DNA from: Amyloporia xantha
Lineage: Eukaryota; Basidiomycota; Agaricomycetes; Polyporales; Adustoporiaceae
Length of the DNA stretch: 64,000 bases
Reading direction: 5' to 3'
Assembly: GCA_036971615.1 (NCBI GenBank)
Contig: JAYKKR010000002.1
Location: 248,001-312,000 of the forward strand
In this document: piece after piece, positions 1 to 64,000 of the stretch
How positions within the stretch are numbered: the stretch's first letter is position 1
Layout of the letters: each line of letters opens with the position of its first letter
Notes under the pieces: generated by a model
What the model was told of the DNA's origin: nothing
Database searches by the model: none
What the model saw: only the letters and a program-made list of their open reading frames with translations
Made by a program: the position numbers and the translations under genes

Positions 1-2
1 CC

Positions 3-1071
3 TGGTGTGTACTCTTGGATGCTGTGGGCATCTACTCATTCTGCGCTGACCGGGAAGTAGTGCGCTTATCCTGGGACATTGACCGCTATTCTGATGCTAT
101 AGGCGTGGGCAACACCGGACAGAACGTGAATCTGGAGGCGCAGCTCAAGACTAAATGGCCGCCTCTCCTCCCAGACACCACCGTGGTTCTAGATGAACCC
201 TGCGTGCTCCTCGACCAGCACTCGCGCATCCTAGCATGGGTGCTTCCGGGCGTCCTTCATGTGAATCGCCAGGTGGGCGCATTCATCTTCCGCCATGCAC
301 CGCGCTCACTACGCTGTGTCGGCAGAGAGAGATACAATTGGCGACGGCCCACCTATCAACACAACTGATGCGTAAAGCCCCGGGGGTCAGTTGGCGAAAC
401 CATGAAGCATATTTCCGCGATCGATCAACCTGCACCACACCTCCGGGGACTGTCAATCTGTCTCCAGGATGGCACGCGCTGGGTCACACGGTACGCTGAC
501 GATCCCTTAACTCTGATGACTGGCGAATGACGGCGCATACATCCAGGGCCCATTGGACCCAATGCTGCCTTCGGCGAGCTTACGCGATAAAGATGGCCAG
601 AGTGGATGGCGATGGTTGACCGCCATCCGTGAATCAGCCGCCATCCTATCCGCCATGATGTCCATCATGCATCCCGACCTGTATGCTGCGGGACATACAT
701 GCATGGAGTCGCTTCTTGGCGAAGTGGAGTATCCCGCAATAGTAAGCGCTTGGTCTTCGATCTTCAATGGCGTTCAGGTCATCAGCAATCGCGAGACGCC
801 GCTACACCGCGATAAAAACTCGCGCAAGCAGTGGTTCGACCTTCTCACCACGGTAGGGAGCTACGGCGCATTGGAAATGCAGCTGGATGGTCCAAATATC
901 GCTATAGACTACAAGGCGGGTAGCGTAGTTGCGCTTTGCGGAAAGCTTCTGCGCCATGGCGTTCAGAGATGCGATGGAGAGCGCATATGCTACGCTTATT
1001 TTATGAGGGACTCAGTGCATGCCGCGATGAATGTCAAGGCACCGCACTGGATGGAGTGGACTTATGGTTGA
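3..1071 (+). CDS. TET/JBP-family 2-oxoglutarate/Fe(II) dioxygenase, 5' end missing
   Basis: Members of this family oxidise 5-methylcytosine or thymine in nuclear DNA using Fe(II) and 2-oxoglutarate. Three exons join in phase: from the window edge to 272, 326-490 and 547-1071 (stop 1069-1071). The introns are 273-325 and 491-546, with normal GT-AG borders. The frame stays open to base 3, so the gene starts outside the window; about 319 residues are visible. The double-stranded beta-helix signature is present: the iron-binding HRD (His codon 805-807, Asp 811-813), the distal His in RHGV (codon 955-957), and the 2-oxoglutarate Arg in GERICYAYFMRD (codon 982-984). The upstream block RILAWVLPGV and the downstream VSWRN and LSPGW blocks fit fungal KDZ-linked TET/JBP proteins. 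No disrupting change is visible. The gene converges on the KDZ transposase, with 80 bp between stops. Confidence 0.85.
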
Positions 1072-1151
1072 ATACACAGATCTGTATTTGTGTCAAGTCT
1101 ATGTTTGTGTATCTAGTAGGGTCGTGAATGGCGAACCATCACACACATGTA

Positions 1152-4100
1152 TTAAAGCGAGAAGCGGCATGCTCTGCCATGCGCGTCCACAGCGACCTGA
1201 CGGCGCGCATAGCATACATGACCTGGAGGCCCATAGAGGCGGGAGCGCCATAGGTTCGCCTTGTTATGGAAGCTCGCCTGCGTCCACGCCATCTCTGCCG
1301 TGACCATGACAAACTCCTCCGCCCACCTATCCTTACGTGATTTTGCACGGAACCAGTTGACGCGATGCACTGGCGCTCTGCAGTCAGCATTGCGGGCATT
1401 GGACGGACCACAAGCGCACTCACACTCCGTCAACCAGTTGGACTGCGTTGAATCGCCCGCAATGTCTACGGTCCATATCCAGGACAACTTGTCCTGCCGT
1501 GTTCCTCGGATGGAGTTGTCCAGCAGCGCGGTGATCGCCTTGAGGTCATCATGTTGAATGGCACGGAGGCGCGCTTTGATGGCATCAGTCGGATTCAGAG
1601 CGAGGATGGCGTGGCGGCTTTGACTGTAAATGCGCACGTTCTCTAGCACCGCCCTCTGCGTGGAGATGACCTCGTCCCAGGACCGGAGCTTTTGGCGCTG
1701 GCTCTTTGCATGACGAACCGCCGTACGAAACAGCACTGACTTGTAACCAATGGCGAGGCGAATCTGATGAAGGGCGTCATTGGCCTGCCCAATGCGCAAA
1801 CTCAACTCCTCCGAAGCGATGTCCTCTAAACCGCTGGCCACGACAACATCGTAGCCAAGCTGCGATGGAAGCGAAATGATGGCGCTCTCAGGCTGGATTC
1901 CAGAATCAATCTCACCGGTGTAAATCTCATCAAGAGGATTGACATCTTCCTCCAGTGCATCCCATTCAGACCCGTCATAAGCCTCTGAGGCGCCATCCCC
2001 ATCGGGCTCGGCCACAAGTGGAATGTACGAAGCGGCTTTGGACTCGAATGTCACTATACGCTTCTGAAGGCGCTGACGGCGCTCCTCCAGCGCAAGGCGG
2101 TCCGCCACCAGCGGATGCCGGCCCATCTTCCGTTTCAGTTGGCTAATGACCAACCTAAGACCTGTTGTGAGCTTGGCACCCGATGTTCAATGACGCTACC
2201 TACTGCAATTCCTGAATCTTCATGCCCGTGGCTATCCATGCAGCTACGCTCTGATGGCGATGTTGCGATGTTTCCGTTTGCGTTAGTTGAAGTTGGATCT
2301 GCATCCGGGTGGGTGCTGCGCCACATCATTACTCATGGCCGTACCCTATACTGTGAACTCTCACCCTTTCTCATCTGCACGTCAAAGACATCCATCGCGC
2401 TGATTTTAGCGTCACGCATGGCGAGCGCCTCGCCCTCAGCGGCTCGCCACTCTCCTAGCTGCTCCTCCGTGCTCGATCTCTCAATGAACTCCAACACATC
2501 CCCGCTCTCCGTGGCGCCGGCTTTGGCCTTTCGCCATTTCCTAACAAGGGTGTTCGCTGTTGAAGCCACAGTCAATCAACCTCTCCACCAATGTCAAGGT
2601 TGGCCCACCCATCCCGGTCAACTTCTTCCAATTGGAATCATTCATGTGATCGTCAATGACTTCCTTTCTATGTGCTGTGGTCATGCCGCGTGTGCTACCC
2701 GAAATGAGATTCAACGGCGCCCAAAGGGTTTCAATCACTTCGTCATCAATCTGACCAGCACCGGGAATGAAGTTGGGTGAGTAGCGAGGAAAGCATGTGT
2801 CTTGATGGCCGTGGACATGAAACAGGCCTATTCCGCGCCGTATCTCCACGTTCGGCGGCATGTGCAAATACTCACTCTCCCCAAACCGCTTCATGAGATT
2901 GATGCCGTATTGACACATGATGTCGTACATCACCAGCAGCACCTGGATACCCGCCATGGTGGCGAGCACCTCGCTCAGCGCGTAATCCATGTTCATCTGT
3001 CTGATGGCGGGTGTAAGTGAACAAAGGAAATAGCAAACCACTTACCTCTCGCCTTTCTGGAAATCAACCACCGCATGCGGCATGAAAAACCCATGGCGCG
3101 CACAGGCCGCGGCGCCAATCCCCGTGGCTTCAAGGTTATGGCGATCTGCATTCGCCTGGTTGACGGCACGATGATCGTGACAGAAGGATTTCTACATAGG
3201 CTATGAGCGTCCAACGGTTCATCCACTAGGAGTCGATCACGGACCTCTTTATGCTCGATGGCGACCGCGAGATGCTTCTTGTAGGTGTCATCGCCCACCA
3301 TGAAAGCGTCGCCATCGCTGAGAATGACGTCGTCCTCTGGGCGACGCATCTTGAGATGCTCCGCGCTAAAGTTGCCGTCCATTACGATGCTCCTCATGTA
3401 CTTCCATCTGCTATCGCGTTACACATGCCGCCCAAAAACGTCTTACATGGCTCACTGTACGGGGTCATCACGCCATCCGGAAGCGAGATTCACGCCAGGC
3501 TTGGGACATGCCGGGCACCCCAAAGCGAGGCCACCAGCTGGTATCGCGTTGGAGGCGCCATGACCATATCCATGCCATTTGCGGTATTTGAGGTTTCGCC
3601 ATTGGCGGGACACCCGCAGAAGCTCTCTGTAACGGTTCTAGCCCCTTCTCAACGGCGAAAACAGCTTCATATGCACATAGCGGCTTACCTGCACTGAATG
3701 CGGGAACGCGGAGTTTGTGACACATCGAAGCTTGCTGTAGTAATTCATCCCCGAGGTTTTGCACTCCTTGTTGGTAAGCAAAAATCATCCAACACCCGAA
3801 ATGTGAACGCAGTGCGTGGCCGCTTGGTGCTCCCAGGATAGAGGCCCATGTCCAATAGTTGCAGGTCTCGAGTGAGCCTGTTATCGCACCGACACCACAC
3901 AACGTCCAGGCTATGCATCCCCGTAACATCTACAATGGTCAAAGTGTCAAATGCGTAGTGACTTCGCGGCGCCGTCGAGTCCGCTTTGATTGGCTCTTCA
4001 TCCTCTTCATTGTCCCCGGCGTCACTCACGTCGTCGTCTTCGCCATCGCTATCAGCATCCCCATCCAGCGGCGTGATCGGGACTCCGCATCCACACATGG

Positions 4101-4697
4101 TTCGCCATCATGCCCGAGATGCATCCGCACCCCAACCTCCCGAAGCCACGCCGGTTCGAAGAACCCATCCGCCCACTTCTCCACCCGATGCAGCGGCATG
4201 CGGCGATGCGTCAACTGCAGGCAGTCCTCGCAATACACGGGGCGCCCAAAGCATTCCAAGCAGCGCCAATCGCCATGCGCATCAGCGCATTTGCTGCATC
4301 GTCTCTCACCTGGTGGAGCTTCTAGCTCGATGATGTGGCTTAGATACACATCGCGAAGTGGAAGCCATTCGCGCATAAAGTCGTTCTGCGACTGCCCCGC
4401 CTTCGGCGTTGACATTGAGCGACCCAAATAAGGCGACGGTACTCACCTTGTGCAGACTCTTCATCAGCATCACATCGTCAAACACCACATGCTCCTGCAC
4501 GAGTTCGGAATATGCGTCATGAGACGCGGCTTTAGAGGGGATTTCGACGGCGATCTTGATGCGCTTGTCGGCACATGCGCACGCGGTAGCGGTGCTTCCT
4601 TGGGAACGTATGTGACGGCGCCTCTTGCAGTTCGCCGTTCTTCGCGACGCACGAACACCGCATCGCCACTGACATGTTGCTTCTTCGTGCGGGCCAT
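1152..4697 (-). CDS. KDZ transposase with CxC2-like cysteine cluster; one single-base frameshift
   Basis: Predicted DDE-type transposase. Eleven exons join in phase: 4697-4583, 4529-4447, 4400-4030, 3961-3689, 3637-3456, 3407-3245, 3191-3046, 3000-2609, 2556-2365, 2315-2204 and 2154-1152, giving about 1010 residues. In order one sees MARTKKQ and RGAVTYVPKEAP at the N-terminus, then QNDFMREWLP, then a CxxC-rich zinc-binding cluster (RCSKC, RCLECF, YCEDC). Next come VDVTG, the first catalytic Asp in VMDGNF, CHDHRAVNQAN, YDIMCQY and FHVHGHQD. The second acidic motif is GQIDDEVIETLWAP, followed by RGMTTAHRKEVIDDHMNDS and the C-terminal QANDALHQIRLA block. The frame breaks only at 3780-3784: the conserved segment between DDF and ECKTS needs one more base in the A/T run. 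Everything else is open, so this is a recently active element, a barely dead one, or a base-call error. The 4582-4530 intron has a weak GTGCGC donor. Confidence 0.9.
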
Positions 4698-4972
4698 GGC
4701 CGTATCACTGCGGACAGATGACAACTGGCTTATTGTGATCCATGACAGCTTCCTTTTCATACTGAATGGCGATCTCTCACGCCCCTGCCTCCTGATCCCT
4801 TATCAACAACGGATCATATCCACGCGATCACCTTCAGATACTTGGCCGATGCTTATCTCCGACGGATCTTCGCCATGACCTTCCCTCGAGGCGATCACCC
4901 GATCCACCATCGACTCCTCAAATTCGCCTTGCATTTCGCCTTGGCCTACCAACCCATTCACCCCACGGCGCA
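4698..4972. promoter_or_regulatory. Shared intergenic region between KDZ transposase and a divergent gene
   Basis: These 275 bp separate the start codons of the transposase (-) and the small gene starting at 4973 (+), so they probably hold both promoters. An alternative ATG at 4876 opens a short frame that closes near 4996 in a different frame from the downstream gene. I see no clear TATA box. Role inferred from gene layout only. Confidence 0.35.
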
Positions 4973-5727
4973 ATGGCTCTCGCCTTGAAGAATCGCGAAC
5001 AGTCCCTCTCCAGCCTCATCGCTATCAACCGCCGACTGATCTCATACTATGCCTGGCGCTGCGAGCAGGCGCTAGCGACCATCATGTCTGTTGCCGCCGG
5101 TAGAGACAAGGTGGCTGGCTTCGACATCACCTTGGCGCGGTGGGAGATTGGCCTCCGCATGGAAATGGTAAGCTTCGCCTTCCCCAACGTGTCTGCTCTG
5201 ACGCTCAGCAGGAAGCCCTTCGCGACTGCCTTGGCCGCCTCACCCTCGTCGGCGTCACCGACGTCGAGCTCCCCGACGTCGTCCGCAAGATCAGCGACGC
5301 CACCGTCTTTGGGGCCGTCCCACGGATCCACGTCCTCGAGATACAGCCGTTCACGCCGCTCGCCTCGCCGCCATCCTTGCAGCTACAGAAGCTGCGCACA
5401 GAAACCGAGCCCGCGTGGTGGACTTGGCCAGACGACCCTCCCAGTCACCTTCCAGCATGGTGGAAGTATCCACTGCATGACAGAGTAAGTCGCCACCCCG
5501 CTCCCACCTTTTCAACACATTCATTCACATAAATTGCATCGATTGCCGCATAGCGTCGCGGCGACACCTATCAAGTCAACTACCGCGATATGAGAGCGGT
5601 CAGCCATCGATTGGATGACGTCGAACGCCTGGTCACCCGCTTCGCCGAGAGCCGCCATCGCGATGCCGGCGACCTCACAAGGATGTTGGACGCCTTCAAA
5701 GAGGTGCTGTTGCCAGATGAGGAGTGA
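4973..5727 (+). CDS. Unknown protein divergent from the KDZ transposase
   Basis: Three exons join in phase: 4973-5167, 5209-5484 and 5554-5727, with introns of 41 and 69 nt and consensus borders. The product is 214 residues. The N-terminal part looks helical (MALALKN..., with YYAWRCEQALATI). The middle is rich in Trp and Pro (WWTWPDDPP, WWKYP). The C-terminus is charged and predicted helical, ending in EVLLPDEE. I recognise no domain and no cysteine cluster. Base use, rich in GGCG and CGCC, resembles the flanking transposase. Together with the shared promoter region this suggests an accessory gene of the element, but that is inference. The start is the first ATG in this frame after the intergenic gap and could lie further upstream if another exon exists. 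Confidence 0.6.
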
Positions 5728-5809
5728 GACCGGGTCTCTGCGCGCCATGTCGTAGGTGGATCTCGCCGTCGTCTGTATGTATTTCTTGTCGCTGCCTTTA
5801 TGAGCACGA

Positions 5810-6240
5810 GTGCATGACGTCCCCAGCGTCTCCCATTTGTTCAATGGACCTTGTATTTAAGCGGCTGAATCACATTACCATCCAATCATGTGGATGGCGA
5901 TGCGATTCAGACGCTTAACTTCGGGGTAGCATTGACGAATGGCCGAGCTCGAGGACGCCAGCAAATCATGCTCTTTGGACATCGCGCCATGTCAAAGGTG
6001 GGTGTTTTCAGGTGGCGTATGTATCCGTTTCTGTCTGCGCGGTGAGTGCATAAATGCATGACGTCCTTCTGCGCCAGCCAATTCTTCAATGGCCTTGGTA
6101 TTCAAGCAGCTGAATCGGATGGCCATCCAACAATGGTTGGATGGCGATTCGATTCAGATGCTTTGATCCAGGGTAGCATTGAAGAATCATGCAGGTCGAG
6201 AACGCCAGCACATCACGCCGGCTGCGCACCATGTGCCTCG
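5810..6240. repeat. Two-copy tandem repeat, about 245 bp period, each with a long imperfect hairpin
   Basis: Blocks from about 5810 and 6055 share GCATGACGTC at the left, a hairpin, and GGGTAGCATTGA with a CGCCAGCA-type tail at the right. The hairpins at 5859-5916 and 6104-6163 have arms starting AAGC[GA]GCTGAATC and ending in the near-complement GATTCAGA[CT]GCTT, with an inner ATCCA...TGGAT stem. Function unknown. Confidence 0.75.
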
Positions 6241-6665
6241 CCTGCGCGCGCCATGCACGGCGCCATCGGATGGCGCATATTGCCGCTGAACGAGGCGGCT
6301 TCATCTATGACCTTCGGAGCCACAGGTATGCGGCTCTGAAGAGCATAGATGAAGGCGCCCTGTCTGGCGAGCCATAGCGCCATCTCACGGTGAGCATGAG
6401 CGCGCCATGCATGGCGCCATCGGATGGCGCTCATCGCTGCCGGACAGCGCAACTTCCATCTGTGGCCCTCCGAGCCGCAGGTATGCTGCTCCGAGTGACA
6501 CAGAGGAAGGCACCCTGTCTGGCGAGCCATAGCTCCATCTCCCAACAGCGAGCATCAGCGCGCATGCACTTCGCCATCGGATGGCGCCCGTTTCCGCCGG
6601 ACAAGGCCCATTTGACTTATGTCCTTCTGAGCCACAGGTATGCGGCTCGGAGGAACATAAGTCAG
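6240..6665. repeat. Three-copy hairpin array, about 155 bp period
   Basis: Three units each carry a palindrome of the form CGCCATCGGATGGCG (about 6259-6276, 6411-6430, 6571-6588). Each is followed by a longer hairpin (6302-6351, 6453-6509, 6614-6663) with the shared centre GAGCC[AG]CAGGTATGC[GT]GCTC. The outer arms differ between copies but remain complementary within each copy, for example CATCTATG...CATAGATG and GACTTATG...CATAAGTC. Such compensating divergence points to selection on, or generation by, the folded structure. Confidence 0.75.
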
Positions 6666-7048
6666 GTCTTCCTGTCTGGAGTCTGACTCTCTAACGTGAG
6701 TTTCAAATTTATGGTCTGCATGGATGCGGGATTCATGCAAGGCGCTGTTGGATAAAGCCATTAACTCCTTGCTCTCTACGTTCACCAGTGGAATCGAGTT
6801 GCCCTCCGCGCCATGAGTACTCCGGATGCAGCTGAATTGTCCATCAGCATCAGGGGTACTCTCAAAACGTGGACGGTGATTCGATTCCTCTGGCTGACCC
6901 AGGGCAGCAAGGATGAAATGGCCCAGTCCAACAGCGCCAGCACATCATAACGCCTGCGTGCCATACGCCTCACAATGTGGCAGGCAAGGTACGTGGCGCA
7001 TGGTTGCATAGCGCGTCTGGACATGGTGGCGCCATGATTCCATAGCGC

Positions 7049-7372
7049 ATGCTGCCGCTGGAGATGGCCATTGGATCTGTGTCCCGCAGAGGGTCCAGAC
7101 AGCTGGATCCTTTGAAGGACACATATCAGATGGCCCAGTCTCTGCGCGTGTCTTGGGTTGGGCGAGAATATGTATTAGATGCTGGTAGGTGGGTAGATCC
7201 AGTTCAAATAACCTTAGCGTACATGAAATATGTATAGCGGTAGAATATAGCGCGATGCTGCCGCTTGAGATGGCCATTGGATCTGTGTCCCACAAAGGGT
7301 CCACACAGCTGGATCCTTTGAAGGACACATGTAAGATGGCCCTGTCTCTGCGCGTGTCTTGGGTGGGGTGTA
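7049..7372. repeat. Two direct copies of a ~118-bp unit, 206 bp apart, each with a hairpin
   Basis: Copies at 7049-7166 and 7255-7372 are nearly identical. Each starts ATGCTGCCGCT and ends GCGTGTCTTGGGT. Inside each, GGATCTGTGTCCC...GGGTCC pairs with GGATCC...GGACACAT to form a hairpin. The spacer holds ordinary AT-richer sequence. No gene overlaps convincingly. Confidence 0.7.
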
Positions 7373-7587
7373 TGGAGCCGTCGGAAATGGCCAATCAGTC
7401 CTTGCGCTTTGAATTGTAGTCACACCACTGACCTGACCACACACGAAACGTCGTGATGAATGACAGATTGCAAAGCCTAATGGATGGCGAGGCATTATTA
7501 TTATTATACATACAGCATGAGATTTATTGAAATGCATATAATTAAAGCGTAGAAAAGGAAACAATAGGGCGGAATATACTACTTCAA

Positions 7588-8189
7588 GGCGAGAATATAC
7601 CACGATAATATGGCGCAGTCGGCCGCGCCGTGTCTACAGGCTATATTATAGCCCTCGGCCGACACTACTTGCAGGCGAGAATATACCACGATAATATGGC
7701 GCAGTCGGCCGCACCGTGTCTACAGGCTATATTATAGCCCTCGGCCGACACTACTTGCAGGCGAGAATATACCACAGAAATATGGCGCAGTCGGCCGCGC
7801 CGTATCTAAAGGCTATATTATAGCCCTCGGCCGACACTACTTGCAGGCGAGAATATACCACAGAAATATGGCGCAGTCGGCCGCGCCGTATCTAAAGGCT
7901 ATATTATAGCCCTCGGCCGACACTACTTGAAGGCGAGAATATACCACGATAATATGGCGCAGTCGGCCGCGCCGTGTCTACAGGCTATATTATAGCCCTC
8001 GGCCGACACTACTTGCAGGCGAGAATATACCACAGAAATATGGCGCAGTCGGCCGCGCCGTATCTAAAGGCTATATTATAGCCCTCGGCCGACACTACTT
8101 GAAGGCGAGAATATACCAGGGAAATATGGCGCACTCGGCCGCGCCGTATCTACAGGCTATATTATACCCTCTCGGCCGACCCTGCACTG
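7588..8189. repeat. 86-bp tandem satellite, seven copies
   Basis: Units start GGCGAGAATATACCA at 7588, 7674, 7760, 7846, 7932, 8018 and 8104, an exact 86-bp step; the last copy is degenerate. Each holds the odd palindrome GGCTATATTATAGCC and two copies of CGGCCG in TCGGCCG[CA] and CTCGGCCGAC. Copies alternate between a CACGATAATATG and a CACAGAAATATG variant, so amplification involved at least two unit types. The array is non-coding. Confidence 0.92.
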
Positions 8190-8874
8190 CAGGCTATAGC
8201 GATGGCGTCGGCCGACGTCCGCTCTCCTTACTAAGTAATAAAAATTTCACCCATATCTCTCCCTATAGAGTAGGCTATAATGACTGAATGGGCTCCATAA
8301 TCGTCGTGATTCAAAACCTCATAATTGAAAGTTCAATCTCCCCCCGCTGCCCTTCGTTGGCACCAGCTGGCGTAGTCATACTGAGCATTAGAGGCTCACC
8401 GACACGCGAACCGTCGGCAGATTCTCCCCTCGTAGGGTAATTCATTTTTGGTTCTTGAGTTCTCTTCTTCTCTATTATCTTTGGCTCTGTACCCATTGTC
8501 TCCCTCCTCATCAGTAGCTCTCAATCCGTCGCCTGTATTGTCGTTGTGTAGCACAATCACACTGAGAACCGCTGTTACTTACTTTTGTCATATGTCTGGG
8601 TTAAGATAGTTACTCAATAATCATTGCGAGATCCAGACGGCGGAAAACGGTGCTAACATTCGCTCAGAGCTATGAAAACACCTAAAAGTATCGCGTGAAC
8701 TTCGCTTGGTGGCTTACCACTCACTAATCAGTCTTTTCAACGTGTTCGTTTTGCGTTCCATCGACGAGGAAGTTATTCACCTCCTTTACCTGTAACTTGA
8801 AATAAATATCTACCCACCAGAGTTATCATATGTACACAAATGTAGCGATACGGTTTCAGAAGGCGCCGGCTTGG
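8190..8874. other. Intergenic, nothing recognised
   Basis: This stretch is AT-richer than the satellite before it. A short open frame on the minus strand (8511-8311) has no splice context or motif I recognise. No repeat or RNA gene seen. Confidence 0.5.
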
Positions 8875-9872
8875 TCACATAATTCGACAGTTCTGGCGGG
8901 GCTCTGGTGACCGATTGCGAGCGACACATTCTATATCCTGCGCAGCCTCATGCATATGAGCCTCCCAAGCGTCCAACGCAGCACAATCTAACAGTTCTTC
9001 TCTCGGCAGCCATTCATCACACTGGGGAGGCCAGCCTCTCCAGCGGACAAGATATTGGGTGCCTTGATATCGGTCTCGGCGTCCAACTATCGCTTCTACC
9101 TGCCACTCTTCTATTCCGGGCTCAGATACCACAGGGCCTGGACAGATGCTGTCAGCGATGGAGGCGGAGCCTTCGATAGGCGCTCTGCACTGAGGAAGGA
9201 TCTGGTTGGTTCGTATGCTCTTATCGGTCTCAAACCGCATCTGGGACTCACCTGACGATATTTCTTTACAGGAGATCGCCCAAAAACCCTTTTGCTTATA
9301 ATATGGCCACATACCGTACGATATGCGTCATTTACGGAGGGAAAAACCTTCCCTTCGAATTTTTGCTTGAGGGATTCAATTCTGCAACACCAGGATGTGT
9401 ACTTAACAAGGCAACTAAGTAAAAAAAGTTACTCACTTCCGGCATGTATCCGCCGTAAGTAAGAACTGGCGAATTTGTTGACCGGCGACCCAGGTGATTA
9501 TATCTTGAGCTACCTGGTGAAAAGGACGTGTGTGAATGCGCAAAGGCAGTCAGATCGCCACTATACTCACGCAATTGCGTATTTCATCTTGCACATAGAG
9601 TGAAGCTCGAGATCCAAGAGGAGCGTCGAACTCTATTGCATCTTCCTGGACTGGTATAAAAGCGCGGAACGTCAGAAAGCGTAAGTGCATTGACTTTAGA
9701 ACTAATGTACCCTGCCCCGTTAGAGCTTCGGCAGTGAACGGGCCAGTTGCCATTCGACGAAGACCAAACAAGACACCTGAGAAAATTCCGGCATAATGCA
9801 GAAGTTAGACTATAAGTGGGAGAGTGAGGGGGAACAGAACTTACGAGCGCGATACCCTGGTCGCAATTGCAT
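8875..9872 (-). CDS. Small single-chromodomain protein
   Basis: Five exons join in phase: 9872-9845, 9776-9571, 9513-9437, 9381-9252 and 9201-8875, giving 255 residues. The C-terminal third carries a chromodomain: EWQVEAIVGRRD, then TQYLVRWRGWP and DEWLPREEL, with the aromatic residues expected to cage methyl-lysine. This suggests binding to histone tails in the nucleus. The N-terminal two thirds (FGLRRMATGPFT, LRFLTFRAFIP, YVQDEIRN, FPSVNDAYRTVCGHI) match no domain I can name. A chromodomain alone would suggest a Ty3/Gypsy integrase tail. However, five in-phase exons and the absence of any integrase or reverse transcriptase next to it favour a separate spliced gene. The start is the first ATG of the exon; earlier exons are possible. 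Confidence 0.65.
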
Positions 9873-10669
9873 CGGTGAGTTGATTTACAGGTGGAGCGCA
9901 AGTGAGTGCCAGAAGGGACAGATGAAAGGAGACACAGAGCGAGTATTCCCGGCTTAAGTATTGAACGCAGACAAAGACAAGCAACGATGACGAACATTCG
10001 GATCTCTCATCTGCAAAGAGCCTTGAGGAGTTGGCACCAAACAATGCAAGCTGAAATTTCATATTACAGTCAATGCTGCATGCTCTCCACCCGGACGGAA
10101 ATGCACGAGGTCCTTATAAAGCCCTTGAACATGAGGACGCATGCATACACTAGGCGGACACTCGCTCGAAGTTGTCAACGTCGGTAATTATCTATGACTC
10201 ACAAACGAGACACATTCTAGCCTGTAGTGGATGGTCCTAAGCCTAGACGTTCTACTTCGCGATCGGCGTTGCTATTGTCCATGACCTCGTAACTCAAAGT
10301 TGCCTATTGTTGCCCATGTGGCATCGATGATGATGTAGATACAATCGGTTTGCACGTACAGACAAAGGAAGCCAGATGAAGCGCTAATAGACCAACAATG
10401 AATAATAACAAATTCAAAATGAGGACAACTCAGAGGAATTCCACCGGGGCCGAGTCGCTCTTAGCTTGGTCTTATTTGTTCCCTCCCCAAAAGCGGTATG
10501 ATAGTTCGCTGCCACTCGTCCTCGAGCCATCATGTCGACCATATCATTGTTCTACACTCCAGAATCCAGGCGCTGCTTTGACTCAAGCACGCTAGAGCAC
10601 AGACAGCTTGGATAAGCAGCGAGTTATCGGCTCTCCGCGGACCAATGTGTTATTGCGCCACGACAACAG
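9873..10669. other. Intergenic, nothing recognised
   Basis: No frame here shows coding character together with splice borders. It is mixed unique sequence leading to the left target duplication of the retroposon at 10670. Confidence 0.5.
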
Positions 10670-11287
10670 ATCGATCTGAGCGTCTTTTTTTTTTTTTAAA
10701 TTCTACGAATTTATCCTCCATACTACTAAGTACATGTAGAGTGCTGGGTATAATTAATTATGGGCTCTGCGCCCTACTGTGGTCGCTTTCCAGCGCGGTC
10801 TGCAACCTGGGGCCGCGAAGCCGCCCTACCTTAACACCATACCATAACCGTCCCCGTAAGGCCGGTCCCCGGAGCGCACTCAGGGGGAACCCCGGTTAGA
10901 GGCTCCCACGCACGCCCACGACCAAAGGCACTTCCACCTAAGGCTAGTAAAGGATGGGCGCCCGGTAAGGCATCTCGCCGCTAGGTGCCCTCACCTCCAC
11001 CCTTACAGTTTTCGGGGTAGAGAAGCAGGCTATTCATAATCTAGCGATTGACCGCTAGGTGCAGGTGAAGGGGGATCCGGTGCAATTATTTGCTCCCGAA
11101 TCCCCCTCCACTCTTTCTGAATGTCTTCCGACGCCTTGGGCACGTCGTACCACTCAGTAAATTCATTGAACTTGGCGCTACGCGCTTCAGTTGCATCTGG
11201 GTCTAGGTGGCGCTCTTCGTGGAATTTCTTCCACGCCGCTACCCGTCCTTTGGTGTGGGCATGGAGTGTCGCATCGATCTGAGCGTC
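10670..11287 (-). mobile_element. 5'-truncated poly(A) retroposon with 15-bp target duplication
   Basis: The direct repeat ATCGATCTGAGCGTC lies at 10670-10684 and again at 11273-11287. The left copy is followed at once by 13 T (10685-10697), which is the poly(A) tail of an element read on the minus strand. The body is 588 bp. This is the classical product of target-primed reverse transcription: a LINE-type element or a transcript it mobilised. The 5' end, abutting the right duplication, cuts into an open frame, so the copy is truncated. Confidence 0.85.
11030..11272 (-). pseudogene. C-terminal fragment of the retroposon's open reading frame
   Basis: Read on the minus strand, the frame enters directly from the target duplication without a start codon. 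It runs about 80 residues to a stop at 11032-11030. It is charged and helical at first (GRVAAWKKFHEER, FNEFTEWYDV) and ends PPSPAPSGQSLDYE. I cannot name the family. It could be the end of a LINE open frame or of a reverse-transcribed host gene. The rest, down to the poly(A), would be 3' untranslated sequence. Confidence 0.6.
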
Positions 11288-12665
11288 GCTAGCCCAAAGA
11301 GGCGATCACCTGCGTTCATGACATAAGAAACACTCGAACGCGCTCGAGCTCTCTACGACCAAAGTCCTAGTCCATTGAGATAGCATCATGGGGCACGAAG
11401 TGAGGCTTCACTTCTCAGTCGTTCCAGTCAAGGGGATATATTGCGCAACAATCCATGGCAACACATTTGGCGCGTCTCGCTCTGGTCTCTAACATTCCTT
11501 CCGTGATTACTCGCCTGTGACCATCAAGGTCTGCCCACCTCGTGTCATATGGCCGCCTCTACTGTGGTATTGGCCCTATCGAAGAGAGGTACGTCGACCA
11601 CTCTATATTGTTGCGAACGTTCTTTCACATCCGTATCACGCTGACTCTGACGGGGTCGCAATGTTGGTCAGACTACCGCGCCATTCTCTAGAGCATCTGT
11701 ATCGACTCCTCTCCCCCCACCCTACCTGATCTTCGGCGACGTGGACCAAGCGTATGGCCGCGACCCCGGCTACTGGCTCGACACGGAGGAGCACGACACT
11801 CCCATCGACAAGCCTACCGTTGGCGAGAAGGGTGTCTACTACGCCCACTGAGGTGAGTCTCCGTGCCCCACCAACTCTCCTGCACGGTCCTCCTCTGTCG
11901 CTCTGTAAAGTACGTCTTTTGTCGAATACGGCCTCTGCGCTCTCCACGAACCCGCAGGGTACATCGTTGGGTTCTCCCGAAGCCATTAGCCTCGTCGGAG
12001 ATTCTGCTGAGGCCACCTTTGCCCTAACCCTTGCGCGCTACATTTCCGACAACATAGTGGAGATGAGCTTCGCACCCAGCCCACCGTCCTAATCTCTTAT
12101 TTTTATGTCCCCTGGTGCGACTTTGGCAAGGTCCTCCGTGGATGTGGGCCCGGCCGAGCCCGTCGTCTCGTGCGACGGCTGCGCTCACGGATGACCTTCT
12201 CCCGCGGTCGAGCGTCCCCTATGCCTCAGCCGCGTGCACACTGAGCCTTCATAGCTACCAGGTGCAGAGACTACCCCATACTTCTCTCCGGCGTTGGGGC
12301 ACTCCTGCAGACATTCATCAATGTGGTATGTGTGGAACACTTCATGCAGAGCCATCCACGTTGGGAGGTGGAGGAGAGTAGCAATGTGATTGCTCAGATT
12401 GACCATTGGTGATCGATGAGATGGAGAAGATGATGTAAATTTGCGTTGTATGTATAAACAATTCCAGCCATATTGTCCGTAGTCAACAGTGTGAAATTGG
12501 GATCAACTTTGAGCAGAAAACTGACATACAGCTGAAACTTATCATGACCACAGTAACAGAAATGTAGCAAAAACGCGACAAAGCATGAAAGTAGCAGTTG
12601 AAAGCTGGACAGAGCAAAGCACAAAAAGCAAGGATTGAGAGCAATTCTATGACAAGATATTAAAT
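11288..12665. other. Region with possible decayed coding sequence
   Basis: A stretch at about 11726-11851 (+) reads as plausible protein (GDVDQAYGRDPGYWLDTEEH, then a stop after KGVYYAH). Blocks to about 12090 are GC-rich and open in other frames. I could not assemble a consistent spliced gene, and frames change without splice borders. Most likely a relic of an unknown gene; 12400-12665 is AT-rich and non-coding. Confidence 0.3.
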
Positions 12666-13950
12666 TCATTTCCGGCCAGCTTCTGGATGGGGATATAATT
12701 TGAAGTCATCTTGTAGACGGTCGGTTAATAATCTAAAATAAGAAATGAGAAAAGACAGGATCCACAAGGTTTGAGTTTAGCTCACTTATCCCAGAGTGAT
12801 CTCTCATCACTTTCATTGGTTGCCTGCTTATGGAACTTGCCACGCAATTCATCAAGTTCTGAATCAACATAGCTCCAGAAGCAAGACGGTTCAGTGAGGC
12901 TGTCCGAGTCAACTAAACACTTCCGCTAGGGATAATATAAGACACCACACCAAGTTACAAAGCAGATACACACCAAAAGTGCTAAGCTTCTGTAATGATC
13001 TGTATCGATAGCTATTTTCCCAGCTGGAAGGACTTTACACAATTCCAACATTGATAGTGGTCTTGCCCGCACTCTATCACGGATCACAGCATTTGGGAGA
13101 GAGAGGCGAAGCTACCAATACATCTATGATCAATTTATAAATGAAGAGAATCAGCACACATACCGTACAATGAACCATTTCTTTGCACCACAGAAGAAGT
13201 TTATCCACAATTGATTCAAGGAGGTTCATTACCAAAGGTTCCTCAAAGACTTCCCGTGTGACTCCCCACATGGGAGGTTCATCACGTATCGAGCTCTACA
13301 CAATACATCAGCACTCCTTATCTTAAAATCGACACAAGAGTGTACCATCACATGCGATACCGAGGCACATCCATGCACCAACCGATCAGGACTCAGAAGA
13401 AAAGTAAAAATGCAGGCCTTTAGATTGAGCTAGATGGCAAAATATCAGTGCACTGAACAATATTGTCCAGTCACAAGACCAACCTGAAATGTTTCACTCG
13501 TGAAGTATTCTGACATAGATTCAACACGACGTTGTCGAAGACTTATCAGCTGCGCTTGTATGTCAGCAAGAAGGAATATTGGCGATAGCTGAGAGTTGTG
13601 TTTAGCTATGATTTTCGCATGGGACGAATATATCAGGAGCACACCTGGGCAGTGTCATCCAGGCTGCTCTCGGATATACCATGATGCCGGCAACGCTCTC
13701 GACAGATCTTCATTATGTGTTTCTTCACTAAAAATATGGGTACTAAATTAAGGAGCCGTGAATTGGTGGAGAATAAACAGTCACCCTTCTTGTCTTCGAC
13801 TGGAGTGACATAAGCTGCGGGTTGTCGTAGGAGGCAGTAAAGACGGTGCTGCGGGCTGGAAGCATGAAGTTTCACATGGCAAATGTCCATAGTGGGTCGG
13901 ACGCCACTCGTCCTAGGACAGCGCATGCACTTCACTCTATGGCCTTGTCC
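12666..13950 (-). CDS. Unknown protein with a Cys/His cluster, seven or more exons
   Basis: Exons at about 13950-13785, 13727-13645, 13588-13484, 13295-13164, 13111-12974, 12925-12786 and 12732-12666 join in phase with GT-AG borders, giving about 275 residues. The N-terminal part has CMRCPRT followed by DICHVKLHASSPQH, a possible CxxC...H...H zinc site. Next is a basic helical part (HIMKICRERCRHH), then long helices (LADIQAQLISLRQRRVES, NLLESIVDKLLLWCKEMVHC). The end is DFKLYPHPEAGRK. I do not recognise the family. The true first exon is unresolved: the frame opens from an acceptor near 13951 and a starting ATG was not found convincingly. Phase continuity over seven exons argues for an active gene. 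Confidence 0.6.
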
Positions 13951-14680
13951 AACCAAGCGAAAATCTTACAACAGGGTGAGAGGTATTCGGATTAGCATAT
14001 ATGGCAGAATAACACCGAAGGAGTCAGGAGCTTGCCTCCATTATGTATCATAGGGTTTCTCTTCGATTATCGGCGAAGCAGGGTAGCTGTATGAGATTAT
14101 TTGCCACTAATTTGTGAAGAAGCGTGTCGTAGCTGTATGAGCCACTGCTGCTAGTCAGTGAACAAGCAATGTTGGCGACACTGAACACGAGTCATTGAGG
14201 AGGGCCTTCGGTATCACGTGTCGGGCATTATGCTGAGTGAAACACCCACTTGCGTAATACATTTACATAATCGGAAGTACGTGTAAATGTACATCCATGC
14301 GCATGCGCATGCCTGTAGACTCGGGTTCGAACGTTAACAACTGTGTCTATAGATTCAATGCACGCACTTGTGTGAACAATGAAAAACGCTCGAGCCAATT
14401 TCACAGGCAGATCCCGGACGGCAGTCTCGGAACTCCCAGTGTCTTCAGGTTTGATTAACATATATAGCGCAACGAGATTCCGCGTAAAACTAGCTCTTCG
14501 GAAATCTGAAGAACCTCGCCGCGACATAACACAATTGCAGAGGTATGTTCCATTGTCTAACAGCGGAGGCGGCCCATTTGGGAACCATTCTCAAAGACCC
14601 GGTGCCACGGATGCGTAGTATAAAAGGCCTCTGGTGCGCATTCAGATCAAGTTGAAGTGACCCGTCCAGCTCCGACCCCA
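13951..14680. other. Intergenic, promoter side of two diverging genes
   Basis: The genes on either side are transcribed away from this interval. It contains GCATGCGCATGC-like alternating sequence near 14297-14312. The open frames on both strands lack splice context and motifs. The first exon of the gene to the left may lie here. Confidence 0.4.
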
Positions 14681-17186
14681 ATGGCAGGGACTCCCTCCAG
14701 ATCCAAAAAGGCGAGAAGCGGGCACGCACCACAGGTAGCGCTGAAGCCTCCTAGTGAAATTGGTCGCTTATTGACTCTTCCATTGGAACTGATACTCGAA
14801 GTAAGGACGCCTGATCTTGATCATGTAACCATTGCTTAATGACACATTTATCGTGATAGGTCCTCTGCCTGTTACATCCCAAGGATATGCTCTCCATGGG
14901 GCGGACAAACAAAGCTTTTCGCGCTTGTCTATTTGATCGCTCCGCTCGCATCGTGTGGAAGATTGCCTTAGAAAATGTCCTTGGGCTTCCGATATGTCCT
15001 GTGTGGTTGTCGGAACCTGCGTATGCTGCTCTGATCTTTGATAACTTCTGTCAAAGATGTCTTGTATCCGGTATTGGCCCAGACGAGGTGCTTTGGTGTT
15101 TTCGTGCTCGTTATTGTACATCATGCGCTTCTGCCATGTAAGTTACAGTGTCCTCTACCTAATCATACTTTTTGGTCACTCTGTTTCATTCGATGCAATA
15201 GGACAACAATATCACCACAATCCGAACTAGTGGCTTATGGTCACGACGAACGGTTCGCACGCCTGTTCCGTGTAGGGACCCTTCCGCATATCTGGAGTGC
15301 GTGAAAATAGCCGCCTTTCCAAATGCATTTGTATTCTCATATCACCCTATGAACAGGTTTCTGTTTACCAGAATCACTGGCACATATAGACTTACAGGGT
15401 ATGTCATCTATTTTTCATAAAGCTGACATTTCTCCCCTTAGGACTGCACTATTATCGGCGAAATCCAGTTCGGAGGAAAGGAGCATCTTGAAACAACAAG
15501 AACTCAGGTGCACAGAAATACGTAATGTATGTCATTGATACATTGTCAGGGCATGTATTCATATTGTGACAGTATACATATCGATGCGAGGGCTGGTCGA
15601 CGGCCATGAAGTTTGCCCGGCGCGCTGCGTAAGTCATACAGTCAACGCCTCTTACCAGTCAAGCAGCTGATTAGATGCTCTAGTATATCCTCGCGGCTAG
15701 TTTCGATAGGCTATCAAGAAGATCTGGCCTACCTGGGGGCGAATTGGGAGGCGTGCAAGCAAAGTCCTCTTGTCAAGACATTAGTCAGACGATGCGAATA
15801 TCTAAGTGCGGAGGGTAAGTCCACACATCCAGACTGTACTACAAACGTGATTATTGTCTTATGTTACTGCCAGAATGGACGCAAATTGAGCCTATCATGG
15901 TCGCATTCATGGAGCCTCAAAAGTACCTCCGCCAATGTCTTGAATTCCGATCCACCGTGATTGCGCAGCTAGAATATCTCGATGCAGCACTATTGATACT
16001 TCGAAAGGCTCATGGACCCGTCGGCCTCTTTCCTCATCCTATTGACTTAGCAAAGTTCGCGGAAATCCGCCAGATCATCGGTCTCCATGCAAGTGTATGT
16101 ATCGTCAATGCGGAGGTTTTCCAACAATATCTACCTGATCTGATATATCGATGGCGACGAGAGATTAATCTCCAGTTGCTGGAGCTAGCAGACCCTGGGG
16201 CAGCCACTAGGTCATCTTTGGGTCTACCAAAGCCAAATCGGAACCTGCGTAGCGTCCCCGCTGACCCACTACAACTCGCGCAAATGGTTTATCGATGCAT
16301 GAAATGTGGACAGTGTCATACAGCAGCAGCAATTGCAGCGCATCCTTGTCTTTACGAATCACATACAAATTGGGACGACACGGTATGCGACCCTCGCCGC
16401 GATGGCAATCTGCCCACGATCTCAGGTTCAATTGTCGACAATTCTTTACTCGTACATTACCGGGGTCTGCAAGCTTGGTCTCTGAACAATGTCTCGTCCT
16501 ATGTCGGTGTAGCTCGGAAGGTGATCGAAACATTTGGATTAAAGCCGGACGAAGCAACCATTTCCATGTTGGACGAACTGGATGGTAGGCTTGCATGTGA
16601 ACAGTGCAGCGAGCTGGGGCGGAGAGCACTTGTGATGAGCTGGCGTGCTGCTGTGAGTGTTGTCACTAAAATTCCCAGATGGCGTCGTATGCTTGTCATT
16701 GAGAGCTATAACATCAATAGATACAGCATGCTGCAACGCACCCTAACATCGAGGCTTCCTGGCGGACAGTACATAATATTGTTGCGAGGAAAGTCAGGCA
16801 AGTCGAACGATCACGTCTACGGCTGACTTTGGAAGAGCATGAAAAACAGAGCTTTTGGTCTTGCGCTCATTGCTGGCACTCAAGTAATATGACTTCCCGG
16901 ATTGTCCGTGGATCGAAGTTGGATGTTGAGAGACACCTTCGCGAATGGTGAGCTCTGTTCCCCCCTTCCGAACAAGTCATGGCTATATGATACCGATGAC
17001 GTCAGGCACGAAATCGAAGTTGCCGGCTCTAAGGATTTGTATTTAGCTGCCGATGCGCTTCCTTTGATACATCCGCCAGTTCTACTGGTGTCTTCGCATT
17101 TAATTCATCAAGAGCTTCGACTCACGGAGGAGGCTGCTTTTGCACAATGTCGTGCTGTTTTCTGTAAATGTATTTTAATAAATTGA
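14681..17186 (+). CDS. F-box protein of a large Agaricomycete family
   Basis: F-box proteins recruit substrates to SCF ubiquitin ligases through Skp1. Nine exons join in phase: 14681-14800, 14860-15137, 15202-15300, 15442-15526, 15573-15628, 15675-15814, 15874-16652, 16721-16947 and 17006-17186, giving 654 residues. The F-box spans the first intron: LLTLPLELILE then VLCLLHPKDMLSMGRTNKAF. After it come VWKIALENVLGLP and a CxxC-type cluster (FCQRCL, RYCTSC). The long middle region contains YQEDLAYLG. Near the C-terminus are MKCGQCH, CEQC and WSCAHCWH, which look like zinc-binding knuckles typical of this family. The ATG at 14681 follows the last in-frame upstream stop-free codons and gives a short basic N-terminus. 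No defect is visible. The substrate is unknown. Confidence 0.88.
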
Positions 17187-18294
17187 AGCATGGAGAGCCA
17201 CCTTGTATCCCCACTCTCCTACGACGAGAAGTACCGGTCGTTATGGCCTTTCCTACCTATTTCTAGCCTATCATCTATTGCGTACTCCTTTGTGTAACGA
17301 ACAATTGCATGAGAATGCACGCAAGACGTACTGCAAAAAGGACCAGTCTGCTTGTGCGATCGGCCGGACTTCTCGGCGGTACTTGCGTTCATGGAAATGT
17401 GGACTTCGCTGAAGAAACTAGGTCTATTTGTAAACAGTAGCTAAACATAGTCTTCTCCTTCACAGTCAGCCCCTTGCTACAGCTTCAACAACCCGACAGC
17501 ACAAATAGATTCCCGCATCCCTTCCCACCATGCTTAGCACAGAGCCGACTTGCGTCTGCATCGACTTCTTTCTTCCACCATTTCGCAGCACTAAATTTTG
17601 TCTCCAATGAAGTGTCCCCGAATGAGCGGATGCGGCCGCAGAACCACCGTATCGGATCAGCTTGTCACAGAGTGCGTAGAAGGTCATCCTGTCATGAAGT
17701 GGCGTTCGGGAGGGGAAGACGTACATGGGGGAGCGCGTTTCAGAACGAGCTTTCCTGATCGTAGGTATCGTGGGCTCAGACGGGACTTCTCGCTGTGAAT
17801 ATTGCTGATCGTAGCGATCGTCCTGCTGCAATTGAGAAACCCTTTGTGGCTGCTCCTACTCATGCGCAAAATCGCGCGCAGTGATAGTGGGTTTCCAGCC
17901 ACTTTAGAGGCGTCTCCCCTAAGCGCTCGCTTGCGACGTCCTGTACGCCCGGCGTCTAAACACATAATTTCATAGATCTTTCAGTTGTATTTTATCACTG
18001 TACTGTCGTGATGGCCCGCACTCGTTTCATATATGTCTGAAAACTCCCCTTCGCCGGCCTGGCCTCCCATAAGACGGCGCCACCAATGGAATGTCACACC
18101 TACAAGCATATCGGGCCCTCATTCATCGCCGCAACCACTGTCCGTGTCAAGAACTGTCCGTAGTACTTCTCAAAGTCCCTCACCTCTGGTTGACCACGGG
18201 AACCGAAAAGCATTGCCAAGATACCATAATGGTTATGAAGTCAAGCCAGCAACGGGTGGCCGTGGGGGTCTGGTCCGAGACTAGCTCTCGATAA
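17187..18294. other. Intergenic, nothing firm
   Basis: One open frame (18033-18284, +) is Ser/Pro-rich, but it has no start context, splice partner or homology I recognise. It lies just upstream of the UTP6 relic and could be debris from the same duplication. No repeat or RNA gene seen. Confidence 0.4.
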
Positions 18295-18933
18295 CGCGTT
18301 TGAGACCGCACACATCCGGTGCATCTCAAGAAGGGTGACTTCCTGCCCTATGTCGCCTACGAGATGGGCTTGAAATCCCTGTGCCGCGAACGCGTCGAGC
18401 ACCTCGAGCTGGGTAAGCCGCCGTCCATGTTTGATTATGCGCTCGTCCGCCGACAACTCTACATATTCGAGCGGGCTTTGAAGAAAAGGTAGCGAAGGAG
18501 GGTTTAAGGACACTCATGGGGAGGAGCACTGCACGGTGTGTCTCAATTAAATTTATTCATCATTAGTAAATGATTTCACTTCAATGATATGTACCCCAGC
18601 GCACTGCAACACCATCCTAACGTGTCTGCTCTCTACATCCTCGCCGCATCATATGAACTCGAGCACCTCTCCCCCTCTGCCGTCCGCGCGCTATAGCGGG
18701 GCATCCGACTCGAAGTGGACAGCATTGAGATGTGACAGGAGTATGTGAAGATGCAACCAGGATGTGTGGAGAGTCTGAGAAGGCGGTGGGATGTGCTGGG
18801 CATTAAATTAGGTGATGATAGGTCCACAGGAAATGAGAAAGGACAGGGAAAGGGTCGCGACGGGGGTGAAGGGGACGCACGGAATGTGGAGATGAACAAG
18901 GCTAAGGTGGACGACATGCAGGTAGATGCTGAA

Positions 18934-18964
<31 letters not shown>

Positions 18965-19530
18965 CAGCAAGCAGGGAGATTATGCAGGGTGCCATCGTGA
19001 AATGCGTCATTTCTAGCTCTGTGAAAGGTGTGTGTCGCCTGGTTCCCTAGTTGCTGCCAATGCTGCCTTTCACATTCGATACCCGTCCCTCGTCGCTAAT
19101 TGAGCTCTCCACTCAGCCCTACCCGAAAATGCCCTCTTCACCTCTCCTCACCTCCTTCCCGTGTTCACTTTCCCTTCGCCCCACGCTCTTCGATCACCTC
19201 TTTGCACTGCTGCATACCGCACTCCCGTCGAATTTTGCGGCTGTCAAATTGTCCATGACGAGACCCCTCACAGTGAAGCTTTGGTCTACGCGTTGATGGC
19301 TGCGAACGGACGGCTCGCAGATGCGGTCCAGAATTGTGGTGAAGGCGAGGAAAAAGCGAATGAGGCGCTCGCGAGCATGTAGGCGAAGCTCGTAGAGGAA
19401 TAGTGTCAGATCGACGACAGCTTGGTGAGTCTGTTTGTTTTCTTTCTTCTCACTTGTGTCGTGTGTGCTGATAGATCTCGCTTCTGGCGAGTGGATAGGA
19501 ACGATCGGACTGGATACACATTTTCAATCG
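18295..19530 (+). pseudogene. UTP6 (U3 snoRNP protein 6) pseudogene
   Basis: Pieces of the HAT-repeat protein Utp6, part of the small-subunit processome, occur in correct order but broken. FETA...KKGDFLPYVAYEMG and ALVRRQLYIFERALKK (about 18300-18490) are followed by a stop and a deletion. Then ALYILAASYELEHLSPSA (about 18600) has in-frame stops where AL*RGIRL and EM*QEYVKM should read on. SLRRRWDVLGI follows, then an acidic linker, then LFDHLFALLHTALPS with a frame change before ALMAANGRLADAVQ (about 19300). At least three stops and three frame changes exclude function. An intact copy is expected elsewhere in the genome, because the process is essential; that is inference. Confidence 0.8.
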
Positions 19531-19589
19531 TTTTGCGCGACACTGACGCCAATGCAACACTCAGAAAGGGTACTTCATTACCTTACTAC

Positions 19590-20680
19590 AGGACCTCGCT
19601 CAAAGTAAATTGGCTACGCCATCGCCCGGCGCTCCTCCCCGCTACCATCCGCCTGCTAATGTTATGCCACTCGTCCCTCCCCGCCTATATCCTGCCCCCA
19701 GCAACACTCCCGAAAAATCATCTGCCTCACGCGGAAGTGGAAAGGGAAAAACAAAGGTCCAATCCACACCTGTGCGAAGGTCTGATTGGCACGGCTCGAG
19801 GCGGTAAGCGCAGCTCTCGGCTAACGAGGATGAAATCTCGAGGGCATGGGATGAGGCACGGGATACTGTCGAGGGCAAGGTCCCCGCGGACGTTTGCATG
19901 TGGAGTGTTGAGCAGCCAGAAACGTCCGACTCGGTCTCTGTAGGAGAACGAGCGCAGTTGAGAGGGTGCGTCGATTTGAATCTACCTTTAAGCACTGGCT
20001 GACGCGTGCACGTGAATGCCATCGACTCCTTTGTTATATTGCACTGCCCATGTGGGCGCCCATGCAAACGTGCTCTATGCTCATTATTGTGTCCCTTCAT
20101 GTACATGTCAAGCGGCTGCTGAGGGACTACAAGCGCATCTGGGACGCGGAAGCATGGGCCACGATGCATGAGACGTTACTGGTGGGGTACACGGTAAGCA
20201 CGCGCGAGGAACTAGCAGGCAAGCTGCGAGAAGCCGCGTACACAAACAGAGCGAACGACGTGAAAAGGGCGGAAGCAATCCCATTGAGAATATAGATGCG
20301 CGGAGGGCAGCAGCCTAGGGGCTCCGAGGCCGGAAACGCAATCAGTGACGCCATCATACAAATTCGGAGCGGCATCGGTGGCCGCCGCTGTGGCGGTGGC
20401 GGATGCGCGGGCAGCAGGCGTTTGCCATGTTGCTTAGGCCTCCTTACCCAGTGCAAAGGTATGGAAGGCCGTCTTCGCTCAGGGGCAGATGCGGCTGCAG
20501 ATATGGCTATGTGCTCGGGGCCGTCTCCGCATCCTGAGCCGTACCTGTGTGTGCAGCATGCCGTGTTAGAGATGATGTATGAGTATTGGAGACCGTAGCT
20601 GGCTGTCGCCGGAAGAAGCGAGGGAGGCGGAACGGCGAGGGCATGCCGCCAGTGTGGGCTGGTTCTATGTGCCTAACCGC
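19590..20680 (+). pseudogene. Pseudogene of an unknown conserved gene, collinear with the UTP6 relic
   Basis: Segments in three frames form one recognisable order: SKLATPSPGAPPRYHPP with a basic SGKGKTK stretch, then EISRAWDEARDTVEGKVP and VCMWSVEQPE. A stop after LPLSTG follows. Then come HVHVKRLLRDYKRIW with LVGYTVSTREELAGKLREA, an Ala-rich block (AAVAVADARAAGV), SAKVWKAVFAQGQMRLQ, and finally SPEEAREAERRGHAASVGW. Frame changes and stops lie between each. I cannot name the protein. The tandem arrangement with the UTP6 relic suggests one segmental copy of two neighbouring genes, or a single gene whose 3' part this is. Confidence 0.6.
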
Positions 20681-20786
20681 TTTCTTGGTTCGATCTGCCA
20701 GAGGAGTGCTCATGGCGTAGCTACATTTTCTACGTCTGGATCTGCTCGTAATTACAAATGTACGACACCCAAATCTGGTTGCAGAC

Positions 20787-21452
20787 TCATACTAAGTTGT
20801 CTACCTCACGTGTCAGTTCCTCATGCAAGACATCTAACCGCTCGACGCTCCGCCGCATTTCATCCGAGCGACGTCCTAAAGCATGAGAGGCAGCTGCACG
20901 TCTCTCGATTGATTGGCTGACTCGATTCATTTCCGCCTGCAGATTCTCTGCTTCCCTCAGCAGGGCATATTTATCCTCCAGATTCACCAGAATATCGGAG
21001 AGTATAGCGATCTCGTTCTACGCGTCGGTGAGGATCTAAGCGACCGAGCAGTAAGAGACCGCACTCACGTGGACCACTGTGTGACTGTATGAGGGTACTA
21101 GATTCACAATCAGTTCGTCTAGACTAGGAATCTTATTAGTCTCTAGACCTTAGTTGGATAAATGTGCTCACCTGCAAATGACGGCTGCAATCTCTCCGGT
21201 GGACATACTGGCGGCTCCATATGTTTGGCAGAGACGACTGAGAGCCGCTAGCTCTACTTGCTGTTCGCTTGTGAATGTGGGTGGTGTCCCGAGAACTTCC
21301 GCTCGCGTGTGGCAAAAGATGACCTCGTTAGCGCTCCCCGGATCGATGACTTGCCGACATACAGGGCAACATCGAGATCTTGCATAATGCCGCTTCAAAC
21401 AGGACTGACAAAAGACATGACCTTTCATGTCATGTTCGCATATACAAGCCAT
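20787..21452 (-). CDS. RING-like / coiled-coil protein
   Basis: Three exons join in phase: 21452-21172, 21123-21069 and 21017-20787, giving 188 residues. The N-terminus has a RING-type pattern (C3, C5, H12, then FCQSC, then CCPVC at 28-32), as in small basidiomycete RING proteins that may act as ubiquitin E3 ligases. Residues about 113-188 form a coiled coil (LVNLEDKYALLREAENLQAE, RRSVERLDVLHEEL). The first metal pair is CxC rather than CxxC. Possible upstream coding sequence (near 21470-21545, encoding a Cys-containing stretch) is cut off by a stop and no clean splice joins it. The RING may therefore be N-terminally incomplete here. Confidence 0.6.
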
Positions 21453-23359
21453 GAAAGTTTAGAACTCCCGGCATCGCTCCATGGCTGGAAATACATACCA
21501 CAGGCAGTCGCTACAGGCCTTAGCCCTATTAAGCGCATGTTCTGAAAGCAGATGCTGCAGGGCACGTGGATCATACGAGATAGAAGGGATGCTGCGCTCT
21601 TCCTGCTAATTAGCGAAGGTCGCTTTTTATACCGGGTGATAAAAGAGCTCGGGTGCGACCCGGGCTGAAAGCATTAAGAAGCATTGTCCCCACGTTCTGA
21701 CGGACAACCGAAGGGGCGCGTTGTATATAGTGATCAAAAATGCCTCCATTGTCTAAAAATGGTTCGGTTGGTCATCACCTAGACAGAACAAAAGACTGCA
21801 GGAACTGATTCGGTGGTGTGAAATGATGAGTCCGGTATGAAAATCGGCAAGTAGAGGGAGAACAATTACGAAGCAGACTGATACCCCGTATTCTGATTGT
21901 TCAGCGCGCGATATTGAATTCGGGGAATATAGTGGGATGAATTTCAGAATAAGAACAAAGGGATGCCATGTCGTGACCCGAAAAAACCTTCAATTATGTG
22001 AGACAAGAAGACAGACATTTGCAAAAGAGGAACGTCGCACCTCTCCCACCTTGACGAATGGGTCGGAAGAACATAAGCCCAGCTGCAGACTCAGGGTGTC
22101 GCGCCCGAGCTGAGCACGGAGTCTCTCAAAAGACTCTTGTGGAAACGATTGTCATCATAACTGAGGGAAAAGAATATCTTAGCAATTCCTTTATTAGCTC
22201 TGTGCATGCGCACGAACCCGACTGCCTACAAAGAAGCAGTTCCGTTGATTCTTTTGAAGCACTACCGCATCAGCAGAAATTACAGAGTCAAGCAAACGTT
22301 TCGACGTTGGTCCTGTGTCCCTTGTCAGATGACAGAAATTCGTAGAAAGAAGAGACAACGAACTTTTGGAACATCTCCAATCGGCCAGAAGATGTTTGGA
22401 TAGAGATCGACCTGGGTCCATAATTATAATCATTCTCATGGTAGCAGCGACGCTAATGCGACTAGTTTCGTTGTTATTTGACCAACCGGCAAGCCCATCA
22501 TATTCGCGATGCGACACAGCAGGCTTTTGACTCTCAATGATCGCTTCCCGGCGACTGCCGCGGGGACGATTCCTCGCCATTATATTCGTGAGCAAGTCAT
22601 GCTCATGACTGTTCGTCGTTGCTGATTGATGTTGGTAATGTTGGTAACGCAGTTTCGACAGGAGATATGTATAGAATGACTGAACAGCCTTGCGCCTGTA
22701 GCGCGTCGATGGTAGATATCAGCCGCGTATTAGTCTCTGTTGCCAAGCAGTAGTAAGCACAATCGTTCGGCTCTAATCTGTGAATCCATTGATCTACAGT
22801 GGCACAATAGTTATGTGCTCGCATATTTATTGTCTTGCTCTTGCTTGTGGGCAGCCGCGGACATCAAACTTCCTATCGTCGCCTATCTACATAATAGCAG
22901 TACCTTCCGGCATTTCCCCTTTCCGTCAGTCCCAGCCAAGACCGACGCCACTGCGGTGTAGATCATGTATACAAAGCCACATTCAATTGCAACCAGTGCT
23001 CATCGTGTCCCCCTGATTTACCGGTCCTAATCTGAGAGTACGCTCTAACAACATCAACATGCGCAAAATGCCTGGAGGCAGGAATTTCATCAGAGAACAA
23101 CCATCGTACGAAGATATCAAGAAACAACCTAAGACAATCACCGTACGTAGTGCTGCGGTCCAGTGTGCCATTTGATCTTACATTCATTGGCATCATAGTC
23201 TGCCGTTTCAAGTCATGACAGTGACTCGGTCAATAACCGCACGCGCGGGACTAACAGGTCACGGAATGACCGAACACTGGTATGTACTCGTTCCTCAATC
23301 GTTCCAATTTGGTGAGGGTCACTCATCCAATTTAGCATGATACGCCTACCGTGCCTCAA
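21453..23359. other. Long intergenic stretch, nothing firm
   Basis: Several frames of 60-130 codons exist on both strands. The longest (22595-22194, -) starts MARNRPRGSRREAI and contains NNNETS. None shows splice support or a motif I know. There is no tandem repeat. The right part includes the promoter of the SUN gene. Confidence 0.4.
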
Positions 23360-24490
23360 ATGGAGCCTGAAAATCTCGCAATGTCTACCGACACCCTGCA
23401 ATCGTATGGAATTCGGAGCTCATCCTCGCGTTTTATCACATCCAGAGACAGACCTCCTCTCCCCGAGCTCAGAACCACAGAATTGGTGTCATCTCCTACT
23501 GTGATTTCGGCTGATGGTCATGCGTCTGCCAATCCTGAAGGGGAGGTCCACGTACACCCATCACCTCCCATCGACCTACATTCTGCTGCAAATAGAGACT
23601 CTTCTACCTCACGGGGAGGTCTTTTGCATACGGCCATACAGGCTGCGACTCGTCTGGTCAAGCTACTTATGTGGCTCTACATATACGTTCTGTGTCCTAC
23701 CATCCTCGCTGCTCTCCTTATCTATGTCCTACGTTGCGGCTTCAATCACCCTTCCTCTTTCTTAATGGATAGGGAAGCGTGTATATCAAACAGGATGCTG
23801 CTCGAGGACGGAAGCTCCCGGTCCGAAATCGCACAAATATTGGATTACTCCTCCCCCAAGGTGCTGGAGGCCCACCTTCAATACCACGACTTCGCCAGTT
23901 ACGTGTCGGGTGGAAGACCCATCCCGTCACTAACGTCATCTACTCTTACAATCTCACAGCGAGTGGACGCTGTCCTCTTCAGACGAGTCGCGGGTCGACA
24001 CCATGCTGTTCCCAATCCTCCTGCAGCTGTACTTCATCCGGGTTTACATCCGGGCGGCTGCTGGCCAATGTCGGGATCATCTGGCCACATCGGTGTCCGA
24101 TTATCACAGCCTGTTCATATACGAAACATCACCATCGGTCATATTCCTTCATCGTTGTCACCCGATATCCGTTCTGCTCCGCGGTCCTTTGTGTTATGGG
24201 GTATATGGGCAGATTCTGTGGCCCCAGAGGAGTTGGCCGCTCTTGAAGAGTTGAATTTTACAACGCCACTTCTGTTTGATATCAGCGTTGATTCCGACTT
24301 TGTGTTATTCCCCTTGGCTCAGTTCGAGTACAACATCAGCTCACCAGAACATATACAGATATTTCAGATTATTTCACAATTCCAGCACCTGAAATTCGGA
24401 AGTATTGTCCTACAAATATTAAGCAATTGGGGTGCGGAACACTTTACTTGTCTATACAGGATCCGTGTACACGGGGAATTAGTACTATAA
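23360..24490 (+). CDS. SUN-domain nuclear envelope protein
   Basis: SUN proteins span the inner nuclear membrane and bind KASH partners in the perinuclear space. They link chromatin or the spindle pole body to the cytoskeleton. This gene is a single exon of 376 residues, starting at the ATG at 23360. Residues 1-100 are Ser/Pro-rich and probably nucleoplasmic. One membrane helix (LLMWLYIYVLCPTILAALL) lies at about 102-125. The C-terminal half is a SUN domain: GCWPMSGSSGHIGVRLSQ, then NITIGHIP, RSFVLWGIW, FEYN, and WGAEHFTCLYRIRVHGE at the end. The region between membrane and SUN domain is short, so there is little coiled coil. Lack of introns is unusual among its neighbours and could reflect retroposition, but the domain looks intact. 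Confidence 0.88.
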   Translation: MEPENLAMSTDTLQSYGIRSSSSRFITSRDRPPLPELRTTELVSSPTVISADGHASANPEGEVHVHPSPPIDLHSAANRDSSTSRGGLLHTAIQAATRLVKLLMWLYIYVLCPTILAALLIYVLRCGFNHPSSFLMDREACISNRMLLEDGSSRSEIAQILDYSSPKVLEAHLQYHDFASYVSGGRPIPSLTSSTLTISQRVDAVLFRRVAGRHHAVPNPPAAVLHPGLHPGGCWPMSGSSGHIGVRLSQPVHIRNITIGHIPSSLSPDIRSAPRSFVLWGIWADSVAPEELAALEELNFTTPLLFDISVDSDFVLFPLAQFEYNISSPEHIQIFQIISQFQHLKFGSIVLQILSNWGAEHFTCLYRIRVHGELVL

Positions 24491-24715
24491 GCGTTTTGGG
24501 ATGCACCAGGATAAACTCCCCGACTCTATAGCTTAATCGCGAAAATGTATGCACAGCCACATACGAGTACTTCTTAGCATGTACGTAGACATACTACCGG
24601 GGAATTCAGTCGCAATCACTCGGTTATGTATAACTGGAACACTTTCCATCCTATGGGACAGTCGCCCTGACTACCACATGTCCGTGCGGAATGACCTCGC
24701 AGTTTGCGATTTGTA

Positions 24716-25597
24716 ATGGTGCCTGTTTCGCTGCATACGCGCACATACGGTGCTTTAGTTCTTCTTTCGCAACATGCCAACGTCCGGCACTTCCATATAG
24801 TCGGCAGGCCTTCGAACAGCGAAGAACAGCTCAGACAATGTCTTCGGTGTCCACAATGGGTTCTCCAAGCTTGCATTGTGCATTTCGACTCCGAGTGGCT
24901 CGGCTACGAGTCTATAAAAGTCGTGTGTGGACATAAGCCTCGCTCCATCTCCGTTTTATCCCACCCTCCTCCTCTGCGCGACGCGATGCAATTGATTTCG
25001 ACTTTTCTAGAATTCGCGAAGGACAGGCTCGGGGCGTTTGCAGCGCCTACTGGAGCACCACTGGCACAGTGAGTCGAACCGATGCGGGACTTTTTATGTG
25101 GTGACACTCACAGCTCATGACCATATAGAGAAACAAAGATCTTGCTTGCATGTGCTGTCGATGACCTTAAAGTTGTGGATGAGGACATGGTGTTCCAAGC
25201 TGACAGCGGTGAACGTGCGTCCGCTCGGCTCGTCTTTGCGCAACTGCCTAACAAAATGCGTGAGTTCTGCAATAATTCATAACAGATTTAGATATGTTCA
25301 TCCTCAACCACTTCATCAGATTGCATAGTCATCCAATGGGAATCTGCCCCGATCGGTATATTCCACGAAATGCTAATCCCTGGGAAATCGGCGGTGGTCA
25401 GCTGCGAGGTAGGAATCAATGCTTATCGATAGCATTGTGTCAAGACTAACTTCTGGTGAAATGGTATATCAGCCACTCCTGGCAGTACGCTGGTACGCGT
25501 CGGACAGATGGTGGCAGGCCAAACTTCCCAACAACGAGACATTCTGGCTGCTTCTCCAGTGTTTCGAGCGCAGCACTGCGATAGGTCGGATCCGTGA
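24716..25597 (+). CDS. Unknown four-exon protein
   Basis: Exons 24716-25068, 25129-25259, 25286-25408 and 25473-25597 join in phase and give 243 residues. Recognisable coding character includes EEQLRQCLRCPQWVLQACI, LLACAVDDLKVVDEDMVF, FILNHFIRLHSHPMGICPD and NPWEIGGGQLR. No known domain. The second intron would be only 26 nt, unusually short. The last exon is uncertain: another frame stays open to 25789 and would end in a hydrophobic segment (YIDLVILFAAILAF), but joining it breaks phase at the visible donor. The start is the first in-frame ATG. Confidence 0.45.
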
Positions 25598-26257
25598 CCA
25601 TGCATGGTCCAACCAAATGAGGGCACTCACCGACAGATTTTCGGGCTTGTTCAATCACACAGCTGAAAACGATGTTCAAGTTTACGGTGGTTCCTTCACG
25701 GTCAGCTACAAATCACTGTACAATTATATTGACTTGGTTATACTTTTTGCGGCCATTCTTGCATTTTCTACTTGTATTCCACGTGAATAGTGCGTGATAA
25801 AGTCTGTGTCTTATCATAGTTGCGTATGGTAGACTGTAGTATGTACTCACTGTCGTCAACGTCGGCTGTTGAGCCATAACTCGACTCTACATACACGGCT
25901 GACAATAACGGCGACCGAGTTGGGGCTGTATGTTCCACATGTACAAGTGATTATGTTGTATGAAATATCTCCTTCTGTGCGCATATATCGCAGCAGGTGC
26001 ACGATGAGAAGATCTATATATAGACACGTACACAGCAAGGCACGTCTGTCATGTGATCAAAGCGCGCCCCGTGTCGCCGGGACCGGTACCTTCTGATATC
26101 AATAACCTTTCGATCGCAGACAAACCAAGACATTGACCATTGTGGTACTAATTGAGCTGTTGACTTGCCGCTAGTTTATAATGCCACTCCAGCTTCCGCT
26201 AGCTACTTCTGCCAGTTATATTTCATTCTTCCTTGCTTCCCGACAAGTGCTGCAGAC
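25598..26257. other. Intergenic, nothing recognised
   Basis: It contains the alternative open tail of the preceding gene (to 25789) and then AT-rich sequence upstream of the long gene starting at 26258. No repeat, RNA gene or motif seen. Confidence 0.45.
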
Positions 26258-29200
26258 ATGTCGCCATCCGCTGAGAGTCCCACTGCGGTCTTGCCCAGTC
26301 AGAATGCGCAACTTCCCTTTGACCAACAGGCCAGCGCGTGCGCCACTCACAACGCAGATGAAGATGTAGACATGGCTGATAGTGGCTTGGGAATTTTGCC
26401 TGCCTCAGATCCTGGAGTTACTCAGTCAGACAGCGCCAGGAAGCAACCAGGCGAAGAGTCGAGGAAGCGGCATCGGTCCCTCTCTCCGCCAGATGTAACA
26501 GAATCCAGTATGTATTAATTTTATGGAGTGCGTAGCGCGCTGATTGACATTATCACTATCGCACTCTGCTCTGTTATGGCCACGGATCCCGAGGGCCGTG
26601 CACAGTCAGAGTCTCCACATGTTTTGCGTGCGGATCGGTCTATTCATATGCACTCCAAGCATTTATCTCAGAAGCCGCTGCCTAAGCGGAGGAAGCACGA
26701 CGGGAAAGAGTCGCCAACTTGTATCGATACTACAAGTAGCGATCACGTTGTCGTTTCTGATGAGTTGGACAACACTGATCGAGAGGCCTTAGAAGGCGAA
26801 GCGCGGAATAGTAAGCTATCAATCTTTCCTTTGAGCGTCTTTGTTCATTAATCACCATAGTTGCGTCAACCGTAACTACCGCCAACCACAACCCACAGCA
26901 GCTCGCATCTGATTCGGTACCGGGATCGGTGCCTAATGATTCCATTGAACATGTGGCTGCACTTGGTAACGAAGAGCACGAACGTCTTGAAGCGCCGACC
27001 GACCACGGCACAAGTCATTTCGATCCAGATTCGATGCAGCGGCTCTCGCTGCCAATCCCCTCTGAGCTTCAGGGTCATGCAAAACACGAGGATGAAAACA
27101 AAGGTAACATTTTCCAGCTACTTTTTTAATTACTAACCGCTTCTTCTACGCATTTCTAGGTGTCTCTATTGTCTCCAGAAATGACAATGGACTTGGTGCT
27201 ATCGACGTACTATACAGGCCCTCCAACGATGCTGAAGAAATGCCGCCTGTGGCTTCGGAGGCTGGTAAGGAGCGTATTCCAAATAGTTCTTGCTTTAATT
27301 AATTTATCTATCTTTTCTGCGTGTCGCGTTCCTCATTGCAAGTAATCGACGGTCACAAGAAGGAAGGATGTGCGGCTTCAGATGGTGCATCAGGATGTAT
27401 ACCAACATGATCCATGAAAACACTCATTGTCACATGAAGTTTTGCTAGTGACTTCTCCTCCCTTAATGGATGAGACTCCGACGGATGTATCCGGTACGAT
27501 CCCAGAAAGAACTACATCACCTGAACATCATCCAGAACGTTAGTGTTGAGTTGTATGCAGTGGACCCTGGTCGCTGACTAATGGGCTTCAGAAGCGGTGT
27601 CAAGTTTCCCCGATGTGGAGATGTCTCCGGATCCAACTCGCCTTAATCGGAGGGCCCGTAGTGTCGCAGCCCAAGTCCCCCCATCTAGGGACACGACTCA
27701 TGATAGTGGCCGTGATACGCTAGAGGACTCACAGGTCGATGAAATTGGCCCGAAATTGGCCCATCCGAACTTCACTAGTTTCCTGGAGGCCACAGCTGAA
27801 TACCCTCAGTGCAACGACAACGATGGTGCCAAGAAGGCCAGTTTCCCGCTCAACCAGTCCCATCCCAAAGAAAATGGCGGCGAATATGAACACACGAGCA
27901 TCGCACTAGGACAGGCGCTGATATCCGAAGAGAATGCCCACTTACGCAGCTATCAAGACCAAGAAGCCAGTATGTACGAAAGTTGGACAGGGTTCTCGTT
28001 ACCTTTCAGCGCTGGTGCTGTGTCCTCGGATACCTCGCTAGATCTCGCTATGATGTCTCATGCGGGCGGCGAACCACCGATGCAGACCGCACCACTGCCC
28101 CAGGCGTTGCCTGTGCACTCATTGTCAGCAATTCATAATCTGTTGGCGGCTTCGTCGGCCTCCATACCACCTGTGGCGATTGTCGATCCAGCCGGTCTCA
28201 TCTCGACTGATATTCTCGATCGAGATACACAAATAACCAGCTTTCCGGAGGAACCGGGCCTCACGAACCCTCCACCAGCACAGGGAAAGCTCGCCCATTT
28301 CACATATGCATCACGGGCAGGCGTCGATTCGTCGCTCAATGACCCAAGCAAATCGATCAACTATTTCCAGACGGAAGTGAATGCGACAACAATTTCTAGA
28401 CAACGGTTGAATAACACTGCGATGGATGGACTGGCCATGGGCAGTGTTGTCGAGAAGCCTGCAGTACTCTATCCGGAGTGGGCCGAACCACAAGTCAACG
28501 GTGAAACAGTCTGGTCACTCGACCCTGTGAAATCTTTTCCACATCTGCCGGAATTCGCTCAGGAATCCATATGTGCGATAAGGATGGGTGAGAACTCAGA
28601 AATCCAAGACCTACAGTCACAAGCCCACGATGCTCGTCTGCAAGTCTCCGAAACCTCAGACATCATGGACGTGGAGCCTATGGCCGGGACCCCGCAGCCG
28701 CTGTCAGCGAATGAAACTTCGTCTGGGTTCTCCGGCCGATCACCATATGTGGGTCATCACATTAGAAAAGTGACGCTCGGGAGTCCATTTGCATCTTCAG
28801 CTATAACAGATTCGGGGGATGACAAGGGAGTCGCTGGGCCACTATTACAGGATGTCGGTGATCATAGGAATTCAGAATTCGGAGTGAATAGCTCCGGCGA
28901 AACTGTCAGCGGCTGGACCATGAGTGGACAATCATATGAACAGTGGGCTGGGTTCGAAGACCCTGAGGATATACTGGGCGCGGGAATTATCGACAGAATC
29001 GCTGAGGCTCAAGCTGATACAGATTTAACACCACAATGGCGGGCGCAGCAAGAATGGACAACATTCCCAATACCCGTGGATTTCGGCAACGAGCCTGTCG
29101 GTGCTGGACGCATCGGGAACACGACCGGCACCGGAGATGTAGCCACACACTCTCAGCTCGAGGGAGGGCAAATACGAGAAGTACAGACAGACTCCGCATC

Positions 29201-31545
29201 ACCCAATGGTTTACGAGGGACACAGATGGACATCGATGACTATGGTGAAGCAAGTCTCATTGGTAGGCAAGGATTCAATGCGGGCGTAAGTCCGATCACA
29301 TCAGCACCAGAATATGAAGACTGGTTAGACTACAATCTCCCTACGGCCATGGATAGGAACATCTATGTGACTGCTGACCCCTCCGCCGCTTGTCCCGGGG
29401 TCGTCTACGTGAACGGCAGCGTATCCCAGCTCGGAGCTGAACGAGAGTATCAGGAGTGGAGTGGCTTCACCCATGGAACCAAGATGGATATTGATCATGC
29501 CGGCGTGATGCACTCCATCGACTCATCTATGAGAGAGGGCATCGCTCAGGAGAATGGGCGGTACAAAGGATGGTCAGCCTTTGACGAGGACATAGAAATG
29601 TCAACCCATCCTGCCGACACGACCAAGGTCAACAATCCCAGCGTTGAGGAAACGGAAAGAAACCCCCGTGCTTCACTCGAACCAAGGCAAACGTATCTAA
29701 CTTGGGCAGGATTCCGATTTGATCCTGTCAGGGATCGACAGAACAGCAGCGCTTGGATTGATATTGATCCTATAAACCGCTTGCAAGACAGAACGGGCCA
29801 AGTTGGCGGGCCAACGGATGACACAAACGGTGGAACTGACAACCAAGCCTCCCAGGGGCACGCAAATTGGGCAGGTTTTACTTTCACACTAGTAAACAAT
29901 GATGGACTGGCGACGGAAACGAACGCACACCCAGCTGAATCACGCGACAACGATGCTTCGTCGGAAATAGGTGAACTAAATCAAAGCGAGCAAGTGCAAT
30001 CATATCAAGAATGGGCAGGCTTTTCGCTTGCGACCGGGCACGTATTGGTCAATAATGATTTTCAGGCTGCAGCCACTGTATCAGATCCAGGGCCCTCTAC
30101 CCCTCGCCTGGGCAACGTCTCGCCAGAACGGGATGATATGGATATTGACCAGGACTCAGACCAACAGACATCTGTCACGCGCGATATGATGAGGAACCGT
30201 CACACCGCTCAGCATAGCCGACCCTGTGCCACAAATCTGATCGAGACAGACACACTTGATCATGGGGAGCAAGAATTGGTATGGTATCCATCTTGTCAGT
30301 CTGATGGCGCGCTCATCCTTTTCGTCATCCATCAACGACAACAGGACAAGTTGATATCAGACTGGGCTGCTGCCCCCTCGGTGGGACTTGTATTATTCTA
30401 TGGTAAATGATATGGCCACTCATTTTTCTCTTGTAGAATGCCGTCGCTACAAAGAGAGATCTCAAGACTATCCTCTTGGTAATCTTGGAACGTCTGAAAC
30501 AGTCCGCGGCACCGTCTCCCGGTCAAGCCTCGGGCCCTCAGCCTTCGGCCATGTACCCTCGCAATCGACAATATGTCGATGGTAGACATCGTATACGGTG
30601 TGACGTACAGCACCGTGATATCAAGGTTCTCGAATTACAGGTCAGAGTCACACTCGCCGTCATTCATGAGCTAATGGATAGCTTCAGGCGCAAGTTCGTA
30701 TACACGCGAGTTATTTGATGGGGCGTGAATTCCTCAGTAGTCCGATTTCAGTCGCTACTGTTGTTGAGGTTGAAGATTTTGGACGCAATGAGCATCAAGG
30801 GCCAACCACTGAAGATTTTCGTGTCGACTTGATTGGGCCGTTGACCTCTAAGTGGAACAAACAGGCGGGTGTCATTTTTGCTGACGACTTTGTAGCCACT
30901 GGATGGTCGGACTGCGATGATAAGAGACGTGTTCGAGAAGTATTTGGAGCACACTTGGTTACATTGCGGTCGCAATATCAAAAGCAGCAACGTGGTGACG
31001 CGGAACGTCCTGGAGAAGAAATCGAAAAGTTCCAGGATGAGAAGCGAGCACATCGGCAAAAAACCGTAAGTTGATACATCCAAAAAAGTAATTGTCTGAC
31101 CTTTGCAATCCTTTATCAGCTGCGGGATCGTCGAAAGCATGCTAGCGAATCACACGAACACTTGGTACATTTCCTCCCGGTCTGGAAGACGATACCGTAC
31201 ACCGCTATGAGCGGGGATGAGTCCGATCACTCTGAAAATCCCACAAGATATCGCACAACCCGATTGCCTTGGCGCTCGAGAGAGGCAGAGACTTGGTTGC
31301 AAGCCCAGGATGCTGTCCATATGTGGACACGATACGATGCTAACGACAAACCTCGACGCGGAATGTTTCCTCGATATCGGATACGGGGTTCACGAAGAAG
31401 CGAGCGCCACGGAGCACCGGTGCCAGGTCTTCCTCGTAACTTCTACGACAGCGAATTCTTGAGAAAGCTGAAGCCTGATGAGGAAGTCATGCTCGATATA
31501 CAGCCAGCTATTGATCTGTCTTTGACTGCTACAGTCCAGGAGTAA
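26258..31545 (+). CDS. Very long disordered protein with repeated W-[AST]-G-F motif and a C-terminal DESDH-type region
   Basis: The first exons, 26258-26507, 26610-26810, 26861-27103 and 27160-27264, are followed by short ones to 27545. Then come 27592-30278, 30437-30640, 30688-31065 and 31120-31545. All joins I could test keep phase. The 5' introns are all phase 1; the 3' ones are phase 0. The N-terminal two thirds is acidic and low in hydrophobics. It repeats a motif like YxxWAGF about ten times (YESWTGF, YEQWAGF, YQEWSGF, YLTWAGF, HANWAGF, YQEWAGF), often near MDID. The last ~330 residues belong to a family seen in mushroom genomes with MSGDESDH, WRSREAETWL and PVPGLPRNFYDSEF. That family's role is unknown to me. 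The 30278/30437 join could be wrong, making two genes. Function not assigned. Confidence 0.6.
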
Positions 31546-32499
31546 GTAACGTCAACTCAGCCTATTTTTGGTAGTTCTGATGAGAGTGTCTTCAGCATCG
31601 TGCGTCGGTTCAAAGATATCAGGGACCGCCATTCGCGCCCTCATCCCCGACCGGGAGACTAGTGGTGGTTATGCTTTTCTTATGATGGCGACCCGCAATA
31701 CTCGTTATTTCATACAATACTCACTTTCACTGGAATGTTTTACCAAATCTGTCATTACTTATAGGCGGGACTCGGAGTCATGGGCAGTTCATGGCAGGCA
31801 GCCATACATTAAGAATATTATACCTAGATGATTGAGTTATTCAATGAAAGCAAATGATTTCATACTGAGACCAAGATGTTCTACCCCAAAATTAGGGCGA
31901 AAAGGTTTGCATGATCCGCCGCCGACATAATAGGAAAAGGACTGAAATACCGCTCTTAACCTGCAACAGAGTGATCAATCCTCGAGTGGCTGCATAGGTC
32001 CATTTGTGTCGACGTAACATGGCCGCTAGGAATGGAAATAAAGCTCAGAATCAAGCCTGACAGAATCCTCGAGCCTGCGGTATAGTAACTGACCTCATGC
32101 CCCTTCGTCGTTGCCGGATGTTTCCTCTGCTTGCGATATGACCTCGGACCCAGCGAGAGGTCCACAGAGGCAACATGGTGACTCCGTCTCGACAGAAAGG
32201 TGAAGCCTCCTGGTGGAACCAGATGCGGGACATCGACTCACGAGCCAGTCTCATTCGAGAGACCTCGCTTGTGTTGGGTGGCATTCGGCATGCAGACCGT
32301 GTTGGGTCCTGGTATCGGCGGAGGTTTCTCTGACTGCAGACTTTGCAAAGTTTTCGGAAAGGTCATTTGACTTTTGGTACATGTATCTATAGCCTGTACG
32401 AAAGTTTTGGGCCGAGAACGACTCGCAAACGTCAGAAAATAATACACCTATACCCTGTGTAGCGCGGGTGGCTGGTGTAGCGCGTTCGGATTCAGCCGT
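31546..32499. other. Intergenic, nothing recognised
   Basis: Short frames on both strands only. No repeat structure or motif. The right side grades into the TyrRS relic. Confidence 0.45.
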
Positions 32500-34223
32500 G
32501 TCCGAACAGCCTAAGGAGGTGCGCACCTCCTTGGTGTCTGATATAACGAGGTGCGAATTGTCTCTATATTTCGCCAACAGCTGGCTGACCGCTTGCAAGA
32601 CCTGAGCAACTCCAAGCAGAAATTAGACGAGAACGACAAGTTGCCTACGCAGGGGTCGACCCCACTGCGATGTTTCTCCACGATGGTCATCTTCTGCCGC
32701 TGCTTTGCCTGCTCCATTTCCAGCTGCGAGGGCACCACATAATACCTCTGGTACGAAACTCTATTGCTAGAGCATGTGCGACCGTACATCTACTTGTCAG
32801 ATAGGAGACGCTACTGGTCTCATAGGATATCCCTCAGGTCGCTCTGCGGAACGACCACTCTTCTAACGATCCTTCGTCGAGGGAAATGTCAAAGCCTTGA
32901 CCGCCGGAATACAGCAGTTCTTTGCCAGAGCTATGACGTATGGAGCGACAGACTCCCGCCCTCCGCAACGCTGATTCCCCAGCCGGACGTTCGGAACATT
33001 CTGGATTGGCTAGAGTACGTGGGTCTGCTAGAGTTCCTAAGGAGAGTGGGCATACATAGCCGAGTGAACACCATGATGGCAAGGGATAGGTGGGTACCCG
33101 TTCCGTCGGGAGCTTGTGTTGGTCTCAATTTCTCATGCCCGCCAGTGTTCGTGCCCGTCTTGAAACCCAGCAAGGCATCTCCTTCACAGAATTCACCTAC
33201 CAGCTCCTCCAGTCATACGATTTCATCACTCTGCACCAAACTGCAGGGTGCAACATACAAATAGGCGGATCCGATCAATGGTGCATCATCGTGGCCGGCA
33301 TAGATCTCATCAACCGGGTGAACGCGATGGCCACCACTGAGGAGCGTCCGGAGAAGGGCTTCGGGATTGTCACGTCATTGCTGACGACAGCATCGGGAGA
33401 GAAGCTCGGCAAAAGTGCCGGAAATGCAGTGTCTCTGGACGAGCGAGTCACGAACGTCTTCGACTTCTATCAAGTCGGTGGGGAATCTGTGTTCCGATAC
33501 GGAACTAGCACTGAACGCCCATTTGCGCGCAGTTCTTCCTCAGAACACTGGATGCAGACGTTGGCCGATATCTCAAGATGTTCACCTTATTACCACTGCC
33601 AGAAATCGACTCGGTCCTGGAGACCCACTCCGCGAGTATCTCCGCAATTTGTCGTACGTTCTGCGCTGATTGTCTGCCTATCTTTAGCGCAGCCCAGAGA
33701 AGAGAACGGGGCAGTGACTTCTAGCTGCGGAGGCGATTGAGCTAGTGCATGGCAGTGCGTCCTGATCGCTTCCCTGTCTCGTTCATACATGCTCACTTCT
33801 ATGCGATCAGGCAGAGGATGGCGTTCGCCGTGCCCGCACCGCAACATCGGTGCTCTTCGACAATGATATCGCAACAATCAATGCCGATGGGCTCGTTGAC
33901 GCGTTGCCAGGGCTTCCGTTCTTTCACACCTGCGGAGAGACGGAGCTGTTCAGCACTCCGCTGTCAAAACTGGCCGTTCGCTTCCAACTTGCGGCCTCTA
34001 ATAGTGAGTGCGTATCGCCGCTCTTCCTAGCCGTCTGACTCAGTCATTGAACCACTCCCATAGGCGTGGCCCGTCAACTCGTTTCTACCAAGGGGCTGTA
34101 CATCAACAACCGCGCAGTGACGCACCCACACCAAAAGTTGGTTCCCAGCGATCTCATAGATGGCTGAGTAGCGATCTTCCGCGCGCGTTTAAACAAAAGC
34201 AGGCAGTGGCGGTCCTGACCTGA
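32500..34223 (+). pseudogene. Mitochondrial tyrosyl-tRNA synthetase pseudogene
   Basis: Class I TyrRS segments occur in order. VAYAGVDPTA with LHDGHLLPL (the HIGH region, about 32640-32700) comes first, then ATGLIGYPSGR with a stop after AERPLF (about 32860), and AGIQQFFARAMT. RVGIHSRVNTMMARD, GISFTEFTYQLLQSYDF and IQIGGSDQW (about 33270) follow. LLTTASGEKLGKSAGNAV (KMSKS-like, about 33400), [19 protein letters not shown] and ELFSTPLSKLAVRF come next. The RNA-binding end, QLVSTKGLYINNRAV, has a stop after DLIDG (about 34170). An earlier in-frame TAG lies at about 32625. Exon borders in the catalytic centre remain usable, so this is a fairly young relic of the MSY1-type gene. The Gly after GGSDQW is replaced by Cys. 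Confidence 0.8.
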
Positions 34224-34883
34224 ACCATACGCTGATAGGGTAGTGTTTGCAAAAAAAGGGGTGATACCAGTTCAGACACCTATCATACGTTCCTAATAAT
34301 CACGCGTTCGACCACTTTTGGCTACTGGTAACCGAGCTACAGCTATGCCGTCTGGATTGCAGGATTAGATGATATTTGGACCACGGATACCAATACACAC
34401 AATATATATCCCGCGCATTCGCTGGATTGCAACTCGAGCTGCGATCCAAGTAGCGTCCTTGGTGACAGCCTCCTGGCGAACAACGGACAACTGTACGTCA
34501 TCGTCGTGAAAGACGCCCTTCTTGAATCTACAGAACAGGCAATATGGACATTCCATGTTGAAACCCACACGGCAGTTCACTTACGCGGAGTCCATGTAAT
34601 CGAAATGAATTCTTTGCGAGCTAGAGCTTTGTTTTGCAGGTTCGACCGGCAGAAAGCAGTTCGAAAGACCGTTTCCTCACACATACCCGGTAGTAACCTT
34701 AGAATTGTTGCCTGTAGAGATGGAGATTGAGCTCAGGTGCGAGAAACGGAGCAGGCCCAAGTTCGATGAGTGGTGTCACGACCAAGCGAGAACTTAGGCT
34801 ATGAGTTGGAGGACGGGCGCTTGACACCTGATTGGGATAATCATCGGTCGAACGACCCAGGCGACGAACGTCGACTGTTATAC
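34224..34883. other. Intergenic, weak coding signal
   Basis: Open frames on both strands (for example 34580-34365, -) have no motif I recognise. The right end carries the promoter and possible 5' coding sequence of the WD40 gene: a frame is open from 34770 without an ATG until 34884. Confidence 0.4.
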
Positions 34884-37800
34884 ATGCCGCTCAAGTACGT
34901 AGCTAAGCAAATACTCCTCGACGAACATGCCGACGCTGTCAACTGTGTTGCCTTCAGTCCGGATGCTAGTTTTCTTGCCACCGGGGGCTCCGACAACAAG
35001 ATCATAATCTGGGCTTTGAGCTCTGCCCGGCCTCTTCATCATCTAGTTACTGCATCAGCCGTCCTCTCATTGATCTGGCCTGCAACCTCCACTGGTATTG
35101 TAGCTGGCACTGCAGATGGGACATTGGTAATGTTGACTTTTGATGAGGTGAGCTTTGTTTTCTATAGCATGGATTTCTGCTTCTACATAATCCATCATAG
35201 GCCACTGTCACAGCTTCGGGCTTTCATACACATGAGCAGCCAGTTGAATGTCTTGCAGCAACTGCTGTAGTGGACATGCAATTGCGATTGGCTACTGGAG
35301 CTCATGAAGTTGTGTATGTATGGAGCTGGAATGCTGACTGTGAGCAAACACCCTGCCTGTGGCTAACAATATTCTGACTAATTTTATGAAGCGGAGTGCT
35401 GGGCATACATGAAAAAACTTGAGGATCCACAATCAGATGTAACCACATCTGAGGATCCATGGCTTGTCACATCTGTGAACTGGCTGGCTGAACCTGACAT
35501 TGACTCTCTTGTTGTTTCATACTTGAATCATGGTGTTGTGTATGTCATTGCTGTGTGGATATATATAATTACTAAAATCCTGCAGGTGTTGGCAAAATGT
35601 TTCACAATCTCCACAAGTTGTCTGGTCAATACACAGAACTATATGGTATGTGTTTGATGAAAAGATATATGGTGAACTTGTACTTATTTCTTTGATAAGT
35701 GCTTCATGCACCATATCTCCCAATAATCAACTTCTGGCAATTTGCACTATATTCTCTGGCTTTGAAGTATTCAGTATACCATCTGGCATACAATTGTTCT
35801 CTTTTCAGGTGCCATCAGAAACCTTCAATTTGGTCTTGCCTTTAGCCTTCGTACATGATGGTTCCATGCTATTGGTGGGATCTATCATGGGTAAGTTGCG
35901 ACTGTGGAGCTGTGAGGATGGACAGCTTGTGCAGACTTTACGATATCAAGGTCAGTCTTATTATATATAGTGACATCCCAAACTGATCATTGGAAAGACC
36001 CATGTCTTATACAAGCCATTGCTGTGAGCTCACCTGTTTTATGTTTTATGAAAATCACAATGAATTAAGCTTTATTTTGACATTAGGCAACTCACAGGCT
36101 TCATGATGATACTTATTTGATTGCAACTGGTACAAGTGAACCATCACAGCCAAACACAATTCATGTCTGGGAAACAATTGATATTGGTAAGACAGCAATG
36201 ACTGCTTTCACTTACAGATTAGATACTCAATTTCCTACTGATAGCTGCAACTTGAAGAGGTCTGCAAGAATAGTGGGATCCTATTTGTACATATTTATAC
36301 ATCTCTGTACATCTTCGTGCCACTTAGTACATCCTTGCGCATCTTTGTACGTCCCGGTGCAACTTAGTTGTTAGAGTCTCATGTGCTAAGCACCGTAGTA
36401 CAAACATGTACATACATGGCCAGCATGATTTGAGACGGCCTCCTTTGTATACAAACACTCACTTCCGTGACTTCTGTGAGCCCTAGGTGTTGGTGTTGGT
36501 GTCTGCACTATCTTGTGTCCTCTCGCTCTATCTTTGTGCTCTCTCAGATCACTCCTTCCATTCTGTACAGAGTTATACAGAGATGTGCAGGGATGCGCAC
36601 TGATGTATAAACATATACAAATGTGAAGTACTAAGTTGCGCAAGGATGTACAGAGATGCACAGGGATGCACAAAGATGTACAGAGTTGTACAGAGTTGTA
36701 CAGAGATGCGCAGGGATGCACAGAGATGTATAAACTTATACAAATGTGAAATTTCAAATACTAAGTTGTGCAAGGATGTACAAATATGTGCAGGGATGCA
36801 CAAAGATGTACATAGTTGTACAGAGTTGTATAGAGTTGCGCAGAGATGCACAGAGATGCGCAGGGATGCGCAGAGATGTGCAGGGATGCGCAGAGATGCG
36901 CAGGGATGCGCAGAGATGTACAGAGATGCGCAGGGATGCGCAGAGATGTATAAACTTATACAAACGTGAAGTACTAAGTTGCGCAAGGATGCACAAAGAT
37001 GTACTAAGTTGTACAGAGATGCGCAGAGATGCACTAAGTTGCACAGAGATGTGCAAAGATGTACTAAGTTGTACAGAGATGCACAGAGATGCACAGAGAT
37101 GTATAAACTTATACAAACATGATGTACTAAGTTGTGCTGATAGGCACCAAGCCCCTCTGGTCCCTGATACAGCTCTTTTCGGCAATCACATCCCACCTGG
37201 CACTTTGGCTCAATGACCAAAGCCTTCAATTTTGCCTTTGATATCCCTCGATGCTATGCACGTGACCCCCGGCACTCAGTATCCTTTGACACCTTCCAAT
37301 GTCCTTGACTGTCTGCAACACCTGTTCGAAGCTTGGTGTGGACTTTCTGAGGACTTGCCTCTAGATCCTAGACCATCTCCCCCATTTGGTGGACAATAGG
37401 GCCACTTGATGCTGCTCATTCAACACGTGCATCACTGCATGCCACTCTGAGGCATTCAGTCTTTCCCAATTAGGTATCAGACCTCATGGTGTGCCTTTGA
37501 CAACAGATCCCGGTCTGACTACTCTGTGTATGTTCCTCCTCATTTCCGCGTACAGCATGACATCACTCGACCAATAGCTTCAATACTGGCCACTCAGTGA
37601 GGCCAACTCGTGTAGACAATGCAAAGCCACTCATGCTAGTGTGCCACTCTCAATTAGTTGTAGTTTCTTCCAGGTCAAAGTATAAATTCTGTCGTATTTA
37701 GCACTGCAATACAAGTTAGCTTCCCCTTGAGTTCGGAGCTCAAGTGTCTTCTACTGTGTCACTGCATCCTTGCTGTGTTTCCCCAACCTCGTCTACTGTG

Positions 37801-38676
37801 TCTACATTTGCCAATACTGCTTCGACAAACCTTTGATCTTATGATTGCCTTTTACTATCATTGAAGAGCCGTGCCTCACATTGAATTCTTTCTAGTCCTT
37901 CTACTCTACATCAAAGAGCTCTATCGAGCTTTGATCATCTATACTGAACCATGCTAACTACCCACCGTTTTCAAGTAGCTTCAATGATGTGTTGAGCTAC
38001 TTTGTAGATTCATTTATTGTTTGAACACTTTACAAAGGTGTTTCTCATGTTCACTCAAACAGTGGGACACCTTGCTGCTAACTGCCCTCTCTTAAGACTA
38101 TTCAGTGTCTCTCTAGTCCCTCTAGGTCACACCCGGGTTAGGGGTTAGGGTTTCCTAGGTCATATCAGTGCAAGGATGCGCAAGAATGTACAGAGACACA
38201 CAAGGATGTACAAAGATGTACAAATGCATATAAACAGGGTGTACTAAATTGTGCAAGAATGCGCAAGAATGTACAGAGATGTACTAAGTTGCGCAGAGAT
38301 GTACAAAGATGTACTAAGTTGCGCAGGGACATACAAACAGGATGTACTAAGCTGTGCAGAGATGTACAAAGATGTACTAAGTTGCGCAGGGATGTACAGA
38401 GATGTACTAAGTTGCGCAGGAATGTACAGAGATGTACTGAGTTGTGCAAGGACGTACAAAGATGTATAAACATATACAAACAGGATGTACTAAGTTGCGC
38501 AAGGATGTACAGATATGTACAAGGAGATACATAATGCAGGTTCTAACCTTCCCAATATTGAAAATCATGTGCATAGTGTTAGTTTATCTTATGTTTCTAG
38601 TTATTGTTTTTCAGGCCTTTTGATGTGGTGGGTCTGCAAGCTGGAGATCTGTTTCAAATGCATTTCTGTGGCTTAG
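34884..38676 (+). CDS. WD40-repeat protein with a 2.4-kb repeat-filled last intron
   Basis: Exons 34884-35147, 35201-35339, 35392-35539, 35586-35645, 35700-35950, 35998-36023, 36087-36186 and 38615-38676 join in phase for 349 residues. WD40 blades are visible: HADAVNCVAFSPDASFLATG with NKIIIWAL, then GIVAGTADGTLVML, LRLATGAHEVVYVWSWN, CTISPNNQLLAI, MLLVGSIMGKLRLWSCEDG and LIATGTSEPSQPNTIHVWE. Such proteins are usually scaffolds; the partner is unknown. The last exon adds a short hydrophobic tail (GLLMWWVC) like the membrane tails of related fungal WD40 proteins. It is separated by an intron of 2428 nt, some forty times the local norm, containing the decamer arrays. That last join is inferred from phase and splice sites. 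Without it the gene is truncated by the insertion. Confidence 0.65.
36285..36371 (-). repeat. Short decamer array, minus orientation
   Basis: Read on the minus strand this shows the same words as the long arrays to the right (TACTAAGT, GCGCAAGGATGTAC, GATGTACAGAGATGTATAA). It therefore faces the arrays at 36559 and 38165 head to head. Confidence 0.7.
36559..37130 (+). repeat. Decamer minisatellite array
   Basis: Exact 10-bp periodicity with consensus CAGRGATGYR (for example CAGAGATGCG CAGGGATGCG). At four places it is interrupted by a unit TATAAAC[AT]TATACAAA followed by TACTAAGTTG[CT]GCA. The period-10 unit reads open in all forward frames, so apparent long proteins here are artefacts. Confidence 0.92.
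37131..38164. other. Unique sequence between decamer arrays, possible old LTR-type remnant
   Basis: No open frame of note. A TATAAATT box at about 37681 followed by pyrimidine-rich sequence resembles a promoter or LTR, but no paired copy or TG...CA ends are defined. A telomere-like string GGTTAGGGGTTAGGG lies at about 38136-38150. Confidence 0.35.
38165..38530 (+). repeat. Second decamer array, same orientation
   Basis: The words are the same as at 36559-37130, but a composite unit of about 30 bp dominates here: GATGTACTAAGTTGCGCA followed by an AGAGATGTAC block. It ends at about 38530, 84 bp before the acceptor of the last WD40 exon. Confidence 0.88.
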
Positions 38677-38756
38677 GAATTTGCCTGATCAGTTGTTGGA
38701 GTCCCTCATACACACAAATATATATGCCAGTACGGTCTATATGTTCCAGTTTCTAC

Positions 38757-39310
38757 TCTGAATTAATAATCTTATTTCAATCTTATTTCAATCTTATTTC
38801 AGTCCTATTTCAATCTTGTCTCAATCTTACTTCAATCCTTTTTTGACCTTATTTTAATCTTATTTCAATCTTATTTCAATCTTATTTCAATCTAATTTCA
38901 ATCTTATTTCAATTGTATTTCAGTCTTATTTCATCTTTATTTTTCAGTCCTTTTTGTGTTTTATTTCAATCTTATTTTCAATCTTTTCTTCATCTTATGA
39001 GACTCAAATCTGAATAAAAAGATTGAAAACATGTGGTCACAGTCTTATTTCTATCTTTCATGTCACAAGATTTTGAAAATACTGTGACATGGTTGTCACA
39101 ATCCTTTTCAATCCTTTTTTCAATCTTTCCCATCAATCCTATTTGAATCTTATTTCATTCTCACTTTAATCTTTTTGTCTGTAATATTGAAAACAAATTG
39201 ATATAAGACAGATAAGGTGTATTTCAATCTTTTCTTCAATCTTATTTCAATCTGTTCATGATTTCTTTTCAATCTTCCTTTCTGTCTTTTTATCAATCTT
39301 ATCTCGGTAT
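38757..39310 (+). repeat. 11-bp pyrimidine-rich tandem repeat (AATCTTATTTC)
   Basis: Consecutive copies of AATCTTATTTC with drift (AGTCCTATTTC, AATCTTGTCTC, AATCTTACTTC) from about 38760, more diverged after 38950. Non-coding. It lies just downstream of the last WD40 exon and upstream (in map sense) of the RAD7 3' end. Confidence 0.85.
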
Positions 39311-39568
39311 TTTATCAATATTAAGGTGCTAAAGATGATAAACCCCTTTAAACTCTTTTTTCAATCTTTTTACTATCTTTCACCCAAAAAGATTAATACC
39401 TGCATCCAGTGCTGGTTCCTGCAAGTTGCCTGCGATATAGTACGGCGCTTTGCATATCCTACGAGACTACAGGTCAATATTAATGCGAGTAGAGAGAAAA
39501 AGTACATTTCTATTGAGATCTAGGATCATACAGATATTTATTGTAATGCGCGCACGCCAGAGAGCACT

Positions 39569-41775
39569 TCATGCCACACTATGCGTTTGCACCCCATAGA
39601 TACTCACACCCCTCTAAGGAAGGGTACGAATGAGTACGATAGTCTGTGATTGAGACGATGACACTCACTTTTCGTGGGCATTTCTCCGTCAATCTTTGAC
39701 AACCCCATACGTTGATCTCGCGGATGCGTTCACATTTCTCTAGCAAGTTCTTGATCACCCAATCATCCGTCTCCCTGCACCATCCTATGTCCAAATGCCG
39801 CAGGTCGCGGCCACACTCGGAGATTTTCGTGAGGGCATCTTGGGACGCCGCCTTCCACCCATTGATATTCAGAATGGTAAGTGACGCGCCAGAATGATTA
39901 AGGAGAGCGAGCAATGCATCGCCCGCTAGTTGATGATTGCGCGAAAAATCAACTACAGAAAGAGGTGGATTCGGGACATGCCCTTCCTTCTCTGCAGCGA
40001 CTGCCCAAGTATCGAAGAATTCCACCATGCCGGCATCAGTCAGGTCCGGCGTATCTGCAAGCTTGAGCGAACCCAGCTGCTTGACATGCGGCTTCAGACC
40101 CTTGAAGAGGAAATTGTCGCCAATCTCAACATTGCCCGACAAGTTCAGATGCGTTAAGGACCCGCCCACAGCGCTCATCAGCTCGATCAAGGCGTTCTCG
40201 CTCAGAGCTTCCGGGTCTCCAGGGTACGAGAGGTCCAATGAGACGAGTCTTCCTGCGAGTGGCTTCAGATGCTCCAGCATTGCATCTTGCATTTTTCCCA
40301 CCTCTTTCAGCCGTAATTCCTTCAACTTGGGACAGCTTTCTACTAGTACTTGCATGCAGTCCACATCGAAGCGTGGGCTCTGAGTGATGAGGAAGCCCTC
40401 AAGTGCAGGATGCGCCTTGAAGAACTTCTTCCAACCTGGGACCCTGACAAGGAAAGGCCCTAAAAGGTCAACGTGTACGAGATTAGGAAGCGAGGAGCAC
40501 CAGGCATCGATGACGGTGTCATCCATGCGACCACATAGATCTAACCGGAGATGTGTCAGATTTGGGTTCAGGGACGCAAGCGTGCACAATGCAGGTGGCG
40601 TTAAGTCTGATTATATTCGTCAGGAGGTTGTATGATATGCAACATGCATGCGACTCACTAGTGACATCGTACAGAGTCAGACGGGTATTTTCAACGTCGT
40701 AAAATAGAGGCGCATTCTGTGCAGTACTATTCGAGCCCAAAGATGTCAACGACGGTATGAAAAGCGTAACACTCATCACTCACAGACTCCTATTCCTAGA
40801 GATAGCTTTGGCTATTTCGTCCATGTTGAGGCCCCCTATGTCACCCAAAGCCTCGACGTCATCGATGTGCTTACTGATCATCTAGAAGAAAAATCATCTT
40901 CAGTCTGATTTTAACACCGCAATAGTATGTACATACGTCGATACATAGCGAAGCCAGACTCGGGAAGCGTCTCTCTTCGAAATGTACAACCACCCGTTTA
41001 TCTGCTGGGGCTTTGCGCTTCCGCGGCAAGGCAGGCTTCTTAAATGGATCAGTCCCGGATGCCTTGGTGCAGGGGTGACAAAGCCATCCTGGAGGAGGAT
41101 TCGCGGCAACCGTGTATTTTGTCTGTACGACGTTGAATATTTCGGCGGCTTACAAATAGTGAAGCGAAACGTACCACTGTAAACTGTTTCTCACACTTCG
41201 CACAGTCTGCGAAACTGCCAACAGGAGGCTTGGGAATATCATCTTTCATCATCTTGGACAGTGCAGTATATGCATCTTCATCGGGATCTTCATAGTCATC
41301 GTCTTCTTCCCCTTTCTTCCCCTTCTTGGATTTCGCCTTGGCTTGTGCTTTTGCCTTTGCTTTTGCCTTTGCCTTTGCCTCAGCGGCTTTCGAGAGCTTA
41401 CGCTTCTTCGGGACGGGCTCTTCCGAATCGTCTTCGTCCAGATTTTCTGAATCATACTCTGGTCCGTTCTGATGGTGACACGCGGAACATAAGTTTATAC
41501 GAATTGTGGCGGTCTCAACAGGGCTTACCGCATTGTCAGCCACCTGCTCCTCTGCTGGTTCCTCGGTCTGTCCTTGCTCAGAGTTGCTGGGGCCAGCGAC
41601 GGGTTGCTGTTGTTCCACATTGCGAGTTCTCGCTCGACGGGCAATCGTCGTTGCTGTGATGCCGGCTTCCTGTGCAGACGTAAAGGCCCGGTCTCTCAGA
41701 TAACGGCAGAGTACTCACCCGAAGGAATTCAGTGAGTGCGGACGTGGGTCCTCGTACGTTGTTATTACGGCTCAT
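39569..41775 (-). CDS. RAD7: DNA repair protein Rad7/Rhp7 homologue
   Basis: Rad7 acts with Rad16 in global-genome nucleotide excision repair and in a cullin-type ubiquitin ligase. Eight exons join in phase: 41775-41719, 41669-41529, 41468-41175, 41122-40937, 40881-40784, 40726-40659, 40606-39669 and 39613-39569, giving 608 residues. The start MSRNNNVRGPTSALTEFL is typical. An acidic/Lys-Ala-rich linker (KAKAKAKAKA) follows, then a zinc finger (DCAKCEKQF with GWLCHPC). Then come KRVVVHFEERRFPSLASLC, NAPLFYDVENTRLTLYD and LCTLASLNPNLTHLRLDLCG. The C-terminal half is leucine-rich repeats (LVSLDLSYPGD, LTHLNLSGNVEIGD, LRHLDIGWCRETDDW, INVWGCQRLTEKCPR). It ends GVSIYGVQTHSVA, as in related fungi. 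No defect is visible. This is a reliable single-copy marker. Confidence 0.93.
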
Positions 41776-42136
41776 CCTGGACCGTTGCAGTCGTGAGGCT
41801 GGGAAGAGAATAGGAGACGACCACAGTGAGCGTCTAACATCTAATGAGGCGCGTCACGGTCACGGTGGCCGCGTTTACAGTTTCGTTCTTGTTAGTCGCG
41901 TGACCCGTGTCCAAAAAGTCGCCAGTATTCAACGTCAACTCTCATTCAATCTCCCAGAGACTTATTGGGAGAAGTGAACGCCATGTAGCACCCTCCCTAT
42001 TGTGTGCCGTGGCTCCAACGCCAAACAATCTAACAGATATCACCTCTACACAGTAGTACGCGAATCCTAAATTCAAGTTATCGCGCTGAATATCGTTACA
42101 TAACACTAGCAGTGTGTTGTTCTCCGAGCCCATTGA

Positions 42137-44210
42137 ACATAGTAAACCAGTTATAATCTGCTCACCCGAGTTTATCAGGTTTACTTCTGCATTACCCTAC
42201 TAATTGCGACCGCTCCTACTCGATTTGGCACGAACTCGCCTCGCCAGCCACTCGAAAGATTTGCCGTAAGGATGACTCACGGATTACTCTGCGCGTAATA
42301 CTCTCACCGCGTGTAAGTCATGATCAAGCTTATGTTGAAGGATGAAGTGCTCCCGTACCAATTTGAAGCCTCGTATTCAACATGCACGGTTCCTAATTTA
42401 TGAAGCAAACTACGTCATAATAGTCTACTATACGAGAAAGACCTCAATGCTCATACTCTAGGTACCAAGGCGTGTCCGGCTTGTCATCGCTACAAGACGT
42501 GTCCGTGTCATTGATATGAGATGTGGCCATGTCATGCCTACAAGATTTAAGACTCAGTATCTTCTCTGGAACAGTGAGTACAATATCACCTACCACTCGC
42601 ATTCTATTCTCCATTGTAAAAAGTATGGTGCCAAGGGATCTTTCATCCTAGGATCGTCCAATTCTGTAATAGGATCTTCGTCCCGAATGAAGTTACTGGT
42701 TGTTCTGAAGATATGGTGTTCACCATACTCTTGCCAGAGGTCGTGGCCCAAAAGATTTACACGCAGAGAATGTATGAAATGTCTGCGGAGGAGATCGTCG
42801 CAATCAGGCGGTAGGTGACTTCCAGACGATTGGTGGGGTGGGATAGCTGCCAAGAGCTCCGGCCCACACAATTTACCTGGATTCCGGAAAAACACTACTC
42901 GGTAGTCGTCCTAGAATGGCCGTATCAGCCAGTGAACGGACGTAGGGAGATCATTAAGTCACAGAACGCACGTCGACGTCGACTGCGAAATCGTTGTTGC
43001 AGAACAGCTCTGCCAGTTCTTGTCGCATCATGAGACCGTTCTTGACACAAAGATCCGGGCCAGTGTCGACGATATCATCATCGGTAACGGGCGTGATCTC
43101 TTCGGGATCTATCTCTTCATGCTGATAAGTGAATGTGAGAAAACGCTTCCCTGCGCGATCATAAATATAAGCTTTCACCATGGAGGAAGCCGGGAGGGGA
43201 GGAACTATCCATGTCGATACGAGCTTGTCTGTGCTCTCTGTGATGACACACTTCGTGTCTCTCGCTTCCAATTGAGCGGTAAGCCATGCTGGAATGGAAC
43301 ACTGAAAATATAATAATATTCAGCAAGCCCTGTAGCATCGGGAGATATAAGTCGTTACCTTGGCCTCGTTCTTTGACTCAAAGACGTTTTTCTTATAGGA
43401 CCAGTCTGCGCGAGCAAGAAGGGGTGCAAAGCATTTGCTTCCGGCCGATAAGCCTCAGCAAATAGTAAAAGGGGGATAAATAAATCAGGTTTTACAGGGT
43501 GAGTAAATGGCATATTGTCCTGGCGTTAGTAGGTCCCCTGACCCACGGGGCAGTGGAGAGCCAACAGGCGTCAATTTGTACCTCAGGAAAGTCTCCAGAC
43601 TAAGTCTAGGTTGTACTCCGACACGATACAGCAAAAAGTCAGAGTCGATGCCCCAATGTTTGCTCATTATCGTGAGCCAGCGGTAGAGCGTGCGAATACT
43701 TACATGTGAAGTGTCGTGTAAGCATAGACCATGGACGAGCATCTCAGTGTTCGTGAAATATTCGCTCCTTGTTGCTCTTGTACGGGACGACACGTACCAG
43801 CTCATACTCGATGCAAGTTACCGCTTGTCTCCCAGATGAAAACGTTGATGTCATATTCCTTGGCTCGAGTGGATAGAATATGTGTAGGTTCTTCGCGGTC
43901 GTCCATTGAATGATGAAAGGATGCACGATGAATCTGAATATGTTAGATTTGAGCCGGGAGCCATAGGGTGAAGAAATAATATCCGTGCTTGAATTGGACT
44001 ACGCCAACAAACACGTAAGGAATCAAGTGAGAACAACGAAGTAAATACTATCCCAGGTCATGTGATTCATATATACCGAGCATGGAAACTGGAAACTCCA
44101 ACAGAATAGCATCAGACGGTCGACAGGGACGCTCTTATTTATGTGTTGTCGATAGTTGAACATTGACGCGTTGACGGCCCTCCCTCCGGTGGCTGTAACG
44201 AAATTCGGAT
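42137..44210. repeat. Left arm of a ~2-kb inverted duplication
   Basis: Its reverse complement matches 50020-51920 throughout, including non-coding flanks. Matching words include GTAGGGTAATGCA, GGTTCCTAATT, CATCCTTCAACATAAGCTTG and CAACGCGTCAATGTTC. The arms carry substitutions and small indels, so the event is not recent. The arms enclose about 5.8 kb with the SRPK kinase gene and a third, more distant gene copy. Confidence 0.85.
42590..43906 (-). CDS. HNH_2-like protein, copy A (catalytic histidines missing)
   Basis: The start MDDREEPTHILS and ...YDINVFIWET match copies B and C. Then come LVHGLCLHDTSHV, LYRWLTIM, FLLYRVGVQPRLS and the gate RDTKCVITESTDKLVSTWIVPP. The C-terminal part is NGLMMRQELAELFCNNDF, a VVFF-type strand, RRHFIHSLRVNLLGHDLW and DPRMKDPLAPYFLQW. 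Order and spacing fit the fungal HNH_2 family (RDG-CVITG, A-H-I-V-P, NG-L-L, H-x-x-F). Both positions that are His in active members are Trp/Ile and Ala/Glu here. Exon borders in the first third are not settled, and the frame after ETSGNLHRV needs an intron. Copy A has ITE where B and C have ITG. It may be a gene or an early pseudogene. Confidence 0.55.
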
Positions 44211-45174
44211 GATACATCGATCGATCGAGCGATATCACTTATTTCTAAGTTACAGTTCGATGATGGCCAAATGAGGGCAGACTCTGCCTCACTAGAGTAC
44301 CTACTACGCACATGACCGCGGGGTTCATTCTCCAACGCGAATGGCAATTTAAGAGCCCCAACAGCTGTCCATGCGAAAGCAGGCTAATCTTCTTGGCTGA
44401 GTCTGTCTTGAAGGTCTTGACCCCACCATTAATATTCGGGTGAACAGTCATTGTATGAGTTAGTGATGCACTCCTCAGGGCCATTTATCTTCGTATCATC
44501 CGCACAGTTGGACATGAAAATCGGTACGTCTGGCTCTGACTGCATTGCCATGCGCTGGTACCCGTCACGGTTCGGCTGCCTGTCAGATTAGAAGTCCAGC
44601 TTGATCATTCCAACGAACCGGCGAAAGCAATAACAAGGTATTAAACTTCACACGATAAAAAAAACCTCACACTCCCTTGTTTCAAGAGATAAGGCTCCTC
44701 GACGGGGACAGCAAATGATGGCCAAATGAAGACGGATAACGAGTATGCTGGGCGCGCCGATCCGATCGAAAGCGTGGAATGTTTGCAGATTCTACACACG
44801 GGATATAAAGTTCGAAATCTTCTATGCTTAAAAACATAACAACTCAGTCTTTACGGACATAGTGAAGGATGACTTCTTGTTCTACTTGCCTTGACACGGT
44901 ATATGTTAGTACCTAAAGTACACGCAGAGCAGGATGGAAGTGTACACGACAGGCACACAGTAGATACACATGTACAGTAGGTTTGGATGTAATACCAGAA
45001 CTTCGTAGCACAACATGAGCAAGCACAGATACTCCAACAACAGCGACTGCAACAGCACAGTACACACGCGCAGATACACTTCTACTTATCATCACACATC
45101 TCGTCACCGCGCGTCCGCAGGCCAAAAGGCATGCTACTCCCGCACGTTGTATATATATAAGTCGGTCATACCAC
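44211..45174. other. Intergenic, nothing recognised
   Basis: No convincing coding frame. It lies between the left inverted arm and the 3' end of the kinase gene. A TATATATATAA run lies near 45150. Confidence 0.45.
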
Positions 45175-48048
<2,874 letters not shown>

Positions 48049-49500
48049 ATGACTAACGAAGAACTCCCGCACTTTCTGTCCTCATCAGCCGAGGAGCGTG
48101 GTATAAATGTTTTCATTTGGTCCACAGGTGGAAATATACTGCATGTAATAGCTGGTGCGCTCTCTCATGACGATGGAAACATTGCGCACTGATTCCTGAA
48201 GGCATGGCGTCTGTACAAGGTCTATGCCTGCACGCCAATTCGCATGTCACCATCAGCAGCTTATATCGTTGGCTAGCAATCCTTGAAAAGGGACCCCTGT
48301 GGAAGCATCCAGACTTCTTGTTGTATCCGGTCAACATAGAACCGATTCCGTCCAGAATAGCGTTTTTACGCTACAGGGTGATGCCTGCTGGCGACCCCTT
48401 GCACCGTCTATCTTGTGAACCTTTGAGACCAGGAGAGTATGGATTGTACACGTCGAGTGAGGTCCAACACTTTAGTGTCGGTTCCGCCTGTATGCTGAGA
48501 TATCGCAGCTGGAGAACGATTATTTGCCGGGTTCCGTATCGACAAGCCCTGGACATATCGGGACACTCAGAAGAGGCTACGTATAGAGGCTAAGGTAAAT
48601 GTTGCGCGTTACTCTCCTTGCGCCTGTACATTATGTAACGGTTGCTCTCAGTGTGCTCTCCCTGGATGGATACACAACGAGGTGCAAAATCGAGATGGGA
48701 GGTGTGTTATAACAGGGACCACCGGCGAACTAATGTCAGCATGGATCGTACCTCCGGTTCCTATATTCTTTCGCGAAGTAGCTAGCATTCCTCATTGACC
48801 TCAATGTCAACTTAACGGAACTGGACTGCATAGGAATGGGCTAAAATTGCAGGCGTTATCACTAGGGACGAGAACGTAGATCTCAAGCCATTTAACTCCG
48901 TCAAGAACAGTTTGACCATGCATCGCGAGTTGGCTGAATTATTCTGTAACAATGACTTCTCTATCGACGTCGACGTGCGTGCGTATCATTGGCAGTATAT
49001 ACGTCGTGATGCTCATGATCACGATCCCATCAGGATAACTACCGGATAGTCTTTTTCCAAGATCCAAGGAAAGTATGCTCACCTGAGCTGTTGGCGGCCA
49101 TTCCTGATCTGTGGTCGTATCCCCTACATCTCCTGCCCGATGTCCGGCCTGATGACAAACTGCTTCGCAAGCACTTCTATGATTCGTTGCACGTTAACCT
49201 TCACGGACACGATGTATGGGAAGAATATCGCCAAGGACAAATTTATCAAACAGAGGCTGCATTCAACTTGTCCGACGACGAATCTGGTCCAGAAGATATG
49301 TCTGACCCCCGGATGCAGGGTGTTCTAGCAATGTGGTATATTGCATGGGCAGCTCAGTGTGCGCGGTGTGTACTTCTATGCTCATTATTTCTTGGAAAGT
49401 GCTGAGATATGGTGTCCGTAGCCATGAAATGGAAGAGTCACAAAACCACAATCAAGAGTGTTCTTCGAACTCCGATGCTAGTGAGGAGGAGTCCAATTGA
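48049..49500 (+). CDS. HNH_2-like protein, copy C (catalytic histidines missing)
   Basis: Same architecture as copies A and B, but much more diverged. Start MTNEELPHFL...GINVFIWSTG, then VQGLCLHANSHV, LYRWLAIL, FLLYPVNIEPIPSR, LRPGEYGLYTSSE. Then NRDGRCVITGTTGELMSAW with IVPPVP, SLTMHRELAELFCNNDFS, RIVFFQDPRKVCSPELLAA, LRKHFYDSLHVNLHGHDVW. A last exon after a splice near 49369 ends ECSSNSDASEEESN. The family signature RDG-CVITG is best preserved here, yet the expected His of the AHIVP strand is Trp and the His before the LF pair is Ala. N-terminal splice borders are not fully solved. It probably represents the older of the three copies. Confidence 0.55.
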
Positions 49501-49885
49501 CCTATTGTACTTGACACCTTTCAGACGCTTTCAATCATAACCCGTTTTCAGACGACATCATGGGTCTGTTGATTATCATTGCAGTGTACGTATGCCCTAC
49601 TCTACACAACGGTCAGGAACTTGAGTGAGGAGTGAGTGGCAGACTTTTCTCACGAGCAGAGGAATGCCACAGTAATTACTTCGTCTGAGCTACAATTTAC
49701 AGTAGCTTGATTTTGTCTGCCAAGATACTTGTTTGGGCTCTTAAATTGCCCTTGAAGGACCACTGTGCCCGCAGTCGTGTACGCAGTGGTTAGGCATGGC
49801 AGTCTGCATGCCATCATTTTGCTATCATCAAACTGTAGCAGAGTGACGATCCGGGTCGATTGATAGATGTACTGACTTAATATTG
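49501..49885. other. Intergenic, nothing recognised
   Basis: A short minus-strand frame (49919-49650) is present but has no motif. It leads into the hairpin at 49886. Confidence 0.45.
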
Positions 49886-49970
49886 GTCTCGTATCCAGAC
49901 GGTATATGCCGCACCCCACGACCGTTATTCGCGGTGGTGGGGTGCGGCATAAAAGGTCTGGGTACGAGAC
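49886..49970. repeat. Perfect-looking hairpin, 34-bp arms with four mismatches
   Basis: The left arm 49886-49919 starts GTCTCGTATCCAGAC and ends ATGCCGCACCCCAC. The right arm 49937-49970 is its reverse complement except at four positions. The loop is about 17 bp (GACCGTTATTCGCGGTG). It lies 50 bp outside the right arm of the inverted duplication. It could be a small MITE-like element or a breakpoint palindrome. Confidence 0.85.
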
Positions 49971-50019
49971 TATGTATGTGGTCCGGATTTTGAGCTCCGT
50001 GTGGCTAGACGGTAGCCCC

Positions 50020-51920
50020 TTGAATTCCGTCCCTACGGGCCATCAACGCGTCAATGTTCAATGTTCAACCATCGACAACACATAAATATCTAGAGTCTCC
50101 TGTCGACAGTCTGATTCTATTCGGCTTCATCGACGTATATACTTTCATCAGTCAATGGACGACCACGAAGGACCTAGCCATATTTTATCCACTCGAGCCA
50201 AGGCATACGACATCAACGTTTTCATCTGGGAGACAGGCTGTGACGTGCATCAAGTGGGAGCTAGTACGTGTCGTCCCGTCACCACGAAACCGAGAAACAA
50301 GAAGCGAATATTGTACGAAAACTGAGGTGCTGGTCCAAGGTCTATGTTTGCACGACATGTCCCATGTTACTATTCGCACACTCTACCGCTGGCTCACGAT
50401 AATGGGGAAAGATCAGTGGGGCATCCACTCTGACTTTTTGTTGTATCGTGTCGAAGTACAACCTAGACTCAGTCTGGCGGCTTTCCTGAGGTACAAATTG
50501 ACGCCTGTTGGCTCTCCACTGCCCCGTGGGTCAGGGGACCTCCTAACGCCAGGACAATATGCCATTTACTCATCCTGTAAAACATGATCTATTTATCCTT
50601 TTTACTATTTGCTGAGACTTATCAGCCGGACGCGAATGCTTTGCACCCCTTCTTAGTCGCGCAAACTGGTCCTATAAGAAAGACATAGTTGAGTCAGAGA
50701 ACGAGGCCAAGGTAACGACTTATATGTCCCGATGCTACAGGGCTTGCTGAATATTATTACATTTTCAGTGTTCCATTCCAGCATGGCTTACCGCTCAATT
50801 GGAAGCGAGAGACACGAAGTGTGTCATCACAGGGAGCACAGACAAGCTCGTATCGACATGGATAGTTCCTCCCCTCCCGGCTTCCTCCATGGTGAAAGCT
50901 TATATTTATGATCCCGCACAGGAAAGTGTTTGCTCATATTCACCTATCAGCATATAGAGCCAGATCCCGGAGAGATCACGTTCGTTACAGATGATGATAT
51001 CGTCGACACTGGCCCGGATCTTTGTGTCGAGAACGGTCTCATGATGCGACAAGAATTGGCAGAGCTGTTCTGCAACAACGATTTCGCAATCGACGTCGAC
51101 GTGCGTTCTGTGACTCAATGATTTCCTACGTCCGTTCACTGGCTGATACGGCCATTCTAGGACGACTACCGAGTAGTGTTTTTCCAGAATCCAGGTAAAT
51201 TGTGTTCGCCGGAGCTCTTGGCAGCTACTGCACCCCACCGGTCGCCATAGAAGTCACCTACCGCCTGATTGCGACGATCTCCTCCGGAGACACTTCATAC
51301 ATTCTCTGCGTGTAAATCTTTTGGGCCACGACCTCTGGCAAGAGTATGGTGAACACCATATCTTCAGAACAACCAGTAACTTCATTTGGGACGAAGATCC
51401 TATTACAGAATTGGACGATCCCAGGATGAAAGATCCCCTGGCATCATACTTTTTACAATGGAGAATAGAATGCGAGCGGTAGGTGATTTTGTATTCACCG
51501 TTCCATGGAAGATACTGAGTTTCAAATCCCTTAGGGATGACATGTACACATCTTATAGCGATGACACGGACACGTCTCGTAGCGATGACAAGGACACGCC
51601 TTGGTACCTAGAGTATTAGCATTCGGGTCTTTCTCATATAGTAGACCATTATGACGTAGTTTGCTTCATAATTAGGAACCGTGCATGTCCAATACTAGGG
51701 TTCAAATTGGTACGGGAGCATTTCATCCTTCAACATAAGCTTGACCATAACTTACACGTGGTGATAATATTACGCGCAGAGTAATCCGTGAGTTATCTTT
51801 ACAGCAAGTCTTTCGGGTGGCTTGCGAGGCTAGTTCGTGCCAAATGGAGTAGGGACGGTCGCAATTAGTAGGGTAATGCAAAAGTAAACCCGGTAAACGC
51901 GGGTATAATTACTATGTTCA
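50020..51920. repeat. Right arm of the ~2-kb inverted duplication
   Basis: Inverted relative to 42137-44210, as described there. Homology ends at about 51920 on the right, after ATTACTATGTTCAC, and fades at about 50020 on the left, before ATCAACGCGTCAATGTTC. Confidence 0.85.
50155..51482 (+). CDS. HNH_2-like protein, copy B (catalytic histidines missing)
   Basis: The start MDDHEGPSHILSTRAKAYDI with NVFIWETG is the counterpart of copies A and C. The central exon carries VQGLCLHDMSHV, LYRWLTIMGKDQWGIHSDF, and PRGSGDLLTPGQYAIYSS. Then SRANWSYKKDIVESENEAK, CSIPAWLTAQLEARDTKC, VITGSTDKLVSTWIVPPLP, ENGLMMRQELAELFCNNDF, DDYRVVFFQNPGKLCSPEL, HFIHSLRVNLLGHDLW and a stop after WRIECER (51480-51482). 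As in A and C the two HNH histidines are absent (TWIVPP, ELAELF). An acceptor/donor set for most exons is visible; the first splice is uncertain. The segment encoding Pro-His-Arg near 51230 breaks the otherwise shared reading of copy A (AAIPPHQ), a possible frameshift, so copy B may be decaying. Confidence 0.5.
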
Positions 51921-52744
51921 CAGTTCAGTAGAGTCCAATATCACGGGTTTATACAAACAAGCCATAACTTCACGTTCGACGCGTCCGAGCAGACGCGTCC
52001 GGACGCGCCGTGTACGCCTACGTTCTCCCGCCAAATCTCCTTCGTTCGCCTCCTGATGATATACATTACCTTTGTCGAATTGCGGCACTGTGAATAAAGC
52101 TTTCATGAATACGCCCAGATAGTCTCGGTAGTATCCATGAATCGGAAGCATCACCCAGATTTTATATGCAGTGTGTTTGAGACATTGTAGACAGGAAGTG
52201 CATCCAGAAATGGTGATGGGCAATGCTAACGTACACGTACCGACACAGTAGTTTGTATACTGAAGCTCTGTCGCAGCCTTTGATCGATTGCACAGTCTGA
52301 ACACGCACCGACCGTCCTACCGCCTTTGGATATGAGCCCCACCTTCACTTAGGACGCTACCGACGGCTACCATTAAGGCCCCCGTATCAGAAAGTAGACT
52401 ACGGCTTCTCGGTGATAGCACGTTGATAGCACTTACGCGACAGCCGCAAGTGTGATGTCCCTGGGACAGTCCCTCCGATCCCTACCCGCTTGGCAATACA
52501 GAGCCCCACTCAAAGATCCGATGTTTCTCTGCTGGTACATGGAACAGAAACGATGTCTTTGGCCCTGTTTGCGTATCAGTAAGCTACGACTTTAACACCC
52601 ATGACGTATCGATCAGACGGCAAGTCGGCCCTTTCCAGGTATAAAGTTACCTGCAATCGCGCGCTGGGGCGATAGTTTCAAGCTACCAACCAGCTACAGC
52701 TTGGAATCCCATCTGCTTGTGTACTCGGCTTGAGCGACCTGAAA
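51921..52744. other. Intergenic, nothing recognised
   Basis: A minus-strand frame (52304-51918) has several Cys but no splice context or family resemblance. The right part is the promoter of the aldo/keto reductase. Confidence 0.4.
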
Positions 52745-54603
52745 ATGTCTACGAAACCGATGTCCTATGGTATGCGTCTCGTTTCATTGCCCTCGCAGAT
52801 CTGATGTGACGTTTGCGTTCACTCGCTGCGGTGCGCTGTAGTTCGCCTGGGTAATTCTGGGCTGAAGGTGTCGAAGATCATCTTGGGCACCATGCAGTAC
52901 GGCAGCTCCCAATGGCAGGAATGGGTCATCGGAGAGGAAGAGGCCATCAAGCACATCAAATTTGCGTGAGCTGCCTGCCATCCGTGATTCGGTATCGGAA
53001 TGATTCAACGGGGGTGACTGCAGGTACGATTCCGGGATTCAGACGTTTGATACCGCCAATGTGAGTAGCTTCGCAGGACGTAGGGGCCAAGTGGCGACCA
53101 GAGCGGCTGAGCGTGTCGTCATTGACAGGTGTACTCGAACGGTCTCTCCGAGATCATCCTCGGGAAGGCGATCAAGCAACTCCAGCTTCCGCGAGAAGAA
53201 ATCGTCGTTATGACCAAGGTTCCATTCACTATCTTCCTGTTTCAAATATATTTCTTACATATTTATTACATGTGCAGGTCTACAATCCTGTTGCAGCCGA
53301 TTACGGCACGAACATCAAGGCGTTGAAAAAGGATCCGGATGAATTGCGTCTAATCAACCAGTACGGGCTCAGCCGCAAGGTAAGTATAAGGGCCCGTTTG
53401 AGTTCCCAACGCCCAGCAGCGGTCCGCTGATCAACACCTCGTTGTGTAGCATATCTTCGACTCCATTAAAGCCAGCTTGAAGCGCTTGCAATTGGATTAC
53501 GTTGACCTGTTGCAATGTCAGTTTGATCCACTCTGTGGCAGGGCTTCAACGCTCACCAGTCTACTTTGACAGGCCACAGGTTCGACCGTGACACGCCGAT
53601 CGAAGAAACTGTTGGTTCAATTTCACTCCGGATGCTGATACACGTTGACACGGACATGTAGATGCAAGCACTGCACGACGTCGTGAAAGCGGGCTATGCA
53701 CGCTATGTCGGCATGAGTTCTTGCTATGCATACCAATGTACATTCCATTCCGGCGCTTCGCTGATTTGAATGCTAACCACAGCTCTCCGGTCAGTCCATG
53801 CGATGCAGAGTATGTGCAGAAAGGTCAACCATGCCTTCAAATCAAACCGCTGATTCACGAGTAGATTACGCGATCAAGAACAACCTCACACCGTTCATTT
53901 CAATGCAGAACCATTACAATCTTATCTACCGTGAGGAGGAACGCGAGATGTTCCCTACCCTTAAGGTATGCTCGGACGCTAGACACTATGAACGCCGTTG
54001 ACGCAGAATAGCTGTTCGGTGTCGGCTCCATTCCCTGGTCCCCCCTTGGTCGCGGCCTGCTTACTCGCCCCCTCAGTGTGCAATCCACCAGGGGCAACAC
54101 GGATTGGTGCGTGATGCATTCTTACAGACCACAAAAAAATGTCTCTGTTTCCGCTCCACCGCAGTCAGCGAGATGGGCGGTGTATCGAACAATCCATGCT
54201 AATTGATCCGCTTCGTTCCAGGTTCATTGGAAGTTACAAGGGTGCTGGCACTCCTGAAATTGTTAATCGGTGAGTATATTCCTTATAGACTTCAATCAGC
54301 ACGGGATTTCTGACCGTCTTCGCAGCGTCGAGGAGATCGCCAAAAAGAAGGGAATCAGCATGGCTCAGGTGGCGATCGCGTGGTCCCTATCCAAGCCTGG
54401 TGTAACCGCACCTATTGTCGGCACGACCAGTCTGGACAACCTCAAGGATGTCATTGGTGAGATCCGTCCGCTGCTATCCGATACAGTCTCTGAACATAAT
54501 GATTGATAATGATACAGCTGGCGCAAGTATTGTATTGACCGAGGAGGAGATCAAGTACTTGGAGGAGCCCTACCAGCCACAAGGTATCATAGGTAATTTG
54601 TAG
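52745..54603 (+). CDS. Aldo/keto reductase (aryl-alcohol dehydrogenase type)
   Basis: NAD(P)H-dependent oxidoreductase with a TIM-barrel fold, reducing or oxidising aldehydes such as aryl aldehydes. About fourteen short exons start at 52745, 52842, 53024, 53129, 53278, 53450, 53573 and 53662 and continue to the stop at 54601-54603, giving about 340 residues. Motifs in order: RLGNSGLKVSKIILGTMQYG, DSGIQTFDTANVYSNGLSE (catalytic Asp and Tyr), and EEIVVMTKV (catalytic Lys). Then LDYVDLLQCHRFD (catalytic His), KAGYARYVGMSS, ISMQNHYNLIYREEEREM, and IPWSPLGRGLLTRP. Last are VAIAWSLSKPGVTAPIVGT (cofactor binding) and a C-terminal EEEIKYLEEPYQPQGI. All four catalytic residues are kept. The introns after YQ and around NYAIKNN must be removed for the frame to hold. 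Confidence 0.92.
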
Positions 54604-55219
54604 GACGGCTACAGTGAATAGGGTGCCACCAGAGGTTGTTGTGGAAGCATCAGGAGGACATGGGTGAGATCGTTTACTGAAATTATAATTTACTGTGTGT
54701 TTGGCGGTTCTATCGATGTATTTCTACCTGATCATTTTTCGAATACTTCCGGCATGCTCTTATTCATCCCTTTTGCCACGACCCGTTGTGGAATTCTATT
54801 CGCATTGTGCACAATCTGTAGCAGTCTCATCGGCATAAGGTCAACTCGAATTCTCGCCACTGGTATCGTAGCCTATGTCCTATATGGATACTACTTCTCT
54901 AGATGCCAAGAGGTTGAACATTGCACGGTCACGTAGTTGACTTTTACTTTGGGCATTCTCTTGGCTTCGGCAGGGCAGACAGCAAGCAGAATGCATGATG
55001 AAGTAGATACTGTACAATGAGTGGAACCTGATAGCCAACAGGGTATGTCTTAAATAATGCGTCAAGTTAAGAGCATGTACAGAACAGCGATGAACAAGGA
55101 ACATGTGCGAAGAACAATGTACGGCAGATGACACGACACAGATTACAAGCGATGGTGTGTACGGATAAAAGAAACTTAAAGGAAAAGATAAAATGTATAT
55201 ACGGAGCCTGCCAATAGAG
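54604..55219. other. Convergent intergenic region
   Basis: It separates the 3' ends of the reductase (+) and the Cnn_1N protein gene (-). A hydrophobic open frame (54664-54936, +) is AT-rich 3' sequence with no support as a gene. Confidence 0.5.
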
Positions 55220-58200
55220 TCATCGAGCTGGGGACGCACTCGGCTTGGTGTTGACCCCATTTACCTCCGTAATTTCGTTTAATTTTTGATTCCGTTTGTT
55301 CTCGAGTTCAAGCTGTCGTTGCAATTGTCTGAAAAAAAGGAATAATCACCCCAACTTAGCACCCACCAGATCAGGTAAAATAAGGAAGGCACGTACTTCA
55401 TTTGCGCCTCTAACTCAAACACGCGCTCCTTCGCACCCTGCCGCTCGCGCTTGACAGCCTCCTCCGCCTTCCTCAGTCTTGTCTCGTACTCACGCACGCG
55501 AGCCTCCCATTTACTGTCTGCCACGGTGGTCTTCTGGTTCATCATGGTCACTTTCTCCTCTGACGCTAGTAGCTGGTTCTGTAAGTTCGTCATGCGGCGC
55601 TCTGCATTCGTGGCGCGAGCGGTGAGGGCTCGGACTTCCATTGTATCTGCCCCACCAGGCTTCCGGATGGACACGAGCTGCCCTTGAAGTTCAGCCGTGG
55701 TTGCCTGTTACCGCGTGATCAACCTCTCTTAAAATATATCAGGGTTCAGTCACGGCTCACTTTGAGCGCCTCCACTTCACCCTCCTTGGCACTGAGCTTC
55801 TTGCGCCACGTCGCTTTCTGCTCCGCGACGCCCTTCACGCTCGACTCAAAGCGATCAATCTGGCGCCAACGCGTGTCGAGCTGCTTACGCATATCATTGA
55901 GCTTGTCTGTATAGCGCGTCTCGGCGTCCTTCACACGTTTCTCGAAGAGACTTTGTATTTCACTGAGCGACTTGAGCCTCGTGATGAGATTGTCGTGGAA
56001 CACACTGAAGTTCGTGAAAGGTTTCGTCTCGGCTTGGCCACCCTTCTTCTATGAATGAAAATTAGCGGTGAGAAGTAGACAAGCGTGTCATCGAGAACTC
56101 ACAGGAGTCTTGTCGACACCGAGGATCTTGTCCATGTACTGGTAGATCGTGAGTAATAAGGTGTTCCTCTCAGTCAACTGGTCGCGGTATTGCGCCTCCG
56201 CCGACAATAATGACCGCTGGTCCTTCGCCAGCCGCTGCTCTAGTTCCGCCACTTTGGCACGGAAGCTCGCCACCTCCGCCTCCGCCGTCTTCAGACTCGT
56301 CTGCGCATCGTCAAGTTTCTCAGATACGTTCATTCTCGCCTGGGTCTGCGCAGCCAGCTGCGCGGCCAGGTCGCGATTCTCTGCGTGCAGCTTGTCGATG
56401 GCACCGTCCCGCTCACGGCCCTTGCCCTCACGGTCGTCCAGCTCCTTCCGCGCCCGTGCGAGCTCGTCCTCGAGGCGTTCCAAATCGCGCTTGAGACGGT
56501 CGACCTCGAGCTGAAGCGAGAAGCGTGCAGTCGTGTGTGACTCACCCAGCTTCTTCGACTCAGTTTCGAGTGCCTGAAGGGCAGCCTGCACGGCACCAAG
56601 ATCGGCCTCACGTTGCGTCAGAACTGCCTGGGTGCGGGCAAGGTCATTGAGGGCAGATTGCAAGGCGGATTCTTTCGCCTCGAGTGAGCGATGTTCTCGT
56701 CGGAGGGCAGCATCGTGTTCCTGTTCGGCCTTGTCGAGGTCAGCTTCGAGTCGTTCACGGGTCGCGCGTTCTCGCTGAATTTCTTCGACGAGGTTCTCTA
56801 CATGCTGCGCAAGCTCCTCGGCGCGCGAGCGATATGCGGATACTTCCTGACTGCGGGTATCATAGAGGTCTGTCACCTCCTGCAGCTGGGACTTGAGAGC
56901 CGATATTTTCTGATATCACATCATAATGTTAGTCGACGCAAAATAGAACTCGGTCAGACGTCTTCACCTCTTTGAGAGCTGCTGCAAGCGCTTCCAGCCG
57001 TTCCCGTTCCACTGCTTCATCCTCTCTTAGCCGTTCGCTCGCCTCTCGCAGGCGGTCATTCTCCTCCTCAAGAACGTACACCTGTTCGCCAAGCTTCTCA
57101 ATCTCTCTATTAGCAGCTTCGATCTCAGCATCCTTCTCCTCAGATTCTCGCTCGAGATGCGCCAGCGCAGTCTCGAACTTATCGTGCAGATCGTTTGTGT
57201 CAGTCTCCAGCTCCGTGATATGCATCCGGAGCTCTTTGGCCTCGGCATCCCGCTGTTCAAGAACCTAAGCTCGGATTAGTACTCAGCTTCAGCATGATAT
57301 AGCAAAAGCGCAGACGTACGTCCTTCAGCTCCTCCACCTGGCCTCTAGTTTCGTCTACCTCGCCTCTCCACTCGTCATCCAACTGCTCTACGATTCGCGT
57401 ATGCTCCGCAACCAGTTCCTCGATTTCCCTGTTCTTCAAATCTACATCATCCTCCTTCTGCTGCAACTCTATCTGCGCAGCCGCGAGCTTATCCCTGATC
57501 GCGTTCAGATCGTCCTCCACGGCCTCTCGCTCCTCTCTCTCCTCCAAGATTTGCGCACGACTGTGACTTCGCTCGATCGACTCCGCCTCCCGTCTCCGCT
57601 GTATATCCTCGATCTCCAGCTTCAGCGCCTCCACCATATCCGCCAGGTCCTCCTTCTCGTCATTCCCCCGCGTCACCAGCTCCTCGAGCTCATCCATCTT
57701 CACCCTCAGATCCTCATTCTCGTCCTCCAGCTCCTCCACCCGCCGCCGCCACCGCTCTTCCCGACCCTCGCCGACCGACTCGTCATCCCGGCTCTCCACC
57801 AAGTCTCGCAGCCGCTCCATCTCCTCGGTGTTCTCCTCCAGCAACCCCCGGACATTCTCTAGCTCCTCTTCCAGCTCCGCATTCCGTGCTTCCACGTCCC
57901 GCAGCGCACCATCGTCCGGACCCACCGCCCGCCTCCGCCTCAGCTCCCGAATCTCCCGTTCCCGTTCCTCAAGCTTCTCCTCCAACTCCCGAGCCCGTGC
58001 CTGCGATCCGCCCGACCCACGCTGCGACCGCTCCAGTTCGCGTTCGAGCTCGAGCACCAATTTCCGGAGCTTCTTCATCTCCATCCCCCGCTGCTGGACT
58101 TCGATCTTCAGGTTGATGTTCTGCTTGAGCGCCGCGTCGATCTGGTCGGGCGCGAGCTGCGCAAGGCGTTCTTCGAGAAAGTGGACCTTGAGCTTGATGT

Positions 58201-58978
58201 TGAAGTTCTCTTTCTTCAGGCTGTCGATGTGCTATACAATTTGAACGATAGAGTCACTGTGAGATGTTATGCAGTATGAGACCCAAACAACCCTCCCAGT
58301 GGCTCAGCCATGGTCATGAGATCAAAATGCTCGTGCGTGCCACCTAAACATATATACCTGCTCTCGGACAGTTCCTGCATTTATCGCAGGGTAAGTTTAC
58401 CCCTGAGTGGCGGTATAACAGACCGCCGCAAAACACAGCCGGAACCAGAGCCAGTATAAGAACGACCATTTCAGACATTAAACCTAACACGCTAAGTAAC
58501 AGAGAGTCGCCGGGAGAGGTGCCCAGGCCTTGTGAGACAACTATAAACGTACCTTCTCTTGATCGCGCAGAGTAAGGTTGACTCCACCTTTGGAACCAGC
58601 ACTTCGTGTCCGTTTTGGACGGCCGGGTGCTGGTGTAGCAGAGGCATCTTCCCATCGTTTCTCCCTGCCCGGCGTGTCGAGCACATCCCCCTCGGCATCC
58701 TCAGGCTCCTCCTCATGGCCGGACAACGCGAACCGTTTTGCGACTGGGGTCGCCTCCTCCGCACGTCGTCTTGAAAAGGAAGATGGTAGTCCATTAGGCG
58801 GTGACGGTGTCGATATGGGCGCAGACGATGTTGCTGTTGTTTGAGAGGAAGCTGAGGGTATCCGCGGATTCCGAGCAGGAGTAGAGAATCCGGAAGCGAA
58901 TGAGTTGAGCGAAAGGTCCGGGTGAGTGCCTGCAGACTGTGTCGATGTGTCTGGCCGCGCATTGAGTGCAGCAGACAT
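55220..58978 (-). CDS. Centrosomin/Mto1-like microtubule organiser with Cnn_1N motif
   Basis: Proteins of this class recruit gamma-tubulin complexes to spindle pole bodies and other microtubule-organising sites. Seven exons join in phase: 58978-58553, 58231-57320, 57264-56968, 56909-56103, 56048-55761, 55704-55397 and 55328-55220, giving 1048 residues. Residues 1-142 are Ser/Pro/Ala-rich and disordered. The Cnn_1N motif follows directly after the first intron (LKKENFNIKLKVHFLEERL with APDQID). Nearly everything from residue 150 on is coiled coil, almost free of proline (LELERELERSQ, LEDELARARKELDD, AELEQRLAKDQRSLL). A less helical gap near FHDNLITRLKSLSEI leads to a final coiled coil ending KLNEITEVNG. 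I see no clear MASC/PACT ending, so which SPB or cytoplasmic site it marks is unknown. Confidence 0.88.
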
Positions 58979-59597
58979 GTTAGGAGGGCGTGTTCACACC
59001 GTCCTCGACGGTGTGGTCAGCAAGAGAGTTGGTAAATGAGCCCGTCGCCGGACGCGCTCAGCGCAAAGACCACGTGCCTCGCGTCGTGGTGTCGGAAAGG
59101 TTTTCCTTAAATGATTGATTACGTAAGGTTAGTCGTCCGTGACGTTGACGGCGACCAGGCGCAGTTGCTGCAGGTCATTGTGGAGACTCACAAAACAATT
59201 CTGAACTCTGAACGTATCCGGATCTAATATCTCTCGAAGATTGTGCAATATTTTCGGTCCGGGAAATGCTATCTGGGGCCCCGCACGCCGCGACCATTCG
59301 CCGGCCAACTGCTTCACAGGACAGAACTTCATTTCTACTGAGGTACGAAAGCAATATGCAGGCAGACCTAATCAAATCAATGGCCCCGGAGACCATGTTG
59401 TCGCAGTCGGATAGCGGGTCAGATAAACTATGGGCTATACAGTGGAGGCGCACCGACTCGGCGACCTCCGACAAGTCAAAATGAGACTTATCTGCTGCGG
59501 CAACGCAATTGCTTCCACCTGCTTCGAGTGCTCGTGAGCGTCATGACGCCGCGTACAGACTGCACCAGCGAGCGTTAGCATTTCTGTCTGTCAATGT
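58979..59597. promoter_or_regulatory. Divergent promoter region
   Basis: It lies between the starts of the Cnn_1N gene (-) and the C2-domain gene (+). There is a short imperfect inverted repeat at about 58997-59016 (CACCGTCCTCGACGGTG) close to the left gene start. No clear TATA box. Regulatory role inferred from position. Confidence 0.35.
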
Positions 59598-61130
59598 ATG
59601 TCTACGACCTCCTACCATTGCATGCCCGGTCGCAAAAACCCCATGCAGATCTCTCGAATAACAGAACGTGTCCAAGCCGCCATCACCGGAGCATTCAAGG
59701 CAGACATCGCAGATCCTCTCGAGACCGCTACAACGGCGGTGGCGCACGGTAAATCGCCCAGCATGTTCTTTGTAGATATCACCGTCCGATTCATAAGCGC
59801 GTCCGGTCTACCGAGGATGGACATCATGGGCAGTGCGGATCCATACTTCGTCGCCAAGCTCGACGACCGGGTACAATTTGTGTAAGTAGCTATACAGTAT
59901 CATTGAATGCGACGGTAGGAATACCTATCTGCCTTTGTCAGATCAGGAGTGCAGAAGGGCACCCGCTCGCCAGTTTGGAATGAACAGTGGAGAGTCAAGA
60001 ACGTGCCGCAGGACGCGACTCTGGCCGTGGAGGTACTCGACAAGGACAGCAATAGCCTGACCGACGACTATGTCGGCCAGTTTAGCATGAGTATATCTTC
60101 CGGAGAGAAGGAGATGCGCATTGAGGACAAAGCACTGAAAAGAAACAGGGGGTCATTTTTGTTCACAGTGCGTTCTCTACTATATTCCCCTAAATGTCGT
60201 CCTAACGCAGAACAGATCGACTTGGTACCCTCACAAGACCCTGAAGCATGCGAATACCCCTACAGTTTTGACGGACCCGTCCGCTTCTCACAGCACTTCT
60301 CCCCCACCATCGGCCGCCTCACCCAAGTCGACAGCCGACTATACACAACATGGAAAGTCTACATCAAAGACATACGCCGCTTCTTCGGCGACCAGGTGCA
60401 GCCCTGGAACACACAATACAGCAAGGCGCGCTCGATCTTCCGCGGGCCCACGTCCGTCGCGGTGCGCTCCGTGATCCACACAGGGCACCGCATGCTCTAT
60501 GCGCGCAGCGGGGCGAACGGCTTCGGCGTGCTCGACGCGCCCGAGGACGTCTTCCACCTCCTGCACGGGCACGCAGCCAAGAACGCGGACACGGACGGCC
60601 CCACGCCGGCCAACCCGTTCGTGCACCGCATCAAGCCCGCGCTGTACACGTACGTCATCGCGGTCGACGACGAGTCGCTGCGCTTCTCCGAGACGGGCGC
60701 CACGTTCCTCGTGAACATGGCGTCGAAGCACGCGCTGCACTCGAACTGCGCCGAGGCCGTGCGCTACTCGGGCGAGTTCCACCCGCGGCCGGAGGGCGGA
60801 TGGGAGAACTTCGACGATGCGCGGCCGGACGAGGATGTCCAGTGGGAGCTCGTTGTCGATAACAAGTCCGGGACGTACGCGCCAGACCAAGCGCTGCTGC
60901 CTGCGGTGGGGAAGCTCTTCGAGCACAATTTCTTGGGATTCACGATTGTGCCGCTCGATTACCGCGACCCAGAGCTGAAGAAGAGTAGCGATGCCTGTCG
61001 TGCGTACGCCATGTCAAAACGAGGCATCAGTCAAGAGGACCTGCAGCCTACCGTACACACGCCAAAAGAGACGCTAGCACACCGTGCGTCGGACGAGCTG
61101 CATAAGCTCGGCATAGGCGGCAAAGGTTAA
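59598..61130 (+). CDS. C2-domain protein of a basidiomycete family
   Basis: Three exons join in phase: 59598-59881, 59942-60167 and 60216-61130, giving 474 residues. The 48-nt second intron has no in-frame stop and could be translated if retained. A C2 domain lies at about residues 50-165: VDITVRFISASGLPRMDIMG, SADPYFVAKLD, RSPVWNEQWRVKNVP, VEVLDKDSNSLTDDYVGQF. The usual Ca-binding aspartates are present, suggesting Ca-dependent membrane binding. The remainder (FDGPVRFSQHFSPTIGRLT, VRSVIHTGHRMLYARSGANG, FSETGATFLVNMASKHALHS, YSGEFHPRPEGGWENFDD, WELVVDNKSGTYAPD) is a conserved fungal region of unknown role. From 60400 to 60850 third codon positions are almost all G or C, and all frames become open, a strong bias compared with neighbours. 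The ATG at 59598 is chosen; 59622 is an alternative. Confidence 0.88.
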
Positions 61131-61568
61131 GGCGAATGAGGCAGCTGGGGTTGACGAACATTCTTAATACTGTATATCCAGTCCAAGTTGGACTACCAGT
61201 ACATATATCTTCGGGCTGTTTAAAATATACCAAACTTTTCTCCTGTATGATCAGCCGTACCTTACGAAATCATTGAGCCACTATCCCTCACAGAGCACGT
61301 AGCCGAATACCCTCTGTCCGCAGCGATGAGCAATCGTAATATTCATTCAAATAGATCAAGCAGAAGGTGAAGAATGTGACGACTATGATGACACTAAAAG
61401 CTACAATTGCATGCATGGGGGTGACGGGTGATACTGTACAGTTCGTTGCATTTCCAACCTGCGAATAAGTGAACCAATAAATCACGACGTTCACCGACGA
61501 GCCCTCATTCGAACAAGCTCACCATTTTGCCCTTCCCTTTATCTCCGCAAAACAATATTGGACGCTCA
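61131..61568. other. Convergent intergenic region
   Basis: It lies between the 3' ends of the C2 gene (+) and the long minus-strand gene. A small hydrophobic frame (61494-61288, -) is likely 3' untranslated sequence. Nothing else seen. Confidence 0.5.
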
Positions 61569-63932
61569 CTACTCTTCACCCATGTCCATATCCATGTCCA
61601 TGTCCGCCTCAGGCGCGAGCAGATCCTCCGCGGAGACACATTGATAGAGCGGCGAGTGCAGATACACAAGCGGCTGCACGTCTGTCTTCCGGTTCGCCAG
61701 CGGCCGAAAAGTGTCACGCCGGCGCAGAACCATGTTCGCGACCAGCTGGGCGATGCTGTACATGGCACCCTTCCCCAGCGCAACGCCCCTCTCCATCTTC
61801 AAATCCATTAGTGCGCCAATTTCCTTGCTGCGCTGCTTCTCCCGCTTCCGCGTCCGCCGCGCCTCCGCACGCATGTCCATGACGAGGTGCAGCTCACGCT
61901 TCCAGGCGCGCTTCTCATCCGCGTCCAGCTGCTCCGTGGCGCCCGTCTCCGAGCCCGAAGACTGCGGGGGAAGGAGCGCGTTCGCAGCGCTGTTCACACG
62001 CTCGCCGAGCTCTGCCTCTGCAGCCCGCGCGGCGCGCTCTGCAGACAGCGCGCGCCGGCGGACGGCACGCAGTTCGAGGAACTCGTCGACCTCCAGATTG
62101 GATGAAGCCGGGTCGAGCTGCACGTCAAGGAATTGGAGATCGTCATCGTCGGGCGACGGAGACCGCGCTAATGGCGGGTCTACCGATACCGGCTGCAAAA
62201 AGAGACCTAGCCCTTCCCGGTCAGCCGGAGGGGGCGTGATCAGAGATGGAGCAACTGTCCCAGAAGAGATGCACTCTTCTGTGAATGGCTCTGAGAACCC
62301 GTCCAGAAGCGAAGGGAGCGCGACGTGAGGTGAAGAAGGCGCAGGTGGCACTTCGAGGGGCTCGTTCATGTCAAAATCGGGGAGTGTCGCAAGTAGGGCA
62401 TGCGGGGAGCGTGGTATCGGTGTGAGGCACAAGCCGTCGTGGTAAGTACTCGGAAGGTCTTGAAAATCTCGGTGGAACGGCGACGCGACAAGAGACGGTG
62501 GCCAGGTATCCTCGTCTCTGGGTATTAGAGTATCAGCAAAGGAACTGTCGGAATCCGGGTCTGCAGGCGGTAGGAGCATAGACGAAGGGCGCGGCGACGA
62601 TGGCGGTGGCTCGCCGTCGATGTCCATGATGTCCGTTTGGTGGATGTCTCGGTAACTTGTGTCTTCGTGGCGTTCGTTCTGGAGGATCCATGGAGAATGT
62701 GACTGTGCGTCCAATTGTCCTTGGTCAAAGCAGGCCGAGCGATGATTTGCCGAGTCAAAACGCTCGTCAAATCCAAAGCGGTCGTCTCCTGATGGGGCAT
62801 GATCCAAATCAGGCAAGTCTAGTGAAAGGGACCTGGGCCTCGGAGAAGTGGGCGGTGAGTAATCACTGTCCCGTTCGCTACTCGTGGACCAATCCATGCT
62901 ACTCCAACTCGGAGTGCTGTGGTTCTGGGAATACTGAGTCGGAGATACCATAAACATAGAATCGTGACGGTAATCCGCCTTGGGGACCGCAGGATTAAAG
63001 GATGAATGATCGTCAAGGACCAGGTGGCCATGCATACTGACCGGCGATGAGGGGGTCCAATAGGAACTGGGCTCGATCTTGGAACACGATGAGGTGTCCT
63101 GTTCTTCGGGAAGCTCAGGCAAACTATCCATGCCAGATTTTCGGCGAGGCACATATTCCTCGAATCCAGAATCAGCACGCAAAGGCAATGGGTGGGGATC
63201 TGTGGTAGAGCTCTCCGGAACTTGGCCTAACTCTGACAAAGTCCCTTCAAAACTCCAGCCCCGCGACGAGGATGCGGACGGTTGCGTCGTAGACGATTGT
63301 CCGTGACATGCACGGTCGTTTCTCATCCTGCCTGATGTTCTTCTTTGCCAATAGCGTGCCTCCATAACATGTTCCGTCTCCGCTTCGTCATGGTGATCCA
63401 AGGGTAGGTGAGGACTTGAAAAGCGATTCGAGCGCGCAGCATCTACTCCATGGTCAACGTCAGGGAGGTCTAGCGTACCAAGCAAATGAGTAGGCGGTGG
63501 CGAGAGCGGTTCACGGAAGTCGAGCATCTCGTGTGACATGCTCAATCCGTCCGCGCTCTCTCCCATATACTCGTCCATGAAATAGTCTGTAAAAACCTCT
63601 CCGCAAATATCGGGCAAGGGCACGGTCGAACGCAGGGCCGAACCAGAAAGTGGGGGTGAGGGATAAGGTCTGTTGACACCGTTGTGGCGGGATTCCTGTG
63701 GCGCGTTTCTTCGTCGTGGCTCGTCCAAGCGTGGCGCAAAATCAATGTCGCGTACTGGACCAAGAAGTCGGTTAGCAGTCTGTGGATGTAAACCCAGCGC
63801 GCAAGAATATGCTGCACGGGACGAGAATTCGTCCTGAGGATGATGTGGTACGGTTGGAAGGATGTCAGTGTGGCGTGCCTTTCCAAGATAATAGCTGTCG
63901 TGAGCAGAGTGTAGAGCCATGTACGTGTTCAT
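61569..63932 (-). CDS. Long, largely disordered protein of unknown function
   Basis: A single uninterrupted frame of 787 residues with an ATG at 63932. The first ~620 residues are rich in Ser, Pro, Asp and His with short acidic-hydrophobic motifs (FTDYFMDEYMGE, MDSLPELPEEQ, FDMNEPLEVPPAP, LQFLDVQLDP), as in disordered transcription or adaptor proteins. The C-terminal ~160 residues are ordered and helical: VDEFLELRAVRRRALSAERA, KRELHLVMDMRAEARRTRKR and IGALMDLKMERGVALGKGAM. It ends in LVYLHSPLYQCVSAEDLLAP and a DMDMDMDMGEE tail. I recognise no named domain. The basic KREKQRSKE stretch could be a nuclear signal. Absence of introns over 2.4 kb is unusual for this genome. Confidence 0.75.
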   Translation of the reverse strand: MNTYMALHSAHDSYYLGKARHTDILPTVPHHPQDEFSSRAAYSCALGLHPQTANRLLGPVRDIDFAPRLDEPRRRNAPQESRHNGVNRPYPSPPLSGSALRSTVPLPDICGEVFTDYFMDEYMGESADGLSMSHEMLDFREPLSPPPTHLLGTLDLPDVDHGVDAARSNRFSSPHLPLDHHDEAETEHVMEARYWQRRTSGRMRNDRACHGQSSTTQPSASSSRGWSFEGTLSELGQVPESSTTDPHPLPLRADSGFEEYVPRRKSGMDSLPELPEEQDTSSCSKIEPSSYWTPSSPVSMHGHLVLDDHSSFNPAVPKADYRHDSMFMVSPTQYSQNHSTPSWSSMDWSTSSERDSDYSPPTSPRPRSLSLDLPDLDHAPSGDDRFGFDERFDSANHRSACFDQGQLDAQSHSPWILQNERHEDTSYRDIHQTDIMDIDGEPPPSSPRPSSMLLPPADPDSDSSFADTLIPRDEDTWPPSLVASPFHRDFQDLPSTYHDGLCLTPIPRSPHALLATLPDFDMNEPLEVPPAPSSPHVALPSLLDGFSEPFTEECISSGTVAPSLITPPPADREGLGLFLQPVSVDPPLARSPSPDDDDLQFLDVQLDPASSNLEVDEFLELRAVRRRALSAERAARAAEAELGERVNSAANALLPPQSSGSETGATEQLDADEKRAWKRELHLVMDMRAEARRTRKREKQRSKEIGALMDLKMERGVALGKGAMYSIAQLVANMVLRRRDTFRPLANRKTDVQPLVYLHSPLYQCVSAEDLLAPEADMDMDMDMGEE

Positions 63933-64000
63933 TATACTGCCACTGCTCGTGTTCCGACACTGCGCACGAAAATTGCTGTAAGTAAATTGCCAGCGGATGA
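63933..64000. other. Upstream sequence of the preceding minus-strand gene
   Basis: Short tail of the window, presumably 5' untranslated or promoter sequence of the gene ending at 63932. Nothing else can be said. Confidence 0.3.

What the first reader, a model, noticed from the sequence alone, without database searches (positions are those of the whole stretch)
3..4697. TET/JBP dioxygenase gene tail to tail with a near-intact KDZ transposase
The sequence shows a dioxygenase with all iron and 2-oxoglutarate ligands in place, converging with an 80-bp gap on a transposase with its acidic motifs and cysteine cluster in place. Linkage of these two families is established for Agaricomycetes. What is notable is that both genes read through all exons (one base aside), so this copy may still modify bases and move. 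A mobile element carrying its own DNA-base oxidase could alter methylation of itself or its hosts.
Basis: partly seen in the sequence, partly recalled or inferred. Interest (0 to 1): 0.82.

Follow-up and report, generated by a model that had tools for sequence, protein, structure and literature searches.

The report
Jumping element with TET DNA oxidase
This is one copy of a large, recently active fungal jumping element that carries an intact gene for a DNA-base-oxidising (TET) enzyme next to its transposase gene; elements of this kind are already known, but here the whole element, its ends and methylation-like mutation scars on its copies could be read.

Summary
The TET/JBP gene and the KDZ transposase gene are real and converge with 80 bp between them. 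They belong to one 18,019-bp DNA transposon (C12:238277-256295; window -9723 to 8295) with about 640-bp inverted terminal repeats built largely of 86-bp units and a 7-bp target duplication, CATAATC. Of 67 TET loci read, 35 belong to its family (32 of them at least 97.7% identical in the last exon); 17 of 21 end pairs show perfect 7-bp duplications. The transposase of this copy breaks frame twice, so it probably needs proteins from other copies to move. Two further genes upstream (HMG-box-like; cysteine-cluster/coiled-coil) are conserved. TET is under purifying selection (dN/dS about 0.08 against a sister family, dS near saturation). Yet the copies mutate CpG to TpG about ten times more often than other cytosines, in all 11 one-kb bins examined and also at the ends, so TET has not kept them free of methylation-type decay. 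TET-bearing KDZ elements of Agaricomycetes are published; this is a new member with unusually long terminal repeats.

The parts
1..8295 (.). Right-hand part of the 18,019-bp transposon (whole element C12:238277-256295, window -9723 to 8295; the left 9.7 kb lie outside the window)
   Evidence: Inverted repeats, end search, 7-bp duplication CATAATC on both sides
1..4 (+). End of TET exon 1 (exon is window -194 to 4)
   Evidence: Gene model; exon conserved in sister family, 73.5% aa identity, omega 0.15
61..272 (+). TET exon 2
   Evidence: Gene model with GT-AG introns at 5-60 and 273-325; omega 0.087 over 61 codons
326..490 (+). TET exon 3
   Evidence: Gene model with introns 273-325 and 491-546; splice dinucleotides kept in 18 of 18 other copies
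547..1071 (+). TET exon 4, catalytic part with HxD, H and R
   Evidence: PF12851, CcTet alignment, dN/dS 0.074-0.080 to sister family
1152..4697 (-). KDZ transposase gene, frame broken twice in this copy
   Evidence: PF18758, PF18803; tblastn with P0012; start codon near 4697 read
3757..4095 (-). CxC2 stretch holding the two frame changes
   Evidence: Frames -3, -2, -1 in succession
6246..6679 (.). About 155-157-bp tandem repeats between transposase gene and right end, 2.6-2.8 copies
   Evidence: Tandem Repeats Finder
7578..8180 (.). Array of 7.0 copies of an 86-bp unit, overlapping the right inverted repeat
   Evidence: Tandem Repeats Finder
7652..8295 (.). Right inverted terminal repeat (alignment 7652-8291, 92.4% over 644 columns, to window -9719..-9076); end 5'-...GACTGAATGGGCTC-3'
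8296..8302 (.). 7-bp target-site duplication CATAATC (right copy)
   Evidence: sequence

Best explanation
A copy of a TET-bearing, Kyakuja-like KDZ transposon. It moves by cutting at its ends (5'-CACACC...GGGCTC-3') and leaves 7-bp target duplications. Its TET protein, together with an HMG-box-like and a cysteine-cluster protein of the same element, most likely works in trans: it oxidises 5-methylcytosine on element DNA so that at least some source copies stay expressed or movable, while most new copies become methylated and decay. This copy has intact ends and an intact TET gene but a broken transposase frame, so it is probably non-autonomous. Shown by sequence: element limits, copies, duplications, TET frame, conservation of TET and accessory genes, CpG decay. 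Inferred: enzyme activity, action in trans, anti-silencing role.
For: Ends: 157 within one mismatch, reversed-pattern control 0. Perfect 7-bp duplications in 17 of 21 end pairs, 0 of 420 mismatched pairings. Copies 98.5-99.3% identical over most of the element. 74 of 114 Tet_JBP matches, and 67 of 79 over the cut-off, are convergent with a KDZ match at 1.6-1.9 kb. TET intact in ours and 14 of 18 other copies. dN/dS of exon 4 to the sister family 0.074-0.080; ten of 12 accessory-gene exon pieces give omega 0.06-0.40. Residues equivalent to CcTet D337 kept and G331 = S.
Against: CpG decay is strong despite intact TET genes and the ends are not visibly spared. Within the young family non-synonymous changes are not depleted (36 N, 23 S). 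dS to the sister family is near saturation, so the dN/dS values are rough. No expression, methylation or enzyme data. No tree places the transposase among Kyakuja, Dileera and Zisupton.
Confidence: 0.7

Rival explanations
1. TET is a passenger: it travels with the element without helping it and looks intact because the copies are young.
For: Within the young family changes look near neutral (36 N, 23 S); 3 of 18 other copies have frameshifts in TET and one has an insertion.
Against: Between families, exon 4 has dN/dS 0.074-0.080 and earlier exons 0.087-0.15; the gene pair keeps order and spacing in 74 of 114 matches, across families differing by about half of their residues.
Confidence: 0.15
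2. TET serves the host (for example shaping methylation of the genome at large), and the element is only its vehicle.
For: In Laccaria and Coprinopsis oxidised methylcytosine is found on retrotransposons too (Kojima, section 4.2; PMC8889193, passages).
Against: Genes are in many near-identical copies inside element ends; no copy outside the element was shown to be fixed or single.
Confidence: 0.1
3. The CpG-to-TpG excess does not come from methylation but from a general mutation bias or from old differences among source copies.
For: No methylation data and no TET-free repeat family as control; family f6 shows only a non-significant excess (5 of 104 against 4 of 269).
Against: Excess in all four NCG contexts (0.058-0.107) against at most 0.022 elsewhere, and mostly in single copies (115 of 138); sister family 22 of 94 against 4 of 269; DNA methylase matches in the genome (4 places).
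Confidence: 0.12
4. The two frame changes in the transposase are assembly errors and this copy is autonomous.
For: Single-base length differences among copies sit in short homopolymer runs.
Against: Copies differ from one another in which places break, as real decay would give.
Confidence: 0.25

Closest known systems
TET-bearing Kyakuja transposons of Agaricomycetes (Kojima 2025, PMC12730594; Iyer et al. 2014, recalled)
   Same: KDZ transposase plus AG-type TET gene, 7-bp target duplications, left end beginning CA, mushroom-type fungi
   Different: Kojima reports 5'-CA..TG-3' termini and no inverted repeats for the two Laccaria families; here the ends are 5'-CACACC...GGGCTC-3' with about 640-bp inverted repeats built largely of 86-bp units
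CcTet of Coprinopsis cinerea (7vpn, 8jkk)
   Same: Catalytic region aligns with HxD, H, R and the D337 equivalent
   Different: Ser at the G331 position; 366 aa against 415-430-residue chains; activity not tested
KDZ1-KDZ3 of Cryptococcus neoformans (PMC12810828, passages)
   Same: Large KDZ elements with inverted repeats, seen to move
   Different: About 9-11 kb, 139-241-bp repeats, CxC1 domain, 4-8-bp duplications; no TET gene mentioned in the passages shown
KDZ and KDZ-TET proteins of Sparassis crispa (P0012, P0011)
   Same: 45% identity over 98% of the stitched query; P0011 joins TET and KDZ domains in one annotated protein

Membership tests
KDZ superfamily DNA transposon | KDZ transposase domain | tested here: met
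   PF18758, 106.2 bits, cut-off 26.6
KDZ superfamily DNA transposon | Associated cysteine cluster (CxC1-CxC6 type) | tested here: met
   CxC2 PF18803, 66.3 bits
KDZ superfamily DNA transposon | Discrete ends with target duplication | tested here: met
   17 of 21 end pairs with perfect 7-bp duplication
Kyakuja, TET-bearing (Kojima 2025) | 7-bp target duplication | tested here: met
   Kojima section 3.2.1
Kyakuja, TET-bearing (Kojima 2025) | AG-type TET (HxD; Gly or Ser at 331; Asp at 337) | tested here: met
   Alignment against the description
Kyakuja, TET-bearing (Kojima 2025) | 5'-CA..TG-3' termini without inverted repeats (described for two Laccaria families, not stated as defining) | tested here: not met
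   Ends CACACC...GGGCTC with long inverted repeats
Kyakuja, TET-bearing (Kojima 2025) | Transposase placed in the Kyakuja branch of the KDZ tree | not tested
   No labelled Kyakuja, Dileera and Zisupton reference set was at hand; hence 'Kyakuja-like'
Active TET dioxygenase | Fe(II) and 2-oxoglutarate ligands in an open frame | tested here: met
Active TET dioxygenase | Oxidation of 5mC | not testable with these tools
   Needs enzyme assay

The most novel reading that the evidence does not exclude
The element carries a conserved anti-silencing set (TET, an HMG-box-like protein and a cysteine-cluster coiled-coil protein) that acts in trans on the CpG-rich 86-bp terminal arrays (CpG observed/expected 1.40 in the left repeat, 1.04 in the whole element), oxidising methylated CpGs so that the transposase can bind, much as methylation of repeated end sites gates En/Spm elements in plants (recalled). 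Most copies would be methylated and decaying, with rare demethylation episodes releasing bursts.
Probability: 0.15. Interest if true: 0.75.

Novelty: new member of a known kind. Interest (0 to 1): 0.36.

Why it matters
TET genes on transposons are thought to help elements escape silencing, which Kojima (section 4.2) says is not experimentally validated. A young family with many near-identical copies, defined ends and a readable CpG-decay record in one genome is a good test bed: methylation, oxidised bases and movement can be compared among copies with intact TET, broken TET and no TET. The decay signature already argues against the simplest idea, that TET keeps its own copies unmethylated.

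Tried and rejected
Tried without result: relatives of the HMG-box-like protein in the protein collection, none at E <= 0.001, so its spread in other fungi is open here. Pfam gives only weak matches for the accessory proteins: HMG_box_2 18.3 bits (cut-off 22.4) and Zn_clus 13.8 bits (cut-off 21); both names are tentative. The flank 8700-10000 matched only itself in the genome, so it could not serve as a TET-free repeat control; no other control repeat was obtained. Family f1 gave no usable count in the CpG test. Rejected: that the frame change near window 305-325 is a frameshift (it is explained by a 53-bp GT-AG intron); that unlinked Tet_JBP matches all belong to this family (the one looked at, L117, has a different dioxygenase-like frame); that CpGs at the ends are clearly spared. 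The host was not identified. Nearest named TET proteins are from Grifola frondosa and Wolfiporia cocos and the best transposase hits from Sparassis crispa, which suggests Polyporales (inference).

Full report
What is there. The window is C12:248001-312000 of a 46.8-Mb genome in 60 contigs. The two genes of the finding are real: Tet_JBP at 520-1071 on the plus strand, KDZ core and CxC2 cluster on the minus strand, with 80 bp between the ends of the two frames. It has four exons, -194..4, 61-272, 326-490 and 547-1071, with introns of 56, 53 and 56 bp that begin GT and end AG, and gives 366 aa without a stop. The six splice dinucleotides are kept in 18 of 18 other copies read. The catalytic part aligns to CcTet over HxD, H and R. 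By that alignment the residue equivalent to Asp337 is kept and Gly331 is Ser, both of which Kojima reports for Kyakuja-borne TETs.

The transposase gene of this copy is less healthy. Aligned to a Sparassis KDZ protein (P0012; 45% identity to the stitched query) its frame changes twice within the CxC2 part without room for an intron. Copy L020 covers query residues 19-469 in one frame; other copies have breaks of their own. This copy is probably non-autonomous, unless the assembly is wrong there.

The element. Eighteen other copies, which I picked mainly from hits scoring like ours and not at random, are 98.5-99.3% identical to ours in their long alignments, far beyond the finding. Self-comparison found inverted repeats, 92.4% identical over 644 columns, overlapping an array of 7.0 copies of an 86-bp unit on the right. 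A search for the end sequence found 157 ends within one mismatch and none for the reversed control; the right-hand 23 bases were found 106 times within one mismatch. I fetched 20 further end pairs chosen from the listed ends. With the ends set at CACACC and GGGCTC, 17 of 21 pairs including ours have a perfect 7-bp duplication, one matches at 6 of 7, and three do not (4, 2 and 0 of 7; the first of these is a palindromic pair). Mismatched pairings give 0 of 420. In copy L027 a second element sits in the transposase gene at window 3644; the target CTAGCCC is present there in our copy and on both sides of that insertion.

Other genes. Upstream of TET the element carries two more genes: one on the minus strand with an HMG-box-like segment (HMG_box_2 18.3 bits, below cut-off), one on the plus strand with a cysteine cluster resembling Zn(2)Cys(6), below cut-off, and a coiled-coil-like stretch (coiled coil judged by eye). 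Matching segments lie in the same order in the sister family and in two more distant families. Of 12 exon pieces compared with the sister family, 10 give omega 0.06-0.40 and two are saturated; one sister piece shows one stop in the aligned stretch. From memory, Iyer et al. 2014 mention a divergent HMG domain in such elements, so I do not claim this as new; Kojima's text does not contain the word HMG.

Linkage. Of 114 Tet_JBP matches, 74 are convergent with a KDZ match within 4 kb, all at 1.6-1.9 kb; of the 79 over the cut-off, 67 are. The KDZ table listed 150 of 174 matches, so these are lower bounds; of those 150, 74 are linked to TET and 76 are not. Of the 79 TET hits over the cut-off I read 67: 35 fall in our family, 10 in a sister family, 19 and 3 in two others.

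Selection and decay. TET exon 4 of our copy against sister copies gives dN/dS 0.074-0.080 with dS 1.9-2.3, near saturation; against the intermediate copy L109 0.31 and against L113 0.64. Within our family 36 non-synonymous, 23 synonymous and 2 stop changes were counted over variable sites at codon positions 22/13/25. One of 35 copies has an early stop in this exon; 13 others end two residues short. Over the whole TET gene, ours and 14 of 18 other copies are intact; L014, L023 and L027 have frameshifts and L016 has an insertion.

Among 19 copies, 300 variants were counted over the 10.7-kb core. C-to-T changes number 138 for 1620 CpG sites and 35 for 3998 other C/G sites (odds ratio 10.5). All 11 one-kb bins show CpG transitions, at 5-13% of their CpG sites. 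Private changes: 119 CpG transitions against 86 changes outside CpG, 40 of the latter in L018 alone. The element has CpG observed/expected 1.04, so the lineage that spreads has not lost its CpGs. Young copies decaying at CpG from a CpG-rich source is what cytosine methylation after insertion would give; it is also known for repeats without TET in other organisms (general knowledge), so it is not evidence for TET action. At the ends, a CpG-rich 34-base segment is found exactly 95 times and 141 times within three mismatches, a CpG-free one 100 and 175 times; of the 100 exact CpG-free segments, 90 have the exact CpG-rich segment beside them, and five of the ten exceptions lie in one tandem array on C23. 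All five single-mismatch CpG-segment rows shown are CpG transitions. Taking the other five exceptions as one change each in 12 CpG bases of 95 ends gives about 0.0044 per site, close to the private rate in the core (0.0043), so the ends are not visibly spared; this is a rough estimate. The sister family shows the same excess, 22 of 94 against 4 of 269; family f6 does not reach significance, 5 of 104 against 4 of 269 (p 0.12); f1 gave no count. The genome has DNA methylase matches at four places.

Mechanism. The mobile part is well supported. That TET acts on the element is inferred from its conservation and from the known activity of CcTet. The decay result means that if TET fights silencing, it does so incompletely, early, or only for source copies. 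Consistent with this, passages of PMC8889193 report that most of the 46 Laccaria TET genes carry oxidised methylcytosine and only four, with low levels, were detectably expressed.

Known or new. TET-bearing KDZ elements are established (Kojima 2025, PMC12730594: parts 1-4 of 7 of the text, section 4.2 and the legends read; Iyer et al. 2014 not held, recalled). PMC8889193, PMC12810828, PMC9674265, PMC8290104 and PMC7641404 were seen as passages only. What is added here is a fully delimited family with long repeat-built inverted repeats, conserved accessory genes and a record of methylation-type decay. I file it under the KDZ superfamily as a new, Kyakuja-like member; a Kyakuja label would need a transposase tree, and its ends differ from those Kojima describes for Laccaria.

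Noticed in passing
L016:2615-5111 (target at window 329-336): Copy L016 carries an insertion of about 2.5 kb in TET exon 3 flanked by an 8-bp duplication (GAGATACA), with inverted-looking ends; possibly a hAT-type element (type recalled).
   Followed up: partly
G000:C23:349426-374309: Five element ends in the same orientation about 6.2 kb apart, as if a shortened element had been tandemly amplified.
   Followed up: no
G000:C12:2372941-2547577: Many element ends crowd into this stretch, at least one element nested in another, suggesting a repeat-rich block.
   Followed up: no
L056/L057 (G000:C1:3938189-3941621): An element-like 3.4-kb stretch with two left-type outer ends and flanks that mirror each other, possibly a palindromic rearrangement.
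   Followed up: no
L117:862-1287 (minus): One of the weak Tet_JBP matches not linked to KDZ: a different dioxygenase-like frame, perhaps another repeat-borne family.
   Followed up: partly
window 8296-8302 and G000:C45:49186-49208: A right end identical over 23 bases to ours lies about 7 kb from the TET gene of a sister-family copy, although TET proteins differ by about 23%; the two families may share end recognition.
   Followed up: no
window 8875-9327 (minus): Open frame resembling a retrotransposon chromodomain, in DNA that matched only itself in the genome, just right of the element (resemblance recalled).
   Followed up: no
window 33090-33740 (plus): Open frame resembling part of a tyrosyl-tRNA synthetase, so the DNA right of the element looks largely genic (resemblance recalled).
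   Followed up: no
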